The notes under the pieces were generated by a model. It made no database searches, was not told where the DNA came from, and worked only from the letters and a program-made list of their open reading frames with translations. The translations under genes were made by a program, and so were the position numbers. Shown piece after piece: positions 1 to 64,000 of a stretch of DNA of 64,000 nt; the stretch's first letter is position 1, and each line of letters opens with the position of its first letter. The DNA comes from Microcystis wesenbergii NRERC-220 (lineage in GTDB: Bacteria; Cyanobacteriota; Cyanobacteriia; Cyanobacteriales; Microcystaceae): the NCBI RefSeq assembly GCF_032027425.1, contig NZ_JAVSJA010000001.1, positions 1,922,001 to 1,986,000 of the forward strand. Direction: 5' to 3'.

Positions 1-405
1 GGCCTGGCCGACAGCGCGCAATTGAATCGATTTTCCAGCGATTAAATCCTCAATAATATGTCCGCCGCCCCTTTCGGGATTTTCTCCCTCTAAATTCTCA
101 TTTTTGGCCGCTAGATCACTAATAGCACTGGCTCCTAAGTATAAATCCACCGCCCCAAAACCAGCATAAGCAGGAATCCCATCTAACCAACATTGACGAA
201 TTTTTATCGGCGGATCCGTCTGACCTAAATTAATAATTGCCCCCGACGATTCCATCGGTTCAAAGGTTCCCGTACAAACCACATCTACTTGGGAAAAAAC
301 CTCCTTAATTCCCATCTCGGTAACACGGCTTTTTAATTCCTCTACTGTCCAGACTACAGCCGTTTTTTTAGCGATCTTGTCGTTGATTTCAGCGATTGTT
401 CTCAT
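1..405 (-). CDS. DUF39 / homocysteine biosynthesis protein, 5' part only
   Basis: The reverse strand from 405 to the window edge reads 135 codons without a stop and starts MRTIAEINDKIAKKTAVVW. The stretches GTFEPMESSGAIINLGQTDP and AYAGFGAVDLYLGAS match the DUF39 (COG1900, HcyBio) family, which is linked to sulfide-dependent homocysteine formation from aspartate semialdehyde in archaea and some bacteria. Only the N-terminal part is present, so length and C-terminal features cannot be judged. The family call is from remembered motifs, and the role in this organism is inferred. Confidence 0.8.
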   Translation of the reverse strand, partial: MRTIAEINDKIAKKTAVVWTVEELKSRVTEMGIKEVFSQVDVVCTGTFEPMESSGAIINLGQTDPPIKIRQCWLDGIPAYAGFGAVDLYLGASAISDLAAKNENLEGENPERGGGHIIEDLIAGKSIQLRAVGQA

Positions 406-489
406 GATAAAAATTGGCAAGATGGGGGGTTAGGGAGCTTTTTGCTGTTGTCAGTAAACAGTAATCAGATTTGAGTTTTCAGTCAGTGG

Positions 490-632
490 TAAGTAGGTAG
501 GCGTTAAAAATTATCAGACACCCCCCTTATCAAGGGTAGGGTTGATTCATGAATCAACCCTACCTTATCAAGGGGGGCAGGGGGGATCGAACCTAAAATC
601 CATTTTTAATTTAATTATAACCAGCTACTTAT
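490..632. repeat. MITE-like element with perfect internal palindrome
   Basis: The element begins TAAGTAGGT and ends AGCTACTTA, a short terminal inverted repeat. It carries a perfect 30-bp palindrome at 535-564 centred on TTCATGAA. Relatives lie at 33827-34112, 37397-37675 and 47033-47191, sharing both the 'GCGTTAAAAATTATCAGACA' side and the 'TTTAATTTAATTATAACC' side. It has no coding capacity. It occupies most of the gap before the methyltransferase; the rest of 406-748 is short 'ACTGATTACTGATCACTGA' type repeats. Confidence 0.75.
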
Positions 633-748
633 TAACCGAGCAGTATTAAATGGCGGTGACAGTGCTGTTTTTTCACTGATTACTGATTACTGATCACTGA
701 TCACTGTTATAAGATGAGAAAGGGAAAATTTACGATCGAAGCTTTTCT

Positions 749-1675
749 ATGACAGTTACACCCGTTCCGGCCTCCTTTAATCCTGTTTCTGGTCTAGTTA
801 ACCGTATTCTCGCCATAAAACCGCTTTTTGACATCGCTCGCTATCAGGCCCGCAATATGATGATTAAAAGAGCCGAAAAACTAGGCGTACCTTGGCGAGA
901 AACCGTCAAACAATGGCAACAAAGGGATTGGAGTCGGGAACTGCAAGCGGTAGAAAATCCCGATCTCGTCTATCCCGAATACTACGTTTGTTCTTTCCAC
1001 GCTTACGAAAAGGGCAATTTAGACTGGTTGCCAGCTTTTGAGGTAGAATCTGCCGCCTATGCTGTCCATTCTACCATCTGGCCCGGGGCGGGGATTGACG
1101 GCGATCCGCGATTGCGACGGGAATATCACCGGATATTGAAGGAGCAAATCAAGGCAGAAATTAACGATATTGTCGATTTAGGCTGTAGTGTCGGCATGAG
1201 CAGCTTCGCACTGCAAGATACTTATCCTCAAGCGCGGGTAACTGGGTTAGATCTCTCTCCCTACTATTTAGCCGTTGCCCAATACCAAGCTCAACAAAAA
1301 CAAAAGACGATTCAATGGCAACACGCAGCCGCGGAAAAAACTCAATTACCCAGTCAGTCCTACGATCTGGTATCGTCGTTTTTAATGTTCCACGAACTAC
1401 CCCAACAGGCTACTAGAGAAATTTTCGCCGAAGCGCGTCGTTTATTGCGATCGGGGGGTTATTTGACGCTGATGGATATGAATCCGCGCTCGGAAATTTA
1501 TCGAAAAATGCCCCCTTATGTCCTAACCTTACTCAAGAGTACCGAACCCTATCTCGATCAATATTTTACTCTCGATATCGAACGGGCATTAGTTGAAGCG
1601 GGGTTTCAAACACCGATCATTACCCCCACCAGTCCCCGACATCGGGCGATTGTTGCGCGGGTTTCCGAATCATAA
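749..1675 (+). CDS. class I SAM-dependent methyltransferase
   Basis: A 308-residue protein with a Rossmann methyltransferase core in its second half. Motif I, DLGCSVGMSS, lies near residues 143-152, with an acidic GLDLSP after the next strand, then a post-motif region SYDLVSSFLMFHELP and ARRLLRSGGYLTLMDMNP typical of UbiE-like enzymes. The N-terminal 130 residues are an extra domain I cannot assign. The substrate is unknown. The hupE-like gene follows 14 bp downstream on the same strand, so the two are probably co-transcribed; no functional link is evident. Confidence 0.8.
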   Translation: MTVTPVPASFNPVSGLVNRILAIKPLFDIARYQARNMMIKRAEKLGVPWRETVKQWQQRDWSRELQAVENPDLVYPEYYVCSFHAYEKGNLDWLPAFEVESAAYAVHSTIWPGAGIDGDPRLRREYHRILKEQIKAEINDIVDLGCSVGMSSFALQDTYPQARVTGLDLSPYYLAVAQYQAQQKQKTIQWQHAAAEKTQLPSQSYDLVSSFLMFHELPQQATREIFAEARRLLRSGGYLTLMDMNPRSEIYRKMPPYVLTLLKSTEPYLDQYFTLDIERALVEAGFQTPIITPTSPRHRAIVARVSES

Positions 1676-1689
1676 TTTTGAGGTAATCA

Positions 1690-2343
1690 ATGAAGATAAT
1701 TTTTCGTCAAAGCTGGACAAAGATATTAACTATTGTCCCTCTCTTCCTGTTAATTTTTGCCAGCAAAACCCTCGCCCATCATGCTATGGGAGGGCAAACT
1801 CCTGATAATTTTTGGAACGGATTTTTATCGGGTTTAGCTCACCCAGTTATCGGTTTAGATCATTTAGCTTTTGTGGTGGCTAGTGGTTTAATTGCTGTGG
1901 GGATGGAACAGGGTTTATTGATTCCGATCGCTTTTGCAATTGCCACTTTAATCGGCACGGGCATTCATTTACAGGAAATAAATTTACTTTTTCCTGAGGG
2001 GATTGTTGCCCTTTCTGTGGTGATTTTTGGCGTGATTTTAACCCTGAAAAAAGGTTTACAAACTCATTCTAATCTCTATACGATCGCTCTGGCAACTCTG
2101 GCAATGATCGCGGGAATTTTCCACGGTTATGCCTACGGAGAATCAATTATCGGGGCGCGAGTTGCCGCTTTAGTTGCCTATTTAATCGGTTTTACCGTCA
2201 TCCAATTAGCGATCGCAGCTGGAGCTTTTTTCCTTGGCGGTGTCATCAAGGAAAAATTAGCCAAGCAAGCAACTCTAATTAGCAAGTTCATCGGATTGGC
2301 AATTATGGCGATCGGTACAACTTTTTTAGTGGGAATTAAGTAA
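1690..2343 (+). CDS. HupE/UreJ family metal permease
   Basis: A 217-residue membrane protein with an N-terminal signal-like segment, a histidine pair after it (LAHHAMGG), and about six hydrophobic helices. The motif HPVIGLDHLAFVVASG is the signature of HupE/UreJ proteins, which are believed to move nickel or cobalt for hydrogenase or urease. A GAGG ribosome site sits 7 bases ahead of the ATG. It is probably cotranscribed with the upstream methyltransferase gene. No hydrogenase or urease genes are in the window, so the metal is inferred from the family only. Confidence 0.85.
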   Translation: MKIIFRQSWTKILTIVPLFLLIFASKTLAHHAMGGQTPDNFWNGFLSGLAHPVIGLDHLAFVVASGLIAVGMEQGLLIPIAFAIATLIGTGIHLQEINLLFPEGIVALSVVIFGVILTLKKGLQTHSNLYTIALATLAMIAGIFHGYAYGESIIGARVAALVAYLIGFTVIQLAIAAGAFFLGGVIKEKLAKQATLISKFIGLAIMAIGTTFLVGIK

Positions 2344-2401
2344 ATTAATCTCGATGGGGCTAATTATTAATGGCTCTCTTGAGGTTATGGGATCGAAGAA
2401 A

Positions 2402-2420
2402 GGGCGTACAATATACGCCC
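2402..2420. terminator. hairpin between convergent genes
   Basis: GGGCGTA and TACGCCC pair around a five-base loop between hupE-like (+) and the AraC gene (-). No T-run follows directly, so it may be one of the common short cyanobacterial GGGCG...CGCCC repeats rather than a true terminator. Confidence 0.35.
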
Positions 2421-2507
2421 CTGCCAAACAAGTGCGGGAGAGCCGCTAAATCAAAAATAAGCCAGATAAATCTAAAAATAATCCTGATTTCTACCCCTAC
2501 TATTTTT

Positions 2508-3512
2508 TTAGGTTTCCGAGGGGAAGTAACCAAACAGTTTTTTATAATCAGAGGCCAGATATCCTCGGTGAAAAAAACCTAATTCTTCGGCAATTTCATA
2601 AACTAATTTTGTCTGATTATTTTGGTTAAGAGATTGATGTAAAGCATTAAGACGAAGCAATTTAAAATAATTGTAAGGAGACATTTGATAGAAGTCTTTA
2701 AATATATATTCTAAGGTGCGTTGACTTACTTTTAATTCTTGACAAATCGCTGGAATAGTCAGATCAGAACGCAGATTTTTTCTCATCATTTCTTCTGCTT
2801 TTTTGAGGATAGAGGTGCGTCTGATAGCGTTTTTAGGGATTTTAATATCTTTGGTTACTGCTAAAGTCAAAAGAAAATCTTTGACAATTTCTTCTTTTAA
2901 TTTTTGACTGACAAAATTCAATCTTAATGCTTTTCTTTTCCCAGATATTTGTTGACGATCTAAATTAAATAGCATTTGATAAAGTTGATGACAAGATTGT
3001 TGGAGATGACGAATTTTTTCCGATGGGCAAATCACAATAGAAGAAGCGGAAGAATTTAAAAACTTTTTCGCTTCTGGTAACTCTAAAGTTTGGCACAATT
3101 GTTGCAGATAATTATCATGAACGTAAAGCTGAAAACGATTGGAAAAGGGATGTTGAAAAATGGAAATTTCTGATTTAGGGGGGACAATCCCAAGATAGTT
3201 ATTTTCTAATGAGTACAAATTTTGGAAGAAGACGGAATTCACGTGAATAGGAATCGCAAAAACCCACATTTTAGAATGGACTACTCCCACAACATTTATT
3301 AAACAATTACGTTGCGATAATTCTAACATCACTTCATCGATGATGATCCTTGAAAGATACCCTTCAAAATGATCACCACTGAGTTGTAAAGCATCTCCGT
3401 TGACAAATTCTCGATTCTGAAAATAGCGAGAAAAGTCACAAAAATATTCACTTTTAAAGGTTAATTCCTGAGAATCAATTAAAATATCGGTTTTATTGTC
3501 AAAAATAAACAT
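2508..3512 (-). CDS. AraC-family transcriptional regulator
   Basis: A 334-residue protein whose last 100 residues form a double helix-turn-helix of the AraC/XylS type: ILKKAEEMMRKNLRSDLTIP, ICQELKVSQRTLEYIFKDF, then MSPYNYFKLLRLNA and AEELGFFHRGYLASDYKKLF. The N-terminal 220 residues resemble the poorly defined sensor part of EutR/QuiA-like regulators and show no cupin signature. An AGGAG site lies about 9 bases before the ATG. The target operon is unknown. The gene is convergent with hupE and is followed upstream by repeats and the toxin-antitoxin island. Confidence 0.85.
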   Translation of the reverse strand: MFIFDNKTDILIDSQELTFKSEYFCDFSRYFQNREFVNGDALQLSGDHFEGYLSRIIIDEVMLELSQRNCLINVVGVVHSKMWVFAIPIHVNSVFFQNLYSLENNYLGIVPPKSEISIFQHPFSNRFQLYVHDNYLQQLCQTLELPEAKKFLNSSASSIVICPSEKIRHLQQSCHQLYQMLFNLDRQQISGKRKALRLNFVSQKLKEEIVKDFLLTLAVTKDIKIPKNAIRRTSILKKAEEMMRKNLRSDLTIPAICQELKVSQRTLEYIFKDFYQMSPYNYFKLLRLNALHQSLNQNNQTKLVYEIAEELGFFHRGYLASDYKKLFGYFPSET

Positions 3513-3553
3513 TTATATAACTCCTGGGTTATTGAGTGAAATAAAGCTTTTTT

Positions 3554-3654
3554 GGCGTTGTCAAATTGAAAGATGATCCGAATCAGCTTGGAACTGAAAT
3601 TACTTTGATAGCAAGGATTGCATTGCATCTTTCATATTCTGATCTGACAACGCC
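3554..3654. repeat. MITE-like element with GGCGTTGTCA termini
   Basis: About 101 bp bounded by GGCGTTGTCA and TGACAACGCC, a perfect 10-bp terminal inverted repeat, with further partial pairing inside (AAAGATG against CATCTTT). It has no ORF. It is probably a non-autonomous IS derivative between the AraC gene and the hicAB locus. Confidence 0.55.
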
Positions 3655-3769
3655 AGGTTTTTGACCTGTTAAAATCCGATGTTCATGCTGCGAAAATAGG
3701 ATTGTGACCTTCAAAAACCTTGCATTATCCTTTTAATAGTACATTAACTCGTACAAAGAAAGAGGGCAA

Positions 3770-3925
3770 CAAAGCCTGAAACTCCTGACTCCGTTTGGAC
3801 CTCGGCGTGAGACTTCGGACGTTCGGCGAGACTTCGGACGTTCGGCGAGCTTTTGTCGAGCCGCGTGAGCTTTTGTCGAACGCTCAGTCGAGCGGACGGT
3901 GCTGACGACCGACTCCTGACGACCG
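3770..3925. repeat. short GC-rich REP-like repeats
   Basis: Tandem and inverted copies of CTTCGGACGTTCGGCGAG and GAGCTTTTGTCGA occur here. Relatives are seen at 38895-38945 and 51280-51320. The block reaches the 3' end of hicB, so the last residues of that protein may be repeat-derived. Confidence 0.6.
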
Positions 3926-4171
3926 ACTCCTAACCCCACCAACAAACTTTTTGCCGCAAACCCTAGTTATTTCAGGATGAGGTAAAGATTCCCCTAATTT
4001 CTGATAAAGTTGCATCAGAGATACTAGGACTTCTTCAGCATTTTTCACAGCTTCAGCATAAGTATTACCATGAGTTCGCCATTTTTGACCTGGAAAGTCG
4101 GGTAAGCCAACTAGATAACAATTGTCTTCATCAGACCACTGAATCACTATTCTATATTTAAGTTTTTTCAT
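3884..4171 (-). CDS. hicB: HicB-type antitoxin
   Basis: Reads MKKLKYRIVIQWSDEDNCYL then VGLPDFPGQKWRTHG and YAEAVKNAEEVLVSLMQLYQ, the partial RNase H-like HicB fold that binds HicA. I place the start at 4171, not at the in-frame ATG at 4201, because AGGAG lies at a normal distance upstream of 4171. The C-terminus runs into GC-rich repeat DNA (residues after GKKFVGG are not typical of HicB), suggesting the original end was replaced. It sits directly after hicA on the same strand, the usual order. Confidence 0.8.
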   Translation of the reverse strand: MKKLKYRIVIQWSDEDNCYLVGLPDFPGQKWRTHGNTYAEAVKNAEEVLVSLMQLYQKLGESLPHPEITRVCGKKFVGGVRSRSSGVGRQHRPLD

Positions 4172-4191
4172 CTTCTTTTCTCCTGACCTCT

Positions 4192-4374
4192 TCAATGGCA
4201 TTTTTGACTTCTTGATTCTTGGTAACGTTTAGCATCCGCTCCGTCTTTTCCCGAGAGAGTGATTTTCCCTGCATATAGAGGGTGTAACCAATGGTTGTGA
4301 CTGCCTTTTCCCGGAAAATCAATAAATCCAGCTTTTTTGAGCATTTGTTTTAATTCTCTGATTTTTTTTGGCAT
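4192..4374 (-). pseudogene. hicA: HicA toxin, frameshifted near the C-terminus
   Basis: HicA is a small dsRBD-fold mRNA interferase. The protein shows the catalytic region GKGSHNHWLHP (His26) and LSGKDGADAKRYQE as in the family. After residue 53 the frame gives SRSQKCH and stops, whereas removing one base near 4213-4216 restores QEVKNAIEEVRRKEDEKT ending at 4158, overlapping hicB by 14 bases as is common in hicAB. The toxin is therefore probably truncated by a one-base insertion, or the base is a sequencing error. Function of the short form is uncertain. Confidence 0.75.
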
Positions 4375-4426
4375 CAGTCAAGATTTGATCGATCAGGTAA
4401 TTTGCTGGGGGGTGTGACAAGTCTTG

Positions 4427-4510
4427 TATAATCTGTTAAAACTATAAGATGCTAAAAAGGCTGCGCTATAATACTCCATCAGGATGATAGCACGGTAATT
4501 AGGAGAAGCG
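4427..4510 (+). promoter_or_regulatory. promoter region of parDE, duplicated at 6077-6157
   Basis: Upstream of parD is a TATAAT box at about 4467-4472 and an AGGAGAAG ribosome site just before the ATG. Nearly the same sequence (one clear change) precedes the second parD at 6158. Conservation of the whole leader indicates that promoter and antitoxin were duplicated together. ParD normally autorepresses at such sites, which is an inference here. Confidence 0.6.
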
Positions 4511-4795
4511 ATGAACACTATCCAACTGACAACGGAAATAGAAGATTTGATTGCTCAACAAATCAAAACAGGAAAATATCAAGATGATTTAGCCGTTATT
4601 GAAGAGGGATTGCGTTTATTGGCAGAAAGAGACAGAATTTACCGAGGAAGATTTGAAGAATTGAAACGGGAAGTTATGATTGGCGTTGAGGAATTAAGAC
4701 GACAGGAAGGAATTAATGCCGAAGAGGTTTTTTCAGAATTAGAAGAGGATTTACAACAAATAGAGGCTAAGGGTTTCCCGATGAGTCAGAAATAA
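4511..4795 (+). CDS. parD: ParD-type antitoxin
   Basis: A 94-residue acidic helical protein. Its N-terminus MNTIQLTTEIEDLIAQQIKT is a ribbon-helix-helix segment, followed by YQDDLAVIEEGLRLLAERD, the conserved ParD helix. The toxin ATG overlaps its stop codon (TAATG at 4793-4797), typical translational coupling. A second, nearly identical antitoxin begins at 6158; the two proteins match until about residue 60 and then diverge (GVEELRRQ against GVQELKRG). Confidence 0.85.
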   Translation: MNTIQLTTEIEDLIAQQIKTGKYQDDLAVIEEGLRLLAERDRIYRGRFEELKREVMIGVEELRRQEGINAEEVFSELEEDLQQIEAKGFPMSQK

Positions 4796-5091
4796 TGTCA
4801 AAGATTATTTTCTCACCCTCAGCTAGATTGGATTTAAAGCAAATTAATAGTTACTTGGCTGGGAAAAATCCGCAAGCTGCTAGAATTTTAAAAGAAAAAA
4901 TCCAACAGGCTTGTAAAAAATTAGCTAAATTCCCCAATCTGGGACGTAGGCGCGATGAGTTAATCCCTAGATTACGAAGTTTTTCAGTAGAAGATTATCT
5001 GATCTTTTATTTCCCTCTTGAAACCGGAATTGAAATCGCAAGAGTAGTCAGTGGATATAGAGATTTAGATGCTATGTTTGATGTTGATTAA
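4795..5091 (+). CDS. parE: ParE/RelE-fold toxin
   Basis: A 98-residue protein of the ParE branch: IIFSPSARLDLKQINSYLAG, NPQAARILKEKI and KFPNLGRRRDELIPRLRSFS followed by YLIFYFPLETGIEIARVVSG. ParE toxins poison DNA gyrase. The length is normal and no key segment appears missing, so this pair looks intact. It is translationally coupled to the parD gene ahead of it. Its 3' flank (GATGTTTGATGTTGATTAA) resembles the sequence at about 8285, upstream of the intact peptide precursor, which marks an internal duplication. Confidence 0.85.
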   Translation: MSKIIFSPSARLDLKQINSYLAGKNPQAARILKEKIQQACKKLAKFPNLGRRRDELIPRLRSFSVEDYLIFYFPLETGIEIARVVSGYRDLDAMFDVD

Positions 5092-5280
5092 GCAAGCGAT
5101 CGCATCAATCTAAGGGTGTCATTCTTCCCTGCTCCCCAGTAGCATCGGCTGGGGGTTTCTTCGGGAAATTTAAGCTGATCTAAACTTAACAAAAACCTAA
5201 CAAAACTTCACCGAAAAACTCTTGACTCGGGAAAAAAGAACTGGTACAACTTGACTTAGTAAAATTATGGAGGATACACC

Positions 5281-5352
5281 ATGATGAAAACCAAAAAACT
5301 GACCCTCCATAACGCTGCTCCAATTTGGCTACGATTAATATATGAAATTTGA
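5281..5352 (+). pseudogene. broken copy of cyanobactin-type precursor peptide gene
   Basis: Reads MMKTKKLTLHNAAPIWLRL then YEI and stop. The first 14 residues match the leader of the intact precursor at 8493 (MKTKKLTPRNAAPV), but the core and the tail are gone, replaced by the start of brnT (ATG at 5342). The 180 bases upstream (from about 5095, GCGATCGCATC through GGAGGATA) are also clearly alike at both loci, including promoter and ribosome site. It is a decayed duplicate and is unlikely to make a product. Confidence 0.7.
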
Positions 5353-5629
5353 ATGGGATGAACGCAAAAATCAAAGCAACCTTATTAAACATGGATTTGA
5401 CTTCGCCGACGCTTATCGTATCTTTAACTTACCAATGGTTGTTGAATTGGATGAGCGAGAGAATTATGGAGAAACTCGCTTTGTGGCTATTGGTTTACTA
5501 GATGGACGAGTCGTTGTTATTGTCTATACTGAACCTGACGCTCAAACAATTCGCATTATATCCTTAAGAAAAGCATTATCTTACGAAGGAAAACATTATG
5601 AGCAATATCTCAAAAACAGATTGGAGTAG
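5342..5629 (+). CDS. brnT: BrnT toxin
   Basis: A 95-residue ribonuclease toxin of the BrnT family. It starts MKFEWDERKNQSNLIKHGFD, the hallmark FEWDxxKxxxNxxKHG motif, and continues with ETRFVAIGLLDGRVVVIVYT and IRIISLRKAL, containing the catalytic Arg/Lys candidates. Its 3' end overlaps brnA by 32 bases, the standard toxin-first order of this system. The start lies inside the remains of the leader-peptide pseudogene at 5281, so it may use the duplicated GGAGG signal upstream only weakly. Confidence 0.9.
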   Translation: MKFEWDERKNQSNLIKHGFDFADAYRIFNLPMVVELDERENYGETRFVAIGLLDGRVVVIVYTEPDAQTIRIISLRKALSYEGKHYEQYLKNRLE

Positions 5630-5876
5630 AATTGATGGGATGAAAGATGAGGATATTGATACTTCTGATATTCCTCCACTATCAGAAGATTTTTGGGTTA
5701 AAGCACAATTGCGACTACCGGAAGATATTGTTACTGTAAAAGTCGAAATAGATGCAGAAACTTTTGCTTGGTTTCAATCCCAGGGAGAAACTGCACAAGA
5801 ACAAATGTCTGTGGCGTTAAAAACTTATGCTCAGGCCAATCAAGCTTTTTCTTCATCTATAACAAAAGTAGAATAG
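5598..5876 (+). CDS. brnA: BrnA antitoxin
   Basis: A 92-residue protein with the BrnA motif TSDIPPLSEDFWVKAQLRLP and a C-terminal ribbon-helix-helix segment (VTVKVEIDAETFAWFQSQGE). BrnA binds BrnT and represses the brnTA promoter. It overlaps brnT by 32 bases. Both genes look complete. Confidence 0.9.
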   Translation: MSNISKTDWSRIDGMKDEDIDTSDIPPLSEDFWVKAQLRLPEDIVTVKVEIDAETFAWFQSQGETAQEQMSVALKTYAQANQAFSSSITKVE

Positions 5877-5917
5877 GGGAGCAGGGGGGGTAGCAGGGGA
5901 GTACAGGTTTTTGCTCT

Positions 5918-5951
5918 CATAGTAGGTTGATTCATGAATCAACCTACTATG
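5918..5951. repeat. 34-bp perfect palindrome
   Basis: A perfect palindrome centred on TTCATGAA, carrying TAGTAGGTTGA and TCAACCTACTA arms. It is the core hairpin of the MITE-like family at 490-632, here without the outer arms. It lies between brnA and the duplicated parD. Confidence 0.7.
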
Positions 5952-6157
5952 ACTGGACCAGGGAGAGCAGAGAAGCAGCGGTTTTTGCTCTTCTCGGTCC
6001 CCCTTTTCCTTGACTCACGAGTGTTAGAAGACTTAGATTCGGATAGATGAACCAGTCTATCTGGCAGTCTGTCCAAAATCTGTTAAAACTATAAGATGCT
6101 AAAAAGGCTGCGCTATAATACTCGATCAGGATGATAGCACGGTAATTAGGAGAAGCG

Positions 6158-6421
6158 ATGAACACTATCCAACTGACACCAGAAATAGAAGATTTGATTG
6201 CTCAACAAATTAAAACAGGAAAATATCAAGATGATTTAGCCGTTATTGAAGAGGGATTGCGTTTATTGGCAGAAAGAGACAGAATTTACCGAGGAAGATT
6301 TGAAGAATTGAAACGGGAAGTCATGATTGGGGTGCAAGAGTTGAAACGTGGGGAAAGTTTTGATGGTAGAGAAGTCATCAACAGATTAAAAGCAAACAAT
6401 CTTCAGAATTGTGGATATTAA
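6158..6421 (+). CDS. second ParD-type antitoxin, without intact toxin
   Basis: An 87-residue near-copy of the antitoxin at 4511; the first 59 residues differ at one position (TPEIED for TTEIED). The tail diverges to ESFDGREVINRLKANN. The gene is complete with its duplicated promoter and AGGAG site. The toxin gene that should follow (ATG at 6425) is interrupted by an insertion sequence after 12 codons. The antitoxin may therefore be an orphan able to interact with the parE at 4795, which is an inference. Confidence 0.8.
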   Translation: MNTIQLTPEIEDLIAQQIKTGKYQDDLAVIEEGLRLLAERDRIYRGRFEELKREVMIGVQELKRGESFDGREVINRLKANNLQNCGY

Positions 6422-6461
6422 ATTATGACCATTATTTTAATATCTTCAACAGCTAAAGAAG

Positions 6462-7635
6462 CAGAAGTGTTGAACGTTGAGAAAAGTCAGAAAAAAATGC
6501 TATTATAGATAGAATCTAGACAACTTATTCCCCTCACAATAGGGAGTTTGCCCTGATGACGAATTTTTCAAAACTCATAAAAGAGCTTCTCAAACCACTG
6601 CCTAAAAATGACTACCCCGCTTTAGATACTTTTACATTTTTGTCCTGTTGGATTGGTTTTGCTTTAGATAAAAGCATCGTCAGTATGAGGGACTTATGCA
6701 GTAGAATGGTACTTCAAGGAATTAATGTAAATTTATCCACATTTTCTAAGGCAAGCAAAATTAGAGAAACAAGTCCATTTGAGAAAGTCATTGTCGAATT
6801 AAATAAGCGTTTAGTTGCCAAAAAAGGAATAGAGAATGCGCGAGCTTTATTTCCTATTGACTCAACAATAATTAGCTTAACCAGTAAATTACTATGGTCC
6901 CAGGGATGGCATCAAGTAAAACTATTCTCTGGTCTTAATAGTATCACAACAGAGGTGGTCGGAATACTCATCCATTTTGGTCAAGGTCATGACTCAAAAG
7001 AAGGAGGAAAAACGATAGAAGCAATTCCTGTAAATGGAGTTGGAGCAATGGATAGAGGATTTGCGTCTAATCAAAGAATCACCGAATTATTAGAGAGTAG
7101 TGACAAGCATTTTGTCTTGAGAGTGAAAAATAATATTAGCCTAGAGATGCTCGAAAATGGCAAGTGTAAACTCGGAAAAGATAAAAGACAAATAGAAGTA
7201 AGAGTAGTCGCTTTTTGCGACCTAGAAAGTCAAACAGAATTTCGGCTGGCGACAGATTTACCTCTAGAAGGAGAAGGAGCAGTTAGTAATGAAGAAGTTG
7301 CCGAAATTTACATCCAAAGATGGCAAATAGAACTGCTGTGGAAATTTTTAAAAATGCATCTAAAGTTGGATAATCTAATCACTAAAAACGAGAACGGAAT
7401 CCGCCTACAGATCTATAGTTGCATTATCGCTTATCTGATTCTACAGCTAATAGATATTGAAGAAGGATTTGGGAAAAGCTTATTAGACAAACTGCGCTAT
7501 TTACAGAGTTTCATGTGTCAACATATTAGCTATGTACACTGGTTCCGGAGGATTGTCTATTCAATTTAAAATTTGATGTTATAGGGGTATTATGCTTGTC
7601 AATGTAAAGTTTTATTACAGGATTCAACGTTTCTG
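6462..7635 (+). mobile_element. IS4-family insertion sequence with 9-bp target duplication
   Basis: An 1174-bp element. The left end is CAGAAGTGTTGAACG; the right end read inward is CAGAAACGTTGAATC, an imperfect terminal inverted repeat. It is flanked by CTAAAGAAG on both sides. Nine-base target duplication and the transposase type fit the IS4 family (IS10/IS50-like behaviour). It lies within a parE copy. Confidence 0.8.
6556..7569 (+). CDS. IS4-family transposase
   Basis: A 337-residue DDE transposase. The first Asp lies in FPIDSTIISLTS, the second in GAMDRGFASN, and the YREK-type signature is YIQRWQIELLWKFLKMHLKL (Tyr, Arg, Glu, Lys in order). The length is slightly short for IS4 enzymes but all catalytic elements are present, so the element may be active. 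It fills most of the IS at 6462-7635. Confidence 0.85.
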   Translation: MTNFSKLIKELLKPLPKNDYPALDTFTFLSCWIGFALDKSIVSMRDLCSRMVLQGINVNLSTFSKASKIRETSPFEKVIVELNKRLVAKKGIENARALFPIDSTIISLTSKLLWSQGWHQVKLFSGLNSITTEVVGILIHFGQGHDSKEGGKTIEAIPVNGVGAMDRGFASNQRITELLESSDKHFVLRVKNNISLEMLENGKCKLGKDKRQIEVRVVAFCDLESQTEFRLATDLPLEGEGAVSNEEVAEIYIQRWQIELLWKFLKMHLKLDNLITKNENGIRLQIYSCIIAYLILQLIDIEEGFGKSLLDKLRYLQSFMCQHISYVHWFRRIVYSI

Positions 7636-7740
7636 CTAAAGAAGATTTAGAAAGCATCAATAATCGGATTGCTTATTCTAATCTTCAAGATGCCAATCAG
7701 TTAAACTTATTACTTAAATTAAATCAAGAGAGGATCAATT

Positions 7741-7965
7741 ATGATGACATTAGAACAAGCTCTTATAACAGTTAATCAACTACCGATTGAACAGAGAGAA
7801 ATGTTAATAGAAATCATCAAAAATCAAATAATAGAATCCTATCGAGAAGAAATAGCCCAAAATGCTAAAGAAGCAAGGGAGGCTTTTCAAAGAGGAGAAT
7901 TAAAACCTCAACCCTTAGAAGATATTATTAATGAATTAAAAGCCAAATTAACAGAAGATGAATGA
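7741..7965 (+). CDS. antitoxin of a RelE-like pair
   Basis: A 74-residue helical, charged protein: MMTLEQALITVNQLPIEQRE then EREAF-like region AREAFQRGELKPQPLEDI. It ends with ATGA overlap to the next gene (7962-7965), a typical coupled toxin-antitoxin order. The sequence matches small cyanobacterial antitoxins often annotated as hypothetical; I rely mainly on context. Confidence 0.7.
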   Translation: MMTLEQALITVNQLPIEQREMLIEIIKNQIIESYREEIAQNAKEAREAFQRGELKPQPLEDIINELKAKLTEDE

Positions 7966-8255
7966 AAGAGATTATTGCAACAGAGAAGTTTAAACGATCA
8001 TTTCGTAAATTTGTCAAGCGTAATGCTCAACTTGAACAAAAAATTATTGAAACATTAAAGTTAATGCAAGAAGATATTTTTACACCTCAGTTAGCTACTC
8101 ATTCATTACAAGGAAAATTATTAGGATTAAAAGCTTGTTCTTGTGGTTATGATTGTAGAATTGTATTTTCTTTGGAAACAACAGAAACTAATGATAAGGA
8201 GCAAAAAGAGGTAATTATTCTAATTGATATTGGTACTCATGATCAGGTTTATTAA
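7962..8255 (+). CDS. RelE/YafQ-like mRNA interferase toxin
   Basis: A 97-residue protein with IIATEKFKRSFRKFVKRNAQ and a later HSLQGKLLGLKACSCGYDCR followed by IVFSLE, the pattern of type II RelE/HigB-like toxins ('plasmid stabilization' annotation). It overlaps the antitoxin by four bases. The C-terminal Asp-Ile-Gly-Thr-His-Asp-x-Val-Tyr (DIGTHDQVY) is characteristic, with a terminal Tyr and His that may be catalytic. It looks intact. Confidence 0.8.
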   Translation: MKEIIATEKFKRSFRKFVKRNAQLEQKIIETLKLMQEDIFTPQLATHSLQGKLLGLKACSCGYDCRIVFSLETTETNDKEQKEVIILIDIGTHDQVY

Positions 8256-8492
8256 TTTTATCTTAATCGCATTTTCGGGATTATATGTTTGATGTTAATT
8301 AAAAAAGCGATCGCATCCATCTAAGGGTATCATTTTTCCCCGTTCCCCAATAGCATCTGGTGGGGGTTTTCTTCGGGGAAATTTAAGCTTAAGCTTAACA
8401 AAAACTTCACAAAAACTTCACGGAAAACTATTGACAAGAAGATGTCAAGGCCGCTTGATTAAATTAATTAACATCATTGGAGGATATACCCC

Positions 8493-8633
8493 ATGAAAAC
8501 CAAAAAACTGACCCCTCGTAACGCTGCTCCTGTCCAACGGGAAAATAACGCTACCGTCTCTCGTGATGGCAATGCGATCGCTCCGCAATGGGTCAATCGG
8601 CGCATACCTTTTGCGGGAGACGACGCGGAGTAG
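8493..8633 (+). CDS. cyanobactin (piricyclamide-like) precursor peptide
   Basis: A 46-residue peptide. The leader MKTKKLTPRNAAPVQREN fits the 'KKxLxPxxxAPVxR' start of cyanobactin E precursors, which recruits the modifying enzymes. The tail FAGDDAE matches the C-terminal recognition sequence I recall from anacyclamide and piricyclamide precursors. A core ending in proline (…QWVNRRIP) sits directly before it, as macrocyclisation by PatG-type proteases prefers. The likely core has no Cys, Ser or Thr, so a heterocycle-free cyclic peptide is predicted; the N-terminal core boundary cannot be fixed. GGAGG lies 8-10 bases before the ATG. No pat-type cyclase/prenyltransferase genes are adjacent, but PatA-like proteases lie at 11.4 and 12.5 kb. 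Confidence 0.8.
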   Translation: MKTKKLTPRNAAPVQRENNATVSRDGNAIAPQWVNRRIPFAGDDAE

Positions 8634-8892
8634 TCCCCTTGATTCTAGCACGAACCTCAAATCAGGTCAAAAGTCTTTTTCTCCTTGCCAAGGCGCACGG
8701 TTGCTCCCTTGGAATTGACGCACAATCCTAGTTAATTCGGGAGTTTCGGATACCGGGCATCGGTGAAAAAGCCCCGGGAGCAGGGAAGCAGAGGTTGTTT
8801 CTCTTCTCGGTCCCCCTTTTCCTTGACTCACGAGTGCTAGAAGACTTAGGTTCAGGGAGATGAACCCGTGCCAATAGCTTACTTCCCCAGGG

Positions 8893-9427
8893 TTATCGGA
8901 TAGCGGTGTTCTTCTCCTTTGGCTTGTACTTCTGGCAAAAGCCCTTGTACTTTCTGGCGCATTCTTCTAGGCTGTCACCAAGTTTAAGAAAAGCAGGATG
9001 CCATTGAGTTAAGCCATCATCGGTTAAGAATGTAACGTAAGGTATTTAATGCCCTTTCTTTATCGGAAGGAGGGAAGCCATCGCAAAAATACCGTTTTTC
9101 CCAAAAGTGTCCTGTGCGATCCCCCCTAGCCCCCCTTGATAAGGGGGGAAGCCGAAGGCGGGGGGATCACATCGCCTTGTACCAGTTGAGAAAGTGCATA
9201 ATTTTGGGTAAATCTTCTGGTTGGGCAGGTTCGATCAGATAATGGAGATGATTAGACATGATACAGAGAGCATAAAGCTGAAACTGGTGTTTGTCTAAAG
9301 CCTTCTTGATGGCATAAAGAAATACCTCCAGGCATTCCCGCTTGGATAGTTTGAACTCTCGGTTATTGCAGCCTGTGGTGACGTGGTAGGAATAACCAGC
9401 TTGAAGATTTCGAGGTTTTCTGGGCAT
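8893..9427 (-). pseudogene. REP-associated tyrosine transposase (Y1), broken
   Basis: Starts at 9427 with MPRKPRNLQAGYSYHVTTGC and has the metal-binding His pair in SNHLHYLIEP and the catalytic-region NWYKAM. The frame then stops inside a 51-bp hairpin element (9118-9168). Beyond it the reverse strand continues with HFWEKRYFCDGFPPSDKERA and, after a deletion, QWHPAFLKLGDSLEECARKY, the normal C-terminal part of these enzymes, ending at 8893. The gene is therefore disrupted and shortened. The 8634-8892 stretch downstream carries a segment (CTTCTCGGTCCCCCTTTTCC) also found at about 5990. Confidence 0.75.
9118..9168. repeat. 51-bp hairpin insertion in the Y1 transposase
   Basis: Bounded by GATCCCCCC and GGGGGGATC with an inner CCCCCCTTGATAAGGGGGG hairpin. 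It resembles the 'CCCCCTTATCAAGGGGGG' arms of the MITE-like family elsewhere in the window. It interrupts the coding sequence of the transposase pseudogene. Confidence 0.6.
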
Positions 9428-9457
9428 ATTTAAATTCTTTAAAACGGAGTAAATTTT

Positions 9458-10024
9458 ATGTTAATCACAAAACCCCGCTTTCAAACCTTTGCCGAATATC
9501 TACAATATGAGGATAATTCAGAGGAATCTTATGAATTATTTAACGGAGAATTGGTAGAAATGCCACCAGAATCAGGACTTAACTTTCAAATTGCTAATCG
9601 TCTTTTTCTAGTCTTTGCTTTGATGCTAGGAACAGATAGAGTCAGAGGACATGGTTTAGAATTAGAAGTGAGAGGTGAACCGAAAAACCGTTATCCTGAC
9701 CTAACCATTATTCGAGAAGAACATATTCAATTACTCTCCCAGAGAAATACGATTCTTCTTTCCATGTCACCCCCCTTATTAGTCATTGAAGTGGTTAGTC
9801 CGGGGGAAATCCAAAGAGAGAGAGATTACATCGCTAAAAGAAGCCAATATCAAGCTTGTGGGATTCCTGAATACTGGATAGTTGATCCTCAAACTCAAAC
9901 TATTTTAGTCTTAGAATTAAAAGGAGATACTTATGCAGAAATTGGTAATTTTAGCAGTGATGACTTAGTAAAATCTTCTATATTTGGTCAACTTAATTTA
10001 AAAGTTTCTCAAGTATTTAATTAG
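9458..10024 (+). CDS. Uma2-family putative endonuclease (first of three)
   Basis: A 188-residue Uma2 (DUF820) protein with a PD-(D/E)XK-like core: Glu in YELFNGELVEMPPE, Asp in RYPDLTIIRE, and IEVVSPGE followed by RDYIAKRSQYQACGIPEYWI and VDPQTQTILV. Uma2 proteins are abundant in cyanobacteria and their biological role is not settled. This is the first of three consecutive, non-identical Uma2 genes on this strand, separated by 14-17 bases. Confidence 0.85.
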   Translation: MLITKPRFQTFAEYLQYEDNSEESYELFNGELVEMPPESGLNFQIANRLFLVFALMLGTDRVRGHGLELEVRGEPKNRYPDLTIIREEHIQLLSQRNTILLSMSPPLLVIEVVSPGEIQRERDYIAKRSQYQACGIPEYWIVDPQTQTILVLELKGDTYAEIGNFSSDDLVKSSIFGQLNLKVSQVFN

Positions 10025-10038
10025 GCAAATTAACCCCC

Positions 10039-10617
10039 ATGATTACCGTCGAACCCATTACCTTAAACTTAAAATCCGTAAATTTAAGCGATGAGCAATT
10101 CTATCAACTTTGCCATAATAACGACGATTGGCGAATTGAAGAAAATGCCGAAGGAGAATTAATCATTATGCCGCCTGTTGGTGCTATTAGTGGAAATCGA
10201 GAAGCAGATTTAAACGCCGATTTGGTTATTTGGAATCGTCAAACAAAACTGGGTAAAGTGTTTAGTTCTTCCACTATATTTACCTTACCCAAGGGTGGTA
10301 AACGTTCCCCTGATGTCGCTTGGATTGCTAATCAACGCTGGGAAGCTTTACCCCGAGAAGAACAAGAAAAATTTGCGAGAATTTGTCCTGATTTTGTGAT
10401 AGAATTAAGGTCGCGCACTGATTCTTTAAGTCAACTCCAAGCAAAAATGCAGGAATATCTCGTCAGTGGCTTAAGACTAGGTTGGTTAATTGATCCCATT
10501 AGTCAACAGGTAGCCATCTATCGCCAAAATCAGGAAGTAGAAATCGTCTCATTACCAACCACCTTATCCGGGGAGGATGTTTTACCCGGATTTACTTTAG
10601 AATTACCCCTTTTTTGA
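10039..10617 (+). CDS. Uma2-family putative endonuclease (second of three)
   Basis: A 192-residue Uma2 protein with the most canonical motif set of the group: GELIIMPPVGAISGNREADL, RSPDVAWIANQRW, and PDFVIELRSRTDSLSQLQAK then MQEYLVSGLRLGWLIDP. It is spaced 14 bases from the previous Uma2 gene and 17 bases from the next, so an operon is likely. The nuclease fold is predicted from family knowledge; the cellular target is unknown. Confidence 0.88.
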   Translation: MITVEPITLNLKSVNLSDEQFYQLCHNNDDWRIEENAEGELIIMPPVGAISGNREADLNADLVIWNRQTKLGKVFSSSTIFTLPKGGKRSPDVAWIANQRWEALPREEQEKFARICPDFVIELRSRTDSLSQLQAKMQEYLVSGLRLGWLIDPISQQVAIYRQNQEVEIVSLPTTLSGEDVLPGFTLELPLF

Positions 10618-10634
10618 CCGGAGGAAACCCCTAG

Positions 10635-11288
10635 ATGATAGCAACTACAACAATTTCTCCTCAATTAACCATTCCACGCCTAGAAAATGGGGACAAGCTT
10701 ACTCGTCGTGAATTTGAGCGTAGATATAATGCTATGCCAAAGCTGAAAAAGGCAGAACTGATTGAAGGAATTGTTTATATTATGGCTTCTCCCCTAAGAA
10801 TTAAGAACCATGGTGAACCTCATGCTCAGATTATCACCTGGTTAGGTTTGTATCAAGCCTTCACCCCGAATCTGCAATTAGGTGATAATTGTACGGTTCG
10901 TCTTGATGCAGACAATGAACCTCAACCCGATGCACTATTAAGAATTAAAAATGGTGGACAATCAACGATTAGTGAGGATGGTTATGTCGAAGGTGCGCCA
11001 GAGTTAATCGTCGAAATTGCAGCGAGTACCGTCTCCCTTGACTTACATCAAAAACTTAATGTTTATCGCCGTAACCAAGTGCAAGAATATCTAGTCTGGC
11101 GAGTCGAAGATGGAGAATTTGATTGGTTTAGATTAACAAATGAAGAATATATTAAACTTGAACCGAACTCAGAAGGGATAATTTGTTCCCAGATCTTCCC
11201 TGGATTATGGTTAGATAGGGATGCTTTACTAGCCGGTGACTTAGCCAAGGTTTTAGAGGTTTTGCAATTAGGAATAGCTAGGAGATAA
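10635..11288 (+). CDS. Uma2-family putative endonuclease (third of three)
   Basis: A 217-residue Uma2 protein of a longer subtype: MPKLKKAELIEGIVYIMASP, EPQPDALLRI and APELIVEIAASTVSLDLHQK then RRNQVQEYLVWRVEDGEFDW. A GGAGG site precedes the ATG. It closes the tandem Uma2 run and lies just upstream of the truncated subtilisin fragment at 11362. Confidence 0.88.
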   Translation: MIATTTISPQLTIPRLENGDKLTRREFERRYNAMPKLKKAELIEGIVYIMASPLRIKNHGEPHAQIITWLGLYQAFTPNLQLGDNCTVRLDADNEPQPDALLRIKNGGQSTISEDGYVEGAPELIVEIAASTVSLDLHQKLNVYRRNQVQEYLVWRVEDGEFDWFRLTNEEYIKLEPNSEGIICSQIFPGLWLDRDALLAGDLAKVLEVLQLGIARR

Positions 11289-11361
11289 TTAATAGTGAAA
11301 TATAGCATTTTAATTCAATTAGCCTCGCCAAAACTATTACAACTAGCTGAGAAAATTACTA

Positions 11362-11709
11362 ATGACTAACCTCCCAACTATTCCAGGATTAAAAGAACTA
11401 CAAAAACAAACCAAAGGCGCATCAGAAATAACCGTCGCCATTCTCGATGGTGTAGTTGATACCGACCATCCCTGCTTCAAGGGGGCAGCTCTAACCCGTT
11501 TACCCACCCTCGTCCAGCATCAAGCCACCGCCTGGCAAATGTCCACCCACGGAACCCATATTGCCAGCCTCATCTTCGGACAACCCAACAGCGACATCCA
11601 AGGTATTGCCCTTAATCTTCAGGTTCTATCCCCAAGGCCCTCAACTGTTCCGCTAGGCGATCGGCTCGTTGTCGTTCCTGTTCGGCTCGTTGTCGTTCCT
11701 GTTGAGTAG
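11362..11709 (+). pseudogene. truncated PatA-like subtilisin, fused to antisense of uma2
   Basis: Starts LPTIPGLKELQKQTKG with the catalytic Asp in TVAILDGVVD and the catalytic His in STHGTHIASLIFGQP, followed by GIALN. These match the N-terminal peptidase S8 domain of PatA/PatG-type proteases. At about 11612 the sequence switches to the 3' end of the oppositely oriented uma2 gene, so the remaining residues (LGDRLVVVPVRLVVVPVE) are antisense of its glutamine/arginine repeats. The Ser part is missing and no activity is expected. Confidence 0.75.
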
Positions 11710-12403
11710 ATTCCTGGGAAGTTAACAACAAGTTACCTTCCCCATCCCACCAGCGAAGCCAGGGAAAGGATTGATTTTGGTATTCCCCCTGCCAAATTCC
11801 TAACTCTACCTTGAGAGGAACAATGGGATAATGACCGCGCTGATTAGGAGTCATTTTTTGGTAACGACCATTAACTAACTGGTACATCTCGATCTGGGCC
11901 TTGTTAACTTCATAAATTCCATAAAAAGGAATTTGAATCGCTCGCTCATAGATCCAAAATTTACCCTTGACAGGCGTTTTATCCCGTTCTTCTTCACCAT
12001 TGCCAGAGACAAATTCTAAGGCAATAACCGGTTCAATGGTTTCTTTCCACATCACAAAGGAACGCCGGACTTGACCCTCAATGGTTGTGGGGACATGGGG
12101 AACATAAAACCAATCGGGAGCAACAGCACCTTTTTCTAGGGATTCTGGATGCTCTGGCAATCGCCAATAAATCCCACAATCTCGACCCAGACAGTAATTA
12201 CCGTCAGGATGTAATTGCTCCAAAAGGGGTGTAATAGTATCCGTTAAAAGGTCTGCTTGGGGAGGCTCTTGATAGTTTTTCACAAAACTTCCATCTTTAT
12301 CGGGGAGTTGGGTGTGATCGGGTAAAGGGGAAGCGCAATAAACCGTTGCAGAAGGGTCCTGAATTGTGGTTGAGGGTTGTGCCGTTGGGGTGATTGCACT
12401 CAT
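11612..12403 (-). CDS. Uma2-family protein with C-terminal coiled coil
   Basis: A 263-residue protein. The Uma2 core spans roughly residues 40-215 (DTITPLLEQLHPDGNYCLGR, VAPDWFYVPHVP, PVIALEFVSGNGEEERD, KFWIYERAIQIPFYGIYEV). The last 30 residues are a charged repeat QQERQRAEQERQRADRLAEQ with a coiled-coil look, common at the end of this Uma2 subtype. A 3'-truncated near copy lies at 52383-52956. It is divergent from the protease-kinase gene with a 67-base shared promoter region, an arrangement also kept in the duplicate. Confidence 0.85.
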   Translation of the reverse strand: MSAITPTAQPSTTIQDPSATVYCASPLPDHTQLPDKDGSFVKNYQEPPQADLLTDTITPLLEQLHPDGNYCLGRDCGIYWRLPEHPESLEKGAVAPDWFYVPHVPTTIEGQVRRSFVMWKETIEPVIALEFVSGNGEEERDKTPVKGKFWIYERAIQIPFYGIYEVNKAQIEMYQLVNGRYQKMTPNQRGHYPIVPLKVELGIWQGEYQNQSFPWLRWWDGEGNLLLTSQESTQQERQRAEQERQRADRLAEQLRALGIEPED

Positions 12404-12470
12404 CTTTAATTCCCCTATTTTTGTTATCTAGCTTTTATTCTATAACTGTTCTTGAAAACCTGCAAAAACT

Positions 12471-15341
12471 ATGCCTGATCTCAATGCTATCCCCGGAATG
12501 ACTGCTCTTCGCTCCCATACCAAAGGCGATCCACGCATCAAAATCGCCGTTCTTGATGGACCGATTGACTTAGACCGCGCCTGTTTCCAAGGAGCAAATA
12601 TTACCCGCCTTGATCCCTATTGGTCGGAAGAATTTCCCATCGATCCGCAACACTTACAAGCGTTTTTAGATGTAGAAAAAAGTGGCAAAAGTGAAGAAGA
12701 AAAAGAGGATCTGTTCAAAGAAGCAATCCCCGATCAAAACATCCGTGAAAGTTTGCATTTGCGCTTCCATGCTAACCATATTATCAGCACCATTTGTGGA
12801 CAGCCAGATTCACCAGTAGAAGGGATTGCTCCTAACGCTACTGTAATTAATATTCCCATCGCCTATAGCAACGAAGATTTTATTAATCCCCTCAATCTTT
12901 CTAGGGCAATTAGTACCGCGATTGAACAGGGAGTTAATATTATCCATTGTGCCGCTTGTCACCCAACTCAAAGCGGATTAGCTCACGAATTTATTGATAA
13001 AGCAATTCGTCAGGCTCAAGCTAATAATATCCTAGTGATTGCCCCCGGAGGTAATGATAAAGGAGAGTGTTGGTGTGTTCCCGCAGTATTAGAAAATGTC
13101 CTAACAGTGGGAGCGATGAAAGATACGGGAGAGCCATTTAAATTTAGTAATTTTGGTGGTAAATATGCAACTCAAGGGATTCTCGCTCCCGGAGAGAATA
13201 TTTTAGGCGCTCAACCCGGAACCGATGACCCCATCCGCAAAAAAGGGACTAGCTGCGCGGCTCCCATTGTGACAGGAACAGCCGCTTTATTAATGAGTTT
13301 ACAATTAGAACAGGGGTTATCTCCCGATGCAGAAGCAGTAAGAGCCGCCTTGATTAATAGTGCCATCCCCTGCGATCCTAATCAAGTAGAAGAACCGGAA
13401 CGCTGTTTATTAGGAAAAATTAATATTGCGGGTGCTTACGAATTAATTACCGGACAAAAATTATCAAGCTTACCCAGTTCAATAACAGAAAACGCCATCA
13501 CCTCACCTATACTCAGTGGCAAATACATTTTAGATCCACAACCTATAGCAACGGGAAGTTTTAAAATCTATAAAGCTGTTGATGCAACTAACCCCGGCGT
13601 AAATCTTGCTATTAAGGTATATCAACTAAATCTGGAGGAACAACTAGCAACTGGTAATAAAACTTTTTTCAAATCCTTGAGTAAGGAGATGGCAAATGAA
13701 GCCTTAAAGAGAGAAATACAAGCTCTCACAGAGTTAAAACATCCTAGAATTATCAAACTGCTTGATTATGGTGTTGATGAACATACAGATAATGAGTTTT
13801 TGGTGCTTGAATGGATGGACTGGAATTTAGAAGATTATCTTCAAGTTTATCCCTATAAAGATTGGCATGACTTTTATATAAATATTGCCTTACCGATTCT
13901 TGAAGGTCTGGAATTTTGTCACCGTCATCACTATATCCACAGAGACATTCATCCGACAAATATTCTTATTGACAATCAAAGTAATGTCAAGCTTGCTGAT
14001 TTTAACGTTTCCACGAAAATTGACAATAACGATAATAGTAATATTACCTTAGTCTCTCTGTTGAAACTTGGGCGAGGTATTTATGTTCCTCCTGAACCGG
14101 GTAATGGGCTAAACAGCTATACTAGAGATGTGTTTGCCTTTGGCATTTTAGTGTTAGATTGTTTGACTGATGTTGAATTGTCTAATTATGAAGATGTTTT
14201 AGCTGCACTACAAAAACTTGATGCACCACTACCCATTAAAAATTTAATTGCAGCGACAATTGCCCTTGATCCCGAAAAAAGACCGGCTACAGCCAAAGTT
14301 CTTTTAAGAGAATTACAAGCAATTGAAAACCTAGAACAGCTTAAAAAGCCCTTAGTCAAGGAATCTGAAATAAAACTCAATTCCCATCTGGTTAGTGGAA
14401 ACACAAATCTTAATCAAGTATCATCAAATATCGCTGTCACAACTCCTGTTTCTGCAAACTTGATCAATGCTAGTCAAGCAAGCATTACTCCTAGTCAACG
14501 GTCAAACCTGGTTTATGTGTTAGGAACTTTAGGTTATGACTTCGGCACAGAAGCGCGTCGGGACACCTTTAAACAGTTAATGCCAACCATCACGATCGAT
14601 AATCTTGAATTACCATCCAATCCCTACGATGCGCGGCAAATGGTAGATTATTTAGAAAGTAATCTATCAGAAACTAAGTCTTTAATTTGGACAGTCAATT
14701 TAGAACTAACTCCCATCTATGCAATTAAACCCGTGGGAGCTTTTGCCGCCGAGATTTATCAAGTCATGCAATATATGTTAGCGGGTCAAATATTGCCAGA
14801 AGCTGACGAAGATTATGTGGAAAGGGTGAGTATACCTGGTATGCTGACCGAGGAAACCGTGAGACTTTTTTCTGGTCAAATTGTTCCCGTCATCAAGGTT
14901 AATAGTCCCCGGGGAATGTATGGCTGGAAAGTTAATACTCTCATTGAATCAGCGCTAGAAACTGTTAGCGCAGAACATGAAATCGCCGATGAAGCGAGGA
15001 TGCGTCGTTCTCTGACCAGTTTCTTAAATCGCATTTATTATGACTTACGCAATGTCGGACAAATCGCCCGCGATCGCGCTTTAAATTTTGCGGCTACTAA
15101 CGCTTTTCAAGCCGTACAAACCTTCTCCCAAGCAGTAGCGATGGGAATGGAACTACACAGTATTGAAGTAGAAAAAAGCCCCTTCTGTCGCTACGGAAGT
15201 GAATGCTGGGATGTGAAATTAAAATTCTTTGATCCCGAAAATGGTCTGCGTGCCAAACGAGTTTTTCGCTTTACCATTGATGTCAGCGATCGCACTCCAG
15301 TAACCTTAGGAGAAGTGCGCTCTTGGGCTGTTTCTAAGTGA
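12471..15341 (+). CDS. PatA/PatG-like protease with inserted protein kinase domain
   Basis: A 956-residue protein in three parts. Residues about 1-325 are a subtilisin (S8) domain: Asp29 in KIAVLDGPID, His100 in RFHANHIIS, oxyanion Asn in IAPGGND and Ser261 in GTSCAAP. Residues about 350-620 are a Ser/Thr kinase-like domain with Lys382 (LAIKVYQ), HRDIHPTNIL (Asp492) and ADFNVS, where the usual DFG is DFN. Residues about 680-956 match the C-terminal domain of cyanobactin PatA/PatG proteases (VYVLGTLGYDFGTEARRD, LIWTVNLELTPIYAIKPVGA). PatA cleaves the precursor leader. The precursor lies 3.8 kb upstream, but a direct partnership is an inference. A degraded partial copy starts at 53024. Confidence 0.85.
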   Translation: MPDLNAIPGMTALRSHTKGDPRIKIAVLDGPIDLDRACFQGANITRLDPYWSEEFPIDPQHLQAFLDVEKSGKSEEEKEDLFKEAIPDQNIRESLHLRFHANHIISTICGQPDSPVEGIAPNATVINIPIAYSNEDFINPLNLSRAISTAIEQGVNIIHCAACHPTQSGLAHEFIDKAIRQAQANNILVIAPGGNDKGECWCVPAVLENVLTVGAMKDTGEPFKFSNFGGKYATQGILAPGENILGAQPGTDDPIRKKGTSCAAPIVTGTAALLMSLQLEQGLSPDAEAVRAALINSAIPCDPNQVEEPERCLLGKINIAGAYELITGQKLSSLPSSITENAITSPILSGKYILDPQPIATGSFKIYKAVDATNPGVNLAIKVYQLNLEEQLATGNKTFFKSLSKEMANEALKREIQALTELKHPRIIKLLDYGVDEHTDNEFLVLEWMDWNLEDYLQVYPYKDWHDFYINIALPILEGLEFCHRHHYIHRDIHPTNILIDNQSNVKLADFNVSTKIDNNDNSNITLVSLLKLGRGIYVPPEPGNGLNSYTRDVFAFGILVLDCLTDVELSNYEDVLAALQKLDAPLPIKNLIAATIALDPEKRPATAKVLLRELQAIENLEQLKKPLVKESEIKLNSHLVSGNTNLNQVSSNIAVTTPVSANLINASQASITPSQRSNLVYVLGTLGYDFGTEARRDTFKQLMPTITIDNLELPSNPYDARQMVDYLESNLSETKSLIWTVNLELTPIYAIKPVGAFAAEIYQVMQYMLAGQILPEADEDYVERVSIPGMLTEETVRLFSGQIVPVIKVNSPRGMYGWKVNTLIESALETVSAEHEIADEARMRRSLTSFLNRIYYDLRNVGQIARDRALNFAATNAFQAVQTFSQAVAMGMELHSIEVEKSPFCRYGSECWDVKLKFFDPENGLRAKRVFRFTIDVSDRTPVTLGEVRSWAVSK

Positions 15342-15609
15342 GGTTTTAGCTTATCCCATTTAAGGCTCCCAAAACATTTTAGATAAAATTGAAATGTATG
15401 TTATCTTGGCATTTTGTATGTTAATTTAGCATAAAGAGTAACGAAGAGCCGGAACTTTTTCTATATATATGGCTATCATTCTGGCCTAGCAAATATGCTC
15501 CATCCCTGTCAATAAAAAAATATTACAATAAACATGGGTACATTAAGAAAAGTTAATGGGTGTATCCATTGATGGATAAGGGTGTTCGGCTATTGTAGTA
15601 GATATGTAT

Positions 15610-15678
15610 GGGGAAGTTCAGGCTGAACTTCCCCACCAATCACACCAGGTGCAATGTAGGGGCGCAACGCTTGCGCCC
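15610..15678. terminator. two hairpins between convergent genes
   Basis: GGGGAAGTTCAG and TGAACTTCCCC pair at 15610-15634, and GGGCGCAA with TTGCGCCC at 15659-15678. They lie between the protease-kinase gene and the opposing DUF2252 gene. Neither has a strong T-run, so they may be repeat hairpins with terminator side effects. The rest of 15342-15716 shows no gene. Confidence 0.45.
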
Positions 15679-15716
15679 ATTGTAAGGTCGAGAAATAACA
15701 GGCTGATAGCTTAATG

Positions 15717-17111
15717 CTATAAATCTTCTTCTACCAAAGCCTCGACCCGTCCTGTTTTGACCGCTTCCACCAAAGCGGCGTGATCTCGTTCTGTCTGCTC
15801 CGCATAAGCGCTCGCAAATTCTCCCATCGCTAGATCGAACTGATCTCCTTTCCCCAAATAACCGCTAATGGTGGCCGCATCTCCAGATTTGGCGTGGGCG
15901 CGGGCCAAGGTCCAGCCACAGAACTCGGCGTAGCGTTGCAGTTGGACGGCCGATACTCCCTCAATGGGTAGGGAAAACTTCATATCCCGCAGTTGCCGTA
16001 AATAGAAGTTATTGCCCCGTCTTCCCTGGGTCCAGCCTAAAAATATGTCGCTAGAGGATTGCATCAATCTCTGGCCTGTAACCACCCGTTGTCCCTGATT
16101 TTCATACTGGCTCTTGGCGGTATAGGGTTCCAGAACCGAAGGGCAAGCCTCCTTAACTTGTAGGATGAGGGGATGGTTATCTTCCGAGAACAATAGGGCG
16201 ATATAACATCTGGTGCCGACACTACCAATGCCCACCACTTTCAGGGCAAAGTCCTCTAACTGGTAGCGATCGAACAGGACCCGGCGTTCCTCCGGCAGGG
16301 ATTGGCGATAGTCTTCCAGACCCTCACGCACGAGAGTCTCCCAATCCGGTTCGTTGACATGGTAGAGAATGGGCGGCTGATCGACAAAGCGATTGCGTCC
16401 CCCGCTTTGGGTGACGATCTTGGGGTAGAGATGTTCGATGATGCGCTCGCGGGCCTTTGTCATCATCTGTTCCCGTATCTTCCGCGTCTTTTCGTCGGGG
16501 GCCATCTCGATCACCTGTTCCACTCCTATGCGCGTGTACCACACCTCTAACGGACTGAGGCGAGAATATTCCCGCAGGTGTTCCCGATAGGAACGAGCGC
16601 AATCGATCGCCGCCGCCTTCGATTCTCGATCGGATAGATCGCTATCCCTGCCAGCGATGACAAAGCTGACCACCAGACGCTTGAGATCCCATTCCCAAGG
16701 TGCGGGCAGGGTTTCGTCGAAATCGTTAATATCGAAGACTAAATTGCGTTCGGGGGTGGCAAAAAATCCGAAGTTCAAGAGGTGGCAATCTCCGCAGGCC
16801 TGCACGATAACGTCGGTTTTGGGAGTGGTGGCCAGATCGTAGGCCATCAAAGCAGCGGAACCGCGCAGGAAGGTAAAGGGACTCCGCAACATACGCCCGT
16901 AGCGGATGGGAATCAATTCCTGTAATCGCCCCCGATTTGATGCTTCGATGATCTCGATCGGCTCCCGACCGGCTGCGGGGGGTTGCCAGATAGCGTGGCT
17001 AGAACGCGGCAATCGCTCCCGCAGGGATTTACCGATCTGGATGCGTTCTTCCCGTGAACGGAATCGAGCTTGAGAAGGTGAGCGGATAGGGGTTTCTATT
17101 TGGTGGTTCAT
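15717..17111 (-). CDS. DUF2252 family protein
   Basis: A 464-residue protein with the DUF2252 signatures SPFTFLRGSAALMAYDLATT, VQACGDCHLLNFGFFATPER and VFDINDFDETLPAPWEWDLK, followed by VGIGSVGTRCYIALL. The family resembles aminoglycoside-phosphotransferase/kinase folds and has no firmly established role. The protein is full length. Its GC content looks higher than that of neighbouring accessory genes, which may suggest a separate origin. It is monocistronic and convergent with the protease gene. Confidence 0.88.
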   Translation of the reverse strand: MNHQIETPIRSPSQARFRSREERIQIGKSLRERLPRSSHAIWQPPAAGREPIEIIEASNRGRLQELIPIRYGRMLRSPFTFLRGSAALMAYDLATTPKTDVIVQACGDCHLLNFGFFATPERNLVFDINDFDETLPAPWEWDLKRLVVSFVIAGRDSDLSDRESKAAAIDCARSYREHLREYSRLSPLEVWYTRIGVEQVIEMAPDEKTRKIREQMMTKARERIIEHLYPKIVTQSGGRNRFVDQPPILYHVNEPDWETLVREGLEDYRQSLPEERRVLFDRYQLEDFALKVVGIGSVGTRCYIALLFSEDNHPLILQVKEACPSVLEPYTAKSQYENQGQRVVTGQRLMQSSSDIFLGWTQGRRGNNFYLRQLRDMKFSLPIEGVSAVQLQRYAEFCGWTLARAHAKSGDAATISGYLGKGDQFDLAMGEFASAYAEQTERDHAALVEAVKTGRVEALVEEDL

Positions 17112-17593
17112 AGCGACTTTTTCCCCTGAATGAGATTACATCCCTTGCTGTTAGATGACTAAATGAAGACAAGCAATAGGAAATAGATAAGTCAATAGTG
17201 ATGGTTCCCCTTCTGGGATAACTTTCTAACATTTCCTCCTGTAGAGATAGCTTCTGATGCTCGGTTCAACAATTAATCTTCACTCGCTTCTTATCTGGGG
17301 AAGATCAACATTATCGATCACACATTTTTTTCTGAAATGGCTATCTCTTAAATTTGCTTAACTTTTAGCCCAATGGCAGCCCGGCTATTTCGATTGTATC
17401 TTGAGCAAAAATTGCTCGTGGAATGCTCGTAACAAAATTTTATCTCAAATGTCGGGTGAAGATCGTCGGTTTTACCGAAGGGATGAAACAAAGGCGAGCA
17501 CAGAACAGCGAAGCACAACTAAGAATAAGTGTCCGGCTCATGTTACGCTACCGCTAACGGGACTCAAACGATAACAAAAGATAACTGAGGGTA
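17112..17593. other. gene-free stretch before an IS701-type element
   Basis: I see no supportable gene, RNA or strong repeat between the DUF2252 start and the insertion sequence. The stretch should contain the DUF2252 promoter on its left side. Near 17460-17590 it contains short inverted fragments that look like older mobile-element debris. Confidence 0.4.
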
Positions 17594-18961
17594 TAATGGG
17601 ACTTAAACGCTCAACAAAAGTCCAATCGAGTATAATCGTTACAGAATAAGCACTTAACGTTGAGAAATCGGCGATGAAAGAGACAACCCCTAGCGATGCC
17701 CCCCTGCTTTGACCGATGGTGTGGACGGTTTGACAATTGCTTCAAAAACGAAGCGCAAAAAAACGGCTTCAGACAATATTTAGGAGGATTATTAGGGGAA
17801 AGTGAGAGGAAAAACCTCCCTCAAATGGCCAATAATGCCGTCGGAGTAGTTTATAACCGATTACATCACTTTTTGACCGAATCGCCCTGGTCAGACCGTC
17901 AGGTAAATGAATGTCGCTTGCAAGTGATGAACCAATGCCGCCAGACGCAAATCCCCCGAGGATTTTCCCTGATTGTCGATGACTTAGGACATCGAAAAAG
18001 CGGCAATCTGACCGCCGGAGTTGGGAGGCAGTACCTGGGAGAAATTGGCTCCCACAGACAACGGAATAGTCGCCGTAACTACTCATCTCTATGACGGCAA
18101 AAAAAGTGTACCGCTAGACATTGAAATTTATCAACACGCTAGTTCTTTAAAGGAGGGGAAAGAAGACAAAGAATTTCAGAAGAAACCAGAGATAGCGATA
18201 GATTTAATTGACCGGAGCTTAACCAGAGGCTATCGACCGAAAATTGTGTTAATTGATGCTGGCTATGGCAACAACACGAGTTTTCTAAAAGCCCTAGAAG
18301 AAAGAAAGCTAAAATACTTAGGAGGAGTAGCCAAAAATCGAAAAGTAATTATTGAAAAAGAAGGGGGTGGAGAAGAAAAAATCCAGCTTGAGCAACTAGC
18401 AAAAAGCTTATCAGAAGGGGATTTTGAGAAAATAACTATTCAGCTAGAGCGAGAAAAACCGGTTTGGGTAGCGGTATTCAGAGCGAAAATATCTCAACTA
18501 GAAGGAGAAAGGAACTTGGCTATCGTCATGAATGCAAGTTCAATTGAAAAAGCTACAGAGGTGGACTATTTCATGACCAATGTAGTTGAGGCAGATACAG
18601 TAACAGCGTCGTGGATAGTGAGGACTTACACCGAAAGAAATTGGGTGGAAGTATTCTACCGAGAAGCCAAAGGATGGTTAGGGTTAAGAGAATATCAAGT
18701 CAGGGATAAACGAAGCTTACTTCGTCATTTTATCTTGGGGTTTTGTGCCTATACATTTATCTTGTGGCATAAGTTAACTGGGGGATTGCAAAGGCGGTGG
18801 GCGAATCGACCTTTAAACACTTTTGTGGAAGCCTTGGAAGCTTTTCGGACAGCGATGTCTTTCCGTTTCTTTGAGTGGCTGACCGAGAATCTGGATGTGT
18901 TTGCCGCTTACAAAGCCAGTTTAGGCTTTGTTTGGGCTTAAAATTTGTTTAAGTCCCATTA
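17594..18961 (+). mobile_element. IS701-family insertion sequence, inactivated
   Basis: A 1368-bp element bounded by a perfect 15-bp inverted repeat, TAATGGGACTTAAAC at 17594-17608 and its complement at 18947-18961. It has inserted into the ISAzo13-type element whose remains lie to the right (18962-19814). No clear target duplication is visible, and the missing left part of the ISAzo13 gene shows a deletion or rearrangement. Confidence 0.75.
17696..18941 (+). pseudogene. IS701-family transposase, frameshifted
   Basis: The first frame (17696-18094) gives FDRWCGRFDNCFKNEAQKNG and SLIVDDLGHRKSGN, which holds the first catalytic Asp. The second frame (from about 18050 to 18941) gives TDNGIVAVTTHLYDGKKSV, LIDAGYGNN (second Asp) and WVEVFYREAKGWLGLREYQV (Glu). 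Removing one C in the CCC run near 18048-18050 joins the frames as GEIGSTDNGIVAV. The enzyme is therefore broken by one inserted base, unless this is a sequencing error. Confidence 0.75.
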
Positions 18962-19814
18962 AGCCATTATCCATTTTTATTTGAATAATTTCTGTTGCTT
19001 GTTTTTCGGTTTCCCTCAGGGTTTCCCACCATTGATATAGACTATCTACCATAAAGTCACTCGTTTTTTAAGAACCTCCAAAGTTAAGATAAAGTTGTCC
19101 CTTATCCTCATCAACAATGCCACAGGGAATAGATTTTTCTTTTTCTCCTAAATCATGATCTTGAGCCTGATTATTTCCTCTGGTTTTGCCGCCACGGTAA
19201 TATTCTCCCAGTTCTACTGTCGCTTTACAGTCCATGCTAATCCGCTTCACTTTTTCCGAATTTTCTTCATCTCTTTTCTTTAAGTTTAAGAAGATAGCAT
19301 CGGTTTCTGGGATTTTTTTTTAGGTTGAGCTTTTACTACTTTTCTTAACCGATAGCCCATTCTATTTAACACCACTGCCCTTGTGCTTAGACAAGGAATT
19401 TGACTCTCTTTATATCCCAATAATTTTAATTGTTTTCTCGCCTCAGAAGCCGTCAGTCGAGTATCAGCAATGGGGTTATTAAATGTTGGATTTTGTTGTG
19501 CGTATGACTCGGCTATTTTTCTTAAAGACTCGGCAGCTTCGGGTTGTTTCTCTTCCCATTTTTTCGCTCCACTATGAGTTGACTGTCGCCCAACACATAT
19601 TATTCCGCTTCTTTGTTCTTCTAATCCCCATTGGACTGCTCGGGAGCCCCCAACCCAAGATTTTTTCCGTTTTTCTGGCATTCCCTTCAAAATACTTTTG
19701 ACAAATCCTCCCTTGAAAGGCTCGCCGAGAAGCTCCCGTCATCTTTTTAGCTGCAAAACGTAAGTCTTCGATTTGAGAGGGGGTTAAGGCTGTATCTTCT
19801 GGCATAGACACCAT
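18962..19814 (-). pseudogene. ISAzo13-family transposase remnant
   Basis: Reading leftward from 19814: KKMTGASRRAFQGRICQKYF, then in a second frame QWGLEEQRSGIICVGRQSTH and NPIADTRLTASEARKQLKLL then AVVLNRMGYRLRKVVKAQPK, then in a third frame ISMDCKATVELGEYYRGGKT and, after a stop, FMVDSLYQWWETLRETEKQA. This order matches ISAzo13 transposases. At least two frameshifts and one stop are present. It ends abruptly at IKMDNG where the IS701-type element begins (18961). Confidence 0.75.
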
Positions 19815-19866
19815 TTTTTTCTTTCCTACTCGCCATTTCCCCTATTTTAATCTATCAGGTATCTTC

Positions 19867-21002
19867 TTGAGCAGAAATCACCTTAGTACACCTTTTCCGT
19901 CTATAGGACCAAGTAATATTCGTGAAAATAGTGTGGATGAGCCACTGATAGAAGCAATTAGCTCCAATTTTCTGGCATTAGCTGAAACCACATCTAATAC
20001 GAACGATGGTCAATATACGCCACTGGGTGTTTGGATAGCAAACTGGAGTGATTTATTTCCCTGGTTATCAATAGCTTCATTGAATAGCATTGATTCTACA
20101 CAGGAATCTGAGGATTTGCTACGATTTCGCACTGTTATTCAAGACTTTGATGCTTTGCGTAAAATATATTACTACGCCCATGATGTAGGTTTGAAGGTTG
20201 GCGATCTCGATTTTTTAAGTATTGCTGATTCATTCTCATCACAGATGGCTAAACTGGCAGAAAGCACAACATTCTCCATGAAAGAATTGAAGAATGCGAT
20301 TGCTCGCCTTAGTGATAACGCAAGAGCTATTTATAAGAAATGGGTCGAGGTAGGTTTTCTTCGAGATTGCGAATTGGGTCTTGGCTTTGTTTATGATAAT
20401 GATTGGACTCTGAGTATTACTTTGTTAGATGACCCTCACGACATTTTTTTGCTTTTTTGGAGAAAATTGACTTCGACCCATTGAGCAAAAATTACTCTGC
20501 TTTTGCAGTATCAACGAAGTGTATGCCCATTTTATTCCCTTCTGGACAAATTAGTATCTTTTGTGTGTTTTTCTGGGAATCGGAGCCACCAGACTCTCCA
20601 GAACCTCCATACTCTCAATATTATATAGGAATACTGATCGGTCAAATAATTGGGAATTCAAATGGTGAGAAATGGACTTGTTTTGCCTATCAATTTTCTT
20701 CTGAGGATGATTTAATCGTATTTACTCCAAATAAAGCGGAAAAGACTTTGGAGTATGCATATCCTGGTCAAGGAAAAGTTAAGGCTTATCCGATTCCTTT
20801 TAGCGCAGCACAAGGAGTTCGGCAATGGAAAGGACAATCCTTAAGCACAAATATCGGCTCTTTTACAGACTTGCAAGACCAACTTGCTCATTTTTCTGAT
20901 CTATTAAAAAATCAAAAGACGTGGAGTTTTAGCAGCGAAAACTTTCCTGTTGACTGGAAAGTGTCAGATTACTATGCTCTCCGAAAAATCCGTACACAAT
21001 AG
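19867..21002 (+). pseudogene. unknown protein, frameshifted and cut by an IS
   Basis: Two frames belong together: 19867-20484 (VDEPLIEAISSNFLALAETT, LKNAIARLSDNARAIYKKWV) and 20457-21002 (CMPILFPSGQISIFCVFFWE, FTDLQDQLAHFSDLLKNQKT). Adding one T to the T-run near 20448 would give DIFFAFLEKIDFDPLSKNY and join them. The stop codon at 21000-21002 is formed by the first bases of the IS5-type element, so the C-terminus is probably lost, and the start (TTG at 19867) abuts the ISAzo13 remnant. I do not recognise the family. Confidence 0.5.
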
Positions 21003-22040
21003 ACTTGTTGCGTAATAGTGGCATAATGGGGAAGAAACAATGATTGGATATCCCCTTGAATGCTGAACATTGGCCGAATATTGCATCAAGATAGACTCTT
21101 GAGAGCGACCACAGGACTCAATAGAAGAGCGTTTGAGACCTTGTTAGAGAAATTTGAACAGGTGTATTTGGCGGAAGCAGACAACAGGGAAAAGGCAAGA
21201 AAAAGAAAAATCGGAGCTGGCAGGAAAGCTAGATTGCAAAGCATCAAAGAGAAATTATTCTATATCCTGTTTTACTTCAAGTGCTATCCAACCTTTGACT
21301 TGGCGGCAGTATGGTTCGATTTTGACCGCTCACAAGCGAATAGATGGGTACATCGCCTACAACCAATTTTAGAAAAGGTTTTAGGAGAAAAAAAGGTACT
21401 GCCCCTTAGAAAAATCGAGAGGCTCGAGGAATTTATCCAACATTTTCCAGAGGTGAAAGAAGTGATAGTCCCTCGGACCTTCATACCGATAGCTCGTCCC
21501 AAAGACGCGGAAAAACAGAAAGAGAACTACTCAGGAAAGAAAAAGCGATGCACCCGAAAAAACCTAGCAGCTAGTGCAGAAGACAAGAGGATTTTGCTGT
21601 TAACCCCTAGGAAAGCGCGGAAAAACCCATGATAAAAAGATACAAGAACAAGAAGACTTAATTGGCGGCATCCCTGCTCAAATCCCAGTCTTGGTTGATT
21701 CAGGATTTCAGGGAGTGCAAAAACAGTATGTAAATATCCGTTTGCCCCACAAAAAACCGAAGGGAGGAGAGTTAACAGCAGAACAAAAACAAGAAAATCG
21801 AGAACTAGCCAAAGAAAGAGTTGTGGGTGAAAATGCTTTTTCTGGGGTGAAAAGATACCGTGCAGTTTCCGATATTTATAGGAATCGTGTAGCTAATTTT
21901 GATGCTCAATTAATCTTAACGGCTTGTGGATTATGGAATTTTTATGGGTGCGGCAGCATAAGCATTAATTAAAAGGAGAAGCCAGCTGAACTTCTCACAA
22001 AACAATTCATTCGGCTTTTTCTTATGGGAGCAACAAGTCT
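21001..22040 (+). mobile_element. IS5-type insertion sequence, copy 1
   Basis: A 1040-bp element with ends AGACTTGTTGC and GCAACAAGTCT. A second copy of the same length, indistinguishable by eye, lies at 51343-52382. A two-base TA on each side is compatible with a short target duplication. Identity of the two copies suggests recent movement. Confidence 0.85.
21060..21972 (+). CDS. IS5-type transposase in two frames
   Basis: The first frame (21060-21632) has an N-terminal helix-turn-helix region (TTGLNRRAFETLLEKFEQVY, FYILFYFKCYPTFDLAAVWF, FDRSQANRWVHRLQPIL). The second (to 21972) carries GGIPAQIPVLVDSGFQGVQK (an Asp) and ELAKERVVGENAFSGVKRYR (the Glu region). They join by a +1 shift near 21607-21620. 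The same shift is present in the other copy, so it is not a sequencing error; it is either programmed or fixed before duplication. Confidence 0.75.
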
Positions 22041-22698
22041 AGTCTTTTACTTTTCCCCTTGTTCTTTGAACGCAGTGTGTCAACCTATTTCACTGCTTAG
22101 CATTTACGATGGTTCAAGTCGGACATTCGGCTCACGCCTAATCTTGGATGGTTGGCAGTGGTCTCGTTTCTGGTGTTAGGTTACACCTCTGTGGCCTTCC
22201 GTTCCCCGCTTCAATCCCAGAGTTGTGATTTCTGAGATTGGGGGTGGCTATCGCCGTTACTCTCAACTTGTAGAGATTTATTACAAGTGTATTGACCTTG
22301 AGTCCCCTTGCCTAGTTTGGTATCGGGTGATACTAAATGTCGGGACATATAAACAGTTATAAGGTTGGTCAGGGTTGACCTTTTAGATTCAGTCGGGGGA
22401 CTGAATACCTTACTAGCCGGTTATTTCAGGCATTTCAGCCCTATTTCATGCCTAAACGTTTCGCACTTGCTGCTATGGTACATTTAATGGTTCGACGATT
22501 AAAGCCTAAATCTCAAGCTGGTTAGGCATTCCTTTAACTTTTCAAACAGCTTCTAAGTAGGGAGGCACAATTATTTCGATTTCTCAACGTTTGTTTCTGG
22601 CACTTTTTTGACTAAAAAAGTCGCAAAACCCTTTTATAGCAAGGGTTACACTGATATTCAGCCAGCCCTATATACAATCAAAAATACTAAATTTAGCG
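22041..22698. other. gene-free block with a series of hairpins
   Basis: No convincing gene is visible except a short transposase-like tail at 22448-22524 (PKRFALAAMVHLMVRRLKPK). Five perfect or near-perfect hairpins follow each other: CAATCCCAGA/TCTGAGATTG (22212-22240), GTATC/GATAC (22320-22333), ATGTC/GACAT (22337-22348), GGTCA/TGACC (22367-22380) and ATTCAGTC/GACTGAAT (22387-22406). Four of the loops are short and made of G and T only. This looks like a structured RNA or mobile-element end; I cannot name it. Confidence 0.45.
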
Positions 22699-22729
22699 AA
22701 TAAAATAAGGACGCTGCCAATTGCGTCCT
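22699..22729 (-). terminator. rpsD terminator
   Basis: AGGACGC pairs with GCGTCCT around an eight-base loop, and on the reverse strand it is followed by TTATTTTATT. It lies 27 bases after the rpsD stop codon. Confidence 0.75.
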
Positions 22730-22755
22730 CAAGGTATCTGGAAAAGGCTTTTTTC

Positions 22756-23364
22756 CTAGACTTTCCGAGAGTAGTATTCCACTACTAACAGTTCATTAAT
22801 CGAGAGGGCAATCCATTCTCTTTCCACAACGCCATTCACTTTGCCCACGAGGGTGTTTTTGTCAAATTCCAAATGACTCGGCAGGTTGGCTAAACCGGGG
22901 TATTCCATATTTCTTTTGACGAGATCCTGGGAACGCTCTTGATTTCTAACTCCAATCACATCACCCGGACGGCACTGATAACTGGCAATATCCACAACTC
23001 TACCGTTAACAGTGACGTGACCGTGATTGACTAATTGTCGCGCCCCCGGAATTGTCCCGGCCATACCGAGACGGAAAACAGTATTGTCCAGACGCATTTC
23101 TAAGAGTTGCAGCAGCACCTGACCGGTGGAACCGGTAGCCCGGCGAGCTTTGCGGACATAGCGAATTAATTGTTTCTCGCTGACACCATAGTTAAAACGC
23201 AGTTTTTGTTTTTCTTCTAGACGAATGGCATATTCTGAACGTTTTTTGCGGGCCTGGCCATGTTGCCCGGGTGCATAGGCACGACGGGCATTTTTACGGG
23301 TTAAGCCGGGTAATTCCCCTAAACGACGCACAACGCGCAAGCGCGGTCCTCTATAACGAGACAT
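22756..23364 (-). CDS. rpsD: 30S ribosomal protein S4
   Basis: A 202-residue S4 protein. It begins [20 protein letters not shown] and has the S4 RNA-binding domain ([40 protein letters not shown]). S4 nucleates assembly of the 16S rRNA 5' domain and can act as a translational regulator. The length is normal for cyanobacteria. The gene stands alone here, as usual in cyanobacteria, with its own terminator. Confidence 0.98.
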
Positions 23365-23419
23365 ACAGACAGTCTGCTCCTATTTAAATTTATCCCAAAA
23401 CTATTATCATAGCACAAAT

Positions 23420-23700
23420 TAAGTAATTTAGATGGGCAGATGTGGAAGTGGGAAGTGGGGTGATGGGGTGATGGGGTGTGGGGTGATGGGGTGTGGGGTG
23501 TGGGGTGTGGGGTGTGGGGTGTGGGGAACGCCGGAGATGGGAGCGCCGGAGAATAAATAAAAGCAATCTCCTGAATACTGACTCGGAGAATACTGACTCG
23601 GAGAATACTGACTCCCGACTCGGAGAATACTGATCACTGATTACTGATTACTGATCACTGATCACTGATTACTGATTACTGATCACTGATCACTGATTCA
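23420..23700. repeat. low-complexity tandem repeats upstream of rpsD
   Basis: Runs of GGGGTGTGGGGTGATG units (23450-23530), then three GGAGAATACTGACTC units, then many ACTGATCACTGATTACTGAT units. Similar words occur in the gaps at 640-700, 28510-28560, 38870-39020 and 55560-55620. They have no coding meaning and fill most of the gap to the nuclease gene. Confidence 0.7.
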
Positions 23701-23853
23701 AGCCTGACGGCAGCTGATGTATTTTTTTCATTAAAGATGAGGCTAATCTCTGCCATCTTAGGGCATACTGTGAGTGTAGCGAAGCACTATATTATTCAGG
23801 TTGCTTTCCCACTCCTTCCCTAGCTGAATCTCTATCTTGGAGAAGCCATAGTC

Positions 23854-24354
23854 ATGATCGAAATGAAAGTCGCTGGAATTGCCCTAGACGCTATCACTCG
23901 CAGTCCCATTGTACTGCTGAAGGATGGTTCCGAGCGTCGCGCCCTACCTATCTACATCGGACAAGATCAGGCTAAGGCCATTATGACCGTCCTCGAACAA
24001 CAAAAACCCCCTCGTCCTCTCACCCACGATTTGATCGTTAATATTTTTAAAGCTTGGGACATGGATTTAGAAAAGATTATCATCCATTCTCTCCAAGATA
24101 ATACTTTTTATGCTGTTCTCTGTCTCCAGCGCGGCGAAGTCAAAAAAGAAATCGATTGTCGTCCCAGTGATGCGATCGCCATTGCCCTGCGTACCAACAG
24201 TCCTGTCTGGGTAATGGAAGAAGTGATCGCTTCCGCTTCTATCCCTGTCGATCGTGACGCGGATGAGCAGGAACGTCAAGCTTTTCGCAATTTCGTCTCC
24301 AATCTTAGCCCCTCAGACCTAATCCAACGTCGCGGTGATTTTAGTGATCAGTGA
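23854..24354 (+). CDS. bifunctional nuclease family protein (DUF151)
   Basis: A 166-residue protein with MIEMKVAGIALDAITRSPIV, LPIYIGQDQAKAIMTVLEQQ and DCRPSDAIAIALRTNSPVWV, the conserved BFN/DUF151 domain. Plant members show RNase and DNase activity; the cyanobacterial role is unproven. A GGAGAAGCC site precedes the ATG. The domain is complete and the C-terminal 30 residues are a charged tail. Confidence 0.88.
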   Translation: MIEMKVAGIALDAITRSPIVLLKDGSERRALPIYIGQDQAKAIMTVLEQQKPPRPLTHDLIVNIFKAWDMDLEKIIIHSLQDNTFYAVLCLQRGEVKKEIDCRPSDAIAIALRTNSPVWVMEEVIASASIPVDRDADEQERQAFRNFVSNLSPSDLIQRRGDFSDQ

Positions 24355-24359
24355 AAATT

Positions 24360-24475
24360 CAGGAGATAGGAGTCAGGAGATAGGAGTCAGGAGATAGGAG
24401 TCAGGAGATAGGAGTCAGGAGATAGGAGTCAGTAGTCAGGAGATAGGAGATAGGAGTCAGTAGTCAGGAGATTAT
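24360..24475. repeat. 14-bp tandem repeat array
   Basis: At least five consecutive AGGAGATAGGAGTC units followed by degenerate ones. The array begins six bases after the nuclease stop codon. The rest of 24476-24739 holds CCCCACACC-type low-complexity sequence and no gene. Confidence 0.75.
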
Positions 24476-24739
24476 TTTTATTTATTCTCCGGATCTCCCA
24501 TCTCCGGCGCTCCCCACACCCCACACCCATCACCCCATCACCCCATCCCCCAATACCTTCTAACTGGTAACTGATAACAAGGGCCGAATCTAAGACCTAA
24601 TTGGTTAAGCTAAAAGCTTTGATGTGCTTAGTTTCTAACCTTCTTTTTAGGTAGGAGAATTGTCAGATTCTGTCTTTTGCCTCTTGCCTGTTGCCTCTTG
24701 CCTTCAAAAGCTTCTAACTGATAACTGATAACTGAATCA

Positions 24740-25867
24740 ATGCGTTATCGACGATTTGGCCGTACTAATTGGCAATTTTCGCTGTTTTCCCTGGGGACAA
24801 TGCGCTGTTTGTCCTCAGAGTCGGTGTTTACTGCAACAGTTGATCGCGCCTTAGAATTGGGGATTAATCACCTAGAAACGGCCAGAGGTTACGGTAATAG
24901 CGAAGTTTTTCTCGGTCGCTACCTGCAGCGTCAAGGGGTGCGGGAGCGGGTTTATCTGACCACGAAATTGGTTCCCACTGCTGATCGCCAGACTATGGAA
25001 AAAGCGATCGCCGAATCCCTAGAACGATTACAATTAAATTACCTCGATTGTCTAGCAATTCACGGTATTAACACCCGCGAGCATTTAAACTGGATTAAAG
25101 ACCCGCAAGGCTGCATGAAAGCCGTTTTTATGGCCCAAGAGGCTGGAAAAATCGGTCATATTGGCTTTTCTACCCATGCACCCCTAGAAATTATTCTGGA
25201 GACGATCAATACAGATTTCTTCGCTTTTGTCAATATCCATTACTATTTTTTTTGGCAAAGACAGCAACCGGCGATCGCTTTAGCCAGAGCAAAGGACATG
25301 GGTGTGTTTATTATTTCCCCTGCTGATAAGGGAGGTGGTCTCCACAGACCTCCTAAGAAGCTAGAGGAATTATGCGCCCCTTTTTCACCCCTAGAGCTAA
25401 ATTATCGCTTTTTATTGAGCGATCCGCGCATTACTACCCTCAGCGTCGGGGCAGCGATACCAGAGGAATTAGAGGCAATTATCAACGTATGCGAAGGAGA
25501 TCAGCCCCTAGATGCGGCAGAAATTGCCGTTTTTAAACGTTTAGAGGCACATTTAACCGATAAATTGGCTACAGATTTATGTAGCCAATGTTATCAATGT
25601 TTACCCTGTCCCGAAAATATTAATATCCCTGAAGTGTTGAGACTGCGGAATCTGGCAGTAGCTTACGAAATGACCGATTTTGGCCAGTATCGCTATCGAA
25701 TGCTGGAAAATGCCGGTCACTGGTTCCCCGGACGCAAGGCGAATAATTGTACTGAATGCGGCGATTGTTTACCTCGCTGCCCGGAAAAATTGCCGATTCC
25801 CCGGCTGCTATTTGATACACACGAACTACTTAAGGGACCAGCGCAACGGAGATTGTGGTCATCTTAG
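24740..25867 (+). CDS. aldo/keto reductase with C-terminal Fe-S cysteines
   Basis: A 375-residue protein. Residues 1-270 form an aldo/keto reductase barrel (MRYRRFGRTNWQFSLFSLGT, GINHLETARGYGNSEVFLGR, VYLTTKLVP). The C-terminal 100 residues carry two cysteine clusters, CSQCYQCLPC and CTECGDCLPRC, typical of a 4Fe-4S ferredoxin-like extension. Such proteins are widespread in cyanobacteria with unknown substrates. Redox coupling through the cluster is an inference. It precedes fbaA by 132 bases on the same strand. Confidence 0.88.
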   Translation: MRYRRFGRTNWQFSLFSLGTMRCLSSESVFTATVDRALELGINHLETARGYGNSEVFLGRYLQRQGVRERVYLTTKLVPTADRQTMEKAIAESLERLQLNYLDCLAIHGINTREHLNWIKDPQGCMKAVFMAQEAGKIGHIGFSTHAPLEIILETINTDFFAFVNIHYYFFWQRQQPAIALARAKDMGVFIISPADKGGGLHRPPKKLEELCAPFSPLELNYRFLLSDPRITTLSVGAAIPEELEAIINVCEGDQPLDAAEIAVFKRLEAHLTDKLATDLCSQCYQCLPCPENINIPEVLRLRNLAVAYEMTDFGQYRYRMLENAGHWFPGRKANNCTECGDCLPRCPEKLPIPRLLFDTHELLKGPAQRRLWSS

Positions 25868-25999
25868 GACGAAACTGGGAAAAATTTTTTTTGGGGATCG
25901 TCAAAGTGTAAAAACTATCTTAAGATTAACAGGTAAGAGAATTAACTTTCTTGAATTTAAAGAGACAAAAAACAAGAAATAGATTAAGGAGTAAAGGAT

Positions 26000-27079
26000 A
26001 TGGCACTCGTCCCCATGCGGTTATTGTTGGATCACGCGGCTGAGAACGGATATGGCATCCCCGCTTTTAACGTAAATAATATGGAGCAGATCCAAGCGAT
26101 CATGCAAGCGGCGGCAGCCACCGATAGCCCCGTTATCCTACAAGCTTCTCGCGGTGCGCGCAAATATGCAGGGGAAAACTTCCTGCGTCACTTGATCACC
26201 GCCGCGGTGGAAACCTATCCTCATATCCCCATCGTGATGCACCAAGATCACGGTAATGAACCCGCCACCTGCTACTCGGCGATCCGTAACGGTTTCACCA
26301 GTGTCATGATGGATGGTTCCTTAGAAGCGGATGCTAAAACTCCCGCCACCTACGAGTACAACGTTAACGTTACTGCTGAAGTAGTAAAAGTTGCCCACTC
26401 GATCGGTGCTAGTGTGGAAGGAGAACTCGGTTGTTTAGGTTCCTTAGAAACCGGTAAAGGAGAAGCGGAAGATGGCCACGGTTTTGAGGGAGAATTAGAT
26501 CACTCGATGCTGTTAACCGATCCCGATGAAGCGGTGGATTTCGTCGAAAGAACCCAAGTAGATGCTTTAGCAGTAGCTATTGGTACTAGCCACGGCGCTT
26601 ACAAATTTACCCGCAAACCCACCGGCGAAATTCTCGCTATTAGCCGCATTGAAGAAATTCACAGCCGCTTACCCAATACTCACTTGGTCATGCACGGTTC
26701 TTCCTCAGTTCCTGAAGATCTCCTCGAATTAATCAACCAATTCGGTGGCGCTATCCCTGAAACCTACGGTGTTCCCGTGGAAGAAATCCAAAAAGGCATC
26801 AAGAGTGGTGTGCGTAAAATCAATATCGACACCGACTGCCGTTTAGCAATTACCGCCGCAGTTCGGGAAGCACTATTCAGCAACCCGAAAGAGTTTGATC
26901 CCCGTTTCTTCCTGAAACCCTCGATCACCTATATGCAGAAAGTTTGTGCTGATCGCTATCAACAATTTGGTACCGCCGGTAACGCCAGCAAAATCAAACA
27001 AATGTCCCTCGATGACTACGCAGCCAAATATGCTAAAGGGCAATTAACCCAAGTCAGCAAAAAAGTTGTGGCTGTCTAG
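26000..27079 (+). CDS. fbaA: class II fructose-bisphosphate aldolase
   Basis: A 359-residue zinc-dependent aldolase acting on fructose- and sedoheptulose-1,7-bisphosphate in the Calvin cycle and glycolysis. Metal ligands lie in [12 protein letters not shown] (His), and in the segments around TSHGAYKF and [12 protein letters not shown]. The Calvin-type subfamily (also called cbbA) is suggested by the length and the [20 protein letters not shown] segment. AAGGAGTAAAGGAT lies before the ATG. A strong terminator follows at 27133. Confidence 0.96.
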
Positions 27080-27132
27080 TGGCTGAACAATTAAGCGATC
27101 GCTTAATAGCGCCGATCTAGTAGAATTTTTTG

Positions 27133-27162
27133 GGGTAGTTAACCATAACTACCCTCTTTTTT
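27133..27162 (+). terminator. fbaA terminator
   Basis: GGGTAGTT pairs with AACTACCC around a six-base loop, followed by TCTTTTTT. It is a canonical intrinsic terminator. Confidence 0.9.
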
Positions 27163-27270
27163 ATGGGAATGCCTTCAAGGGAAAGAGTTACCAGATAAGA
27201 ATCGATTTCAGAGAAAAGACTATACTGAAAATAATCAGCAGATCAGCACTGGATTTATAAGAGAAGCAAG

Positions 27271-28509
27271 ATGAGAAAAAAATCGTTGTGGGCGGGATTA
27301 TTGGTGGGATTTTGGTTTTGTCTAACTTGGATGGCATGGACACCCACAGCAGCCGCCTTTAGCGAAGAACAAAAATTACTACTACAATCTTGGCGATTAG
27401 TCAACCAATCTTATTATGATGACACCTTTAATCATCAAAACTGGTGGCAGGTGCGGGAACAATTCATCAAAAAACCCCTCAACGATCGGACGGCGGCCTA
27501 TAATGCGATCGAACAGATGTTAGCCACTCTCGATGAACCTTTTACCCGTCTCTTGCGACCGGATCAATACCATAACCTACAAATTAGCACCACGGGGGAA
27601 TTATCGGGGGTAGGACTGCAAATTAATATCAATCCCGACAATGGTTACTTAGAAGTGGTTGCCCCCCTTGCCGGTTCTCCTGCTGAGGCTGCTGGTTTGA
27701 CTAGCCACGATCGCATTTTGTTTATTGATGGCATCGATACCACTACTTTAACTCTCGATGCAGCGGCGGCCAAAATGCGTGGGACCCCCGGAACAGAAGT
27801 TTCCTTAGTGATTCTTCCCGATCAAAAAAGTCAACCAAAAACCCTATCTTTAACCCGTCAACGCATTTCTTTAAGTCCAGTGGTAGCGGTTTTGGATAAA
27901 AATTCTAGTTCCTTGCCCATCGGTTATGTGCGCTTAAATCAATTTAGTGCTAACGCTGCTAAAGAAGTCTCGGAAGCAGTGACGAACCTACAAAAACAAG
28001 GAGCCAAGGGTTATATTTTAGATCTAAGAAATAACCCCGGTGGTTTACTGCAAGCGGGTATAGAAATCGCCCGGATGTGGATTAATCAGGGAACGATTGT
28101 TTACACGGTTAATCGTGAGGGAATTGCCGACAGTTTTGCCGCTGCTGGCAATGCTTTAACCGATGCGCCTCTAGTCGTTTTAGTCAATCAGGGAACCGCC
28201 AGTGCCAGCGAGATTTTAGCCGGAGCATTACAGGACAATCAACGGGGGGTTTTAGTGGGAGAAAAGACTTTCGGTAAGGGATTAATTCAGTCCCTATTCG
28301 AGTTACCCGATGGGGCAGGATTAGCGATTACCGTGGCGAAATATGAAACTCCCGGCCACCATGATATTCATAAGTTAGGAATTATGCCCGATCAAGTGGT
28401 GGCACAGGAACCGATCACATATCAGGAAATCGGCACCGAAAAAGATAGTCAATACCAAACGGCGATTCAGTTTTTAAACCAGAAGACCATTTTAGCCAAA
28501 GCTTCCTAA
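27271..28509 (+). CDS. ctpA: carboxyl-terminal processing peptidase CtpA
   Basis: A 412-residue exported S41 protease. An N-terminal signal peptide (LWAGLLVGFWFCLTWMAW, cleavage near TAAAF) is followed by a PDZ domain (GELSGVGLQINI, AGLTSHDRILFIDG) and the S41 core with catalytic Ser in GTASASEILAGALQDN and Lys in GEKTFGKGLIQS. CtpA removes the C-terminal extension of the D1 protein so that the photosystem II manganese cluster can assemble. The sequence follows the Synechocystis CtpA pattern closely. The paralogues CtpB/CtpC cannot be fully excluded. Confidence 0.88.
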   Translation: MRKKSLWAGLLVGFWFCLTWMAWTPTAAAFSEEQKLLLQSWRLVNQSYYDDTFNHQNWWQVREQFIKKPLNDRTAAYNAIEQMLATLDEPFTRLLRPDQYHNLQISTTGELSGVGLQININPDNGYLEVVAPLAGSPAEAAGLTSHDRILFIDGIDTTTLTLDAAAAKMRGTPGTEVSLVILPDQKSQPKTLSLTRQRISLSPVVAVLDKNSSSLPIGYVRLNQFSANAAKEVSEAVTNLQKQGAKGYILDLRNNPGGLLQAGIEIARMWINQGTIVYTVNREGIADSFAAAGNALTDAPLVVLVNQGTASASEILAGALQDNQRGVLVGEKTFGKGLIQSLFELPDGAGLAITVAKYETPGHHDIHKLGIMPDQVVAQEPITYQEIGTEKDSQYQTAIQFLNQKTILAKAS

Positions 28510-28993
28510 GTGGGGTTTTCAGTTATCAGTTACCAGTTATCAGTTACCAGTTATCAGATGCGAGTTTTCAGGATTCTTCGTTACTTGGTATAGTTCGATC
28601 GGGTGGCATAAATCGACTAAATCCTTATCTGGCAAGAGACTTAATTGATTAGTTCGTTAGAGTGGGAAAACAATTGACAAAGATCGCATCAATGTCTTTA
28701 TATATAAGGGTTTTATCCCTTATAGCCCTGTTTATTGCCTAACACAAACAAAAAGAACCGTTTTCAGTTTACTGTTTACTGGACGGCTACGCCGTGCCTT
28801 TGGCAACACTGAAAAAACTTCCCCACTTCCCCACACCCGACGGCATAGATCGAACAAATTAGCCATTTTTTCCATCAATATCTAATTAAGATGGAAACCT
28901 GTTTGATTTTAAGAGAATGCTAACATCGATTAGAATTTTCCCAGTCCGGGCCTTTCAGTCTTGCAACCTTGACTCATCCTTGATTTTACTGCC
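28510..28993. other. gene-free stretch
   Basis: Low-complexity 'CAGTTATCAGTTACC' repeats follow ctpA directly. Further on there are a hairpin-like AAGGGTTTTATCCCTT near 28710 and a short REP-like fragment (GGACGGCTACGCCGTGCC). I see no gene. The promoter of the binding-protein gene should lie in 28850-28990. Confidence 0.4.
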
Positions 28994-30298
28994 ATGCAGA
29001 GATATATTCGATCGCCCCTAGCCCTAACCCTGAGCATCAGCCTCTTAGCTAATTTTTTAACCGCTTGTAATAATGCCAAAACCCCAGATAACACTGCCTC
29101 TAGTCCCACCACCACTGGCCCCAGTGATCAAGGCTTAAAATTAGGGGCCTTACTGCCCATTACCGGAGATTTAGCCGCTATTGGTCAAAATATGCCCGAA
29201 GCAGCCGCCCTAGCGGTGGAGACTATCAATGCCTGTGGTGGAGTCAATGGCAAACCCGTCACCCTCGTGAAAGAAGATGACCAAACCGACCCCGCCGCCG
29301 GTGCTTCAGCGATGACGAAACTAGCGGAGGTGGATAAAGTAGCCGGTGTGATCGGTTCCTTTGCCAGTAGCGTCTCGGGAGCAGCCGTCGATGTGGCGGT
29401 GAGAAATAAAGTTATGTTAGTCTCTCCGGGTAGCACCAGTCCCGTATTTACTGACAGGGCGAAAAAAGGCGATTTTCAAGGTTTTTGGGCGCGGACGGCT
29501 CCCCCAGACACCTACCAAGCTCAAGCTTTAGCGGCCCTAGCTAAGAAAAAGGGTTTTCAAAATGTGGGAACCGTCGTGATCAATAACGATTACGGAGTCG
29601 GATTTGAACGGGAATTCGTGAGCGCTTTCGATAAATTAGGCGGCACTATCACTAATAAGCAAAATCCCGTCCGTTATGACCCGAAAGCTGCCACTCTCGA
29701 TAGTGAAGCGGCGGCTGCCTTCGCTAACCAACCGGATGCTGTAGCGGCAGTCCTTTACGCTGAAACGGGCAGTTTATTACTACAAGCGGCCTATAAACAG
29801 GGATTGACCAAAGGAGTTACCGTCCTCCTCACCGATGGGGTTTATTCGGAAGATTTCACCAAACAGGTGGGGAAAGGAACCGATGGTAAGTCAATTATTG
29901 CTGGCGCCCTAGGCACGGTCCCTGGGGCCGACGGTCAAGCTTTAAGCGCTTTTACGACTCTCTGGAAAGAAAAAACCGGCAAGGATGTCACCGCTTTTGT
30001 TCCCCATACTTGGGATGCGGCGATTTTATTGATGTTAGCAGCCGAGGCGGCTAAATCTAACACAGGTGAAGGGATTCAAAGCAAGATTCGTGAGGTGGCT
30101 AACGGTCCGGGGACGGAAGTAACCGATGCTTGTCAAGCCATGGAAATGATTCGCAAAGGCGAGGATATTAACTATCAGGGGGCCAGTGGCAATGTGGATA
30201 TCGATGAAAATGGCGATGTGGTCGGTAGTTACGATGTCTGGACTGTTAAGGATGACGGCACTCTCAAGGTTATTGATAAGGTGACACCCAATCAGTAA
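28994..30298 (+). CDS. amino-acid ABC transporter substrate-binding lipoprotein
   Basis: A 434-residue periplasmic binding protein of the LivJ/LivK type. The N-terminus is a lipoprotein signal with lipobox LTAC (Cys25) and a following low-complexity linker. The binding domain starts LKLGALLPITGDLAAIGQNM and contains ASAMTKLAEVDKVAGVIGSF and SPGSTSPVF. In cyanobacteria this type includes NatB of the neutral amino-acid system; the ligand here is not established. Permease and ATPase genes are not adjacent, which is normal for dispersed cyanobacterial transporters. Confidence 0.88.
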   Translation: MQRYIRSPLALTLSISLLANFLTACNNAKTPDNTASSPTTTGPSDQGLKLGALLPITGDLAAIGQNMPEAAALAVETINACGGVNGKPVTLVKEDDQTDPAAGASAMTKLAEVDKVAGVIGSFASSVSGAAVDVAVRNKVMLVSPGSTSPVFTDRAKKGDFQGFWARTAPPDTYQAQALAALAKKKGFQNVGTVVINNDYGVGFEREFVSAFDKLGGTITNKQNPVRYDPKAATLDSEAAAAFANQPDAVAAVLYAETGSLLLQAAYKQGLTKGVTVLLTDGVYSEDFTKQVGKGTDGKSIIAGALGTVPGADGQALSAFTTLWKEKTGKDVTAFVPHTWDAAILLMLAAEAAKSNTGEGIQSKIREVANGPGTEVTDACQAMEMIRKGEDINYQGASGNVDIDENGDVVGSYDVWTVKDDGTLKVIDKVTPNQ

Positions 30299-30854
30299 TT
30301 AGTGATCAGTGATCAGTAATCAATAATCAGGAGGCAAAAGGCAAAAGGCAGGAGGCAGGAGGCAAAAGGCAGCTTTATTCTCCCCACACCCCCGCTCCTC
30401 TCTCCCCTCAACACCCACGAAGTCCGTTGACAGCAGCACACTTTGTGCTTTTTGTCAAAAAAACTTTTTTTTTGCAATAAAACTACACAAAAAAAAGATC
30501 ATCGTTGTGGGTGAAATTGACTCATTTACCTGTCTTAATGAGGATTACCTTCTAGGTGTGGTAAGGGTTTCAACCATTGCTGCCCAAAAAAGCAAAGGAT
30601 AAGCCATTGTGAAATTCAGTAAAATCGCTGTTACCATCATAACATCGTTGTTAAATAAAAATCTTTCTCAATTAATTTTTAAGAATTTGTAAATATTGCG
30701 GAATGTTAATTTAAATATTCTCAAGTTTCTGGAGTCAATAAATAATTTTTGCTTATAGCTTTTCCGATCAAGATCCTGTCTTTTAGACAAAAAATCTCTC
30801 CCTAAAGAGGAGAGAAGTCAAAAAAGCACGAATAACAATGGGGGGAGGCGGTTT
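30299..30854. other. gene-free stretch upstream of psb30 end
   Basis: It starts with AGTGATCAGTGATCAG and AGGCAAAAGGCA repeats. The remainder is AT-rich with no supportable ORF. Near 30790-30815 a CTCTCCCTAAAGAGGAGAG hairpin lies downstream of psb30 on the reverse strand and may act as its terminator. Confidence 0.4.
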
Positions 30855-30974
30855 TTATAGGTCGCCACCACGAAAAGCTAGTAGGAAAATGACAAAGGGG
30901 CCAGCTAACATGATTAGCGCCACGAAGGTGAGTTGAAAAATGGGTTCTAAATTGAGAGCCGCAAATAATTCCAT
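30855..30974 (-). CDS. psb30: photosystem II protein Psb30 (Ycf12)
   Basis: A 39-residue single-helix protein: [11 protein letters not shown] then [20 protein letters not shown] and LAFRGGDL. The 'AQLTxxALIxLAGPxVxFLLAxRxGxL' pattern is that of Psb30/Ycf12, a small subunit at the edge of the PSII core near cytochrome b559 that stabilises the complex. AGGAG lies 6-7 bases upstream of the ATG (start at 30974). It is too short for standard ORF calling but the match is strong. Confidence 0.93.
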
Positions 30975-31148
30975 GATGTCTCCTAACCTGTCTACAATGA
31001 TTTTAAGGGCTAATCTGGTCAAAACCATTGTCTATCATACAGGGGATGATTCGCCGGTTTTCCTGATTCGATACAAAAATACATAAAGTTTTGTTGCAAT
31101 TCTGAATTTTCCCGCTTTCCTATTTCCTTCCCACTAGGGGCAATCTCA

Positions 31149-31487
31149 ATGTTCAACTCTCTGGCCACATCTCCCGACTCGTTAACCCAGATTTATACTG
31201 GTTTTCAGGCACTCTCTGACCCCCTGCGACTGCAAATTCTGCAACTGTTGCGACATCAGGAATTATGCGTCTGTGAACTGCGCGACCATCTCGATATCGC
31301 CCAATCTAAACTATCTTTTCACCTAAAAACGCTAAAAGAAGCCAATTTAGTCCGTAGTCGTCAAGAGGGTCGTTGGATCTACTACAGCCTGAATCTATCT
31401 CAATTTCTTCTCCTAGAAGAATATCTATCGGAATATCGTCGTTTTGCCGCCCTCGTCCCCGCTCGTTTCTGTGAGGAAAATCAGTAA
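31149..31487 (+). CDS. arsR: ArsR-type arsenic-responsive repressor
   Basis: A 112-residue winged-helix protein: FQALSDPLRLQILQLLRHQE, the metalloid-site motif ELCVCELRDHL with two cysteines, and AQSKLSFHLKTLKEANLVRS as recognition helix. It heads the acr3-arsH-arsC cluster. In Synechocystis the arsR gene is unlinked from its operon; here it lies 125 bases upstream on the same strand, with a probable operator in between (31544-31559). Confidence 0.92.
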   Translation: MFNSLATSPDSLTQIYTGFQALSDPLRLQILQLLRHQELCVCELRDHLDIAQSKLSFHLKTLKEANLVRSRQEGRWIYYSLNLSQFLLLEEYLSEYRRFAALVPARFCEENQ

Positions 31488-31536
31488 CCAATCAAGATTT
31501 TTAGAAATATTAAAGCTTTATAAATGGCTTTTACCC

Positions 31537-31566
31537 TTGACATATCAACTTTTTTTGAAATAATAA
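31537..31566 (+). promoter_or_regulatory. ars operon promoter with ArsR-type operator
   Basis: TTGACA at 31537-31542 and TAATAA at 31561-31566 are spaced 18 bases. The spacer holds ATCAA-N6-TTGAA (31544-31559), close to the ATCAA-N6-TTGAT site I recall for the Synechocystis arsenic repressor. Repressor binding would occlude RNA polymerase. Confidence 0.65.
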
Positions 31567-31612
31567 AGATGGGTTGCCCAATCTCCCATTATTCCCTTTC
31601 CACCTTTGTGCG

Positions 31613-32758
31613 ATGACTAATCAAATCAATCCTAAAGCCGCCAAAGCTGGTGGTAGCCTTAGTGTTTTTGAAAAATATCTTACCCTTTGGGTTATTTTCT
31701 GTATTTTGGCGGGAATTGCCCTCGGTCGGTTATTTCCGGACGTAGCGCAGACTTTAGATGCCATGAGTATCTATAACGTTTCTATTCCGATCGCCATCTG
31801 TCTTTTCTTCATGATGTATCCGATCATGGTTAAGATCGACTTTTCTCAGGCTCTTCGGGCTGCCCGTACTCCCAAACCAGTTATTTTAACTTTAGTGGTT
31901 AATTGGCTGATCAAACCCTTTACCATGGTGGCGCTGGCTCAATTTTTTCTCGGCTGGCTGTTTCTGCCTTGGTTGAGTCAAACGGAGATTATCCGAGGAC
32001 AGACGGTAAGTTTAGCTAGTTCCTACACTGCTGGAGCTATTTTACTAGGAATTGCACCCTGTACGGCCATGGTCTTGATGTGGGGCTATCTTTCTTACAG
32101 TAACCAGGGTCATACCCTAATTATGGTAGCAGTCAATTCCCTAGCGATGCTTTTTCTCTACGCTCCTCTAGGTAAATGGTTACTGGCGGCTAATAATTTT
32201 GTAGTCCCTTGGCAGACCATTGTTTTTTCTGTGTTAATCTACGTTGGTTTACCGCTTATTGCTGGTATCTATAGCCGTCACTGGATTTTTAAACATAAAG
32301 GACGGGCCTGGTTTGAATCGCGTTTTCTTCACTATCTCAGTCCTGTGGCAATCACTGCCTTATTGTTAACCTTAATCCTCCTCTTTGCTTTCAAAGGCGA
32401 TTTAATCGTCAGTAATCCCCTGCATATTTTCCTGATTGCTATTCCCCTCTTTATTCAAACTAATCTGATTTTTTTTCTTAGTTATGTGGCCGCTCTCAAA
32501 CTCAATTTAGTTTACGAAGATGCCGCTCCCGCTGCTTTAATTGGTGCTAGTAATCATTTTGAGGTAGCGATCGCCACTGCGGTGATGTTATTCGGATTGA
32601 ATTCGGGGGCTGCTTTAGCGACAGTAGTGGGGGTATTGATTGAAGTACCTGTGATGTTAATGTTGGTAGAATTCTGTAAAAAAACCGCCTTTTGGTTTCC
32701 CAGAGATCCAGAAAAAGCCACCCTTCTCGATCCTCGTTGCTTGAGTTCTTATAAATAA
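31613..32758 (+). CDS. arsB: ACR3-family arsenite efflux permease
   Basis: A 381-residue membrane protein with about ten hydrophobic helices. The motif [17 protein letters not shown] contains the conserved Cys of ACR3 transporters, and [18 protein letters not shown] is the second signature. It exports arsenite using the proton gradient. I start at 31613 ([14 protein letters not shown]) rather than at an upstream in-frame ATG at 31574, because the extra residues are unlike the family. In cyanobacteria this gene is called arsB although it is of the Acr3 type. arsH follows after nine bases. Confidence 0.93.
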
Positions 32759-32767
32759 TTATTCACC

Positions 32768-33415
32768 ATGATCCAATCGACTCACAAACCGAGAATTCTT
32801 TTTCTGTATGGTTCTTTGCGGGAACGTTCCTACAGTCGTTTATTAGCAGAAGAAGCGGCCAGAATTATCACTGAATTTGGGGCAGAAGTGCGCTTTTTTG
32901 ATCCCCGTGAATTGCCGATTTATGGCAGTGTTCCCGATACTCATGCCAAGGTGCAAGAATTACGAGAATTAAGTCAATGGTCTGAGGGTCAAGTCTGGTC
33001 ATCTCCCGAACTTCACGGCAATATTAGTGGCATCATCAAAAACCAAATTGATTGGATTCCCTTAAGTATTGGTGCGGTTAGACCTACCCAAGGCCGCACC
33101 TTAGCAGTCATGCAAGTAAGCGGAGGTTCCCAATCTTTTAACGCGGTTAATACTTTGCGAATTCTTGGTCGTTGGATGCGAATGTTTACTATTCCTAATC
33201 AATCTTCTGTGGCTAAAGCTTATCAGGAGTTTCACGAGGATGGCACGATGAAAGATTCCCCCTATCGAGATCGGGTTATTGATGTGATGGAGGAACTTTA
33301 TAAGTTTACCATTCTCCTGCGAGATCAGGTAGATTATCTGACTGATCGCTATAGTGAAAGGAAAGAAAAAGCCGCCCAAGAAATAGCCACAATTGCCCAT
33401 AAAGCTATTAATTAA
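32768..33415 (+). CDS. arsH: ArsH NADPH-dependent FMN reductase
   Basis: A 215-residue flavodoxin-like protein: [20 protein letters not shown] binds the FMN phosphate, and [40 protein letters not shown] are ArsH hallmarks. ArsH oxidises trivalent organoarsenicals and has quinone/metal reductase activity. It is part of the arsR-acr3-arsH-arsC cluster, 9 bases after acr3 and 23 before arsC. Confidence 0.95.
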
Positions 33416-33438
33416 ATCAATTTCTAGGAGTTAAAATC

Positions 33439-33837
33439 ATGAAAAAAGTTATGTTTGCCTGTAGAAAAAATTCCTGTCGTTCCCAAATCGCCGAAGGTTT
33501 CGCTAAAACTTTGGGCGCGGGTAAAATTGCCGTCACAAGTTCCGGATTAGAAGCGGCCAAAGTTCACCCCGGAGCAATCGAAGTTATGGGGGAAATTGGT
33601 ATCGATATTACTGACCAAACTTCCAAATCAATTAGGGATTTTAATCCTGAAGATTACGATGCCGTTATCTCCCTATGTGGTTGCGGTGTCAATCTGCCGG
33701 AAGGATGGGTTTTACAGGAAATTTTCGAGGATTGGTTAATTGATGATCCCGATGGTCAACCCATCGAAACTTTTCGCCGAGTTCGCGATGAAATTAAGGC
33801 TAAAGTTGTCGGATTAATCGAGCAGTTAAGTAGGTAG
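33439..33837 (+). CDS. arsC: arsenate reductase, low-molecular-weight phosphatase type
   Basis: A 132-residue protein with the phosphatase loop CRKNSCRSQIAEG (nucleophilic Cys8) and further cysteines in SLCGCGVNLPEGW. It follows the Synechocystis ArsC type, which uses glutathione/glutaredoxin to reduce arsenate. AGGAG is placed before the ATG. The final codons (SR and stop) come from the first bases of a MITE-like element that starts at 33827, so the original 3' end was slightly altered. Confidence 0.93.
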   Translation: MKKVMFACRKNSCRSQIAEGFAKTLGAGKIAVTSSGLEAAKVHPGAIEVMGEIGIDITDQTSKSIRDFNPEDYDAVISLCGCGVNLPEGWVLQEIFEDWLIDDPDGQPIETFRRVRDEIKAKVVGLIEQLSR

Positions 33838-34112
33838 TTGTTAAAAGTTTTCAGATCCCCACCTTATCAAGGAGTTTGGGTAGGGTTGATTCATGAATCA
33901 ACCCTACTATGAATCAACCCTACTATGAATCAACCCTACTATGAATCAACCCTACTATGAATCAACCCTACTATGAATCAACCCTACTATGAATCAACCC
34001 TACTATGAATCAACCCTACTATGAATCAACCCTACTATGAATCAACCCTAGGGGGGGGCAGCGGAGATCAGAGGCAAAATCTATCTTTAATTTAATTATA
34101 ACTACTTACTTA
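33827..34112. repeat. MITE-like element with expanded 16-bp minisatellite
   Basis: The same family as 490-632: TAAGTAGG at the left, CTACTTA at the right and a TTGATTCATGAATCAA palindrome at about 33887-33902. Behind the palindrome the unit TATGAATCAACCCTAC is repeated nine times (33907-34050). The left end overlaps the arsC stop codon. Confidence 0.8.
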
Positions 34113-34241
34113 AGTTAATTTTCCCCAAAAATTTTCGGCTCTCTTGTCGTTTGTGTGATAGATTTTAGCGTTCGAATCTGTCTTCCTCTCTGTGTCCTTT
34201 ATGCCTTTGTGGTTTATCCCCAAGAGGGTCTTTTTTCCAGT

Positions 34242-35123
34242 CTATCCCTTCGGTGAGAAAAATAATAAGGGGAACCACAGTTGATGAAGAATATCTTCAT
34301 TAATTCGACGCACGGCTAACCATTCCAACATATTGGAACGATGGCAGGTGGCCACAGCGATGGCACTGATGTCATCTTCTTCTGCTGCCGTCAAAACTTC
34401 TAATACAGGTGTTCCTTGTCGCACTTGGCTCTGTACTTGCAAACCGAGTTTTTCTAGTCGCACTTGCACCGATTCTAATTCCCGACGGGCATCATTTAAA
34501 CGAGATTCGGTGACACCGGGATCGCGACTGATATTTTCCACTACCCGGACGAGGAGGCATTGCTCAAAAGACCCAGGGGCGCGGGTTTGAGCGTATTTTT
34601 CCATCTGTTCAATTAGATAAATCGCGTCGGGACTGCCATCGTAGGGAATTAATAAATGTTTCCAGAGATGCTGACAGCGCAGGGCTAATTCATCGTGAGT
34701 ATAAACTGATAATAATTGCGGTCGGAAAATCAGCAGCGGAATATCGGTAATACCTGCGATCGCTAAACTGGTACTACCGAATAATTTTTCTTGGACAGCG
34801 CCGCGCCGGGGATTTCCCATCAAAATCACGTCGATAGAATGATGGGCGAGGATTTCCCGCACGGCATCCACGGGACGACGGTTAGAGATTTCCAGACTAA
34901 CTGTCATACCGTCGGGAATATTTGCTAAAGCTGGGGATAATTTTTCTTTAGCCGCGTCAATTTTTCCTTGATCTACGGCAGCTAGGGTGGGTTGTTCCCA
35001 AACCGGAATACTGTGGAGGAAGATAACTTGTTTTAAGCCGCTCAGGGCTAAGTGTGGCACACAATGGACAAGACGATGGAGACCATCGAAAAGATCTGTA
35101 CAGATCAAAGCGCGCTCGAACAT
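34242..35123 (-). CDS. tandem universal stress protein
   Basis: A 293-residue protein with two UspA domains. The first begins MFERALICTDLFDGLHRLVH and ends with VILMGNPRRGAVQEKLFGST, an ATP-binding-like GxxxxG loop. The second starts LLIPYDGSPDAIYLIEQMEK and ends with DDISAIAVATCHRSNMLEWL, where the nucleotide loop is less canonical. Usp proteins respond to stress or nutrient limits. It lies next to nblA on the same strand but 133 bases away. Confidence 0.88.
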   Translation of the reverse strand: MFERALICTDLFDGLHRLVHCVPHLALSGLKQVIFLHSIPVWEQPTLAAVDQGKIDAAKEKLSPALANIPDGMTVSLEISNRRPVDAVREILAHHSIDVILMGNPRRGAVQEKLFGSTSLAIAGITDIPLLIFRPQLLSVYTHDELALRCQHLWKHLLIPYDGSPDAIYLIEQMEKYAQTRAPGSFEQCLLVRVVENISRDPGVTESRLNDARRELESVQVRLEKLGLQVQSQVRQGTPVLEVLTAAEEDDISAIAVATCHRSNMLEWLAVRRINEDILHQLWFPLLFFSPKG

Positions 35124-35256
35124 AAATTAACCCCTAGCAATTCGGTTATTCTTCCCTAAGAATAGCTAAAAAGGTGAAGAAATGCGCCCCGCATCCCTAG
35201 CTCGTTTCCGCAGAAACCCAGCCGGAGAAAGAGGTCGCCCGCAGGGGTGAAATGAG

Positions 35257-35457
35257 TTACTGGGGGGCCCAGGGATTAGAATCTAGACCCCACTGGTGTT
35301 TGAGAAAAGCTTTGTACATATTTTCTCTGACCATCATTTGTTCGTAGAGCTTGATCAGGAAATCCTGCGCTTGCTCCTGACTCATTTTTTCTACCTGAGT
35401 CTGAAAAGAACGAATGTTGAACTGTTGTTCTAAGGAAAGTTCGATCGGTTGAGACAT
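35257..35457 (-). CDS. nblA: phycobilisome degradation protein NblA
   Basis: A 66-residue protein: MSQPIELSLEQQFNIRSFQT then MSQEQAQDFLIKLYEQMMVR and MYKAFLKHQWGLD. This is the full NblA pattern. NblA binds phycobiliproteins and hands them to Clp protease during nitrogen or sulfur starvation, causing bleaching. I place the start at 35457 because GAGGAGG lies just upstream; the in-frame ATG at 35517 would add residues unlike the family. Confidence 0.96.
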   Translation of the reverse strand: MSQPIELSLEQQFNIRSFQTQVEKMSQEQAQDFLIKLYEQMMVRENMYKAFLKHQWGLDSNPWAPQ

Positions 35458-35502
35458 GGTGTTCCTCCTCGATGAAGACAGTGGTTGATAACAAGCGAGA
35501 TG

Positions 35503-35561
35503 GGTGATTGGTATCACCTCTTTTCTTTAACTAATGTAACAAATACTTGACAAAGTGTCAA
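35503..35561 (-). promoter_or_regulatory. nblA promoter with two inverted repeats
   Basis: On the reverse strand TTGACA (35561-35556) and TACATT (35538-35533) are separated by 17 bases. The -35 region itself forms TTGAC-N5-GTCAA. Downstream, in the leader, GGTGAT-N4-ATCACC (35503-35518) is a second perfect repeat that could bind a regulator or fold in the RNA. I see no clear NtcA site (GTAN8TAC). Confidence 0.6.
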
Positions 35562-36034
35562 TGTATCTGTAGAGAGGGTTTTGCTTTTTTCCTCCTGTTA
35601 GCTAGGATACCCCGCCGCCAAAAGCAAAGAAGCATATAATGATACATTTAGCAAGAGTTTTAATAAAATTTTGCTTACTGTGAACAAATACCTAAGTAGT
35701 TATACTTATTTTTTTCCATGGCAGCCCGGAGCGAGAGAAAATATTTGACAAATTGTGTAAACATTCTGTAATAATCGAAGAGAGTGACATAAATCGGGTA
35801 AGTTGAATGGTTAGCCCTGTTAACAGCTAAAAAACGTAACCCCTAGATTCCGTCCCTCTCGTTGAAATCGTTAAGGATAGTCGAAATTGACGGCCACAGC
35901 CGCTATCGTGCAGAAACTACAAGCTTATCGCTGGGAAAAATTCTCCCTAGCTCTGTTTGCCTTAAAAAAATCAGGATACAGGCACGGAATGTCGCACAAG
36001 TTTTTACATCAACCTATACTTGGAGGAATCCATC
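35562..36034. other. gene-free region between nblA and the RRM gene
   Basis: No supportable gene lies between the two divergent promoters. It probably contains a long 5' leader for the RNA-binding protein gene, as is common for cold-induced rbp genes; this is inferred from the distance only. Confidence 0.4.
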
Positions 36035-36559
36035 ATGTCCGTTCGTCTATACGTTGGTAATTTGCCCAAAGAATCCGTAGAGCGCGAAAAATTACAGGCG
36101 CTTTTTGCCGATGAAGGGGATACGATCACTACTAAAGTCATCAAAGACCGCAAAACTGGCAAATGTCGCGGTTTTGCCTTCGTTACCGTCCCTAGCGATG
36201 AACTAGCCGACCAGTTTATCGAAAAATACAACGGTCAATCCTTCATGGAAAACCCGATCAAAATCGAGAAAGCTCTCCCCCGCAGCAAGGGAGGTAAAGA
36301 AGAAGGAGAAGAAGCAGAAGGGCCGGAGGCCAGCGTAGAAACCCCAGAAAAAGTCGAAAGACCAACTCCGAAACCGACGACGGCAGCACCGCGCAAATCC
36401 AGTGGCGGTGGTGGCGGCAAAAAACGCAAGGCTGAACGGGGTGGCAATAATGCCCCGAAAGTTACCAGCGATGGTGACGCTTTACAGCCAGATCCCCGTT
36501 GGGCCAATGAATTGGCTAAACTCAAGGAAATGTTAGCAGCTCAGGCCACTAACCCCTAA
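36035..36559 (+). CDS. RRM-type RNA-binding protein
   Basis: A 174-residue protein. An RNA recognition motif fills residues 1-80 with RNP2 (RLYVGNLP) and RNP1 (KCRGFAFVTV). The rest is a charged linker, a glycine stretch (SSGGGGGKKRKAERGG) and a short helical tail (WANELAKLKEMLAAQ). Cyanobacterial Rbp proteins bind RNA under cold or salt stress and help localise thylakoid mRNAs. This one is longer than the classic 80-100 residue Rbps. GGAGG sits 8 bases before the ATG at 36035. Confidence 0.9.
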   Translation: MSVRLYVGNLPKESVEREKLQALFADEGDTITTKVIKDRKTGKCRGFAFVTVPSDELADQFIEKYNGQSFMENPIKIEKALPRSKGGKEEGEEAEGPEASVETPEKVERPTPKPTTAAPRKSSGGGGGKKRKAERGGNNAPKVTSDGDALQPDPRWANELAKLKEMLAAQATNP

Positions 36560-36631
36560 TTCCATTGACAAGAGGGCAACGGATGACCGATAACTAAGAG
36601 GTTCAAAACATCGCTTTTAGGAGTGTGCATC

Positions 36632-37342
36632 ATGACAGCAATCGATCCGGTCATTATCATGAAACAGGAGGTCGGTAAGGCCGCCGCTAATCTAGTTCAA
36701 TCTAATTCAGTCGTGGGATTGGGAACTGGTTCAACGACGGCCTACGCGATCGAATATCTGGGCGCTAGACTGCAAAGCGGGGAAATCAGCAATATTGTCG
36801 GGGTTCCCACTTCTTTTCAAGCGCAAGTTTTGGCCAGGAAGTACGGAATTCCCCTCACTACCCTCGATGTCATCGTGAAGATGGATATCGCTATCGATGG
36901 GGCCGATGAGGTGGATCCCCAGAAAAACCTGATTAAAGGTGGCGGTGCTGCCCATACTCAGGAGAAAATTGTCGATAGTCTCGCCGATATTTTCGTCGTG
37001 GTAGTGGATGGCAATAAGCTGGTGGATAAGCTGGGATCGACTTTTCTTTTGCCGGTGGAAGTGTTACCCATGGCCATGACTCCGGTGATGCTGAAATTGG
37101 AGGCCCTCGGTGGTAAACCTTCCCTCCGCATGGGAGTGAAAAAAGCCGGCCCCGTGGTGACAGATCAAGGCAATTTAGTTATCGATGTTAAATTTGATAG
37201 TATCGATGATCCGGCTGATTTGGAAAGAACTATTAATAATATGCCGGGGGTTTTAGAAAATGGTTTATTTGTCGGGGTTGCTGATCTGATTCTCGTCGGT
37301 GAAATTATCGACGGTAAGCCGGTAGTCCGCGAGATTAGGTAG
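36632..37342 (+). CDS. rpiA: ribose-5-phosphate isomerase A
   Basis: A 236-residue enzyme converting ribose-5-phosphate and ribulose-5-phosphate in the Calvin and pentose phosphate cycles. Motifs [18 protein letters not shown], the active-site [20 protein letters not shown] and [16 protein letters not shown] are present. The ATG at 36632 follows AGGAG by eight bases, which is preferred over an upstream GTG at 36623. A strong terminator follows. Confidence 0.96.
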
Positions 37343-37364
37343 GCTTAATTATTCTTAATCTAAT

Positions 37365-37394
37365 AATAAAACAGGCCCGCAGGCCTGTTTTATT
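37365..37394 (+). terminator. rpiA terminator
   Basis: AATAAAACAGGCC pairs perfectly with GGCCTGTTTTATT around a four-base loop, giving a strong hairpin with A/T flanks usable in both directions. Confidence 0.9.
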
Positions 37395-37396
37395 CA

Positions 37397-37675
37397 GTAG
37401 TTAGGTGTTAAAAACTGTCAGACACCCCCCTTAATAAGCGTAGAGTTGATTGATAGTAGGGTTGATTGATAGTAGGGTTGATTGATAGTAGGGTTGATTG
37501 ATAGTAGGGTTGATTGATAGTAGGGTTGATTGATAGTAGGGTTGATTGATAGTAGGGTTGATTGATAGTAGGGTTGATTGATAGTAGGGTTGATTGATAG
37601 TAGGGTTGATTGATAGTAGGGTTGATTCATGAATCAACCCTACTTAATAAGGGGGGATTGAGGGGGGATCGAATT
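37397..37675. repeat. MITE-like element with 11-unit minisatellite
   Basis: It begins TAGTTAGGTGTTAAAAA and carries GTTGATTGATAGTAGG eleven times in tandem (37445-37620), then the palindromic GTTGATTCATGAATCAAC. The unit is the complement of the 33.9-kb unit with one base changed. ORFs called here on the reverse strand are repeat translations, not genes. Confidence 0.8.
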
Positions 37676-37719
37676 ATCGGTTTATACAGACAAAGAGCAA
37701 AATAAAGAGAGGCTATAGG

Positions 37720-38847
37720 CTAATAAAAAATATGCCCCTTTTTGACAGAAAATATCTGGGAAGATTGCAACCAACGGGACTCAAAAGAACTGAGATGAGT
37801 GGTGGTAATTAAAGTTTGAAAACGGTCTTCGATCGCATCTAATAATTGATTTTGTCGTTCGATATCTAATTCCGCTAAAACATCATCGAGGAGTAGTAGG
37901 GGAGGTTCCCCGATAATCTGCTCTAATAACTGTAATTCCGCTAATTTCAAGGCTAAAACTAAGGTTCTTTGTTGTCCTTGGGAACCGTAGGATTTAGCGG
38001 GGTTTTGGTTAATTAAAAAATCCACTTCATCCCGGTGCGGACCGACTACCGATGTCCCTAGTTGTTTCTCTGCCAAACGACGGGTTTCAATCTTATCTAA
38101 AAAAGCCCTTTGTACCCCATTGACATCATCTTCTACCCAAGGCACATTGGGAATATATTGTAATTCTAAAAGTTCGGTTTTTCCGCTAATACTTTCGTGC
38201 CATTTTTGGGCTAAAGGAATTAATCTTTGCAGGACTCTCGCCCTTCTTCTCGTTACTCTTGAACCGGTTTCTGCTAGTTGTAAATCCCAGAGTTTTAGTT
38301 GGGATAAATCTCCATAAACTTTCCCCTCTAATTCCTGTTTACGAATCTCTTTTAAGAGGGCATTCCTTTGTCGTAAAACCTGATTATATTGCTGTAAAAT
38401 ATGAACGTATAGGGGTTCTAATTGAATTAACAAAGTATCTAACCAATCTCGGCGAGCTTCCGGACCACCGCGCACTAAATCCAGATCGAGACTAGAAAAT
38501 TGTACCGCATTAATCACGCCCAAAAAATCGAGATGACGGCGCAGGGGTTGACGGTCACGGATCACGGTGCGACGACCGGAAGAACGGAGAATTAAACTTA
38601 ATTCTGATGCGCCATAAAGACGATTAACCCTAGCAAAAATTCTCGCCTCTGAGTCCGATTCTAGCACCAGATCCCGATCCTTGCTGACTCGATGGCTCTT
38701 GAGAGTCGCCAAAAGTTCGATCGCTTCTAGTAAATTGGATTTTCCCTGAGCATTATTGCCCAATAATATTGTTTTTTTGGACTCGAATTTTAGCAACTGT
38801 TCGGCATAATTTCTAAAACTGTGAAGGTGCAGGTGTTCTAGATACAT
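37720..38847 (-). CDS. recF: DNA replication and repair protein RecF
   Basis: A 375-residue SMC-like ATPase. Walker A is GNNAQGKSNLLEAIELLATL near the N-terminus, the signature SYGSQGQQRTLVLALKLAEL and Walker B PLLLLDDVLAELD follow. RecF helps load RecA at single-strand gaps. The length is typical. The 3' end faces the minisatellite element; upstream the gap contains low-complexity and REP-like repeats. Confidence 0.96.
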   Translation of the reverse strand: MYLEHLHLHSFRNYAEQLLKFESKKTILLGNNAQGKSNLLEAIELLATLKSHRVSKDRDLVLESDSEARIFARVNRLYGASELSLILRSSGRRTVIRDRQPLRRHLDFLGVINAVQFSSLDLDLVRGGPEARRDWLDTLLIQLEPLYVHILQQYNQVLRQRNALLKEIRKQELEGKVYGDLSQLKLWDLQLAETGSRVTRRRARVLQRLIPLAQKWHESISGKTELLELQYIPNVPWVEDDVNGVQRAFLDKIETRRLAEKQLGTSVVGPHRDEVDFLINQNPAKSYGSQGQQRTLVLALKLAELQLLEQIIGEPPLLLLDDVLAELDIERQNQLLDAIEDRFQTLITTTHLSSFESRWLQSSQIFSVKKGHIFY

Positions 38848-38869
38848 TGCAAGTTGGGGGTTGGGGAAT

Positions 38870-39020
38870 TATGAAGTGGGGTGTGGGGTGTGGGCTTCGG
38901 CCGTGAGCTCAGCGTTCGACAAAAGCTCACGCCGAGGTCCGAACGGGTGTGGGGTGTGGGGGAGTGGGGGAGTGGGGAGAAAACAGCTGATCACTGATAA
39001 CTGATCACTGATCACTGATA
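38870..39020. repeat. low-complexity and REP-like repeats
   Basis: GGGGTGTGGGGTG units flank a CTTCGGCCGTGAGCTCAGCG inverted motif with TTTTGTCGAACGCTGAGCTC-type complement, related to repeats at 3790-3900 and 51290. ACTGATCACTGATAACTGA words follow. No gene is present. Confidence 0.6.
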
Positions 39021-39094
39021 ATGGCAGCGGTTGAGGGTTAAGTGAATTTGGTATAATTCCCCTTGACAATCAATATTTTATAGTAGCTTTTGCT

Positions 39095-39667
39095 TTGAAA
39101 ATTCCTTTTTTGCCTTTAAAACAGATTGAAAGTCTGTATAAGCTCGCTTTGATTGCTATACTCGCTTTTGATGCTTCTGTTTCCCTCGCAGGACAATTTC
39201 CCGATGGCAGAATATTTTTTGAGAGTTCTCCCACTCTGGTTAATTTCTTCGCTACTTTCCAATCCGTGCGTACTTGGGGGGCAAAATACTATCTTACCAT
39301 CGCTCTACCGCCGTCCCTCGGGGCGCCCTTGGGCAAAGTAACCCTACAACAGCAGCCTAATATTCAAACTATTGCTTTTCTTCTCGATCAAACCTTTGCT
39401 TTTCTTGGCGATCGCAATCAGCGAGGCGAAAAATTAACCCTAAAATCCACTACCTTTGACCCCAAGACTAAGACGATCACGGTCATTTTTGATCCTCCTG
39501 TCCCCCCCGGTAATACCGTTTCCATCGGTCTGAAACCAGTACGAAATCCCGATTATGGTGGTGTCTATCAGTTTGGAATTACTGCTTATCCCCCCGGAGA
39601 GAATTCCCCCGGATTAGATCTAGGAGTCGGACGTTTAGCAATTTATGAGGCTGGCGATCGCTGGTAG
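39095..39667 (+). CDS. DUF2808 domain protein
   Basis: A 190-residue exported protein beginning at a TTG codon. The hydrophobic N-terminus (ALIAILAFDASVSLAG) looks like a signal peptide, followed by the DUF2808 pattern FFESSPTLVNFFATFQSVRT, YYLTIALP and GLKPVRNPDYGGVYQFGITA with PPG. DUF2808 is common in cyanobacteria and its role is unknown. The start codon choice is uncertain. Confidence 0.8.
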   Translation: MKIPFLPLKQIESLYKLALIAILAFDASVSLAGQFPDGRIFFESSPTLVNFFATFQSVRTWGAKYYLTIALPPSLGAPLGKVTLQQQPNIQTIAFLLDQTFAFLGDRNQRGEKLTLKSTTFDPKTKTITVIFDPPVPPGNTVSIGLKPVRNPDYGGVYQFGITAYPPGENSPGLDLGVGRLAIYEAGDRW

Positions 39668-39773
39668 GCTGTTCCGCGTCTAAAAACATCAAGGAGAACT
39701 TCCCACCTCACCCTTGAGATAACTGCCCTAACTTTCCTGTCTGAGTTTTAGAAAAATTTAACTTTATTCAATC

Positions 39774-39800
39774 CATGAACATCTGTTCAGATGTTATACT
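39774..39800 (+). promoter_or_regulatory. SmtB-type operator and smtA promoter
   Basis: The arms AACATCTG and CAGATGTT flank TT (39778-39795) and TGAACA-N2-TGTTCA lies within, forming an imperfect 12-2-12 repeat as bound by SmtB/ZiaR repressors. TATACT at 39795-39800 is a likely -10 box, so the bound repressor would block transcription. It lies 33 bases before smtA. Confidence 0.75.
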
Positions 39801-39832
39801 AAAGTCAGTAAAGAAGTTCAGAGGTAGTAGCC

Positions 39833-39997
39833 ATGATCGCTGTCACCACCATGAAGTGTGCTTGTGAATCCTGTTTGTGTGTAGTATCGATCGCCGATGC
39901 CATCGAAAAAAACGATAAATACTACTGTTGCCAAGCTTGTGCCGATGGTCACGTTAACGAGAAAGGCTGTGGACACAAGGGCTGTGGTTGCGGTTAA
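39833..39997 (+). CDS. smtA: bacterial metallothionein SmtA
   Basis: A 54-residue cysteine-rich protein: MKCACESCLCVV, YYCCQACADGHV and GCGHKGCGCG. It matches SmtA, which wraps a Zn4Cys9His2 cluster; nine or more Cys and two His (in ADGHV and GCGHKG) are visible. It buffers zinc and cadmium. The operator sits just upstream and smtB follows about 100 bases downstream on the same strand, unlike the divergent arrangement in Synechococcus. Confidence 0.95.
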   Translation: MIAVTTMKCACESCLCVVSIADAIEKNDKYYCCQACADGHVNEKGCGHKGCGCG

Positions 39998-40100
39998 ATT
40001 TAGTTAGGGTTTGCTGAATAAATCTAAAAACCTTTCAGCAAACCCTAGTATTGGAAAGAAGGGGAAAAGTATCGGAATTGATAACCGATCGGGAAAAAAC

Positions 40101-40472
40101 ATGGCCATAGAGAAAATAGCACCGGTTTGTGGGGAATCCCATCACCAAGGGGGGAAATTCCAGCACTTGCAGGGATTAGAACTAGAAAAAGCCCAAAAAA
40201 TGGCCGAATTTTTCAGCCTTTTGGGGGATGCCAACCGCCTAAGAATTCTATCGCTTTTAGCCAAACAGGAATTATGTGTTTGTGACTTAGCCGACGACTT
40301 AGGGATGAGTGAATCGGCCGTATCGCACCAGTTAAGAACCCTAAGAGCCTTAAGATTAGTTAAATACCAAAAACAGGGACGGAGAGTCTTTTATCGCCTT
40401 GCCGATCATCATGTTCTTGACCTTTATTATGCGGTCTCGGAACATTTAGAAGAGCCAGCGGACGAGGATTAA
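40101..40472 (+). CDS. smtB: SmtB/ZiaR-type metal-responsive repressor
   Basis: A 123-residue ArsR/SmtB repressor. It has ELCVCDLADDLGMSESAVSH (DNA-binding helices with CVC metal motif) and a C-terminal alpha-5 zinc site pattern DHHVLDLYYAVSEHLEE. The N-terminus contains Cys and His (APVCGESHHQGG), as in ZiaR/SmtB. I start at the ATG at 40101, giving the usual 123 residues; an upstream start at 40011 adds 30 atypical residues. Its stop overlaps that of the convergent pentapeptide gene. Confidence 0.92.
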   Translation: MAIEKIAPVCGESHHQGGKFQHLQGLELEKAQKMAEFFSLLGDANRLRILSLLAKQELCVCDLADDLGMSESAVSHQLRTLRALRLVKYQKQGRRVFYRLADHHVLDLYYAVSEHLEEPADED

Positions 40473-41257
40473 AACAGTCCCAAAGCGGGTAAAACAAACT
40501 GTAAAAGCAGAGAACCAATCCCCTGCACCATTTGGTCTAATTGAGCGTTGCCACCACCTTGTTCTCGCGGTTTTAGGGCGATTTCCATGCCTTTAATAAA
40601 ATTCTCTGCTGCTTCGTAACCGGGGGTGTTACCTTGCTGTTGAAAGAGAGTCGAAGCCATTTGAGCGTCCTGGGCTGCTAGCGCATTTTGTCCCAGACGA
40701 TAGTGAGCCATAGCCCGGGCCAGATAAGCTGGAGCATATTCCGAGTTAATTGTCAAGGCCTTATTAAAATTTTCTATAGCGGCGCTGGTGCGTCCCTGTT
40801 TTCCTTCCACCATTCCTAGACCGTAGAATAGTTCAGGAGTACCGGCACTACTGGGAATTCCCACCGCACCCTGCACGTATGCAGTATCTAGTTTGGTGTT
40901 GTCGAGGTTAGCATTATTGAGATAAGCACCTCTTAAATCCGCACCCGTCAAGATTGCGCCAGTTAGGTTCGCTCCAGTCAGATTAGCACCAAAAAGAGAG
41001 GCTCCAGTTAAATTTGCCCCACTCAGATCCGCCCCACTTAAATTAGCTTGACTAAGATTGGCCCCGACGAGATTGGCCCCATTTAATTTTGCCCCGACTA
41101 GATTCGATTGCACTAACCCCGAACCGCTCAGATCGCATTGGGGACATTTTCGGGTGGATAATAATTGCTGTAGGTGGTTTAAATCTTCCGTCTGACCAAC
41201 TAGGGACAAGTTAAGGGGAAGACTGAGGGCGAGGGTTAGGGCGATCAATTTGTACAT
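40469..41257 (-). CDS. pentapeptide-repeat and TPR protein
   Basis: A 262-residue exported protein. After a signal peptide there is a CPQCDLSG motif and about 18 A(N/D)LxG pentapeptide units (NLVGANLSQANLSGADLSGA), forming a right-handed beta helix. Residues 140-210 hold TPR-like helices (GRTSAAIENFNKALTINSEY, RLGQNALAAQDAQMAS). It probably acts in the periplasm or lumen; function is unknown. It ends 4 bases inside smtB on the opposite strand. Confidence 0.85.
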   Translation of the reverse strand: MYKLIALTLALSLPLNLSLVGQTEDLNHLQQLLSTRKCPQCDLSGSGLVQSNLVGAKLNGANLVGANLSQANLSGADLSGANLTGASLFGANLTGANLTGAILTGADLRGAYLNNANLDNTKLDTAYVQGAVGIPSSAGTPELFYGLGMVEGKQGRTSAAIENFNKALTINSEYAPAYLARAMAHYRLGQNALAAQDAQMASTLFQQQGNTPGYEAAENFIKGMEIALKPREQGGGNAQLDQMVQGIGSLLLQFVLPALGLF

Positions 41258-41458
41258 AGTTTAAAAATAACTCTATTTATTATTACTGATAATACCCATT
41301 CGATCGGGGCTAATCGCTGAACTAGATTTTGCTTGAGAAATCAGCCCTTGTCAACTAAAATAGAAGATTAGAGGCTCTTAACGTCAGAAGAAGCGACAAA
41401 ATCGAGATTTGTTACCTTTTCAACAGCAAGTTTTTTAAAGGAATTTCCCTATTTCATA

Positions 41459-44400
41459 ATGACTACTCTACACGGTAATTGGCTGATTGGTTCGCAAGAT
41501 AGTGTTTTTTTTCTTTGGGGTGAACAGTGGCAAGGGAAGGAATTAAGTGAAACAAAGGAAAATCATCCTTTTTGTCTAGAATCGGGGCAATTAGCCCAAT
41601 TTATCGAAAAATTTTTCCCTCAGCTTGACCGGTATTCTCCAGAATCAATCAAGCTCAGTCTGCCTAGTTATTCTCCCCCCAGGAAAAAATATTTTTTACC
41701 GCTCCTGTCGGGGCAAATTCTCGAACCCACAGCTAAATCCTTGTCTTGGCAACCATGGCAGGTATCGGGATTAACTTTTTCTGCGGGGATGATAGTGCGG
41801 TTATGGGAGAAATTACCCCTAGCTAAGGCCGAATTTATCGGCAATGATCTACGATTTTGGCTGTATTTGCACCGTTGGAGTTTAGATTTATTAGCAAGGG
41901 GGAAATTTTTAGCGGGAATAAATCAGGGTGAAAGTTGCTGGTATCCCCTGCTGGATAGTACCATCGATCGCACTCGTTTAGCTAAGTTTATCCAAACCAT
42001 CCCCCCGGTTTGTCTTGCCTATCAAGAAAATAGCGAACCACAAACAATTATTCTCGATTGCTTGAAAAATATTGTCGATGCTCGTTTGCGACAAAAGATA
42101 GATAGTAGTGTTAACATTTCCCCCTCATTGATGGTGAAACCCTGGCTACAATCTTTAAGCGGTGATAGTCATGACATTGCTTTAGAAGCCAAGAATTTAC
42201 AGCGTCTAGAAAATGCTTATAATAATTGGGTGTTTCCTATCCAAGAAAGTTTAGTTAATGGCAATAATCGCCAATTAATCGAGAATCAATACCGTGTCTG
42301 TTTATCTTTACAACCTCCCAGTTTAGGAACAGTATGGAAACTCACCTATTATTTACAAGCGTTAGATGATCAAGAATTTCTCATTAGTGCCAAGTTGATT
42401 TGGTTAGAGGGCAAAGAAAGTTATCATAGTTATCAAAGAGTTGTCAATAATCCTCAGGAAATTCTCTTAAAAGGATTGGGATTAGCGGCGCGATTGTACG
42501 AACCGATTAGAATTAGTTTAGAGCAGAGACACCCAGAGGAATGTTCTCTTGATTCGATCGAAGTTTATCAGTTTATTCGCTCGATCGCTTGGCAATTGCA
42601 AGAGCAGGGATTAGGGGTAATTTTGCCAACGGGTTTAACTGCTGGTAGTCATGAACAAAGATTAGGAATTAAGATTGCTGCCAGTGTAACTCCCAAAAAA
42701 GGAGAAAGATTAAGTTTAACCAGTTTGTTAAACTTTCAGCTTAAATTAGTGGTAGGGGAACAGGAAATATCGAAAAAAGATTTTGATAAGTTATTAGAGA
42801 AAAAATCGCCAGTGGTGGAAGTGGGGGGCAAATGGTTAATCCTACAACCCAGCGATGTCAAAGCAGCTCAGGCAATTTTAAATAATACCATCGCTCCCCT
42901 TAATCTCTCGGTGGAAGATGCCCTGCGCTTGAGTTCAGGAGATAATAATCTAATTGCTAAACTGCCAGTAGTCAATTTCCAAGCGGAGGGAGCATTAAAG
43001 GAATTAATTGATAATTTAAATAACAATCAAGCTATTCAGTTAATCAACCCACCGCGGGAATTTCAGGGGGAATTACGTCCCTATCAAATCAAGGGAGTTA
43101 GTTGGTTAGCTTTCCTAGAAAAGTGGGGTTTAGGTGCTTGTTTAGCCGATGATATGGGTTTAGGAAAAACCCCGCAATTAATCGCTTTTTTACTAGCATT
43201 AAAAGAACAGGATATGTTAGTTAATCCTGTGTTAGTGGTGGCTCCCACTTCTGTGGTCAATAACTGGGAACATGAATTAAGAAAATTCGCTCCCACCCTG
43301 GCCGTTTTTGTGCATCATGGCGAAAAAAGATTAAAAGGTCAAGCTTTTGCTCAAGAGGTAAAAAATAAATCGGTTGTTATTACCAGTTATCCTTTAATCT
43401 ATCGCGATCTGTCCAGTTTAGAAGCAGTACAATGGCAAGGTTTAGTTTTAGATGAAGCTCAAAATATTAAAAACTCTACGGCTAAACAATCCCAAGCAGT
43501 GCGAAAAATACCCGCAGGATTTCGGATTGCCTTAACGGGAACTCCCGTAGAAAATCGCCTGACAGAATTATGGTCAATTTTGGATTTTCTCAATCCCAAT
43601 TTTTTAGGAACTCAAGCCTTTTTTCAGCGTCGTTTTGCCCTTCCCATTGAAAAATACGGCGATCAAGAATCCCTGCATAATTTGCGTTCCCTTGTCCGTC
43701 CCTTTATTTTACGGAGATTAAAAACCGATAAAAATATTATTGAAGATTTACCAGAAAAACAGGAAATGAATATTTTTTGTGGTTTATCGAAAGAACAGGG
43801 ACAACTTTATCAACAATTAGTCGAGACAACCCTCCAGAAAATTGAAGAAACTCAAGGAATTCAGAAACATGGATTAATTTTAACCTTGCTAATGCAACTA
43901 AAACAAATTTGTAATCATCCCGCCCATTTTTTGAAAGAAAATAGTTTAGAAACCAGTCAAAGATCGGGAAAATTATTACGTTTAGAAGCCATGGTAGAGG
44001 AAGTGATAGCAGAAGGCGATCGAGCTTTAATTTTTACACAATTTGCCGAGTGGGGAAAACTCCTACAAACCCATCTCCAGAAAAAATTAGCCGAGGAAAT
44101 ATTATTTCTCTCCGGTTCTACTAAAGCAAAAGATCGGGTAGAAATGATCGAGCGCTTTCAAAATGATCCCCAAGGACCAAAGATTTTTATTCTCTCCCTC
44201 AAAGCGGGGGGAACAGGATTAAATTTAACCCGCGCTAATCACGTTTTTCATATCGATCGTTGGTGGAATCCTGCCGTAGAAAATCAGGCCACTGATCGCG
44301 CTTTCCGCATCGGACAAAAACGCAATGTTCAGGTACATAAATTCATCTGTACGGGAACTCTAGAGGAACGCATTAATGAGATGATCGAAAGCAAGAAACA

Positions 44401-44521
44401 ATTAGCGGAACAAACCGTAGATGCTGGGGAAAATTGGTTAACAGAATTAGATACCGATCGCCTGCGAGATTTATTATTATTAGATCGATCGGCAATTATT
44501 GATGAAGAAGAAACCGATTAG
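41459..44521 (+). CDS. SNF2-family helicase
   Basis: A 1020-residue DEAD/DEAH-like SNF2 ATPase. The N-terminal half contains a bacterial SNF2-associated domain (KSYHSYQRVVNNPQEILLKG). Helicase motifs: Walker A DDMGLGKTPQ near residues 564-573, DEAQ at about 665, TGTPVENRL, then the C-terminal lobe with IFTQFAEWGKLLQTHL, SLKAGGTGLNLTRAN and QATDRAFRIGQ. It is complete. Such proteins probably remodel protein-DNA contacts or restart RNA polymerase. Its stop overlaps the convergent downstream gene by four bases. Confidence 0.93.
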   Translation: MTTLHGNWLIGSQDSVFFLWGEQWQGKELSETKENHPFCLESGQLAQFIEKFFPQLDRYSPESIKLSLPSYSPPRKKYFLPLLSGQILEPTAKSLSWQPWQVSGLTFSAGMIVRLWEKLPLAKAEFIGNDLRFWLYLHRWSLDLLARGKFLAGINQGESCWYPLLDSTIDRTRLAKFIQTIPPVCLAYQENSEPQTIILDCLKNIVDARLRQKIDSSVNISPSLMVKPWLQSLSGDSHDIALEAKNLQRLENAYNNWVFPIQESLVNGNNRQLIENQYRVCLSLQPPSLGTVWKLTYYLQALDDQEFLISAKLIWLEGKESYHSYQRVVNNPQEILLKGLGLAARLYEPIRISLEQRHPEECSLDSIEVYQFIRSIAWQLQEQGLGVILPTGLTAGSHEQRLGIKIAASVTPKKGERLSLTSLLNFQLKLVVGEQEISKKDFDKLLEKKSPVVEVGGKWLILQPSDVKAAQAILNNTIAPLNLSVEDALRLSSGDNNLIAKLPVVNFQAEGALKELIDNLNNNQAIQLINPPREFQGELRPYQIKGVSWLAFLEKWGLGACLADDMGLGKTPQLIAFLLALKEQDMLVNPVLVVAPTSVVNNWEHELRKFAPTLAVFVHHGEKRLKGQAFAQEVKNKSVVITSYPLIYRDLSSLEAVQWQGLVLDEAQNIKNSTAKQSQAVRKIPAGFRIALTGTPVENRLTELWSILDFLNPNFLGTQAFFQRRFALPIEKYGDQESLHNLRSLVRPFILRRLKTDKNIIEDLPEKQEMNIFCGLSKEQGQLYQQLVETTLQKIEETQGIQKHGLILTLLMQLKQICNHPAHFLKENSLETSQRSGKLLRLEAMVEEVIAEGDRALIFTQFAEWGKLLQTHLQKKLAEEILFLSGSTKAKDRVEMIERFQNDPQGPKIFILSLKAGGTGLNLTRANHVFHIDRWWNPAVENQATDRAFRIGQKRNVQVHKFICTGTLEERINEMIESKKQLAEQTVDAGENWLTELDTDRLRDLLLLDRSAIIDEEETD

Positions 44522-45378
44522 AAGCGAACCACCTGATAAACCGTAGAACCATTCTCAAACAGGGGCCGATAGTAAATACCGCTGCAATTGTAATAAAGTG
44601 TATTGTCAGCCGTGATTGTGGTACAGCCGTCGGGAAGATAGGTGACAATCGCACCGATTGGAGGGGCCACCACCGTGTAGGAACTACCGCTAGGCTGAAG
44701 ATAGATGCCGTCCGAGTAAATGTAGGAAGTGGAACCCACATAGACGGTATTGTAGTAGGGGGGGAGAGTAGCGAGCGCTGAACCGATGACTAAGCCAGTG
44801 GTTAACCCCACCCAACCCCAACCCGGGGGGACATAATAACCGCCACCGTACCAACCGCCACCACGCCAGTAACCGTTGCGATTATCGTCAATAAAGTTCT
44901 GACGGTTCTGTTGGCGATCACCAACCTGCTGCTGCCGTTCACCCTGTCTTTCGCTGCGTTCCCCTTGACGGATATCGGTTCTTTCGCTGCGTTCCCCCTG
45001 CCGGTTTTGTTGACTGGTTTGCCGTTCACCCTGTCTTTCCGTGCGTTCCCCTTGACGGGTTTGTTGACTGGTTTGCCGTTCACCCTGTCTTTCCGTGCGT
45101 TCCCCTTGACGGGTTTGTTGACTGGTTTGCCGTTCCCCCTGTCTTCCAGAAAAATCTCTAGAGGGTTGGGAACGATTACTAAAATTGCCTCGGTTTTGCA
45201 GATCACTACTGCGGCTAACCCGTGGGGAAGCTCCACCACCGCCACGACTACCACCGCCACCGCCACGACTACCGCCACCACCGCCACCGCGAGCGTCCAC
45301 ATAATCCGTTACCAGTAAACTTGTACCCAAGAGGAGGGCGGCAAGAACACATAAGTTTTGACATAAAGCTCTTTTCAT
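44518..45378 (-). CDS. DUF6515-like protein with QGERQTSQQTR repeats
   Basis: A 286-residue exported protein with a signal peptide, a glycine-rich stretch (GGGGGSRGGGGGSRGG), an expanded charged repeat of about 15 residues (ERQTSQQTRQGERTERQG, three to four times) and a C-terminal beta domain (YYNTVYVGSTSYIYSDGIYL, NTLYYNCSGIYYRPLF) of the DUF6515 type. The function is unknown. The DNA repeats are nearly identical, which suggests recent length change. Confidence 0.8.
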   Translation of the reverse strand: MKRALCQNLCVLAALLLGTSLLVTDYVDARGGGGGGSRGGGGGSRGGGGASPRVSRSSDLQNRGNFSNRSQPSRDFSGRQGERQTSQQTRQGERTERQGERQTSQQTRQGERTERQGERQTSQQNRQGERSERTDIRQGERSERQGERQQQVGDRQQNRQNFIDDNRNGYWRGGGWYGGGYYVPPGWGWVGLTTGLVIGSALATLPPYYNTVYVGSTSYIYSDGIYLQPSGSSYTVVAPPIGAIVTYLPDGCTTITADNTLYYNCSGIYYRPLFENGSTVYQVVRF

Positions 45379-45438
45379 AGCCCGGACTCCTTGATTTTTT
45401 TATTCGCCTTGGCTGCTTATCTTCCCAGATTATTTTCT

Positions 45439-45500
45439 TTGACATACTCCCACCGTCAAGCTACGCTGTGACGGGGGATTCTTGACCTATCACTATCGGA
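45439..45500 (-). ncRNA. right-end RNA (reRNA/omega RNA) region of the TnpB element
   Basis: On the reverse strand the 3' end of tnpB runs into CCGTCACAGCGTAGCTTGAC, forming the CCGTCA/TGACGG hairpin at 45453-45474, followed by GGGAGTATGTCAA ending at about 45439. This fits the right end of IS200/IS605-type elements, whose transcript becomes the TnpB guide RNA. The guide would be the flanking sequence read from 45438 downward. The exact RNA ends cannot be set by eye. Confidence 0.6.
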
Positions 45501-46790
45501 AATTCCTTGTTCAACGAGACAGCTTAGATTCTCAATGTCTCCATTAAGAATCCAGAGACCGGACTCTCCCAAGGCGTTTGGGTCGGTTTCTGTTTGCCCA
45601 ACAGTACCGTTGACACTTCGACTTCGCTCAGTGTCAATGCCGAGCGAAGTCGAGGCATTGAGATGATTTCCCAAATATTTCAACCCTTTTTTAAGAATGT
45701 TGATGGCTGCATTATGATCCCTATCCAAGACTGTTTTACAATTGGGGCATTGATGAGTTCTAGTGCTTAAGGTTTTTTGAACTCTCGTACCACAAACTGA
45801 ACAATCTTGGCTAGTAAAATGGGGAGGAACAGCAACACAAACAATCTGATAAATCTTGGCAAAATAATTCAACCATTCGGTGAATTGATACCAAGAAGCA
45901 TCAGAAATCGACTTGGCAAGCTTACGGTTTTTGACTAAGTTTCTTACCTTTAAAGCTTCATAGACTACCAAATCATTAGACTGGACTAACGCCAAAGCGT
46001 CTTTAATTGCTTTGTCTTTACGTTGTCTTGATACTTTCAGGTGAAGCTTGGCTACTTTTATCCGTTGCTTGTGATAGTTGTTAGACTGTTTCTTTCCTTG
46101 ACGAAACTTTTTGGATAATCTCCTTTGTGCTTTTTTCAGTCGTTTTTCTGACTTTCTTAAATAACGTGGATTCTCTACAGTATTGCCTTGAGCGTCGGTA
46201 TAAAACTCTTTTAACCCTAAGTCAATTCCTGTTATTTGTCCCGTTGGTTTATGGTATTCTTGCCGTTCTACGTCAATCAGAAACTGGCAATAATAACCGT
46301 CAGCACGTCTAACAACTCTTACCCGTTTAATCTGTTGTTCTGAATAATAAACTAAGGTCTTTTGACTACACCATAAATCAAATTCTCCTGCTTTAAAGCC
46401 ATCGGTAAATTTAATTTTACGTCGATCATCAGAGAGTTTGTAGCCTGTTAGTTTGTATTCAACAGAACGACTATGCTTTTTGAACCGAGGAAACCCCTTT
46501 TTCTCTGGTATATTAGCATGATAATTCTGGTAAAACCTAGTAATTGATTGCCAGGCTCTATCAGCAGCAGATTGACGTGCTTGAGAGTTTAATTTATTTA
46601 CCCATGGTGTCTCTTTATTGTTAGCTAGTACCGAGCAAAGTTTTTGGAGATCATTGCGGGTTGTTCCTTGATTGTCCATCCAATAACGAACACAAGAGTT
46701 ACGCACAAACTGAGAAGTTCTAATAGCTTCATCAAGTTTTTGGTATTGTTCTGGTGTCCCATTTTTTAACTTGGCTTCTACGACTAGCAT
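45456..46790 (-). CDS. tnpB: TnpB RNA-guided endonuclease (IS200/IS605 OrfB)
   Basis: A 444-residue TnpB. It starts MLVVEAKLKNGTPEQYQKLD and has the RuvC-like triad Asp in TGIDLGLKEF, Glu in VVYEALKVRNLV and Asp in LDRDHNAAINIL, with a zinc finger CSVCGTRVQ...CPNC. The C-terminus is about 40 residues longer than usual and contains SLGIDTERSRSVNG encoded by a GC-rich inverted repeat (45610-45655), probably a repeat insertion tolerated in frame. No tnpA lies next to it. Its start is repeated as a fragment at 51002-51106. Confidence 0.9.
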   Translation of the reverse strand: MLVVEAKLKNGTPEQYQKLDEAIRTSQFVRNSCVRYWMDNQGTTRNDLQKLCSVLANNKETPWVNKLNSQARQSAADRAWQSITRFYQNYHANIPEKKGFPRFKKHSRSVEYKLTGYKLSDDRRKIKFTDGFKAGEFDLWCSQKTLVYYSEQQIKRVRVVRRADGYYCQFLIDVERQEYHKPTGQITGIDLGLKEFYTDAQGNTVENPRYLRKSEKRLKKAQRRLSKKFRQGKKQSNNYHKQRIKVAKLHLKVSRQRKDKAIKDALALVQSNDLVVYEALKVRNLVKNRKLAKSISDASWYQFTEWLNYFAKIYQIVCVAVPPHFTSQDCSVCGTRVQKTLSTRTHQCPNCKTVLDRDHNAAINILKKGLKYLGNHLNASTSLGIDTERSRSVNGTVGQTETDPNALGESGLWILNGDIENLSCLVEQGISDSDRSRIPRHSVA

Positions 46791-47032
46791 TGATTAATTC
46801 TCGACCTTAGATAAATTAAGTATAACACAGTTTACCTACAAATGGTAGAATTAAAATTGTGCTTCGCGGTTGATATTCTGGTCGGATTTCATCCCCCGCT
46901 AATTTTAGTTAGTATCTTGTCGAAAAATCTAGCGGGGGCATTCATCCGACATTTTAGGTAAGCGTTCGACGGTTTCTGGTGCAAAAAAACGCTCTCCTGT
47001 TTCTAGACACACTCTGGCGGGAACATTTTCGA

Positions 47033-47191
47033 TAAGTAGGTAGGCGTTAAAAATTATCAGACACCACCCTAATCAAGGGGGGACTAAGGGTAGGGTTGAT
47101 TCATGAATCAACCCTACTATGAATCAACTCTAGGACTAAGGGGGGATCGAACCTAAAATCCATTTTTAATTTAATTATAACCAGCTACTTA
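47033..47191. repeat. MITE-like element, close copy of 490-632
   Basis: It starts TAAGTAGGTAGGCG and ends ACCAGCTACTTA, the same termini as the element at 490. It contains the GGTTGATTCATGAATCAACC palindrome plus one extra 16-bp unit, showing an intermediate stage of repeat expansion. The remaining part of 46791-47255 holds no gene; 46791-46830 contains the left end of the TnpB element. Confidence 0.8.
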
Positions 47192-47255
47192 ATTTTGAGT
47201 AAAGAGCGAGAGGGATAGCTACAATGGATGTCTAAGGCTTTTGAGAATGTCCCGA

Positions 47256-47588
47256 TCAGAACAGAATCGGCTTAATTCTTCTGAGAACATCCTGGAGCAA
47301 CTGTTCTGGACACTTGCCGATAAGGCTCGCTTTTCTCGCTCGGAAGTCCAACGATCGCAGTTGCTCTACCATGATAACTCCTGTCACCGCCTCTCCATCT
47401 GGAATCTTGACGTAGAAAGGGTTCTGGCGTTGCCTATTGCTCACTGGGCAGACAAAGGCAAAACCAATCTTGCGATTAAAATCAATAGGGCTTACTACCA
47501 GTGCTGGACGATTACCCATTTGCTCATGGCCAATTTGTGGGTCAAAGCTCAACCGCACGAAATCTCCACGTTCTGGAATGTATGTCAC
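47256..47588 (-). CDS. mazF: MazF-type mRNA interferase
   Basis: A 110-residue toxin: YIPERGDFVRLSFDPQIGHE, RPALVVSPIDFNRKIGFAFV and VMVEQLRSLDF-like segment VIMVEQLRSLDFRARKAS. This is the MazF/PemK barrel that cuts mRNA at short motifs. I start at the GTG at 47588, because GAGGAGG precedes it and it gives a GTGA four-base overlap with the antitoxin stop. An ATG at 47618 would add ten atypical residues. Confidence 0.88.
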   Translation of the reverse strand: MTYIPERGDFVRLSFDPQIGHEQMGNRPALVVSPIDFNRKIGFAFVCPVSNRQRQNPFYVKIPDGEAVTGVIMVEQLRSLDFRARKASLIGKCPEQLLQDVLRRIKPILF

Positions 47589-47827
47589 CAAACCTCCTCT
47601 CCCATCGGCCGTCCCCAATCCACTTCCGGCTCAGGTGATTCAACAACCTCAGCCAGTAGTTCTTCTAGGCTTAACTCAGGCAAGGCTTGAATTAGCTCAA
47701 TTATTAGCTTTCCGTTTTCCACAGAACATTCAACAACGTCCTTAGGATTGAGGTTCAGTGCCGCCACCGCATACTTGGGAATCCGAATCGCTAAAGAATT
47801 ACCCCAGCGTCCAATCTGCGACTTCAT
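47585..47827 (-). CDS. mazE: MazE-type antitoxin
   Basis: An 80-residue protein with the AbrB/MazE DNA-binding start MKSQIGRWGNSLAIRIPKYA and an acidic tail (LSLEELLAEVVESPEPEVDW) that neutralises MazF. It is translationally coupled to mazF. It looks complete. Confidence 0.9.
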   Translation of the reverse strand: MKSQIGRWGNSLAIRIPKYAVAALNLNPKDVVECSVENGKLIIELIQALPELSLEELLAEVVESPEPEVDWGRPMGEEVW

Positions 47828-47867
47828 GATCCCACCTCGAATTCGTTAGATATTCAAAGTATATCAA

Positions 47868-47951
47868 AACGCTGATTTAGGGGAATACCGACAAGCGATC
47901 GCATCTTATGAACGGGCTTTATGGCTGGGATTGATTATCCCTAGCGGGTAG
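47868..47951 (+). pseudogene. TPR motif fragment
   Basis: NADLGEYRQAIASYERALWL is one tetratricopeptide unit in an otherwise non-coding gap; it stops after PSG. It is the remnant of a larger TPR gene and overlaps the 3' end of the DUF2092 gene on the other strand. Confidence 0.5.
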
Positions 47952-48695
47952 AAGTTCGATACCGATCGACTCTGATCCCGGTTGGAAAGTGAAAGTATCG
48001 GCGGGTGTAGTGGGACTAAAATTCCAGTCGGATAATATTGCCGTGTACTGGGGTGAACCGGGTAGAGTTTTATAGGTGATAATCGCTTTCCTCAGTAGGG
48101 GGGTGGCATCTTGCGTGACCCAGATTTGATAATCGCGATCGCTACCGATCAGCAGCAGGTGATACATTTGTTCACCATTGACCATGTTGTTGCCGATAAA
48201 AATAATTTGTCTGACATCGGCCATGAGAGCCGCACAGGGATCGTTGGCTGCTAGATTTGACATGGGAATGGTGATTCCGTACCTTTGCTCTACTTGGTCT
48301 AAGGCTTCATCTAGAGTATTCGGTGCTGGTTTCGTGACGTATAGATCCCGTTCCAGATCCGCGAGGGTGAAGGTTTTACCGTCGTAAAAAAAGCGGGTAA
48401 CTCGTTCATCCCCAGTGTAGTCCGAGCGCAGGCGATCGGGTTTCTCTACCCAGATGTTTTGATAGGCACTGTACTGAACTTTCGCCCCGGAGTCGAGTAC
48501 ATCGTCATAGGTGACATCCATATTGACGGTGAACGATCGCTGTTTGGTTAAATTAGCACAGAGTTGCTCGATCACCTGTTCTGCCGTTTTTGGGCGGATT
48601 TCCTGGGATAGAGTCGGTATTTCCGCCAAGACTCCTGCGGCAGTGACCCAAGGCAAAAGTAAAGAAAGAATCGGGATAAAGCGACGCATAATCAT
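47919..48695 (-). CDS. DUF2092 family exported protein
   Basis: A 258-residue protein with a signal peptide (IPILSLLLPWVTAAGVLAE) and the DUF2092 domain: AEQVIEQLCANLTKQRSFTV, WVEKPDRLRSDYTGDERVTR, FFYDGKTFTLADLERDLYVT. The fold is related to LolA-like outer-membrane lipoprotein carriers; function is not established. It ends next to a TPR fragment and is downstream of the channel gene on the same strand, 32 bases away. Confidence 0.88.
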   Translation of the reverse strand: MIMRRFIPILSLLLPWVTAAGVLAEIPTLSQEIRPKTAEQVIEQLCANLTKQRSFTVNMDVTYDDVLDSGAKVQYSAYQNIWVEKPDRLRSDYTGDERVTRFFYDGKTFTLADLERDLYVTKPAPNTLDEALDQVEQRYGITIPMSNLAANDPCAALMADVRQIIFIGNNMVNGEQMYHLLLIGSDRDYQIWVTQDATPLLRKAIITYKTLPGSPQYTAILSDWNFSPTTPADTFTFQPGSESIGIELLPARDNQSQP

Positions 48696-48727
48696 CTAAT
48701 ATTCTCCAAGGCGATGGATTGTTTTGG

Positions 48728-49390
48728 TTAACGACCATTGTGTAAACTGACTAAACGAGCGATAAAAACGGCGGGATAGAGAACTCCAGTCATTCCTTCT
48801 AAATTGGCCAGAACTCTAGCGATTTTACTGGTAGGAACTATATCACCGTAGCCAACCGTGGCCAGGGTAGTAAAACTGAAATGAATTATATCCGCCTGGT
48901 TGACGGTTTTAGCGGCGGAGCTAAAGGCATCGGGGTCGAAAATCTGGACAATACTGTAAGCGGATGCCCAGAAAAATCCTAAGAGAAAATAGACACAAAT
49001 TCCCCCCTTGATGATATCGGATGTCACCTGTTCGGCGATGATTAATTCTCGTAAAATTGAGTACACGCATAAACTAATAAAAGCTAGAGAAATTAATGTA
49101 CTAGACAGATCGAACCAACGGTTGAAATCGCTATAAATAGGGATAATCCTGCTGAATGCTCGCAGGAGGAGGGCAATCAAAAACAGACCGATATTACATC
49201 TTAAAGCCAATTTACTGCGATCGATCTGATAGACGGCGATGATCAGGGAGAGGGAGAAGAAAAGGAAAATCAGCAAATCTCCCAGGGGTAGATATACTAA
49301 AAATGGGTAAATAATGTAGAGCAAGACTAGATTTGCCAGCAGCCGATTGTATTTATTTTCTGTTGCCCGCATCAATTGACGGAATTTCAT
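48728..49390 (-). CDS. ion channel of the two-pore-helix K+ type
   Basis: A 220-residue membrane protein with four to five hydrophobic helices before a pore: FTTLATVGYGDIVPTSKIAR. The selectivity filter TVGYGD indicates potassium. The last segment is a transmembrane helix and a short tail with no RCK domain. The ligand or voltage control is unknown. It probably shares a transcript with the DUF2092 gene. Confidence 0.88.
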   Translation of the reverse strand: MKFRQLMRATENKYNRLLANLVLLYIIYPFLVYLPLGDLLIFLFFSLSLIIAVYQIDRSKLALRCNIGLFLIALLLRAFSRIIPIYSDFNRWFDLSSTLISLAFISLCVYSILRELIIAEQVTSDIIKGGICVYFLLGFFWASAYSIVQIFDPDAFSSAAKTVNQADIIHFSFTTLATVGYGDIVPTSKIARVLANLEGMTGVLYPAVFIARLVSLHNGR

Positions 49391-49960
49391 AGCAGCGAAC
49401 CTTTAATTGGTAATATTTCCTCCTGCTAATTAATTTTAAGGGTATTTATCTCCTATCTTCTTTCTAAATTTTCTTGCTTGAATAAACAGCGAGTTTCTAT
49501 CTATTAGCCTCTAGAAGACTATTATAGAAGCTTGGCAAGAGCGATCACTATCAAAAAATGGCAAACTTAGACTTATAGATAGAACTTTTCTGTAATTTTT
49601 TTATTAAGAATTGACCATAAATTTTAAAAAATATTGCGGATAACGAGAAACCCCTATTTCTTTCAATCAAGGAAAAAAGTCAGAGTCTGAAGTTATTAAG
49701 CTGCCCGCGCATTTAAATTGCTTGTTGAGACGAGGCAAGAGGCAAGAGGCAAGGGGGGTGGGCGAGATTCAGCTAATCTAAGGATAGGCGGTTAAGATGC
49801 GTCTTAGCTTAACCCATAAAAGCCAAAAAACTCTACAATTAAGATTGGTGAGGTATCCTGCATATTTACCAGAGAATAACTCTTAATAATACTTAATAAT
49901 TTTTAATAATTCCGCTATCCTAAATCAGACAAGATGGATATCAATTTACAGCCCCTGATC
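49391..49960. other. gene-free stretch ending at the IscB element
   Basis: AT-rich sequence with GAGGCAAGAGGCAAG repeats near 49735-49760 and no supportable gene. The last 20-30 bases directly before 49961 would be the guide portion if the IscB leader is transcribed as in known systems. Confidence 0.4.
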
Positions 49961-50191
49961 GAGAGTGAGCGCTAAATCGGAGCAATCCGGTGCATAACGG
50001 AATAATTCTGTTATGTTCTCACGCCAGATCACATCATTAGATGTAGCCGCTTAAGGGTCACGACCCAATGAGATTAGCTAGTCTCAAGCGTCGGTCAAGG
50101 AACATCGCCCATTAGCAGGTGGAACACCAAAAGCTATCAACAAGCCCTTAAGCTGTCGAAGCCAACCTAACCCAGAAATGGAGTAGCAGAA
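49961..50191 (+). ncRNA. omega-RNA-like leader of IscB
   Basis: The 230 bases before iscB fold convincingly. GTGAG (49965) can pair with CTCAC (50038-50042) around two hairpins, CGGA-GCAA-TCCG (49978-49989) and CATAAC...GTTATG. GCTTAAGGG at 50049-50057 pairs perfectly with CCCTTAAGC at 50145-50153, enclosing GAGAT...GTCTC and GGTG-GAA-CACC stems. This placement and layout match omega RNAs that guide IscB. No homology search was possible. Confidence 0.7.
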
Positions 50192-50806
50192 ATGCCAAAT
50201 TACGTGTTCCAACTCGATGCCAACAAACGCCCTTTAGACATGATCCATCCAGCTAGAGGGAGAAAACTCCAAGCCAAAGGGAAGGCTGCTACCTTTCGCA
50301 CTTATCCTTATGCTATCGTTCATCACCAGGGCATAGACAGCCCTAATACCAAGGAATACATTCTCAAAATCGACCCAGGAGCCGTCTGGACAGACTTTGC
50401 TATCCAATGCGGAGAAGATATTATCTTTCCCATGGAATTAAAGCATCGAGGCTTTGAAATCAAAGAATCCTTAGCTAAACGAGCAGGTTTCCGAAGCAGT
50501 CTTCGTTCTCGGAACGTTCGTTACCGTAAGAAAAGGTTTAACCGCCAAAAACCCGATGGCTGGCTACCCCCTAGCCTGAGCTATCGCCTAGAGACGACCC
50601 GCACTTGGATTAAGCGGTTCATGGCACTCTGCCCAATTACCCCCTTGGTAGTGCTTCAGCTAATATCTCTAACTTGGCTTGCTTCAATATTTGCAAGGTT
50701 ACAACTATCATTAACAACAGTAGATATCTGGCTCGCCCCAGTTCATTTTCTAACACTTTCTGGTATAATTCACTTATCATTACGCGATGTGCAACTATAT
50801 TTTTAG
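50192..50806 (+). pseudogene. iscB: IscB nuclease, truncated after the bridge helix
   Basis: Begins MPNYVFQLDANKRPLDMIHP with the PLMP-like domain and ARGRKLQAKGKAATFRTYPY (RRXRR motif), then RuvC-I in EYILKIDPGAVWTDFAIQ and the arginine-rich bridge LRSRNVRYRKKRFNRQKPDG, SYRLETTRTWIKRFMALCPI. After about residue 150 the homology ends; RuvC-II, HNH and RuvC-III are missing and unrelated sequence follows, including a small MITE at 50782. The nuclease is dead, but the leader RNA may still be made. Confidence 0.85.
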
Positions 50807-50891
50807 TCTTGATTTACAAGGCTTTCAGAAATTAGCAGAGATAAAGTATCCTCTGGAACCCTGATTCTGTCGTTTTTAGTTGCACATCGCG
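50782..50891. repeat. 110-bp MITE with 8-bp target duplication
   Basis: ACGCGATGTGCAACTA (50782-50797) and its complement TAGTTGCACATCGCGT (50877-50892) are perfect 16-bp terminal inverted repeats. TTATCATT flanks both sides (50774-50781, 50892-50899; one-base ambiguity). It has no ORF. It lies beyond the end of IscB homology. Confidence 0.75.
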
Positions 50892-51001
50892 TTATCATTT
50901 TTGTTCTCTAGGTCATATTTACTATATATGACCTATCTTTTTTTGGAGTCGATGTTCTGTATCTTGGGCTACACAAGATTTTCAGCTCTCTTGTCCCCCT
51001 G

Positions 51002-51106
51002 TCAGCTTAAAGCCTTATTACGGATGAATTGTACTGTACGAATAGCTTCATCTATGGCAGAACACTGACTTGGTTTGACCACTGCTTTCATTTCTAGGAT
51101 AATCAT
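51002..51106 (-). pseudogene. TnpB N-terminal fragment
   Basis: Reads MIILEMKAVVKPSQCSAIDE then AIRTVQFIRNKALS and stop, aligning with the first 35 residues of the TnpB at 45456 (DEAIRTSQFVRN). The rest of the gene is missing. The remainder of 50892-51342 has no gene; it includes GTGGCCAC and CTTCGGCCGTGAGCTCAGCC repeats at 51168-51320. Confidence 0.7.
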
Positions 51107-51342
51107 TGTTTATCGACCTCAAACAACTTATTTTGTATTAACCTATACAGCATAGATTGTCAAGATTTTAGTGGCCACCGAAGCTCTGTCGAAGTGTGGC
51201 CACTGAGCTTTTACATTGAGCCTGTCGAAATGTGTCGAAGTGCTGTTGTATATTGGTCTGGGTTCCATCCCGTCGCGCTAAGCGCGAGGGCTTCGGCCGT
51301 GAGCTCAGCCGAACGGTCTTCACCCCGACATTTGAGATAAAA

Positions 51343-52382
51343 AGACTTGTTGCGTAATAGTGGCATAATGGGGAAGAAACAATGATTGGATATCCCCTTG
51401 AATGCTGAACATTGGCCGAATATTGCATCAAGATAGACTCTTGAGAGCGACCACAGGACTCAATAGAAGAGCGTTTGAGACCTTGTTAGAGAAATTTGAA
51501 CAGGTGTATTTGGCGGAAGCAGACAACAGGGAAAAGGCAAGAAAAAGAAAAATCGGAGCTGGCAGGAAAGCTAGATTGCAAAGCATCAAAGAGAAATTAT
51601 TCTATATCCTGTTTTACTTCAAGTGCTATCCAACCTTTGACTTGGCGGCAGTATGGTTCGATTTTGACCGCTCACAAGCGAATAGATGGGTACATCGCCT
51701 ACAACCAATTTTAGAAAAGGTTTTAGGAGAAAAAAAGGTACTGCCCCTTAGAAAAATCGAGAGGCTCGAGGAATTTATCCAACATTTTCCAGAGGTGAAA
51801 GAAGTGATAGTCCCTCGGACCTTCATACCGATAGCTCGTCCCAAAGACGCGGAAAAACAGAAAGAGAACTACTCAGGAAAGAAAAAGCGATGCACCCGAA
51901 AAAACCTAGCAGCTAGTGCAGAAGACAAGAGGATTTTGCTGTTAACCCCTAGGAAAGCGCGGAAAAACCCATGATAAAAAGATACAAGAACAAGAAGACT
52001 TAATTGGCGGCATCCCTGCTCAAATCCCAGTCTTGGTTGATTCAGGATTTCAGGGAGTGCAAAAACAGTATGTAAATATCCGTTTGCCCCACAAAAAACC
52101 GAAGGGAGGAGAGTTAACAGCAGAACAAAAACAAGAAAATCGAGAACTAGCCAAAGAAAGAGTTGTGGGTGAAAATGCTTTTTCTGGGGTGAAAAGATAC
52201 CGTGCAGTTTCCGATATTTATAGGAATCGTGTAGCTAATTTTGATGCTCAATTAATCTTAACGGCTTGTGGATTATGGAATTTTTATGGGTGCGGCAGCA
52301 TAAGCATTAATTAAAAGGAGAAGCCAGCTGAACTTCTCACAAAACAATTCATTCGGCTTTTTCTTATGGGAGCAACAAGTCT
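51343..52382 (+). mobile_element. IS5-type insertion sequence, copy 2
   Basis: Indistinguishable by eye in length and encoded proteins from the copy at 21001. The right end lies directly against the truncated 3' end of the uma2 copy (52383), so the insertion or a later rearrangement removed the uma2 end. No matching duplication is visible on the left flank. Confidence 0.85.
51402..52314 (+). CDS. IS5-type transposase in two frames, copy 2
   Basis: Same two-frame layout as at 21060: 51402-51974 and 52033-52314 with predicted proteins identical to those of copy 1, including the +1 shift between ILLLTPRKARKNP and the VLVDSGFQGV part. Retention of the same shift in both copies argues for a programmed event or a transposase supplied in trans. 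Confidence 0.75.
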
Positions 52383-52956
52383 AATGACCGCGCTGATTAG
52401 GAGTCATTTTTTGGTAACGACCATTAACTAACTGGTACATCTCGATCTGGGCCTTGTTAACTTCATAAATTCCATAAAAAGGAATTTGAATCGCTCGCTC
52501 ATAGAGCCAAAATTTACCCTTAACAGGCGTTTTATCCCGTTCTTCTTCACCATTGCCCGAGACAAATTCTAAGGCAATGACCGGTTCAATGGTTTCTTTC
52601 CACATCACAAAGGAACGGCGAACTTGACCATCAATAGTCGTGGGGACATGGGGAACATAAAACCAATCGGGAGCAACAGCACCCTTTTCTAGAGATTCTG
52701 GATGCTCTGGCAATCGCCAATAAATCCCACAATCTCGACCCAGACAGTAATTACCATCAGGATGTAATTGTTCTAAAAGGGGTGTAATAGTATCCGTTAA
52801 AAGGTCTGCTTGGGGAGGCTCTTGATAGTTTTTCACAAAACTTCCATCTTGATCGGGGAGTTGGGTTTGATCAGGTAAATGGGAAGCGCAATACACCGTG
52901 GTCGAAGGTTCCTGAATTGTGGTTGAGGCTTGTACCGCTTGGATCATTGAACTCAT
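52383..52956 (-). pseudogene. truncated Uma2 protein, copy of 11612-12403
   Basis: It begins MSSMIQAVQASTTIQEPSTT and then follows the intact protein (SFVKNYQEPPQADLLTDTIT, GNYCLGRDCGIYWRLPEHPE, PVIALEFVSGNGEEERD) with few changes until NQRGH, where the IS5-type element cuts it off. The last 60-70 residues including the coiled coil are missing, but the PD-(D/E)XK-like core is mostly present. Confidence 0.85.
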
Positions 52957-53023
52957 CTTTAATTCCCCTATTTTTGTTATCTAACTTTTATTCTATAACT
53001 GTTCTTGAAAATCTGTAAAAACT

Positions 53024-53522
53024 ATGCCCGATCTCAATGCTATCCCCAGAATGACTGCTCTCCGCTCCCAGACCAAAGGCGATCCACGCATCAAAATCGC
53101 CGTTCTTGATCGACCGATTGACTTAGAGCGAGCCTGTTTTCAAGGAGCAAATATTACCCGTCTTCATCCCTATTGGGCGGAAGAATTTCTGATCGATCCC
53201 CAACACTTACAAGCTTTTTTAGAGATAGAAAGTAGCGGTAAAAGTGATGAAGACAAAGGGGGAATGATAGAGGCAGCAATCCCAGATGAAAACATTCGGG
53301 CTAGTCTCTATTTACGCTTCCATGCGAATCATATTATCAGCACTATTTGCGGTCAACCTGATTCACCCACCCGTAGAAGGAATTGCTTCTAACGCCACTG
53401 TAATTAATATTCCTATTGCCTACGGTAATGATGATTTCATTAATCCCCTGAATTTATCCCGTGCTATTAGTACCGCCATTGAACAGGGAGTGAATATTAT
53501 TCGAGGAGTCGGTCGCCAGTAG
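53024..53522 (+). pseudogene. decayed copy of the PatA-like protease start
   Basis: MPDLNAIPRMTALRSQTKGD and RFHANHIISTICGQPDSP match the protease-kinase gene at 12471. A frameshift near 53368 changes PVEGIASNATVINIPIAYGN into the next frame, and homology ends at about 53503 (STAIEQGVNII), followed by repeat DNA. It keeps Asp and His but lacks the Ser, kinase and C-terminal domains. Order and divergent orientation with uma2 are the same as at 11.6-13.0 kb. Confidence 0.85.
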
Positions 53523-53644
53523 TCAGTAGTCAGGAGAATTAAGAATAAACAATAATCAATTAAAGAGTCTATTTAGAGATTTTTTGCAACTTCATGCTTA
53601 TTTTTCCCATTTTTGAACTCTCAAAAATTAATTATGTAAGAAGT

Positions 53645-53870
53645 CTATGGAAAAAAGCAACAAGCGATCGCTCTTAATCGTGCTGGAAATTTGTCAAGAT
53701 TAAATTTAACAAACTTAACATCTGAGTCAGTGGCGAGAGTATAAACGGGGGGATGTTCCAGTAGTAACAGGATATCGGGTAAGTCGGGATTAGCAATTCT
53801 CGCCGCCACCAGCGATCGCTGTGGCCACGAGAGCATAGGGAGTAATTGCCCGAATTTTTAGCCCACAGAG
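53645..53870 (-). pseudogene. lipB (octanoyltransferase) fragment
   Basis: SWPQRSLVAARIANPDLPDI and LLLEHPPVYTLATDSDVKFV match the N-terminal part of LipB, with the HPPVYTLG-type motif near the active site. A frameshift before it hides GLKIRAITPYA. The catalytic Cys and Lys regions are absent. It is a remnant or a partial duplicate; an intact lipB would be expected elsewhere. Confidence 0.7.
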
Positions 53871-54380
53871 ACGAGGTATTTTTTGAGCATTTATTGCGAG
53901 ATTTGTCAAATTATTTAAGAAATGTGAAGGAGCGCAAAGGAAAATTAAAAGAAGGGAAGATATAGATGTTGGGGAGAATACTAAGTGCTAATCTAGGGTT
54001 ATCCCATCTATTCCGAGGTTAACCGTCCCACAGGAGAAACAATCACTGGATTCCCTTGCTGGCGGCAAAAATCAGTTTCTTTAAATGAAAGTTAACAGAA
54101 CTTCGCATTTCTGTTAAGAGAAGGTTTAGAGAAACTTGTTAGAATAGAGGTAGATAAATCCAGTTGCAAATAGGCGCTCGACCCGATGAATTTTCCGCGC
54201 GATCCGACAAAAAAAAGAGAACGAGAACACCGACAATATCTAGACTGTGACCTCTAATTGACTTTCAATCAACAGCGTGATCGAGCAGTTTTTTTGAGGA
54301 TTAAATTCCTGGCATCAACATCCCTTAAAAATAGTTGATGTGGGCAGTCCATAGCAAAATTTTTAGATGGAGTAGTGAGT
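53871..54380. other. leader and promoter region of lrtA
   Basis: No protein gene is supported. Light-repressed lrtA genes in other cyanobacteria have long leaders that influence mRNA stability, and this 500-base gap could hold one. The segments GTGATCGAGCAGTTTTTTTG (54277) and an ATAGTTGATGTGGGC word are conspicuous but not assignable. Confidence 0.4.
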
Positions 54381-54980
54381 ATGAAGCTATTGATTCAGGG
54401 CAATAATATCGCTGTCACCGAACCTATTCATGATTATGTGGAACAAAAGCTGGAGAAAGCGGTGAAACATTTTAACGGCATAACCACAAAGGTCGATGTT
54501 CACCTCTCCGTGGAAAAGAATGCACGCATTCCCGATCGCCACAAAGCGGAGGTAACGGTTTATGCTAATGGAACAGTGATTCGCGCTCAAGAAGGAAGCG
54601 AAAATTTATACGCGAGTATTGATTTAGTTTCTGATAAAATCGCTCGTCAACTCCGCAAGTATAAAGAAAGATTGGTGGATCATCGCACCAACGCCACCGT
54701 TAAAACTAGCGAGGTGGTGCAAGAGAAACCCTTAGATGATAGCCTAATTGGTGATCGCACTCCCGAATTACCCGCGGAAGTAGTGCGGATGAAATACTTT
54801 GCCATGCCACCGATGACTATTGAGGAAGCGCTAACACAATTGCAATTAGTTGATCACGATTTCTTTATGTTCTGCAACAAAGACACTAACGAAATCAACG
54901 TTATCTATCAACGCAATCACGGCGGTTTTGGTGTTATTCAGCCCCGTCCCGTCAACCTAAATGGCAAAGAACCCCATTAA
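54381..54980 (+). CDS. lrtA: long ribosome hibernation-promoting factor (LrtA)
   Basis: A 199-residue long-form HPF. The N-terminal S30AE domain ([40 protein letters not shown]) binds the decoding region of the 30S subunit, and the C-terminal domain ([40 protein letters not shown]) makes 100S dimers. In cyanobacteria the gene is lrtA, induced in the dark. I start at the ATG at 54381; a GTG at 54375 would add two residues. Confidence 0.95.
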
Positions 54981-55004
54981 CATTTGGGAACTACAAATAA
55001 AACC

Positions 55005-55034
55005 AAAGACTGGAGAAATTCTCCAGTCTTTTTC
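55005..55034. terminator. bidirectional terminator of lrtA and hsp20
   Basis: AAAGACTGGAG pairs with CTCCAGTCTTT around AAATT, followed by TTTCTC. It lies between two convergent genes and A/T tracts on both sides suit both. Confidence 0.85.
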
Positions 55035-55038
55035 TCAT

Positions 55039-55449
55039 CTAACCAAGATTAACTTTAACCACTTTATTTTTTTCTGTCGCCGCTTTCGGGAGGGTGAGAT
55101 AAAGAATACCGTCTTGATAGTTAGCGGTAACTTGGCTATTTTGCACCTCTACTGGCAGGGTAATCAAGCGACTAAATTTACCATAATAAAATTCGCTGTT
55201 TTTTACCTCGGCAGCGCATTCACGTTGCCCATTAATAGCCACCATTTGCTTGCTAACCTCCACATCGATATCTTTAATATCCATACCGGGTAATTCGATT
55301 TTTAATTCCACGGAATCCTCGTTAACGGAGATTTCCACTGGGGGACGAGACACCAATGAAGTTGTCGGTAATACTTCTTGAAAAAGTTGATCGATTTGAC
55401 GTTGGACAGAATTAATTTCCAGGAAGGGAGAATAAAGAGTGAAAGCCAT
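55039..55449 (-). CDS. small heat shock protein Hsp20
   Basis: A 136-residue alpha-crystallin protein. The domain runs from PPVEISVNEDSVELKIELPG to FYYGKFSRLITLPVEVQNSQ and ends with NYQDGILYLTLPKAA, the GxLxxxxP consensus. It acts as an ATP-independent holdase; in Synechocystis the counterpart (Hsp17) protects thylakoids. The start MAFTLYSPFLEINSVQRQID fits the family. The cyanobacterial heat-shock control element was not identified. Confidence 0.93.
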   Translation of the reverse strand: MAFTLYSPFLEINSVQRQIDQLFQEVLPTTSLVSRPPVEISVNEDSVELKIELPGMDIKDIDVEVSKQMVAINGQRECAAEVKNSEFYYGKFSRLITLPVEVQNSQVTANYQDGILYLTLPKAATEKNKVVKVNLG

Positions 55450-55579
55450 AGTAATAATTTCCTTGAGAGGTTTTCTCTGACTGCGATTGTCTCTATCTTA
55501 AGCAACTAACTTGACTTACACAAGGCGGTTTTCAGGAAACAAAAAGTCGCAATAACCGATACAGTTATCAGTTATCAGT

Positions 55580-55735
55580 TATCAGTGGGGTGTGGGGTGT
55601 GGGGTGTGGGGTGTGGGGAGATGGGAGAATAAAGCTGCCTTTTGCCTTTTGCCTTTTGCCTTTTGCCTTTTGCCTTTTGCCTTTTGCCTTTTGCCTTTTG
55701 CCTCCTGCCTGCTGCCCCCTGCCTTTGTTATAACC
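55580..55735. repeat. 7-bp tandem repeat CTTTTGC and GGTGTGG runs
   Basis: GTGGGGTGTGGGGTG is followed by about eleven consecutive CTTTTGC units (55637-55700) and CTGCC variants, ending at the Sua5 stop. ORFs here are low-complexity. Confidence 0.8.
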
Positions 55736-56369
55736 ATTGTTGTAATTCCAGCCAACCCAAACCCTGACGCACAATCTCCGGTTGATCGCCGGTAAAATCA
55801 ACAATTGTTGACACTTCCGAACCGGGAGCCGAACCATCTTCGATAATTAAATCAACTATATGATCGAGGGCATCGAATAGCCTAGCGGATTCTAATCCCT
55901 TGGTGGGAAAATCCCCCTCCTGATCGGGAAGATGGGCAGAACTAGAGATAATGGGATTTTCTAGGGTTTCGAGAATAGTGCGACAGATAACGTGATCGGG
56001 AACCCGGATACCGGTGGTTTTCCGCTTCGGATTCATCACCACTTTCGGCACTAATTTAGTCGCCGGTAAGAGAAAAGTGTAGGGACCGGGTATGACTCGT
56101 CGCATAATCTTATAAGCATAATCGCTGACCACTGCGTACTCGGAAATATTCGACAAAGAAGAACAGAGAAACGTCAAGGGTTTATCATTAGATAGTTGCT
56201 TGATTTGGCGAACTCGTTCGACGGCGGATTTCACATTGAGATCGCAACCGATCGCATAGACAGTATCGGTAGGATAAAGCATAATTGCCCCATTTTTAAG
56301 GGCATGACAGATTTCTTGGATAGAACGTTGCTGGGGATTTTCGGGATGGAGAGAGTAAATAGTAGCCAT
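55728..56369 (-). CDS. L-threonylcarbamoyladenylate synthase family (Sua5/YciO/YrdC)
   Basis: A 213-residue protein with the YrdC fold: [40 protein letters not shown], and [18 protein letters not shown]. YrdC/Sua5 make threonylcarbamoyl-AMP for the t6A37 tRNA modification; this YciO-like length leaves the exact role open. Its first eight codons overlap the start of larC on the opposite strand, so the two genes are divergent with overlapping 5' ends. Confidence 0.88.
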
Positions 56370-57602
56370 GATAGCAAAATCGTCGCCTATTGGGATTGTC
56401 CCACGGGAATCGCCGGGGATATGTGTTTAGGGGCATTAGTAGATTTAGGAGTCCCCTTAGAATACCTGATTGCACAACTAAAAACTTTAGGAATTGAGAA
56501 TGAATATCAGTTAAGGGCCGAAAAAGTGCATCGTCGCGGTCAAATTGCTACTAAGGTTCACGTCGATGTCACTGCCGAGAAGTCCGCTGATCATCACCAC
56601 CATCATCATCATACCCCCGCTCGTCATTTACCAGAGATTGAAAATTTAATTAAACAGGCAAATTTACCCCAGAAAGTCCAAGAATGGAGTTTAGCGGTTT
56701 TTCAACAACTTGCGATCGCAGAGGGAGCCGTTCACGGGATCGCACCGGAAAAGGTGCATTTTCACGAAGTCGGGGCAACCGATGCCATTATTGATATCGT
56801 CGGGACTTGTTTGGGTTTGGATTGGCTATCGGTGAGTGAATTATACTGTTCTTCCCTACCCACCGGCGGCGGTACAGTTCAGGCCGCCCATGGTCGTTTA
56901 CCGGTTCCTGTGCCAGCAGTAGTACAATTGTTTAGTCAGCGACAAGTACCAATTTATAGTAATGGCATCGCAGCGGAGTTAGTAACACCCACGGGGGCAG
57001 CTATTGTGACAACTTTAGCTAAAAGTTTCGGTAAACCGCCGAAAATGCAGTTAGAAAAGGTCGGTTTAGGGGCAGGTACAAAAGATTTACCGATTCCCAA
57101 TCTTGTCCGGCTTTGGTTAGGGAAAAAAACACCGGAAAAGCTAGATGAAAGCGAAACCGTGGCAGTTTTAGAAACTCAAATTGATGACTTAAATCCGCAA
57201 GCGATCGCCTACTTAAGCGAGGCTTTATTACAAGCAGGGGCTTTAGATGTATTTAGTCAAGCAATTACTATGAAAAAATCTCGTTTAGGGATACTCTTGA
57301 CAGTAATTTGTGGCTTGGATAAAATTGCTATTTGTGAAAATATGATCTTTCAGGAAACCACAACTTTAGGCATTAGAAGGACGATTCAAGAGCGATCGAT
57401 CTTAAAAAGAGAGATACAATCGATCGATACTGTCTATGGTAAAATTCGGCTAAAAGTTGCCTACAAAGAGTCAATTAATCAACCGATTACCGTACAACCA
57501 GAATACGAAGATTGTGCCGCAATTGCCCGTCAGCATCATCTACCTTGGCGATCTGTTCATCAAATGGCTTTAACTATTTGGCAAGAAAAAAATCAGTCTT
57601 GA
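56346..57602 (+). CDS. larC: nickel insertion protein LarC
   Basis: A 418-residue protein with the LarC start [20 protein letters not shown], a histidine-rich loop [20 protein letters not shown] and the region [20 protein letters not shown] and [16 protein letters not shown]. LarC inserts nickel into the pincer nucleotide cofactor of lactate racemase. The coding start at 56346 overlaps sua5. larB and larE are not in the window. The N-terminus is as expected, so the overlap is probably genuine rather than a wrong start. Confidence 0.9.
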
Positions 57603-57709
57603 CAGCAGGGCAATTTTATCATAAAACTGCTAAGTAATAGGACAAAATTAACTTCTTGGTTAGGATAGGCACTCATGCAAAAGGCACTCATGCAAAAGGT
57701 AGTTAGATA

Positions 57710-58657
57710 TGGCATAGAACGAGTTAGTTAGGACAGATGCCTGAAGGCTTTACTCACAGCATCCACAAGGTTTTCACTATCATTGATAATCTGACTAACA
57801 TAGTTTTTCAATCTAGCCCAGAACTTTTCAATTTTGTTGAGGTCTGGAGAATAGGCGGGTAAAAATAGCACTTCACATCCCGCTTTAGCTAACAATTTTT
57901 TGATTCTCTCTTTGGGATGAAAACTGGCGTTATCAATGATGATAATTTGACCGGGTAGTAGTTCGGGTAATAGCAATTGTTCTATCCACTCACACACCAA
58001 CTCTGTATTACAGTACCCCTCAAACACCATTGGCGCGATCGTGGAACCACGCCACCAACCGCTGATCACACTAACTCGTTCGCTACAGTGACCTAACTTT
58101 AAAGCCTCAAATCTTTCTGATTTGTGACAATATCCATAAGGATAATCGATGGTGTTATCTATTCCAGCTTCATCAATATAGACAAATCTTTCCGGGGCAT
58201 AACCTCTGATTTTTTGGAGAAACTCTTTTCGGGCTTCTTCATCTCTTTCTCTGTAGCCATAAGTTTTTTTTTTCTAGTAAATCCAATTCTTTTGAGCGCT
58301 TGACCAATTCTCATCCTACTGACTGGGTTAGCCCATTTTTGCGCCATTTTTTCTTGGGTCAAATGCCCATATTGTTCGGCCAACTTTTGAAAGGCTTCTA
58401 AATCGTCAATTTTGGGCTTCGGCCCTCGACGATAGTTAGTTTTAGCGGCCACCGTCCCAGTTTGTTTCTTCCGTTTCAGCCATAGGTCTAATGTATTACG
58501 ACTAATATTGAGGGTGCGACAGACATGGCTTTTTTTCTCCCCTCGCTCTACGGCACTCACTGCTTTCTGTCTTAAATCATCACTATAGGGTGCTGCCATG
58601 AAAGCTTCTCCTCATTTCTTTTTCTCTATTATGTCCTAACTATCCCGCTCTTTGCTA
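57710..58657 (-). mobile_element. IS630-family insertion sequence
   Basis: About 948 bp between TA dinucleotides. The ends read inward are TATGGCATAGAACGAGTTAG and TATAGCAAAGAGCGGGATAG, both followed by TTAGGACA, so the imperfect terminal repeat is about 28 bp. TA target duplication is typical of IS630/Tc1-like elements. It separates larC from the DUF29 gene. Confidence 0.8.
57728..58599 (-). CDS. IS630-family transposase with frameshift site
   Basis: ORF A (58599-58159) has an N-terminal helix-turn-helix (MAAPYSDDLRQKAVSAVERG, RTLNISRNTLDLWLKRKKQT). ORF B (to 57728) has the DDE part: in the shifted frame VYIDEAGIDNTID, then IIIIDNASFHPKERIKKLLA and LPAYSPDLNKIEKFWARLKN with the final Glu. 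The frames join through a -1 shift at a run of ten A (58264-58273 on the plus strand as T), the classic slippery site in these elements. The element may be active. Confidence 0.85.
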
Positions 58658-58697
58658 TATGTGTAATTAATTTTGCTTAGGTACTTATATCCATTGT

Positions 58698-59150
58698 TCA
58701 AAAGCTATTTTCAGGAAAATAATCCCAATTTAAAACCTGTTCCTGGGTAAAAGGACAATCAACCGGAAAAGTTTCTTTTGGTAAATTAGTTTCATTTACC
58801 GTCCCTCGCACTGCTTTTTGATAACATTCTGCGAAAATATCGGCTAAATAGGGTTTTAAGCTAGGACTATCCCTGAAAATAAGCTCTAATTGTTCTCTTT
58901 GCTCATCAATGGTATTTATCCAGCTATTAGTCCGTTTTTCCGGTTGATATTGCCATTTAAGTAAGTGCATCAAGAGAACTTTTAAACGGCCGAATACCTC
59001 CCGTCTATTATTACGTCCCATATCGGATATTTCTTCGATTAAGTTATCTAAATCAAGGGCCTGTAAATTGCCCTTTTTTAAGTGGTTTACGGTTTGCTCA
59101 AGCCACAAATTAAAATCAGTTTCATAAAGCTGAGATAATTGATTTTTCAT
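58698..59150 (-). CDS. DUF29 domain protein
   Basis: A 150-residue helical protein with YETDFNLWLEQTVNHLKKGN, LDNLIEEISDMGRNNRREVF and VLLMHLLKWQYQPEKRTNSW, the DUF29 signature widespread in cyanobacteria in many copies. The function is unknown. It is complete, with a start MKNQLSQLYE and no operon partner. Confidence 0.9.
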   Translation of the reverse strand: MKNQLSQLYETDFNLWLEQTVNHLKKGNLQALDLDNLIEEISDMGRNNRREVFGRLKVLLMHLLKWQYQPEKRTNSWINTIDEQREQLELIFRDSPSLKPYLADIFAECYQKAVRGTVNETNLPKETFPVDCPFTQEQVLNWDYFPENSF

Positions 59151-59920
59151 GTTGAGGTGGGATTTTTAAAGGGAAACTCTCTGCCAAAATTGGTCGTTAC
59201 TTGCGATTTTATCACTCAATCTTGGCTCTTGGGGGGTAGAACCCTCCAACCCCCCCCGCACATTAGCTTTTCGGTGGGATGCTTACACGCGGTTGTCATA
59301 CATTTATAGCAGTTTAAGAGTGACTGATAATTGCTGATTGTCGGTATTTCTGCCAAGGTGAGATGCACCCGAAAAAATCAATCTGATTGGCAGCATCTCA
59401 ACTTTGTAACCCCTAAATCAGGTTTTATGTCAAGCTATTTTGAAAGCCTTGCTAGAAACCAGTTTTAGAGACAAGTATAATCACTCACTTGCATAAATGA
59501 GATGCTTCCTTAGAATTGGGAGCATCCCAATTATGTAATAAGTACAAATGCTCAGAAGGGTAAGAAGGCTTTTGTAGTAACGATTCTGGTTCCAATCACA
59601 CAATTTAAAGAACCGTTGAAAATCTATGAACTCCCGAAAAGGCTTGCCATATAAGTATTTCGCATCTAAGTACAATTGCTTATTGAAAAAGTGGGATGCT
59701 ACCCTTAAAATATTAGAATCAGAGCAACAATAAATGCTTGTAATCCTAATGAGAACATGGTCAATAGTATTTTAATGATTCCTATTCATTTGGATGCTCT
59801 CTATCTGAAAAGAGAGCGCCTAGTTGTAGAGGCGATGGCAGATTTGAGCATAGTTCCTTATTTTAATAGAAAAAGAGACGTAAATCCGAATATTGCTCAT
59901 ATCAGCGAGGAGATTGTTTC
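59151..59920. other. gene-free stretch with GAGATGC words
   Basis: No supportable gene. The word GAGATGC or GGATGCT occurs several times (59360, 59395, 59500, 59692, 59790), sometimes followed by TCCCAAT/TCTCAACTTTGTAA, which suggests degenerate copies of a short repeat. ORFs here lack family features. Confidence 0.4.
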
Positions 59921-61242
59921 CTGACTGACGGACACATTTTTCAATACAAAGACAAGTACTGTTATGTGAAAGCCTCAAACTCCTGAATAAAAGAAAAGGT
60001 AATTTTGCCATAATAATCCTGACGAGCTTTGCGAGAAGCAAAACAGGGAAAAGGGTCAACAGAAAATAAGTGGTCAAGTCGCAAGAAGGGACGCGCCTTA
60101 TGAACAACTCCCGCCAGCCAACGTAAACCAATTTTCAAATAACTCAAACCACGCCGAAAATGAGCATCAACCTGACGGCGAGAGCCAGATTGTTGAACCG
60201 CCATGCCAGTTAAAGTAGCAAAGAGAATAGAAATGGCAACAATGAGATAGAGACGTTCTAAACAAGCAGCAGAGCGAACACGAGAATGTTCCCCGTCAAA
60301 AACGCCCGATTTACTGTCGAGAAAGAGATGTTCAATGGGAAAACGAAGACCATACTGCCAGAAGGTGTCAAGGGTAGGAGGTTCATGGCTCAGAATTGCC
60401 CAATTATCCTTAACCCCTGGAACAGAGGCTAAAGCAAGATGAGCAGTGATTCTAGCCTCCTGCCAGACTTGAACGTTGCGATAAAAGCAGGCTTGCCGTT
60501 TGGGAGGATAGAGTTCTCTGACCTCATAGCCAAAACCCCGACGGCGAACACCGTAAATGAGGGTATCGCAAGGTAAGCGAAGACACCAATGCCAAGTATT
60601 TTTCCTGAGCCATTGAATTAATTGCTGATTGGCAAAGCCTCGGTCGGCTAACAGCATGACATTCTCAAAGCCCTGAAGATAGCCTTTGGCTCTGTCCAAC
60701 AAGGGTTCGTATTTCTCAAAAGCTAGGCTGGCACTACCATGTTCTAATCCCATCCACATCAAGGGGACGGCTCTCCCCCCGCAGACCACCGCTAGATAGA
60801 CAAAGCAGTATTGATTCCACAACAGAGTGGTATCTATTGCTAGATAAAGTCTTTCCCCCTTCTCCTTCCAAGTCTCGATGGCTTTCAATATTAAGGGGAT
60901 GTATATCTTTTCCACCGCTACTCTTCCATTCTGGCAAAAGCGATTCCACCGTCTCTGATAACTATTGGCTTGTTCGGCTCTGCTTTGTACAAAGGGTTCC
61001 CATCTGGCTTGATTGAGACTTTGACTACTGAGTAGGGCTGTCACCATCCAACTGAGGACGGTTAAATGTCTTTTATCCACAAATCGGCTTCCTTGTTCTA
61101 GATAGGAATAAACTTGGGAGAAGATTCTGTTCTCGGTTTTCATCTTGTAGGGATTCTTGCTTTTTCCCTATCTACCCAGATATTTTTCTTTTTGGCAACC
61201 CTTGTCTTGTCAGGTTTTGACCCACTTGTGTCCGTCAGTCAG
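59921..61242 (-). mobile_element. IS4-type insertion sequence with CTGACTGACGGACACA ends
   Basis: A 1322-bp element with a perfect 16-bp inverted repeat, CTGACTGACGGACACA at 59921-59936 and its complement at 61227-61242. The transposase lies on the reverse strand. Its right end has cut off the N-terminus of the metallo-beta-lactamase-fold gene. I see no clear target duplication. Confidence 0.8.
59962..61143 (-). CDS. IS4-type transposase
   Basis: A 393-residue DDE enzyme: YLAIDTTLLWNQYCFVYLAV (first Asp), VMLLADRGFANQQLIQWLRK (second Asp) and FPIEHLFLDSKSGVFDGEHS (Glu region). The N-terminus MKTENRIFSQVYSYLEQGSR and length fit a cyanobacterial IS4 group. The coding region is intact. Confidence 0.85.
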   Translation of the reverse strand: MKTENRIFSQVYSYLEQGSRFVDKRHLTVLSWMVTALLSSQSLNQARWEPFVQSRAEQANSYQRRWNRFCQNGRVAVEKIYIPLILKAIETWKEKGERLYLAIDTTLLWNQYCFVYLAVVCGGRAVPLMWMGLEHGSASLAFEKYEPLLDRAKGYLQGFENVMLLADRGFANQQLIQWLRKNTWHWCLRLPCDTLIYGVRRRGFGYEVRELYPPKRQACFYRNVQVWQEARITAHLALASVPGVKDNWAILSHEPPTLDTFWQYGLRFPIEHLFLDSKSGVFDGEHSRVRSAACLERLYLIVAISILFATLTGMAVQQSGSRRQVDAHFRRGLSYLKIGLRWLAGVVHKARPFLRLDHLFSVDPFPCFASRKARQDYYGKITFSFIQEFEAFT

Positions 61243-62470
61243 TCCCATAACTGTTAGATCGGCATTAATCGATGGAGGTCGTTTTAATCATTCCCCTACT
61301 GTTCATGAATATCTGACTAACACGGCACAAATTCAGCAATTAGATGTCATGGTAGCAACCCATTATGACGCAGATCATTTTAATGGGTTACGTGCATTGC
61401 TTTTAAGGAATAGTAATGTGTATGACAACACTTTTATCTTTGACCAAGGAGAACCTGGGAATATTCCGGCATTTAATCTCGGTCCCTATGATGAGAGATT
61501 GGACCACAGACCCAATAGAGAAAACCCATATATCCTCTATCGTAATTCTATATATTCTCGTGGAAATAGAAAGAGAGTTACTGCTTTTGTAGATTCTAAC
61601 AATACGGCTGGAGGAAATGCCAATTGGCAACCGCCTAACTGGTTAATAGGAAAAGAGATATTGTGGATAGGGGCCAATCGGTATGATATAGAGAGAAATT
61701 ATGATCCAAATGGCAATTATAATGCAGGAGGAGTTATCTTTCCTCCTCCTCAGCGAAACCACGGTAGTTGGGATGTCAATGGAAATCCCATCGATATCAA
61801 TCGAAATGCGTTAATCCCCCCTGGTGCACCTACCATTAGATGTATTGCTGCTAATCAATATCGCCAAGGAAACGCGGCTTTAGTTGGTGCGATAGGAGGC
61901 ACAGACGAGAGCCGCAAAAATAAAAAAAGTCTGATTTTTTTGGTGCAGTTCAATAACTTTAAATATTTTATTGGAGGAGATGCGGAACAGGATCAGGAAA
62001 ATGCACTTGACACAATCCTGAACCCTACCAACGATTTTGCAGGACGTGTTCATGCTCTCAAATTAAGTCATCATGGTGCTGCCACCTCAACTTCGCCAGC
62101 ATTTATTAACCGATTGAAACCTTGTGCAGTTTTTATTTCTAATGGTCCTCAAAATCAATTTGGACATCCCCATCAAGCGGGAATTAATGCAATAGAAGCT
62201 ATCTCCGTTCATAACGGAATGGTCAATGGGTTATTAAACTATTATTTAACTGGAGAAAGCGATTTGGGCGCCACTGTTAGTCGTCCTGCTGCTGCTGTTC
62301 TCAATGCTAATATTGCCGAGGTTCCAGGGTATCCTGATGGACCTGTAGGAGGTAAGCATTTAAAAATAACAGTCTCTCACCAACAGTCGAACAACAGTGC
62401 TACAAGTAATAACAATTTTACCGTTCATTGGCAAGATGCCGGTCCTGTGGCTCAGTCTAGAGTTCATTAA
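61243..62470 (+). CDS. metallo-beta-lactamase-fold protein, N-terminus lost
   Basis: After the IS end the frame reads VRSALIDGG and QLDVMVATHYDADHFNGLRA, the HxDxDH metal motif of MBL-fold proteins of the ComEC/Rec2-like branch, then FLVQFNNFKYFIGGDAE and LKLSHHGAATSTSPAFINRL. A start codon upstream lies within the IS, so the native N-terminus has been removed. The last 120 residues extend beyond the ComEC-like part. The neighbour at 62509 starts 38 bases later on the same strand, so the two likely form an operon of unknown function. Confidence 0.75.
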
Positions 62471-62508
62471 TAAAAAATTATAACTATACAATTTGGAGCT
62501 TAAAACTG

Positions 62509-64000
62509 ATGGCAGATTTTTTAACACTGAATCAACTCAACAAAAACCTAACCGATGCTATATCGCAAGGGAGCCTTTTACTCATAAAATCTTTACTTGA
62601 TTCGGGCAATTTAATTGATTTTTTAGAGACTCTACCTCAACAACAATTACTCATTAATAATGTCAAGATTTTACTAGCCGATAAACAATTAACTGTCATA
62701 GGAGACATTCAGGAAAAATGGGGAGTTAAAGGATTAAATAAAAAACAACTGAGCAATATAAATCTATCATTAATCTTTACTGAAATTCAGCCCAATACCC
62801 CTTTAAGTGCAAAACTAGGGATTACTGGGCAAATCAGTATTAACCAAAAAAATATTATTATTGTTGGTGATTTGAAAGAAAATTCTAACTTAGAATTTTC
62901 TCTTGCTCAACAATCATTACAAACATTTCAAATTCAAGAAATTGCCGATTTTTCAACTAATTCTCATTTGGTTAATTTTATACCACTTGGAGAAGAATTA
63001 TTTAACTCTGTTTTGATTAAAGATTTAAGTCTAGAGTTTGGTTTTAAAAATGAACTTCCTACATTAATTAATATCAATAGTGAGACATCTACTAAGGATT
63101 GGGAAGTTATCCCAGAAATAATTACCCTGAAAAATATGGGTATAGTTATTCAATCCAAATACAATTTTATAGGGAATGAACTTTCTTTAGTATTTGGAGG
63201 AAATATTTATGCAACTCTCAATATAGGGCAAGATTATCAAATTAGTATCCCTTTTCAAGATGGGAACTTATGGATAATAACGATTATTCCTAATCAAGGA
63301 AATGTTTTGCCTGGCTTATTGGATTTAGCACATTTTATTGGCAAAGATTCCCTGAAAAACTCGGTCGAGAATGGACTCAATAATCTTGATCTAGGAGCAA
63401 TATCTATTGATGATATTACTATTGCTTTTGATCTCAATTTAAAGAAAATCATTTATGTATCACTACTCAGCAGTATTACATTTCTCGGTGCTAGAATAAA
63501 TCTTTATACACAATTACCTGACTTTCAATTTGCTGGTTCTTTAGATCGCAATAGTAACATTAGCTTGAAGGCTCTTATTGAGCATTATTTTGCTAAAGCA
63601 GACGATTTTCCTGAACTAGATATTACAGAATTGAGTTTGACTGCTTATCCCAGTGAAAGTTTATATAGTATTCATACAATTATTCAAGATGTTTGGGATT
63701 TTAAAATTGCTAGTAGTTCAATAGCAATTGCTGAACTTGAATTAGAATTAACGAAATCAGGTAATAGTATTTCTGGTTCAATCACAGCTAGTTTGATGGT
63801 TGTAGATGTTAGTGTTTTTATCATTGCTAAATCTCCAGAAAATAGGGGTAATGGCTGGCAATTTGAAGGTAAAACAGCAACAGGAAACGAAATTCATTTA
63901 GGAAGACTGATTAACGAGTTAGCTAGAAAATTTGGTACTGATACAACCCTACCTTCATCTGTATCAGACTTAATTATTGAAAATATTGGAGTATCATTTA
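62509..64000 (+). CDS. large unknown protein, runs off the window
   Basis: Starts MADFLTLNQLNKNLTDAISQ with GGAG about ten bases upstream and stays open to the window end (about 497 codons seen). The protein appears to consist of repeated beta-rich modules: similar words recur (LLADKQLTVIGDIQEKW, FGGNIYATLNIGQDYQISIP, FQFAGSLDRNSNISLKALIE). It has no transmembrane segment or cofactor motif that I can recognise. I do not know the family. Pairing with an MBL-fold gene may indicate a secreted or defence-related module, which is speculation. Confidence 0.65.
   Translation, partial: MADFLTLNQLNKNLTDAISQGSLLLIKSLLDSGNLIDFLETLPQQQLLINNVKILLADKQLTVIGDIQEKWGVKGLNKKQLSNINLSLIFTEIQPNTPLSAKLGITGQISINQKNIIIVGDLKENSNLEFSLAQQSLQTFQIQEIADFSTNSHLVNFIPLGEELFNSVLIKDLSLEFGFKNELPTLININSETSTKDWEVIPEIITLKNMGIVIQSKYNFIGNELSLVFGGNIYATLNIGQDYQISIPFQDGNLWIITIIPNQGNVLPGLLDLAHFIGKDSLKNSVENGLNNLDLGAISIDDITIAFDLNLKKIIYVSLLSSITFLGARINLYTQLPDFQFAGSLDRNSNISLKALIEHYFAKADDFPELDITELSLTAYPSESLYSIHTIIQDVWDFKIASSSIAIAELELELTKSGNSISGSITASLMVVDVSVFIIAKSPENRGNGWQFEGKTATGNEIHLGRLINELARKFGTDTTLPSSVSDLIIENIGVSF

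Follow-up and report, generated by a model that had tools for sequence, protein, structure and literature searches.

The closest described counterparts of the locus analyzed here are the pir clusters of Microcystis aeruginosa PCC 7005 and NIES-843, for which the relevant sections of PMC3428304 give a similar leader, follower, Pro-ended core and gene order and describe no heterocyclase. In the pathway as outlined in PMC4663559, an A protease frees the N-terminus of the core and a G protease cyclises it. Tailoring domains joined to such proteases have also been published (fusion sections of PMC4603692): an oxidase fused to PatG, and methyltransferases fused to PatA-type proteins. In these the oxidase is at the N-terminus, and the chemistry is other than that of a kinase. 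We recognized no kinase-bearing PatG in the open-licence literature, screened mostly by title and start of abstract, nor in the available portions of PMC4558948, PMC4603692, PMC4663559, PMC12838216 and PMC6162287.

The window, a stretch of 64,000 nucleotides of the genome of Microcystis wesenbergii NRERC-220, contains a piricyclamide-type precursor gene and the remains of such a cluster. The NIES-843 cluster is likewise inactivated, by insertion elements (PMC3428304, cluster descriptions), whereas the pirA gene in the window is cut by a deletion. The window genome further differs from PCC 7005 and NIES-843, as these are presented there, in that no pirF was detected and in that its PirG carries a protein kinase domain, the published PCC 7005 PirG being 689 aa long and that of the window 956 aa. 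We consider it very probable that pirE heads a decayed pir cluster and that the kinase of PirG occupies an exchangeable slot as an accessory domain. A kinase-bearing macrocyclase is not ordinary, unlike the precursor.

The precursor gene and the remains of its cluster

The precursor gene, pirE (8493..8633, +), encodes 46 residues (MKTKKLTPRNAAPVQRENNATVSRDGNAIAPQWVNRRIPFAGDDAE) and has a ribosome-binding site read from the sequence, GGAGG (8479..8483, +), 9 nt 5' of its ATG. Its product matches NCBIfam TIGR04446 (pren_cyc_PirE), the anacyclamide/piricyclamide precursor model, at 83.7 bits (E 7.9e-24, cut-off 35) over model positions 1-51 of 51, and Pfam PF19158 at 41.4 bits (cut-off 25). This full-length score above the cut-off is joined by the other features of the PirE/AcyE family, namely a conserved leader (residues 1-32), a variable, Pro-ended core (WVNRRIP, residues 33-39) and the follower FAGDDAE (residues 40-46). 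A sequence-only reading of the window had picked out this frame, likened its leader and FAGDDAE tail to those of cyanobactin precursors and noticed a Pro-terminated core without Cys, Ser or Thr. Translation and the GGAGG site bear out the frame, the likeness lies far above chance on both models, and the core is as described. The search that reading had suggested, against precursor models and other Microcystis genomes, returned the family and TIGR04446-type matches in 8 of 12 genomes, this one included (7 of the 11 others). Within the genome itself (4.68 Mb, two contigs, 100% complete) pirE is the single TIGR04446 match over the cut-off, a second stretch scoring just 12.5 bits in the profile search. 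A promoter scan of 8250-8800 found nothing on the pirE strand.

The 7-aa core is given by the rule of a 32-residue leader, which yields the printed core for 7 of the 7 other precursors considered here whose cores appear in Tables 1 and 3 of PMC3428304. WVNRRIP itself is printed in Table 3 of that paper (Leikoski 2012), where a bloom of 1987 yielded it in 2 of 122 clones, so the precursor, core included, is already known and is ordinary when taken alone. Compared with the precursors of its relatives, it differs little in leader and follower. It is scarcely credible that pirE is an open frame arisen by chance or an error of assembly: its shortness might suggest so, but the E value to TIGR04446, the matches in the other Microcystis genomes and the identical core in an independent bloom library (PMC3428304, Table 3) all argue the contrary.

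The gene had been placed between a RelE-like pair and a broken Y1 transposase, and domain matches on both sides agree with that placement. Upstream lie a gene of no family over the cut-off (7741-7965) and a YafQ/RelE-type gene (7962-8255; PF15738, 33.5 bits), and downstream a truncated Y1/IS200-type transposase (9167..9427, -) that covers 73 of 121 model positions at 42.3 bits. The order in the window continues with three Uma2 genes recognized by domain match and gene order, a (9458..10024, +; PF05685, 114.8 bits), b (10039..10617, +) and c (10635..11288, +), followed by a pirA remnant comprising codons 1-83 of the leader protease (11362..11610, +; 85.5% to residues 1-83 of 648). The frame of this remnant runs on to 11709, inside sequence of the Uma2 gene d side, across a deletion junction at 11609..11611 that joins the pirA interior to that side, as delimited by blastn blocks 10039-11611 and 11609-13462; 2.2 kb of the genome G004, holding the rest of pirA, pirB and pirC, are absent there. 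Beyond the junction, Uma2 gene d (11612..12403, -; domain match and gene order) adjoins pirG, as in the clusters compared, and pirG (12471..15341, +), which begins 3.8 kb downstream of pirE, encodes a 956-aa cyanobactin macrocyclase of the G clade with an extra kinase domain (TIGR03895, 838.4 bits, cut-off 421). A second pir remnant (Uma2 d and the pirG start; 52367..53500, +) is a 90% copy of 11812-12943 and holds ORFs at 52381-52956 (-) and 53024-53392 (+).

The claim that pirE stands as an orphan without cyclisation genes thus fails against a complete pirG and pirA codons 1-83, 2.7-6.7 kb downstream of it, together with the Uma2 genes that commonly accompany pir clusters. Its wider form, that biosynthesis genes are absent, holds in part: there is no full-length pirA nearby and no match to the TIGR04445 prenyltransferase (pirF) anywhere in the genome at E 0.01, but the macrocyclase gene is present. 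Searched for at the window locus, pirB and pirC (labels assigned by the gene order in the cluster descriptions of PMC3428304) were not found there. Of the genes of an active cluster, pirA, pirB, pirC, pirF and pirG, with pirB and pirC judged at the locus, pirG alone is complete. We reject the orphan precursor because the gene order matches the pir clusters of other Microcystis genomes, pirE occupying the pirE position of the fuller clusters with the remaining cluster genes downstream. On this comparison pirE heads a half-dismantled pir cluster in which pirE and pirG retain open frames and from which the missing genes were lost by deletion; if this lineage ever had a second precursor, like G003 and NIES-843, it is missing along with pirB and pirC.

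Among the fuller clusters, that of G004 has the order pirE, pirF, two Uma2 genes, pirA, pirB, pirC, Uma2 on the opposite strand and pirG, with sequence related to the truncated Y1 transposase of the window between pirE and pirF. G003 (three contigs) follows the order of G004, except that it has three Uma2 genes and that another pirE stands between pirC and the last Uma2 gene. In G010 the Uma2 genes precede pirE and pirA is split across two frames, in G011 pirE immediately precedes pirF, and in G001 the first pirE lies at the coordinate printed for NIES-843 (PMC3428304, cluster description). NIES-843 carries a 97% copy of the gene pair at 4511-5091 of the window between two of its pirE genes, and hence toxin-antitoxin surroundings are ordinary for pir clusters. 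As a separate observation, G011, a second strain of the species in the window, has pirE and pirF on one contig and no pirA beside them in the stretch examined.

PirG and its kinase domain

PirG has the architecture of a macrocyclase, with an S8 domain (12471..13463, +) and PatG_D plus PatG_C (14489..15338, +; PF18047, 48 bits; PF18065, 122.7 bits), and in a tree of 66 proteases it falls in the G clade, not the A clade, beside the Microcystis PirGs. Its putative catalytic triad, assigned by analogy with subtilisins, is D29/H100/S261, of which D29 is conserved in at least 90% and H100 and S261 are invariant in an alignment of 16 rows. The S8 and C-terminal domains match, at E 1.2e-99 or lower, the PatG macrocyclases of PDB 4aks, 4akt and 4h6x and the C-terminal domain of 4uvq, entries titled thiazoline oxidase/subtilisin-like protease. 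Between the two parts, the slot that usually holds a linker is replaced by a Ser/Thr protein kinase domain (13464..14488, +; PF00069, 101 bits, cut-off 31.7), and the replacement is sharp, as DNA identity to other strains extends to 13463 and begins again from 14489. No chain with protease and kinase together was found among the best 60 of 668 PDB chains. A kinase domain is likewise found inside the peptide-maturing class III/IV lanthipeptide synthetases, but PirG matches their models weakly (34-36 bits, far under the cut-offs of 575 and 650 bits) and no lyase or lanthionine cyclase domain was found in PirG.

The residues expected of a kinase are in place, namely K382 (beta3 Lys), E415 (alphaC Glu, by eye), D492 (HRD Asp), N497 and D510 (DFG Asp), with two departures, His at HRD+2 and DFN instead of DFG. 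Kinase activity is therefore predicted with some uncertainty. Full-length PirG modelled with AlphaFold gave low confidence throughout and supports no domain (mean pLDDT 47.2, pTM 0.36, the kinase region mostly below 50, with 2 of 16 input sequences containing the kinase), so the kinase is identified here from its sequence. The body of PirG is under purifying selection between the window and G003 (dN/dS 0.09 for S8 and 0.05 for the C-terminal part). For the kinase, the window compared with a broken fragment in G011 gives dN/dS 0.25, a weaker constraint than on the PirG body in a comparison with one pseudogene partner.

The linker slot and probable movement of the kinase

The six Microcystis genomes with both pirG halves show three kinds of slot content: a kinase in the window, DUF4915/TIGR03032 in G004 (361 bits), and a short linker in G003, G008, G010 and, by gap length, G001. 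Outside the slot, the PirG of the window is 96.4% identical to that of G003 with the plain linker and 95.6% to that of G004 with DUF4915. The short Microcystis linker resembles, by eye, those of Anabaena sp. 54 and Crocosphaera, and is for that reason probably older in Microcystis than the kinase. At L073:9058-12054 the slot of a macrocyclase is filled by a complete DUF4915/TIGR03032 domain.

A kinase-bearing PatG/PirG is also present in Dolichospermum sp. LEGE 00240 (G162, locus L106, 1028 aa), where the kinase is set into a linker common to its relatives, and in Microseira wollei (G441, 1075 aa), where it scores 90.2 bits. The nearest relative of the Microseira PatG, in G452, is 74% identical outside the slot and has a methyltransferase there, its start lying at a contig edge. 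In G011 a 0.8-kb pirG-kinase fragment (L074:8457-9225) covers 221 aa at 92% identity and extends from the kinase into PatG_D; it is a pseudogene remnant, interrupted by a stop and a frame break. We reject an assembly error of one genome as the source of the fusion, which is complete in G162 and G441 and partial in G011. The Microseira and Dolichospermum kinase clusters retain their A proteases, and that of Microseira includes a heterocyclase-like gene and another precursor type (labels by eye). Of the two PirE-type kinase clusters, one has lost the prenyltransferase and the other keeps just 88 aa of it, which with n = 2 may be chance. The 88-aa frame is that of Dolichospermum sp. LEGE 00240 (L081:5512-5778; 79% to PirF residues 229-296); its first residues look by eye like the PirF start, and it adjoins a Y1-type transposase-like gene.

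Slot length is 32-147 residues in 62 of the 66 proteases of the tree and above 300 in 4, which is not a frequency, the loci having been picked partly for long frames and proteins with fewer than 200 residues of either part, as well as duplicates, having been dropped; G452, G434 and G529 were added after this tree. At least 117 of the 388 genomes surveyed have a protease match, and the matches of 44 of these were covered, so slot inserts are a lower bound. Several apparent inserts were set aside. In G075 the long gap in the protease coincides with two separate frames (386 and 290 aa) with stops between, an interruption and not a fusion. In G434 (L151), a protein that is A-type by eye and on a long branch, the linker is some 400 residues of PVQQGMPVHYQQMGVVPA-like repeat. 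Among the long PatG frames of 1050-1754 aa, those read (L076, L077 and L154) are extended at the N-terminus instead, by putatively oxidase-like parts. Separately, L114:6408-9994, L087:4757-6430 and L153:5251-7656 encode one or two methyltransferase domains with PatG_D/PatG_C and no protease domain, the first of the two L114 frames being labelled by eye only.

The three slot kinases form one clade with respect to 16 other cyanobacterial kinases (support 100/99; the tree took in 19 of the 29 matches, 20 having had loci and the short G011 fragment being left out), and IHP[TS]N is common to them, as against [IML]KP[SEN]N in all 16 others; the LEGE 00240 slot kinase has HYD for HRD. Among the nearest non-slot kinases, those read (G500, G158, G222) are cyanobacterial frames of about 1150-1210 aa that differ in having an HRDxKP motif and no protease, and whose long C-terminal part is putatively helicase-like. 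The hosts tell another story: a single clade of the three kinase-bearing macrocyclases is rejected (p-AU 5e-11, and each pair too, on a quick tree with the group chosen after the tree was seen), and parsimony on the host tree needs three changes. The simplest account of these trees would be one slot-kinase lineage passed between macrocyclase genes. The window and Microseira proteins differ about as much in the kinase (59-67%) as in the body (60%), for which reason an old presence of the kinase with many losses is still conceivable.

The comparison with the slot contents of relatives indicates that the linker slot receives different domains by cassette exchange. In a bolder form, in which our doubts slightly outweigh our confidence, the linker would be a modular plug-in slot in which the kinase lineage, DUF4915 and methyltransferase are exchanged between genes about 95% identical and between genera, creating macrocyclase-kinases that would add an ATP-dependent step on the peptide or the enzyme to a ribosomal peptide pathway in which the literature screen turned up no kinase. 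PatG-type enzymes serve as tools for engineering cyclic peptides. A natural slot able to accept entire enzyme domains between two stable parts would, if true, offer chemistry not yet described as well as a rule for design. The fusions also allow a direct test of the role of the PatG C-terminal domain, because that domain is the constant partner in all the fusions found.

Role of the kinase and fate of the product

Our mechanism treats the kinase as an accessory domain that would be held beside the cyclase. Slot kinases are accompanied by three PirE-type cores, WVNRRIP, NRPGHRIP and SLQVVIYGGYIP (the last two by the follower rule, by eye), and of these only SLQVVIYGGYIP has any Ser, Thr or Tyr. 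Phosphorylation of the core cannot be a general rule, as two of the three cores lack hydroxyl residues, and the cores of the kinase clusters are unlike one another, so that no common substrate is visible. The leaders of these precursors contain Ser and Thr. With low confidence, we suggest that the kinase acts on the leader, the enzyme or a partner more than on the core, and action on the core of the window is the less likely given that WVNRRIP has no Ser, Thr or Tyr.

Two other roles have to be weighed against this. The kinase could tailor the peptide by phosphorylating it, either ahead of cyclisation or afterwards, much as the PatG-fused oxidase oxidises heterocycles. The methyltransferase in the same slot of G452, the putatively oxidase-like N-terminal parts of L076 and L077 and the retained catalytic residues of the kinase are in keeping with this, as are the published oxidase-PatG fusions (PMC4603692, in the portion cited above). 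Of the three intact cores of PirE type found next to slot kinases, however, two offer no Ser, Thr or Tyr to such an enzyme, and the Microseira cluster has, by eye, a heterocyclase-like gene and a different precursor type, and we regard tailoring of this kind as unlikely. The kinase could also be a mobile or stray domain that was inserted by chance and has no role in cyanobactin making. This would fit the broken G011 copy, the decay of the host cluster and the model of PirG, which gives no support for a folded kinase. It would not readily explain why three genera have the domain in frame at one and the same slot, why these kinases form one clade with IHP[TS]N against KP in the 16 others, or why the A proteases are kept in the Microseira and Dolichospermum clusters, and chance insertion seems to us rather improbable, if not strongly so. 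The domain is in frame in all three genera and retains its key residues there, and we infer that it is used, as the accessory domain proposed above.

As for the peptide itself, a PirA-type protease would cut PirE after Gln32, while PirG would make the cut in front of Phe40 and close the ring between Trp33 and Pro39 to give cyclo(WVNRRIP), with a calculated [M+H]+ of 922.537. With PirA broken and no pirF found in the genome, this product is most likely not made by the strain, unless another A-type protease acts in trans. Such help, in which pirE and pirG would work with one of two other A-type proteases to give cyclo(WVNRRIP) or a relative, is possible and not likely. The genome does contain two complete A-clade proteases (651 and 656 aa, both over the TIGR03895 cut-off), the pirE leader and follower are near those of relatives, pirG is intact and under purifying selection, and a PCC 7005 piricyclamide is reported as made from a precursor gene not found in the main cluster (PMC3428304, product section). 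But in the 66-protein tree a long branch (0.65) common to both of these proteases separates them from PirA, one of them adjoins its own candidate precursors, and the typical PirA is missing; silence of the window cluster, most likely, remains our reading.

Two side observations concern the surroundings of the A-type proteases. At L032:6758-10213 (C1:3149757-3153212 of the same genome) three small, Cys-rich frames come after an A-type cyanobactin protease; they have a leader of cyanobactin appearance, LPIQAxPxxR, and match nothing in Pfam or NCBIfam at E 0.01. One of them matches 4 of 359 genomes, its own included (E 5.5e-8, 1.2e-4 and 9.9e-4 for the other three, the last with an internal stop), and in those three genomes the match lies no more than 0.6 kb from the TIGR03895 protease of that genome; the frames are a candidate unnamed peptide family. 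At L031:16779-19424 a 292-aa frame of YcaO type, which at 205.8 bits stays just below the TIGR03604 cut-off of 219, is accompanied by a 63-aa partial repeat of its end, both 5-8 kb from an A-type protease, and these frames are perhaps the remains of a heterocycle-forming cluster.
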